From Clostridiales bacterium UBA3705 (GTDB taxonomy: Bacteria > Bacillota_A > Clostridia > Oscillospirales > Oscillospiraceae), in contig DFIE01000153.1 in NCBI GenBank assembly GCA_002372735.1, positions 1-11,396 on the forward strand: a stretch of DNA of 11,396 bases, in the 5' to 3' direction. The notes under the pieces are model-generated. The model was not told where the DNA came from, did no database searches, and saw only the letters and a program-made list of their open reading frames with translations. Below, one piece after another: positions 1 to 11,396 of the stretch (the stretch's first letter is position 1; every line of letters begins with the position of its first letter). A program made the translations under genes and the position numbers.

Positions 1-889
1 CAAACTTCGTGTAGAGCATGAAGCGAACCGGGTCGGAGACGGCGTAGGCCTCAAAGCTGCCCTCGTCGGGAGAGGTAACCACATACTGTTTGCCGCCGTA
101 TTCGAACATTTCGCCAACGGCAGCGGCAGTGGCTGCGTTTTCAAAGCCCTCGTCCAGGGCGGCGCCGTAGTAATTGAAGCCCTCAGAGGGTTCGGTGTAG
201 ATGTTATAGCTCTTCTTCGCGGAGCCCTTGGTGAAGGTGTAGGTCACGTCCTCAAAGACAAACTCACCGCTGTTGCCCTTGCAGTTTTCAGCGGCGAGGG
301 CAACGAATTCCGCACCCAGGTCTTCGCGTTCAAACTTGACGGTTTTGCCGATGCCGTCATAGGTGCCCACAAGGACCAGGCCTTCGCCGAAGGAAGCAGT
401 CTTCTTCAGGTCTGCCTGGGCCAGAGAGTAAATGCTCTCGCCCTCTTTGTTGAGGATGTAGAGCTTGCCGTCGGAGGCCAGGAACGCATAGGTGGTCTGC
501 CCGGCTTTCTCCATAGTGTTGATGTTGGAGTTGGTCTTGTTGACCGCGGTACGGTTGTAGGTCACCTCGGGGTCAAGGGTATAACCGGTATATTCCTTAC
601 GAAGCTGAACAAAGGAGTACGGGGACACCACACCCTCATACTTGTACATGGTCTCAGACTGGCTGTACTTGTAGAAGATGGGGCCGATGAAGGAGAAGAC
701 AAACATGAACAGCAGGGTGCAGGTGCCGAAAATGGCCAGACGGTTACGGATGAACCGCTTGAACACCTGCTGCATGGGGGACAGAACCTTGACACGGGCG
801 GTATCGCCCAGGTCCATCTCCTTCTTCTCTTGGCCTTTCTGAGAAAGCGCGCGCTTTTTCAGGATTTCATTCAGGTTATAGGAAGCCAT
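1..889 (-). CDS. OppC-like ABC transporter permease, N-terminal part (cut by window edge)
   Basis: This is the second inner-membrane permease of a peptide/oligopeptide importer. 296 codons are visible and the 3' end lies outside the window. A cytoplasmic N-terminus with basic residues (about 43-50) leads into one membrane helix at about 51-72, as in the OppC_N domain of OppC/DppC proteins. At least 220 residues of soluble, beta-rich-looking sequence then follow with no second helix before the edge. Usual OppC proteins are about 300 residues in total and have their permease domain within this distance, so this member carries a large exported insertion. The start ATG at 889 follows AAGGAGGTG, which overlaps the oppB stop codon, so translation is probably coupled. 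The OppC call rests on the N-terminus and on position after oppB. The permease domain itself is not visible. Confidence 0.82.
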   Translation of the reverse strand, partial: MASYNLNEILKKRALSQKGQEKKEMDLGDTARVKVLSPMQQVFKRFIRNRLAIFGTCTLLFMFVFSFIGPIFYKYSQSETMYKYEGVVSPYSFVQLRKEYTGYTLDPEVTYNRTAVNKTNSNINTMEKAGQTTYAFLASDGKLYILNKEGESIYSLAQADLKKTASFGEGLVLVGTYDGIGKTVKFEREDLGAEFVALAAENCKGNSGEFVFEDVTYTFTKGSAKKSYNIYTEPSEGFNYYGAALDEGFENAATAAAVGEMFEYGGKQYVVTSPDEGSFEAYAVSDPVRFMLYTKF

Positions 890-901
890 ACGCGCACCTC
901 C

Positions 902-1894
902 TTAGCTCAGACGGACACGGGGGTCAGCAGCCGCGTAGCAGAGGTCTGCCACCAGGTTGCCCACCAGTGTCAGCACAGAAATGAACATCAGGTAGAACAT
1001 GGTAAAGGGAATGTCGCCCACAACCATGGACTGATAGGACGCCTGGCCGATGCCGGTAAGACCGAACAGCTGCTCGGTGATAATGGCGCCGGAGAACAGG
1101 CTGACCAGAGATCCGCCCAGGATGGTGATGAGGGGAATCAGGGTGTTGCGGAAGGCATGGGAATAAATCACCTTGCGCTCGGGCACGCCCTTAGCCCTGG
1201 CAGTACGGATGTAGTCAGAGCTGAGCACCTCAAGCATATTGGTACGGGTGTAACGCATCAGGCCACCGATGGAGATGATGGTGATGGTGATGACGGGCAG
1301 CACATAGTGCTTGGCCACGTCAAGGAATTTGCCGAAATCGGAGAGAGAATCGTGGATTCTCGGGTCGATCATGCCGGTCAGGTCAAACCATTTGAGCTTG
1401 ACGGCAAAGACCAGCTTGAGCACCGTGGCAATAAAGAAGGTCGGCATAGAGATACAGACCATGGAGAAAACGGTTGTAAAGTAGTCAGAGAAGCTGTACT
1501 GCTTTCTGGCTGCGTGAATGCCAAGGGGAATGGCGATGATGATCTCAAGGATCATGGTGATGACGTTCAGGATGAAGCTGTACCAGATCCGGTCAGTAAA
1601 GACCTGGGTGCAGGCCTTCTGCCACTTCCAGCTATCACCGAACTCAAAACGGACAGCGCTGCGAAGCCATGTGAAATAGCCCTTAATCAGGCCCTGATCC
1701 ATGCCGTATTGCTTTTTCAGGTCTGCCAGCCATTCCGCGGCGCTCTTGGTAGCACCGGGCTTGGACGCCAACTCGTAGGCCTTTTGCTCTACATAGTTGC
1801 CAGGCATCACATACATCAGTGTGTAGATGATAAGCATGACAAAGACCAAGATGATCGCGCTGTAAAGCAAACGCTTAATGGAATACTTCAGCAT
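902..1894 (-). CDS. OppB/DppB-family ABC transporter permease
   Basis: Inner-membrane channel subunit of a peptide-type ABC importer, 330 residues, normal for the family. A first helix at about 10-30 leads to the typical MPGN turn. An exported loop of about 70 residues follows, then five further hydrophobic segments at about 104-128, 140-166, 197-214, 252-275 and 298-320. The cytoplasmic coupling loop that contacts the ATPase is clear at about 227-250 (DYIRTARAKGVPERKV, then HAFRN). The C-terminus DPRVRLS is also typical. The ribosome binding site is modest (GGTGA about 7 bases before ATG), weaker than those of oppA and oppC. The gene lies 116 bp after oppA, with a stable hairpin between them, and 12 bp before oppC. 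The transported peptide cannot be told from sequence. Confidence 0.95.
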   Translation of the reverse strand: MLKYSIKRLLYSAIILVFVMLIIYTLMYVMPGNYVEQKAYELASKPGATKSAAEWLADLKKQYGMDQGLIKGYFTWLRSAVRFEFGDSWKWQKACTQVFTDRIWYSFILNVITMILEIIIAIPLGIHAARKQYSFSDYFTTVFSMVCISMPTFFIATVLKLVFAVKLKWFDLTGMIDPRIHDSLSDFGKFLDVAKHYVLPVITITIISIGGLMRYTRTNMLEVLSSDYIRTARAKGVPERKVIYSHAFRNTLIPLITILGGSLVSLFSGAIITEQLFGLTGIGQASYQSMVVGDIPFTMFYLMFISVLTLVGNLVADLCYAAADPRVRLS

Positions 1895-1930
1895 CGGATT
1901 TCACCGTCTCTTTCATTTGTTTTACAGCTA

Positions 1931-1993
1931 ACGCACGATAGAGGGGGCATATTTCAGCCCCCTCCGAGCTATTACTCAAACTCTATCGTGCGT
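1931..1993 (-). repeat. Nested hairpin between oppA and oppB
   Basis: A perfect 13-bp inverted repeat (1931-1943 with 1981-1993, ACGCACGATAGAG on the plus strand) encloses a second perfect 8-bp hairpin (GAGGGGGC 1941-1948 with GCCCCCTC 1957-1964, 8-nt loop). The three bases GAG at 1941-1943 belong to both stems, so the RNA can choose between two pairings. No U-run follows on the minus strand, so it is not an ordinary intrinsic terminator. A processing or mRNA-stabilising element that keeps oppA mRNA more abundant than the permease mRNA is the likeliest role, by inference. Confidence 0.75.
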
Positions 1994-2010
1994 GAATGAA
2001 CGAAGATCGA

Positions 2011-4362
2011 TCAGTTGAGCTCCAGGTTGTAGATCTCAGCGGCCCAGCCATAGTACGGAGTCATGTCCGCGGGCAGAGTGTCAACGTTCACACGAGCGGT
2101 GGACAGCACGGTGCCATCCTTTCTCTGATACAGAGGCAGCTCAGCACCCCAAGACAGGATGATTTCCAGAGCGTCCTTGTAAGCAGCCTTACGATAGGTG
2201 TTGTCAGCGGAGCTGCGGGCATCGACAATGATCTCGTCGAGCTCAGCGTCCTTGACCTGATAGTGGTTGGAGTTGGTGCCCTGGCCGTCAGCATTGGAGC
2301 TGTGGTAGACCTGGTACATATCGGGGTCAGCGGTGGACTGCCAAGCAGCGGCCCACATCTCGGCGGTGTTGGCCTCCAGCTGAGAGGACCACACGGAACC
2401 GGTCACGTCGGCGATGGTCAGCTCGAAGCCGATCCCAGCCAGGATTTCCTTCGCCTTCACAGCGATGCCGTAGGCGGGGTGATCCTGCTGGCCGTTGCCG
2501 GGGATCATGACCTCGTAGCTCATCTTGGCGCCCTCGGGAGCGGCGGTAACCTTGCCGTCCTCGACGGTGTAGCCGGCAGCCTCGAGGTAAGCCAGAGCAG
2601 CCTGGCCGGCGGCGGCGTACTTATCTTCCTCGGTCATGTCGTCGGTGTAGATGGGGGAGCCGTCGACAGCGGTGGAGTAAGCATTGCGGTAGCCCTCGTC
2701 GGTGGGACGGGGAGCAGCCCAGGAGGTGTTGGAGATGGGGTACTGGATGACGGAAGCGCGGTCGCCGTAGTAGGACTGGATCACGGTGTCACGGGCGATG
2801 GCCAGGGTGGTCATCAGAGCCAGACGCAGATCCTTGGAGGCCTCGGAGCTGCCGTCGCCGCCCACGGAGACCAGGTTGCAGTTGATGCCCAGGTAGCCGT
2901 AGCCACGATAGTCAACCAGCTTGGCGGTGAGGACGTCGCCCTCGAGCTCGCCGTTGGAGTTCTCGTTCTTGATGGCCTGGACGGTGGTGTCGTTCAGAGA
3001 GGGCTGCGCAATGTCGAAGTTGCCAGCCACGATGCCGGGAACGTAGTCGGAGTCAATGGATTCCTGATACTTGATGTACTTGATCTTGGGCTCACCCTCG
3101 AAGTAGTAGGGGTTGGCGCTCAGGGAGACAACGCTGTTGGCGTAGCCTTCGAAGACGTAGGGGCCGCAGCCCAGAGGCTCAGTGGTCTTGTCCTTGACGA
3201 TCCGCAGGTCGCCCTTGGGGAAGCCGAAGGAGTTGTTGTCGTAGTCATACAGGGACTCATCGCCATAGTAGTGCAGAGGAACAATGGGGAAGCCCATGTT
3301 GTAGATGGCGGTGGCGTCGAACTGAGTGCAGTGCACGCGCATGGAGTAGTCACCGGTACGGATGATGCCGGAGATGTTGGGAGCGCCAGCGCCGGTCTCA
3401 ACACCGGCCTGGTAGTCGGCGCCCAGAGCAGCCATGGTCAGGCCCAGGCGGTCGGAGCCGGCGGACTCAGTGGCCTCAGCCTCTTCGACAGTGTCGTAAG
3501 CAGCGACGATCTCGTTCCAGAAGTCTTCGTAGGTGGCATCCTCAGCCAGCTCGTAGCCCCAGTTGGCAGCGCAGGCGGCGACGGAGTCGTCGGGAGCGTT
3601 GTAGCCGTTGCTGATGCAGTAGTCGCAGATTTCCTTGGCGAAATCAGCACCGGCGTTGTTGTTGTAGTAGTCCCAGAACGCGTTGTACTGGTCCTCGGTG
3701 TAGAGCTCGTTCTCGGTGTAGCCATCGGGGCCGGCAGCGAAGATGACGTTGCCGCGGGCTTCCATGCCGGAACGGTACTCTTCCATGCCCTCGATGGGGA
3801 TGGCATAGATGGTGGAGCTGCCGTCATAGGTGGGGTCAGCCAGCACGTAGATGCCGAAGATGACGTCGTCGATGTCAGCAGGAGTGCCATCGGAGAACTT
3901 GATGTCGTCGCGCATGGTCAGGTCATAGTCCACGCTGCCGTCATCGTTCTGGGTGACAACGCAGTTGCCCATGGCATAGTAGGTGTAGTCAGTGCCGTTG
4001 TAGGGGCGGGTCTCACCCTCGATGCCATTGAGAACCATCTGGCCCTCACGGTCGGCAGTCAGCAGAGAGCCGGTGGTCAGGTCAACGATGTCCATGTCGT
4101 AAGCGGTGGTTGCGAAGAAGGTGCTGAACTTCTGGTCGAAGCTGTTGGTGGCAACAACCAGGGTGTCGTTCCCGGAAGCGGGAGCTTCGCTTCCCTCGGT
4201 CTCGGGAGCGGGTTCGGTCTCGCCCTCGGAAGCGGGAGCTGCAGTCTCGCCAGCGGGAGCAGCGGTGGTCTCGGGAGCAGCAGGAGTCTGGGTGCAGCCT
4301 GCGAACAGGGCCAGAACCATGACGACAACCAGCAGCATCGCGAGAAGCTTGTTGAGTTTCAT
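2011..4362 (-). CDS. Peptide ABC transporter substrate-binding lipoprotein (SBP_bac_5 / OppA-like), enlarged
   Basis: This lipid-anchored extracellular receptor should hand peptides or related solutes to the OppB-OppC permease encoded just downstream. It has 783 residues, against about 530-600 for most family members. Residues 1-23 are a lipoprotein signal with the acylated Cys at 23 (LFAGC). Residues 24-65 are a Thr/Ala/Pro/Glu-rich linker. The SBP_bac_5 fold is visible as RDDIKFSDGTPADIDDV (151-167), GCGPYVFEGY (398-407), the RLALMTTLAIARDTV helix (513-527) and WQSTADPDMY (674-683). An extra segment at about 175-335, rich in Asp, Glu and Tyr, interrupts domain I. The start at 4362 is chosen because AGGAGG lies just upstream and the signal peptide begins there; a longer reading from 4416 lacks both. 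The gene sits 57 bp after the upstream membrane-protein gene. Confidence 0.94.
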   Translation of the reverse strand: MKLNKLLAMLLVVVMVLALFAGCTQTPAAPETTAAPAGETAAPASEGETEPAPETEGSEAPASGNDTLVVATNSFDQKFSTFFATTAYDMDIVDLTTGSLLTADREGQMVLNGIEGETRPYNGTDYTYYAMGNCVVTQNDDGSVDYDLTMRDDIKFSDGTPADIDDVIFGIYVLADPTYDGSSTIYAIPIEGMEEYRSGMEARGNVIFAAGPDGYTENELYTEDQYNAFWDYYNNNAGADFAKEICDYCISNGYNAPDDSVAACAANWGYELAEDATYEDFWNEIVAAYDTVEEAEATESAGSDRLGLTMAALGADYQAGVETGAGAPNISGIIRTGDYSMRVHCTQFDATAIYNMGFPIVPLHYYGDESLYDYDNNSFGFPKGDLRIVKDKTTEPLGCGPYVFEGYANSVVSLSANPYYFEGEPKIKYIKYQESIDSDYVPGIVAGNFDIAQPSLNDTTVQAIKNENSNGELEGDVLTAKLVDYRGYGYLGINCNLVSVGGDGSSEASKDLRLALMTTLAIARDTVIQSYYGDRASVIQYPISNTSWAAPRPTDEGYRNAYSTAVDGSPIYTDDMTEEDKYAAAGQAALAYLEAAGYTVEDGKVTAAPEGAKMSYEVMIPGNGQQDHPAYGIAVKAKEILAGIGFELTIADVTGSVWSSQLEANTAEMWAAAWQSTADPDMYQVYHSSNADGQGTNSNHYQVKDAELDEIIVDARSSADNTYRKAAYKDALEIILSWGAELPLYQRKDGTVLSTARVNVDTLPADMTPYYGWAAEIYNLELN

Positions 4363-4419
4363 ATTCGTTCCTCCTAAAAAGATTTTATATTTACTGACAC
4401 CAATTAAGTGCCGCAAATA

Positions 4420-4986
4420 TCAGGAATTTTCATCCGCCTGATCCGGCGGGTCGGGCAGGCGCTGCATGCGCACGTGCCGGCGCAGTGCAAACAACAGCAC
4501 ACCGCACACCGTGGCAACCAGGGCCGCCAGGGAGTAGAGCCCCGTGGGCACCGTGAGCCCGTGGAGCACCAGCTGCACCACCGTGCAGGCCAGGCTCATG
4601 GCCGAAAGCACCATAAAGCCAAAGCAGAAGGCCGGGATCCGGTTGGCCAGCTTATCCCGCTGCTTCAGGGTGAAGGGCTCATGGAAGGTCCACAGTCGGC
4701 CGGCGCCCATGCACACCCCAAGGGCTGCCAGGCCGTCAAAGACCACAGGCAGAATGAGGTAGCGGCGCTCCCGGTCGATCAGGTCGGTGTACCACATGAG
4801 AAGCCCCACGCACACCGTGCCCAGCACCGCCAGGAGCAGGTACTGCCGCTTGTAGCGGCGGATGTCATCGGGGCTGCTGACAAAGCCGTAGCTGGCGCCG
4901 GTGTAGGCCGCCACCGGGATCAACCGGCCCTTGGCGGTCACCTCAGGGCGGAGCTCATAGTCTTTGAGATACTTTTTCGATGCCAT
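4420..4986 (-). CDS. Four-pass membrane protein of unknown function
   Basis: I do not recognise this 188-residue protein. A 47-residue polar N-terminus is followed by four hydrophobic segments at about 49-66, 76-96, 117-141 and 150-168. A basic patch follows (RRHVRMQR, 169-176), then a short acidic tail. The even helix number and the positive residues on the N-terminal stretch and after helix 4 suggest both ends are cytoplasmic. The start ATG at 4986 has AGGGCGGTG upstream and a convincing promoter 55-83 bp upstream. It lies 57 bp before the oppA gene on the same strand with no terminator between, so cotranscription with the importer is possible. A link in function is not shown. Confidence 0.8.
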   Translation of the reverse strand: MASKKYLKDYELRPEVTAKGRLIPVAAYTGASYGFVSSPDDIRRYKRQYLLLAVLGTVCVGLLMWYTDLIDRERRYLILPVVFDGLAALGVCMGAGRLWTFHEPFTLKQRDKLANRIPAFCFGFMVLSAMSLACTVVQLVLHGLTVPTGLYSLAALVATVCGVLLFALRRHVRMQRLPDPPDQADENS

Positions 4987-5311
4987 GCGCTCACCGCCCT
5001 GTGCGGGAATGTATGGTACTCCCCGATTTTGTATAACCTAATCTTAGCATAGATTTTCAGTTTTTGCAATTAGAAATTCATACTTTTTTAATATGTTGCA
5101 AATTTTGGTGCAAACTGTTGGTTTTCACTAAGCGACGGACCCGGTTTTACATGGTTTTACACAACATATTCGCATAACTTCCAAGAATTTTTGAATAGAT
5201 ATTCCATGCATTCTCGTTCAGATCATGTGCAATATGATCGGATATAATGTATAAAATCGCGAATACCACGCATATGTCCCGATCTCCTCTGCCGGGCCGC
5301 CGGCGGCGGGC
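4987..5311. other. AT-rich 325-bp intergenic region without a gene
   Basis: This gap lies between the sirtuin stop and the membrane-protein start. It is clearly more AT-rich than the flanking genes. Beyond the promoter listed separately it contains an exact 8-bp direct repeat GGTTTTAC at 5143-5150 and 5153-5160, and a related GGTTTTCAC at 5120-5128. It also has several TTGCA(A) motifs (5064-5069, 5095-5099 region) and a 6-bp inverted repeat GATCAT-N7-ATGATC at 5221-5239. The GC-rich palindrome GCCGCCGGCGGC at about 5296-5307 lies just after the sirtuin stop but has no U-run. I see no credible open frame or RNA gene. Confidence 0.6.
5041..5069 (-). promoter_or_regulatory. Putative sigma-A promoter for the membrane-protein gene (and possibly opp)
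   Basis: Read on the minus strand: TTGCAA (5069-5064), a 17-bp spacer, then TAAGAT (5046-5041) preceded by TGC, which makes an extended -10 (TGCTAAGAT). Each hexamer matches consensus at four of six positions, and the spacing is ideal. Transcription would start near 5034, giving a leader of about 48 nt. Confidence 0.6.
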
Positions 5312-6028
5312 TTACAGCTGGGAGAAGATGGTGCCCAGGCTCTCGTGGAAGACCAGGTCCGCCTCGTCGTCATAGGGGGTGCGGTCCCGGTTGATGAGCA
5401 CCAGGCGCTTGCCCCGGTAGTAGCGCAGCAGCCCTGCCGCGGGGTAGACCGTGAGGGAGGTGCCCGCCACGATCATCACGTCGGCGTTGTAGATGGCCTG
5501 GACGGACTGCTCCAGGATGTTCTGGTCCAGAGACTCCTCATACAGCACCACGTCGGGCTTGATGATGCCGCCGCAGTCGCACAGAGGCACGCCCTTGCTC
5601 TGCTTGACAAAGCGGGCGGACCAGGACTTGCCGCAGCGGGTGCAGTAGTTGCGCAGCACGGAGCCGTGGAGCTCCAGCACGTTTTTGCTGCCGGCCTTTT
5701 GGTGCAGGCCGTCGATGTTCTGGGTGACCACGGCGGCCAGGCGGCCCTCCCGCTCCCAGCGGGCCAGGACCTTGTGGGTGATATTGGGCTCACAGTCCAG
5801 GGGGAGCATCTTGTCCCGGTAGAAGTCGTAAAAGGCCTCGGGCTTGCGGCGGAAAAAGCTGGCGGAGATGATGGTTTCGGGGGGGTAGTCGTACTTTTGG
5901 TTGTACAGGCCGTCTACAGAGCGGAAATCCGGGATGCCGCTTTCGGTGGAGACCCCGGCGCCGCCGAAGAAGACCATTCGCTCGGCCTCATCGACCCAGG
6001 TTTTCAGCGTATCGAGCTTTGAATTCAT
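5312..6028 (-). CDS. cobB: Sir2-family NAD-dependent protein deacylase (sirtuin)
   Basis: It should remove acyl groups from protein lysines using NAD+, giving nicotinamide and O-acyl-ADP-ribose in the cytoplasm. The 238 residues contain the full set of family motifs: GAGVSTESGIPDFRS (23-37), TQNIDGLHQKAG (102-113) and the catalytic His121 in LELHGS. The zinc ligands are C129-x2-C132 and C150-x-C152. PDVVLYEE (158-165) and GTSLTVYPAAGL complete the set. I see no obvious Tyr-x-x-Arg pair of the desuccinylase class, so deacetylase activity is more likely. The start at 6028 is preceded by GGAGGAGG, which lies inside trmD; a frame open back to 6208 is only trmD read in another frame. The gene overlaps the 3' end of trmD by 41 bp, so translation is probably coupled. 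Confidence 0.95.
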   Translation of the reverse strand: MNSKLDTLKTWVDEAERMVFFGGAGVSTESGIPDFRSVDGLYNQKYDYPPETIISASFFRRKPEAFYDFYRDKMLPLDCEPNITHKVLARWEREGRLAAVVTQNIDGLHQKAGSKNVLELHGSVLRNYCTRCGKSWSARFVKQSKGVPLCDCGGIIKPDVVLYEESLDQNILEQSVQAIYNADVMIVAGTSLTVYPAAGLLRYYRGKRLVLINRDRTPYDDEADLVFHESLGTIFSQL

Positions 6029-6773
6029 CGTCTTCCTCCTCCAATTCACGGATAAATTTCTTCTCCGCCCGGGAGTGATCCGGCAGGCGGAGCCGGGCAA
6101 ACAGGTCCGGCCGGCGGCGCATGGTGCGCAGAATGGACTGCTTGCGCCGCCAGCGGGCCACGTTTTCGTGGTTGCCGGACAGCAGCACCGGCGGGACAGG
6201 ACGGTCATGCCACAGGGCGGGGCGGCTGTACTGGGGGTATTCCAGCAGGCCGTTCCAGTGGCTCTCCTCGGTGAAGCACTCGGCGTCGGAGAGTACCCCG
6301 GGCAGCAGCCGGCACACCGCGTCGGTCACCGCCATGGCGGGGATCTCCCCGCCGGTGAGCACGTAGTCGCCGATGGAGAGCTCTTCGTCCACGCACTCGT
6401 CAATAAAGCGCTGGTCGATGCCCTCGTAGTGGCCGCACACCAGGATCAGGTTTTGGTACTCCCCTGCCAGGCGCCGGGCGTGGGCCTGGCTGAACACCTG
6501 GCCGCAGGGGGACATATAAACGGTATGGGGTCGGGTCCCCGTCTCCTGGCAGATGTGGTCCCAGCAGCGGTACAGGGGATCGGCCTGCATCACTGCCCCG
6601 CGGCCGCCGCCGTAGGGGTAATTGTCTACCTGGTTTTGTTTATTTAATGTATAGTCCCGGATCTGGTGGGTGCGGATGGTGATATAGCCCCGCTCCTGGG
6701 CCCGGCCCAGGATGGACTCGGACAGCACGTCCCCCACGGTTTCGGGAAAGAGGGTCATGATGTCAATCCGCAT
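5988..6773 (-). CDS. trmD: tRNA (guanine-37-N1)-methyltransferase TrmD
   Basis: It methylates G37 next to the anticodon with S-adenosylmethionine, which prevents +1 frameshifting. The 261 residues carry the SPOUT-knot signatures: YGGGRGAVMQADP (54-66), YMSPCGQVFSQ (86-96), LVCGHYEGIDQRF (111-123), ELSIGDYVLTGGE (131-143) and a C-terminal domain with SGNHENVARWRRKQ (199-212). It is slightly long because of an acidic tail (IRELEEEDDEF, then about 10 more residues). The DNA for that acidic run is also the ribosome binding site of the sirtuin gene. The start ATG overlaps the end of rimM by 11 bp, the usual coupled arrangement. Confidence 0.97.
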   Translation of the reverse strand: MRIDIMTLFPETVGDVLSESILGRAQERGYITIRTHQIRDYTLNKQNQVDNYPYGGGRGAVMQADPLYRCWDHICQETGTRPHTVYMSPCGQVFSQAHARRLAGEYQNLILVCGHYEGIDQRFIDECVDEELSIGDYVLTGGEIPAMAVTDAVCRLLPGVLSDAECFTEESHWNGLLEYPQYSRPALWHDRPVPPVLLSGNHENVARWRRKQSILRTMRRRPDLFARLRLPDHSRAEKKFIRELEEEDDEFKARYAENLGR

Positions 6774-7329
6774 CGGTCTGCATCCCCTCGATGAGATTCA
6801 CTTCCACGTAGCCCAGAGCCGGATCCACATGGGGCACGAAGGCCTTTACATTGGGAATCAGATACTCCTTCTCCCCTTTTACCACCCAAACCTCGGAGGA
6901 GGGCATATCCAGAATCTCCCGGATCTTGCCGATCTCCAGTCCCTTGGCCAGGACCGGCAGGCCGATGAGATCCGCCTGGAACACGGTGCCCGCCGGGATA
7001 TGGGGATCGTCCCGGGCAATGGAAATCACCCTGTTCCGAAGGGTCTGGGCCTGCTCCACCGTGTCGATGCCGCGGAATTTCACCAGCACGCAGGTCTTTT
7101 GCACCCGGGAAGACTCCACAGCCAGGGCCGCAGGGGCCGGCGTCCCCGACGGCCCGCGGGTATCAGAAATCGACACGTTCGGGGCGTCGAGGACGCCGCC
7201 CCCTACGAGATAAAAGGTCTTGAACCGGGTCAAAAAATCCGGACTGTCAGCCCAGGGCAGGACCTTCACCTCGCCCTTGATGCCGTGGGTGGAGACGATT
7301 TTCCCGGCCTCCAGATATTTTTCGTTCAT
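6763..7329 (-). CDS. rimM: Ribosome maturation factor RimM with an in-frame repeat insertion
   Basis: It binds ribosomal protein S19 and helps mature the head of the 30S subunit. The protein has 188 residues. The N-terminal domain opens with LEAGKIVSTHGIKGEVKV (6-23) and continues at VESSRVQKTCVLVKFRGID (71 onward). The PRC-barrel domain includes LIGLPVLAKGLEIGKI, SSEVWVVKG and YLIPNVKAFV, and ends in the typical LIEGM. Between FYL (39-41) and LAVES (69-73) lie about 26 residues (42-67, starting VGGGVLDAP) absent from ordinary RimM; their DNA has terminal inverted repeats. The ATG at 7329 has only a weak GGA upstream. A TTG at 7353 in the same frame lies inside the 7-bp tandem repeat and has no ribosome binding site. 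Confidence 0.93.
   Translation of the reverse strand: MNEKYLEAGKIVSTHGIKGEVKVLPWADSPDFLTRFKTFYLVGGGVLDAPNVSISDTRGPSGTPAPAALAVESSRVQKTCVLVKFRGIDTVEQAQTLRNRVISIARDDPHIPAGTVFQADLIGLPVLAKGLEIGKIREILDMPSSEVWVVKGEKEYLIPNVKAFVPHVDPALGYVEVNLIEGMQTDAD
7130..7206 (-). repeat. Small palindromic repeat element inserted in frame in rimM
   Basis: The 77-bp segment begins and ends with imperfect inverted repeats: 7181-7206 read on the minus strand (starting GTAGGGGGCGGCGTCC) matches 7130-7155 on the plus strand (starting GCAGGGGCCGGCGTCC) at 22 of 26 positions. Each arm can also fold on itself (for example GGGGCGTC at 7181-7188 with GACGCCGCCCC at 7193-7203, apart from one bulge). The 25-bp centre is not repeated. 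The element begins exactly at codon 42 (GTA) of rimM and keeps the frame open. It looks like a non-autonomous REP- or MITE-type element. I recall similar GTAGGGG...CCCCTAC repeats in Oscillospiraceae genomes but could not check this. Confidence 0.7.
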
Positions 7330-7330
7330 G

Positions 7331-7365
7331 AATTTTCCATTCTCAATTCTCAATTTTCAATTGCC
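7331..7365. repeat. Degenerate 7-bp tandem repeat (AATTCTC)n
   Basis: Five consecutive heptamers are seen on the plus strand: AATTTTC, CATTCTC, AATTCTC, AATTTTC, AATTGCC. The array ends two bases from the rimM start codon and its other end overlaps the stem of the khpA-rimM terminator. It occupies the place where the rimM ribosome binding site should be, which explains why that site is weak. Confidence 0.75.
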
Positions 7366-7403
7366 AAAAAGGGCCGCTGCCTGTAAGCAGCAGCCCTTTT
7401 TGG
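7364..7403 (-). terminator. Strong intrinsic terminator between khpA and rimM
   Basis: Two 17-nt arms (7364-7380 and 7387-7403) pair fully around a 6-nt loop. The only non-Watson-Crick position (7375 with 7392) is a C-A mismatch on plus-strand RNA but a G-U pair on minus-strand RNA, which favours use on the minus strand. The 3' arm ends in CCC followed by TTTTT. A matching A-run opens the stem. It begins 13 bp after the khpA stop and should end or attenuate the ylxM-ffh-rpsP-khpA transcript. Confidence 0.85.
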
Positions 7404-7415
7404 GTCCAACGCAGT

Positions 7416-7643
7416 TTAGTCGATGATTTCTACGCTGACGCGCACGCCCTTGCGCTGGGCGACAGCCTTCATGATGGCGCGGATCTCCTTGGCGATCCGG
7501 CCGCCCCGGCCGATGACCTTGCCCATGTCGTCAGAGGCCACACGGAGCTCCAGCACCGTGGGATCCCCCTCCAGCTCGGTCACGGTCACCTGATCGGGAT
7601 GTTCCACAAGGTTTTGCGCCATGTAGAGCAGCAGTTCCTTCAT
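7416..7643 (-). CDS. khpA: KH-domain RNA-binding protein KhpA (YlqC family)
   Basis: This is a 75-residue single KH domain. The RNA-binding GxxG loop is VIGRGGRIAKEIR (43-55), with the first helix and strands on either side as in KhpA/YlqC. In Firmicutes it partners with KhpB/Jag, binds many RNAs and affects cell-envelope growth. Its place right after rpsP is the standard neighbourhood. The ATG at 7643 follows a GGAG with 8-base spacing, and the gene lies 15 bp after the rpsP stop. Confidence 0.95.
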   Translation of the reverse strand: MKELLLYMAQNLVEHPDQVTVTELEGDPTVLELRVASDDMGKVIGRGGRIAKEIRAIMKAVAQRKGVRVSVEIID

Positions 7644-7658
7644 GATTCTGCTCCGGGC

Positions 7659-7898
7659 TTAGAGAACGCCGGCCTTCTTCAGCAGACCTCTGACGGTATC
7701 GGTAGGCTGGGCGCCGTTCTTGATCCAGGTCTGCGCCTTTTCTACGTCCACAGTCACAGCGGCGGGATTGGCCAGGGGGTTGTAGGTACCGATCTCTTCG
7801 ATGCAGCGGCCGTCACGGGGGCTGCGGGAGTCGGCCACAACGATGCGGTAGTAGGGGTTCTTCTTAGCGCCCATTCTTCTGAGTCTGATCTTAACCAT
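7659..7898 (-). CDS. rpsP: 30S ribosomal protein S16
   Basis: A 79-residue structural protein of the small ribosomal subunit body, of normal length. It starts [20 protein letters not shown] and continues with [21 protein letters not shown], the family signature. The ATG at 7898 follows a clear AAGGAG. It lies 68 bp after ffh. That gap contains a small hairpin and a TATCAT box that might give rpsP some expression of its own, since ribosomal proteins are needed in larger amounts than Ffh. Confidence 0.98.
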
Positions 7899-7946
7899 GG
7901 TAGTTTCTCCTTAAAGTATGATAAAATATTGTTTTGATGGAATAAA

Positions 7947-7962
7947 CTCTGTGTGCACAGAG
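7947..7962 (-). terminator. Weak hairpin after ffh, possible attenuator or processing site
   Basis: CTCTGTGTGCACAGAG is a nearly perfect palindrome (6-bp stem, 4-nt loop), followed on the minus strand by TTTATT. It lies 5 bp beyond the ffh stop codon. The stem is short and the U-run broken, so full termination is unlikely. Confidence 0.35.
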
Positions 7963-7966
7963 GGAT

Positions 7967-9331
7967 TTACATGCCGGGGAAGCCCATGCCGCCCATGGGG
8001 AAGCCGCCCCGCTTTTGCAGCTTGCGCATCTTTTTGGAGGCGCCGGGGCCGGTGAGCTGCTTGACCATTTTTTGCATGGTGTCAAACTGCTTGAGCAGCT
8101 TGTTCACGTCCTCCACCCGCTGGCCGCAGCCGGCGGCGATCCGCTTTTTCCGGCTGGAGCCCAGAACCTGGGGATTGTCCCGCTCGTAGGGGGTCATGGA
8201 CTGGATGATGGCCTCGATGCGGACCAGGGCCTTTTCGTCCACCTGGACGTCCTTCATGCTGGCCATGCCGGGCACCATGCCCATCAGCTCCTGCATGCCG
8301 CCCATGGACTTCAGCTGGGTGAGCTGGTCGTAGAAGTCGGTGAGGGTGAATTTGTTCTGCCGCAGACGGGCCTCCATCTCGGCAGCCTTTTTCTTATCGA
8401 TGGCCTGCTCGGCCTTTTCGATGAGGCTGAGCACGTCGCCCATGCCCAAAATCCGCCCCGCCATGCGGCCGGGGTGGAAGGGCTCGATCTGGTCCAGCTT
8501 CTCGCCCACGCCGATGAACTTGATGGGCTTGCCGGTGACCGCCTTGACAGACAGGGCCGCGCCGCCCCGGGCGTCGCCGTCCAGCTTGGAGAGCATGACG
8601 CCGTCAATGTCCAGCCACTGGTTGAAGGTCTGGGCCGCGTTCACCGCGTCCTGGCCGGTCATGGCGTCAACCACCAGGAGGATTTCGGTGGGGTCTACCT
8701 CAGCCTTGATCGACTGCAGCTCGGTCATGAGCTTTTCGTCTACGTGCAGGCGGCCGGCAGTGTCAAGGAAGACCATGTCGTTGCCGTGCTGCACGGCGTG
8801 GCGCAGGGCCGCCTTGGCGATTTTGACCGGGTCGTCCTGGCCCATCTGGAAGACGGGGATGTCCAGCTGGCCGCCGACCACCTCAAGCTGCTTGATGGCA
8901 GCGGGGCGGTAGACGTCACAGGCCACCAGCAGGGGCCGCTTGCCCTGGGTCTTTTTGAACCAGCCGGCCAGCTTTGCGCCGTTGGTGGTTTTGCCCGCGC
9001 CCTGCAGGCCCACCAGCATGACCACCGTGGGGCCCTTGGAGGACATGTTGATTTTTTGGTTTTCGCTGCCCATAAGGGTGGTGAGCTCGTCGTTGACGAT
9101 TTTGACCACCATCTGGGCGGGGTTCAGGCCCTCCAGCACGTCGTTGCCCACGCAGCGCTCGGTGACGGACTTGGTGAAGTCCTTGACCACCTTGTAGCTG
9201 ACGTCGGCCTCCAGCAGGGCAAGGCGGATCTCCCGCATGGCCTCCTTGACGTCGGCCTGGGTGAGACGGCCCTTGCTGCGCAGCCTTTGGAAGGTTGCGG
9301 AGAGCTTTTCGGTTAAGCCTTCAAATGCCAT
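7967..9331 (-). CDS. ffh: Signal recognition particle GTPase Ffh
   Basis: The protein subunit of SRP binds signal sequences of nascent membrane and secreted proteins and docks with FtsY. It has 454 residues in the normal N-G-M order. The N domain is a helical bundle at about 1-90. The GTPase domain has P-loop GLQGAGKTT (108-116), DVYRPAAIKQLE (139-150), DTAGR (190-194) and SKLDGDARGG (248-257). The M domain (from about 325) has Met-rich helices and the 4.5S RNA-binding helix with SRKKRIAAGCG (393-403), and ends in a Gly/Met-rich tail. The ATG at 9331 follows AAAGGAG. The gene lies 32 bp after ylxM. Confidence 0.98.
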   Translation of the reverse strand: MAFEGLTEKLSATFQRLRSKGRLTQADVKEAMREIRLALLEADVSYKVVKDFTKSVTERCVGNDVLEGLNPAQMVVKIVNDELTTLMGSENQKINMSSKGPTVVMLVGLQGAGKTTNGAKLAGWFKKTQGKRPLLVACDVYRPAAIKQLEVVGGQLDIPVFQMGQDDPVKIAKAALRHAVQHGNDMVFLDTAGRLHVDEKLMTELQSIKAEVDPTEILLVVDAMTGQDAVNAAQTFNQWLDIDGVMLSKLDGDARGGAALSVKAVTGKPIKFIGVGEKLDQIEPFHPGRMAGRILGMGDVLSLIEKAEQAIDKKKAAEMEARLRQNKFTLTDFYDQLTQLKSMGGMQELMGMVPGMASMKDVQVDEKALVRIEAIIQSMTPYERDNPQVLGSSRKKRIAAGCGQRVEDVNKLLKQFDTMQKMVKQLTGPGASKKMRKLQKRGGFPMGGMGFPGM

Positions 9332-9363
9332 TTGGGATGCTCCTTTCCCGCCGCCGGCGGAGA

Positions 9364-9711
9364 TTATTCCAGGGCCCGGGCACAGTCATCCAGCTGCCGG
9401 GCCAGGGCGGGGAGCTCCTCCGCCGGGGCGCCGGGCAGGGCCTGGGCCAGCTGCCGCAGCCGCTGGGCCGCGTGGGCGCTGCGCCGCTGCAGGGCCAGGG
9501 TGCCGGTGACCTGCTCGATTCGCATCAGCTGGGCCTCGGCCCGGGTGATGGCGTCGTGGACGCCCTGGCGGCTGATGCCCTCCAGCTCGGCAATCTCGGC
9601 CAGGGTGTAATCCTGGTTGTAGTGCAGGTCAAAGCAGTCGTGCTGCTTGGCCGTGAGCAGGTCGCCGTAAAGATCAAACAGCAGCGTCATGGTCAGCTTG
9701 TCTTGTTTCAT
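9364..9711 (-). CDS. ylxM: YlxM/p13-family helix-turn-helix protein linked to SRP
   Basis: A 115-residue protein, normal for the YlxM (UPF0122) family, almost always encoded next to ffh. Residues 1-30 match the family opening (LLFDLYGDLLTAKQ). Residues 36-62 (YTLAEIAELEGISRQGVHDA and following) form a sigma-region-4-like helix-turn-helix. The second half is a long Ala/Leu/Gln-rich helix, probably a coiled coil. In streptococci YlxM binds SRP RNA and Ffh and affects GTPase activity. The start at 9711 has AAGGGGAGGG upstream. The reading open back to 9771 would run through the promoter and is rejected. Confidence 0.92.
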   Translation of the reverse strand: MKQDKLTMTLLFDLYGDLLTAKQHDCFDLHYNQDYTLAEIAELEGISRQGVHDAITRAEAQLMRIEQVTGTLALQRRSAHAAQRLRQLAQALPGAPAEELPALARQLDDCARALE

Positions 9712-9742
9712 CCGGCGCCCTCCCCTTTTGGATTGCCTGTGC

Positions 9743-9771
9743 ATTATACACGATAAAGGCGGGTCTGTCAA
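9743..9771 (-). promoter_or_regulatory. Perfect consensus sigma-A promoter of ylxM-ffh-rpsP-khpA
   Basis: On the minus strand: TTGACA (9771-9766), exactly 17 bp, TATAAT (9748-9743). Both hexamers match consensus fully. The start point should fall near 9736, giving a leader of about 25 nt before ylxM. The -35 box forms part of one arm of the inverted repeat 9760-9793. Confidence 0.9.
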
Positions 9772-9800
9772 GGTTTTTTTCTTGACAGACCCGTTTTTTT
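9760..9800 (+). terminator. Inverted repeat with T-run, overlapping the ylxM promoter
   Basis: A perfect 13-bp stem (9760-9772 with 9781-9793, CGGGTCTGTCAAG on the plus strand) has an 8-nt loop. Seven Ts follow at 9794-9800, making a textbook terminator for plus-strand RNA, yet no plus-strand gene lies to its left. For minus-strand RNA from the SSB-like gene the same stem is followed only by CCTTTATC, a poor U-run. It starts 5 bp beyond the SSB-like stop codon. Confidence 0.75.
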
Positions 9801-10416
9801 ATCCCGGCACAGGCGCCAAAACCCGGGCTTCGGCGGCGGAGAGCTCGTAGGCGGTGCGGCGCAGCTGGGTGCCGTCGGGCAGGTGCTTGGTATAGTCCCG
9901 GCTCTGCAGCCGGCCCACCAGCTGCACCGGGGTGCCCACCGGCAGGTCCGCCAGGGCCCGGGCGGTCCGGCCCCAGACAATGCAGGGCAGATAGTCCGTG
10001 CGGTGATAGGGGCGGTTTACCGCCAGCATCAGGTCCAGGATCTCCCGGCCCAGAGGGGTGGCGCGGAACACCGGCGGCCGGCAGAGATTGCCGGTGACCT
10101 CCGCCCGGTTGTCCTGGGGCTCCAGGCTCAGCTCCAGGCTTTGGGCGTACACCGAGATCAGCAGATGCCGGCCTGTGGGGGTGTGCTGGTTGTAGGAGCG
10201 GATCTGCCCCACCACCCGGATCACCTCCCCCCAGGCCACGTCCGCCCGGGCCAGCAGGTCCTCCGCCGCCAGGATCCGGATCCGGTCCACGGCCCCGGAA
10301 AGCCGCTCCACCGCCAGGGTGAAGGCGAAAAACCGCCGCCCGTGATTCTCATGGGACAGCGCCGGGGCCGTCTCCATCACGCCCACCAGCGTGATCTGAT
10401 TGATGGTAGTTTCCAT
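9799..10416 (-). CDS. Tandem OB-fold single-stranded DNA-binding-like protein
   Basis: A 205-residue protein with two SSB-type OB folds in one chain. The first (about 6-96) starts NQITLVGVMETAPALS and is divergent. The second (about 104-198) is close to bacterial SSB: VTGNLCRPPVFRATPLGREI, LAVNRPYHRTDYLPCIVWGR and VGRLQSRDY. Bacterial SSB normally has one fold per chain plus an acidic tail ending in PF; here the chain ends VLAPVPG with no acidic tip. It is probably not the housekeeping SSB, which usually sits between rpsF and rpsR. A role in repair, competence or replication restart is possible but unproven. The start ATG at 10416 follows GAGGTGG. The gene stands alone, divergent from the SLH gene. 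Confidence 0.88.
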   Translation of the reverse strand: METTINQITLVGVMETAPALSHENHGRRFFAFTLAVERLSGAVDRIRILAAEDLLARADVAWGEVIRVVGQIRSYNQHTPTGRHLLISVYAQSLELSLEPQDNRAEVTGNLCRPPVFRATPLGREILDLMLAVNRPYHRTDYLPCIVWGRTARALADLPVGTPVQLVGRLQSRDYTKHLPDGTQLRRTAYELSAAEARVLAPVPG

Positions 10417-10531
10417 GGTTCCACCTCGCAGTATGGTTGTGGAACACTATATTCCCCCGCCGGGCCGGATATGCCAGCGGCGTGCCCCGGGATATTCATA
10501 CTATAAGCATAAATTATTCACGTTGAATGCC

Positions 10532-10565
10532 TTGACAATATATATATATATATATATGGTATACT
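10532..10565 (+). promoter_or_regulatory. Putative SLH-gene promoter with repeat-filled spacer
   Basis: A perfect -35 TTGACA (10532-10537) is followed by (AT)10, then GG and TATACT (10560-10565). TGGTATACT reads as an extended -10. The spacing between these boxes is 22 bp, too long for sigma A; loss of two or three AT units would give 18 or 16 bp. At 17 bp the current sequence offers TATGGT (10555-10560), a weaker -10. The active boxes are therefore uncertain. The leader would be about 70 nt. Confidence 0.6.
10538..10557. repeat. (AT)10 dinucleotide microsatellite
   Basis: Ten uninterrupted AT units sit exactly between TTGACA and the GG that precedes TATACT. Tracts of this length are prone to slipped-strand changes in copy number, and in this place each change alters promoter spacing by two bases. 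The tract also lies upstream of the divergent SSB-like gene, though 120 bp from its start. Confidence 0.95.
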
Positions 10566-10641
10566 TAATTTGAAGAAGGAACCGTCGTTTCTTTTTGCAG
10601 CAAGCAGAAGCGTGAAGCCTGATCCGAGAAAGGAGGACATG

Positions 10642-11316
10642 ATGAAGAAAAAAATCATTGCCCTGATGCTGGCCGCGGCGCTGGTGTGCGGGGCGCTGCC
10701 GGCAGTTCACGGGGCCCAGGGGGAGTTCTCCGACGTGCCGGCGGGCGTGTGGTATACAGAATGCGTCCGGTTTTGTGCCCAGGAGGGGCTGATGGTGGGC
10801 ACCTCTCAGGACGTCTTCTCCCCCGCCCTGCCCATGACCCGGGGGATGTTTGTCACTGTATTATACCGCTTTCACAAGGCGGAGCCTGTGGAGACACCGT
10901 TCTCCTTTGAGGACGTGGCGCCGGGCGCCTATTACGCCGGCCCCATCCGCTGGGCCGCGGCCAACGGGATTGTAAACGGCATGTCCGAAACCGTCTTTGC
11001 CCCCGATCAGCCCGTTACCCGGGAGCAGGCCGCCTGTATGCTGAACCGCTTTATGGCCTGGTCTGACAACCCGTGGTATTATTGCGAGATTGACGCAGAC
11101 CTGACCACAATTGATTTTGATGAAGTATCAGACTACGCCAAGGCCTCGGTACAAAAGATTTTGGAAAAAACCATTATGGTGGGTGATAACCATGAAAATT
11201 TCAGGCCCCGGGACTCCCTGAGCCGGGCGGAGGCCGCGATGATCCTGTCCCGGCTGGACTACTGGACCGACTGGGCGAAGGATTACCATGTGCCCACTTA
11301 CCCCATCCTTCCCTAA
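10642..11316 (+). CDS. Small secreted protein with three SLH domains
   Basis: A 224-residue exported protein likely to bind pyruvylated or similar secondary wall polymer at the cell surface. Residues 1 to about 24 are a signal peptide (MKKKIIALMLAAALVCGALP and following). Three S-layer homology domains fill the rest: about 29-83 (FSDVPAGVWYTECVRF, ending near MTRGMFVTVLYRF), about 88-140 (FEDVAPGAYYAGPIRWAAANG, VTREQAACML) and about 158-208 (FDEVSDYAKASVQ, LSRAEAAMIL). No other domain remains beyond a short tail, so it looks like a wall anchor without cargo. Two ATGs follow the AGGAGG; the second (10642) has the better spacing of 5 bases, the first (10639) only 2. It is the only plus-strand gene here. 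Confidence 0.9.
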   Translation: MKKKIIALMLAAALVCGALPAVHGAQGEFSDVPAGVWYTECVRFCAQEGLMVGTSQDVFSPALPMTRGMFVTVLYRFHKAEPVETPFSFEDVAPGAYYAGPIRWAAANGIVNGMSETVFAPDQPVTREQAACMLNRFMAWSDNPWYYCEIDADLTTIDFDEVSDYAKASVQKILEKTIMVGDNHENFRPRDSLSRAEAAMILSRLDYWTDWAKDYHVPTYPILP

Positions 11317-11396
11317 AGACTCTGACCCGGCGTTGGATGAGGAGACTGGCAAAAAACTGAGAAGCGCAAAGGATTTCTGACAAACTGAATCGGCCC

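Follow-up and report, generated by a model that had tools for sequence, protein, structure and literature searches.

The closest described systems are those of hifA/hifB in Haemophilus influenzae and of porA in Neisseria meningitidis. In the former, a (TA)9-11 tract lies between the divergent genes hifA and hifB, and its length is held to set the spacing between the -10 and -35 boxes; one H. influenzae strain is described with two hifA-hifB loci carrying (TA)10 (PMC2651432, PMC3899988). In porA, a polyG stretch stands between the -35 and -10 boxes, and its length correlates with the transcript level (PMC3899988). For Clostridioides difficile, a review on phase variation gives invertible promoters as its example (PMC11868660). 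A group of promoters in front of envelope genes that switch by slippage would give Clostridia another means of varying their surface from cell to cell.

The DNA analysed here, hereafter the window, is a stretch of 11,396 nucleotides in which a simple repeat without interruption occupies the space between a -35 and a -10 box. According to the sequence and a consensus scan, a perfect -35 hexamer TTGACA (10532-10537, plus strand) is followed by an uninterrupted (AT)10 tract (10538-10557, plus strand), also retrieved by the tract scan, which forms the promoter spacer. Two -10 boxes lie at the far end on the same strand. Box a, TATGGT (10555-10560), was found by the consensus scan, matches the consensus in four of six positions, overlaps the end of the tract and is 17 bp away from TTGACA. 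Box b, TATACT (10560-10565), matches in five of six positions, lies 22 bp from TTGACA and has TG-G in front (TATG-G-TATACT); the TG at 10557-10558 makes it an extended -10 box, and GG separates it from (AT)10. The perfect TTGACA, the (AT)10 tract and the extended -10 box with its 22-bp gap are each found at the positions given to them in an earlier, sequence-only reading of this DNA, from which the pair formed by TTGACA and TATGGT at 17 bp, with 10 of 12 matches in the consensus scan, is absent.

The (AT)10 run is the sole tract on the plus strand of the 11,396 bases scanned (at least four units for AT/TA and at least five for GC, CA and GA). Under a first-order Markov model, 2e-11 such runs are expected in the window and 2e-9 in tract-free intergenic sequence, and a chance origin of the tract was rejected on these expectations. 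The hexamer TTGACA itself occurs 10 times in the whole window versus 4.1 expected in shuffles, with one of 200 shuffles reaching 10.

The distance between TTGACA and either -10 box is a function of the number of AT units, n. It amounts to 2n-3 for box a and to 2n+2 for box b, the boxes overlapping and standing five bases apart, which gives 17 and 22 bp for n = 10, 15 and 20 bp for n = 9, 13 and 18 bp for n = 8, and 11 and 16 bp for n = 7. By arithmetic only, gaining or losing units can make the spacing functional or non-functional, the functional range being that outlined by the background promoter pairs described below and by a review (PMC10911233). The sequence-only reading had calculated that the loss of two or three units would bring TATACT to 18 or 16 bp, and this is right. 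It had also taken n = 10 for a likely OFF or weak state, which our analysis does not support; that claim uses box b alone, and we set it aside because TATGGT sits at 17 bp. Judged by these spacings, the stronger state may instead be n = 10, with n = 9 (15 and 20 bp) as the weaker one. Box a is weak, with its four of six matches and GG in the melting region, and this counts against the slippage reading favoured below. Furthermore, a promoter with an extended -10 box can function in the absence of a -35 box (PMC10911233), so any effect of n would be blunted.

Downstream of the promoter, a ribosome-binding site AAAGGAGG (10629-10636, plus strand), recognized by eye, precedes the gene of an SLH protein (10639-11316, plus strand), which starts at ATG 10639 or 10642 and has 225 codons counted from ATG 10639. 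Three stretches of the protein were assigned by Pfam to SLH domains (PF00395, E 3.1e-28), and its hydrophobic N-terminus is, by eye, a candidate signal peptide. The proposal that the tract is a promoter-spacer repeat before a protein with three SLH domains is supported, and the layout recurs before envelope-type genes in related genomes. In the opposite direction lies a single-strand-binding-protein-like (SSB-like) gene (9799-10416, minus strand). Its minus-strand promoter candidates are four tied pairs with 8 of 12 matches each, and just one of them, TATACC/TATATT, extends over some of the tract, its -35 box matching in three of six positions; a bidirectional promoter of the hif type was rejected on these counts. 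Elsewhere on the minus strand, a consensus promoter TTGACA-17-TATAAT (12 of 12 matches; 9743-9793) stands before a ylxM-like gene and beside a 13-pair terminator-like hairpin, while a Sirtuin gene (SIR2, PF02146; 5312-6058, minus strand) belongs to a region that also holds an SRP54 (ffh) gene, with trmD-, rimM- and rpsP-like frames, named by eye, as neighbours.

A direct orthologue of the window locus was searched for among its relatives and none was found. The SLH protein falls in its own two-sequence cluster at 100% identity, the next cluster standing at 46%, and SLH matches, present in 349 of 400 genomes, show 31-48% identity among the matches listed and were taken as paralogues. For the SSB-like protein, identity reaches up to 68%, with 65% in proteins named Oscillospiraceae bacterium (best 120 of 7,416); its relatives on genome contigs comprise 11 loci with at most 49% identity, and an (AT)6 tract is present in none of these 11. 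The Ffh-like protein of the window is 73% identical to the Ffh-like proteins of genomes G002 and G004.

When we inspected 400 genomes from the family of G002 (locus L002, Oscillospiraceae bacterium CE91-St43), the pattern TTGACA-N(0-4)-(AT)6-N(0-12)-TATAMT was detected at 9 places in five genomes, and its reversed control at 0. Tracts of (AT)8 are present in 36 of the 400 genomes. Among 30 tracts of at least eight units, whose loci were fetched blind to TTGACA and are apparently one per genome, 11 have a perfect TTGACA 0-2 nt upstream, an arrangement with a chance of about 0.0015 per tract by a uniform-base estimate. The wider pool of 45 distinct tracts (44 from family genomes and one viral) is an incomplete census, fetched in part by TTGACA patterns, and contains 19 tracts with a perfect TTGACA at this distance and three more with TTGACT. 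Both the layout and its recurrence are matters of observation. Relaxing the pattern to four units yields 12 versus 9 places in the five matching genomes, which had been preselected for long tracts, and a further sample, nested in the earlier one (370 genomes, 11 matching), extends the survey to seven-unit tracts and adds no independent genomes. The strict pattern is rare, with one of 378 phylum genomes versus three of 400 family genomes (the latter by our own reading of the rows), and because it is rare in the phylum too, we do not regard the layout as a hallmark of the family. On viral contigs, TTGACA-(AT)8-TATAMT was found on a single contig (L059, minus strand). Here TTGACA directly overlaps an (AT)9 tract, followed by GTTATAAT, before a small protein; the locus is uncounted under the 0-2 nt gap rule of the wider pool.

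The spacing was analysed in 23 tract loci, 20 with TTGACA and three with TTGACT, by taking as -10 box the first T-A-n-n-n-T hexamer with at least four matches to TATAAT located 10-26 bp from the -35 box. This first hexamer lies at 15 bp in 12 loci, at 19 bp in six, at 16 bp in two, and at 17, 23 and 11 bp in one locus each; any -10-like hexamer at 16-18 bp is present in five of the 23. The window and L090 are both at 17 bp. Twenty of the 23 loci stand at 11, 15, 19 or 23 bp, a series in which neighbouring values differ by two AT units and from which 17 bp is almost missing. As background, 722 TTGACA-N(10-24)-TATAAT places were retrieved from 12 of the tract-bearing genomes; the 150 places listed come from four genomes, and 138 of them fall at 16-18 bp. 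Counting any hexamer at 16-18 bp, three of the 20 TTGACA tract loci versus 138 of 150 background places gives a Fisher p of 4.6e-13, a value to be read with the rule having been set after the loci were seen, the background demanding an exact TATAAT and retaining two of its 150 places that are tract loci themselves, and the loci being non-independent, several of them similar, in what we guess to be about nine independent groups. Spacings of 15, 19 and 20 bp are unfavourable according to a model reported in the review (PMC10911233). In our reading, since the first hexamers are mostly at 15 or 19 bp, most tract promoters would rest one unit off the spacing optimum. The 15/19 bp pattern is predicted neither by an ordinary promoter, which would give 16-18 bp, nor by a neutral tract, for which 17 bp would be as common as 15 or 19 bp. 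MerR-type promoters have a 19-bp spacing; considered as an explanation, they fail to fit the loci at 15 bp.

The genes standing downstream of the 23 tract promoters encode SLH proteins in two cases according to Pfam (L053 and L090) and, in seven (L051, L073, L076, L082, L085, L086 and L130), a small protein that starts with MRIILDTDK or alike. By eye, lipoprotein-like products are encoded at five loci (L050, L054, L064, L120 and L137), the product of L058 looks secreted, and those of L055-L057 look membrane bound. Of the 10 downstream proteins scanned, five could be assigned to a Pfam family with an E value of at most 0.01. The SLH paralogues L053 and L090, both in genome G287, are 86% identical in DNA across a 220-nt stretch that covers the promoter and the beginning of the gene, and have 9 and 10 units, respectively. 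The five closest small-protein promoters (L076, L082, L085, L086 and L130; flank identity 0.58-0.88) carry 9, 11, 9, 9 and 9 units, and in nine promoters whose tract is followed by GAT..TGTRC the unit number ranges from 8 to 11, with flank identities as low as 0.40. Differences in unit number were seen between paralogues and similar promoters only. The only cross-source pair, L076 and the viral contig L107, has equal n and 100% identical DNA over 1,985 bp; the two may be one strain, and the pair was set aside as a test of unit-number stability because the DNA is identical.

The members of the small-protein family are 65-93 amino acids long and have AT-tract promoters in common. The two members tested had no match in PHROGs, and L104 in G287 resembles a copy with an early stop. 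Among viral contigs, the small-protein promoter is present on one (L107), which also carries one of the three loci found for the small protein itself; a search of plasmids and phages with L076 DNA gave no match. At the expected transcript start of many tract promoters we noticed, by eye, an inverted repeat (TTGTRCGAAA...TTTCGYACA or alike), which lies just after the tract in L053, L055, L076, L050, L064 and others and makes a 5' hairpin possible. Six leaders were folded, with z values against shuffles of -0.94 for the window, -1.5 for L055, -2.2 for L090, -2.6 for L076, -4.7 for L053 and -4.9 for L050; two of the six (L053 and L050) are far below the shuffles and L055 is nearly within them. 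The possible hairpin at the transcript start of the window (10573-10596, plus strand; 10 pairs, loop CGTC) is weak, falling within the shuffles, and was discarded as not above chance.

According to the reading that we favour, with a probability of roughly 0.5, the SLH gene is driven by a sigma-A promoter with a simple-repeat spacer. Its repeat number would set the distance of TTGACA from two overlapping -10 boxes, and slippage by one unit would make the promoter stronger or weaker, as is held for hifA/hifB. Since the repeat number sets the distance to both boxes, one-unit slippage should shift promoter strength; as with n = 10 being the stronger state, the slippage rate and the difference in expression are what we infer. 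A broader reading, which we advance tentatively and with some doubt, is that Oscillospiraceae hold scattered AT-repeat contingency promoters parked at 15 or 19 bp, one unit off the 17-bp optimum. Single slippage events would then turn ON the SLH proteins, the lipoproteins and the small-protein family, which may have a mobile origin, in a minority of the cells, and the window would be a copy in the 17-bp state. If this parking at 15 or 19 bp is true, minority reads should show the 17-bp allele.

An ordinary extended -10 promoter, in which TATG-G-TATACT does the work, the TTGACA 22 bp away plays no part and the length of the tract has little influence, is rather unlikely, though a serious contender. 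TRTG before the -10 box is a feature of Gram-positive promoters, and TATG-G-TATACT resembles such a motif. The TRTG motif before the -10 box is mentioned in one source (PMC6940355). TG-n-TATACT is present in the window, TATGnTATA occurs in L053, L055, L090 and partly L056, where 20-22 bp separate the second box from TTGACA, and the predicted hairpin, itself not above chance, would begin at the expected start site of box b. What such a promoter leaves unexplained, however, is the frequent TTGACA abutting rare tracts, together with the 15/19 bp pattern in loci where the extended -10 is poor or absent.

The tract could otherwise act in fixed tuning or as a supercoiling sensor, a flexible alternating AT spacer whose off-optimum length weakens a near-consensus promoter, with selection holding n and no switching. 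In the listed background, ordinary spacers have mixed sequence, so a given spacer length can be had without a pure tract, and n is not the same in the two close paralogues, nor in similar promoters (9 and 11). We deem this explanation improbable, even though the position of most tract promoters at 15 or 19 bp, and not at 17 bp, is also what selection favouring weak or topology-sensitive promoters would produce, and n = 9 is kept in four of five small-protein promoters. Very improbable, finally, is that the tract serves the divergent SSB-like gene as an A+T-rich upstream element, or is a regulator binding site. Weak promoter candidates on the minus strand (8 of 12 matches) do have the tract upstream of them or partly inside them, but the minus-strand boxes are poor, the SSB-type loci of genome contigs have no (AT)6 tract, and recurrence tracks TTGACA.

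The layout, its recurrence and the spacing pattern agree with a spacer that switches by slippage in the manner of hifA/hifB. Compared with hifA/hifB, the window has the same structural features, with a dinucleotide tract in the promoter region of both; there, however, one tract serves two divergent genes and phase variation is demonstrated, whereas the window has good boxes on the SLH side only and is known from sequence alone. porA shares with the window a repeat inside the -35/-10 spacer but has a mononucleotide tract with a one-base step, whereas the step in the window is two bases, so that each box can take up only every other spacing. L053 and L090 of G287 resemble the window in TTGACA-(AT)n-GATATA, in the double -10 layout and in the SLH protein downstream; they differ from it in encoding other SLH proteins (that of L090 also with Ig-like domains), in having n = 9 and 10, and in carrying GATATAAT and GATATATT where the window has GGTATACT. 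Among the matches listed from one open literature library, covering titles and the starts of abstracts, there was no report of promoters that switch by an AT repeat, either for SLH genes or within Oscillospiraceae. We present the window as a candidate repeat-in-spacer promoter, a kind whose mechanism is already known; what is new is the pair of -10 boxes and the tendency of the tract promoters to lie off the optimum.
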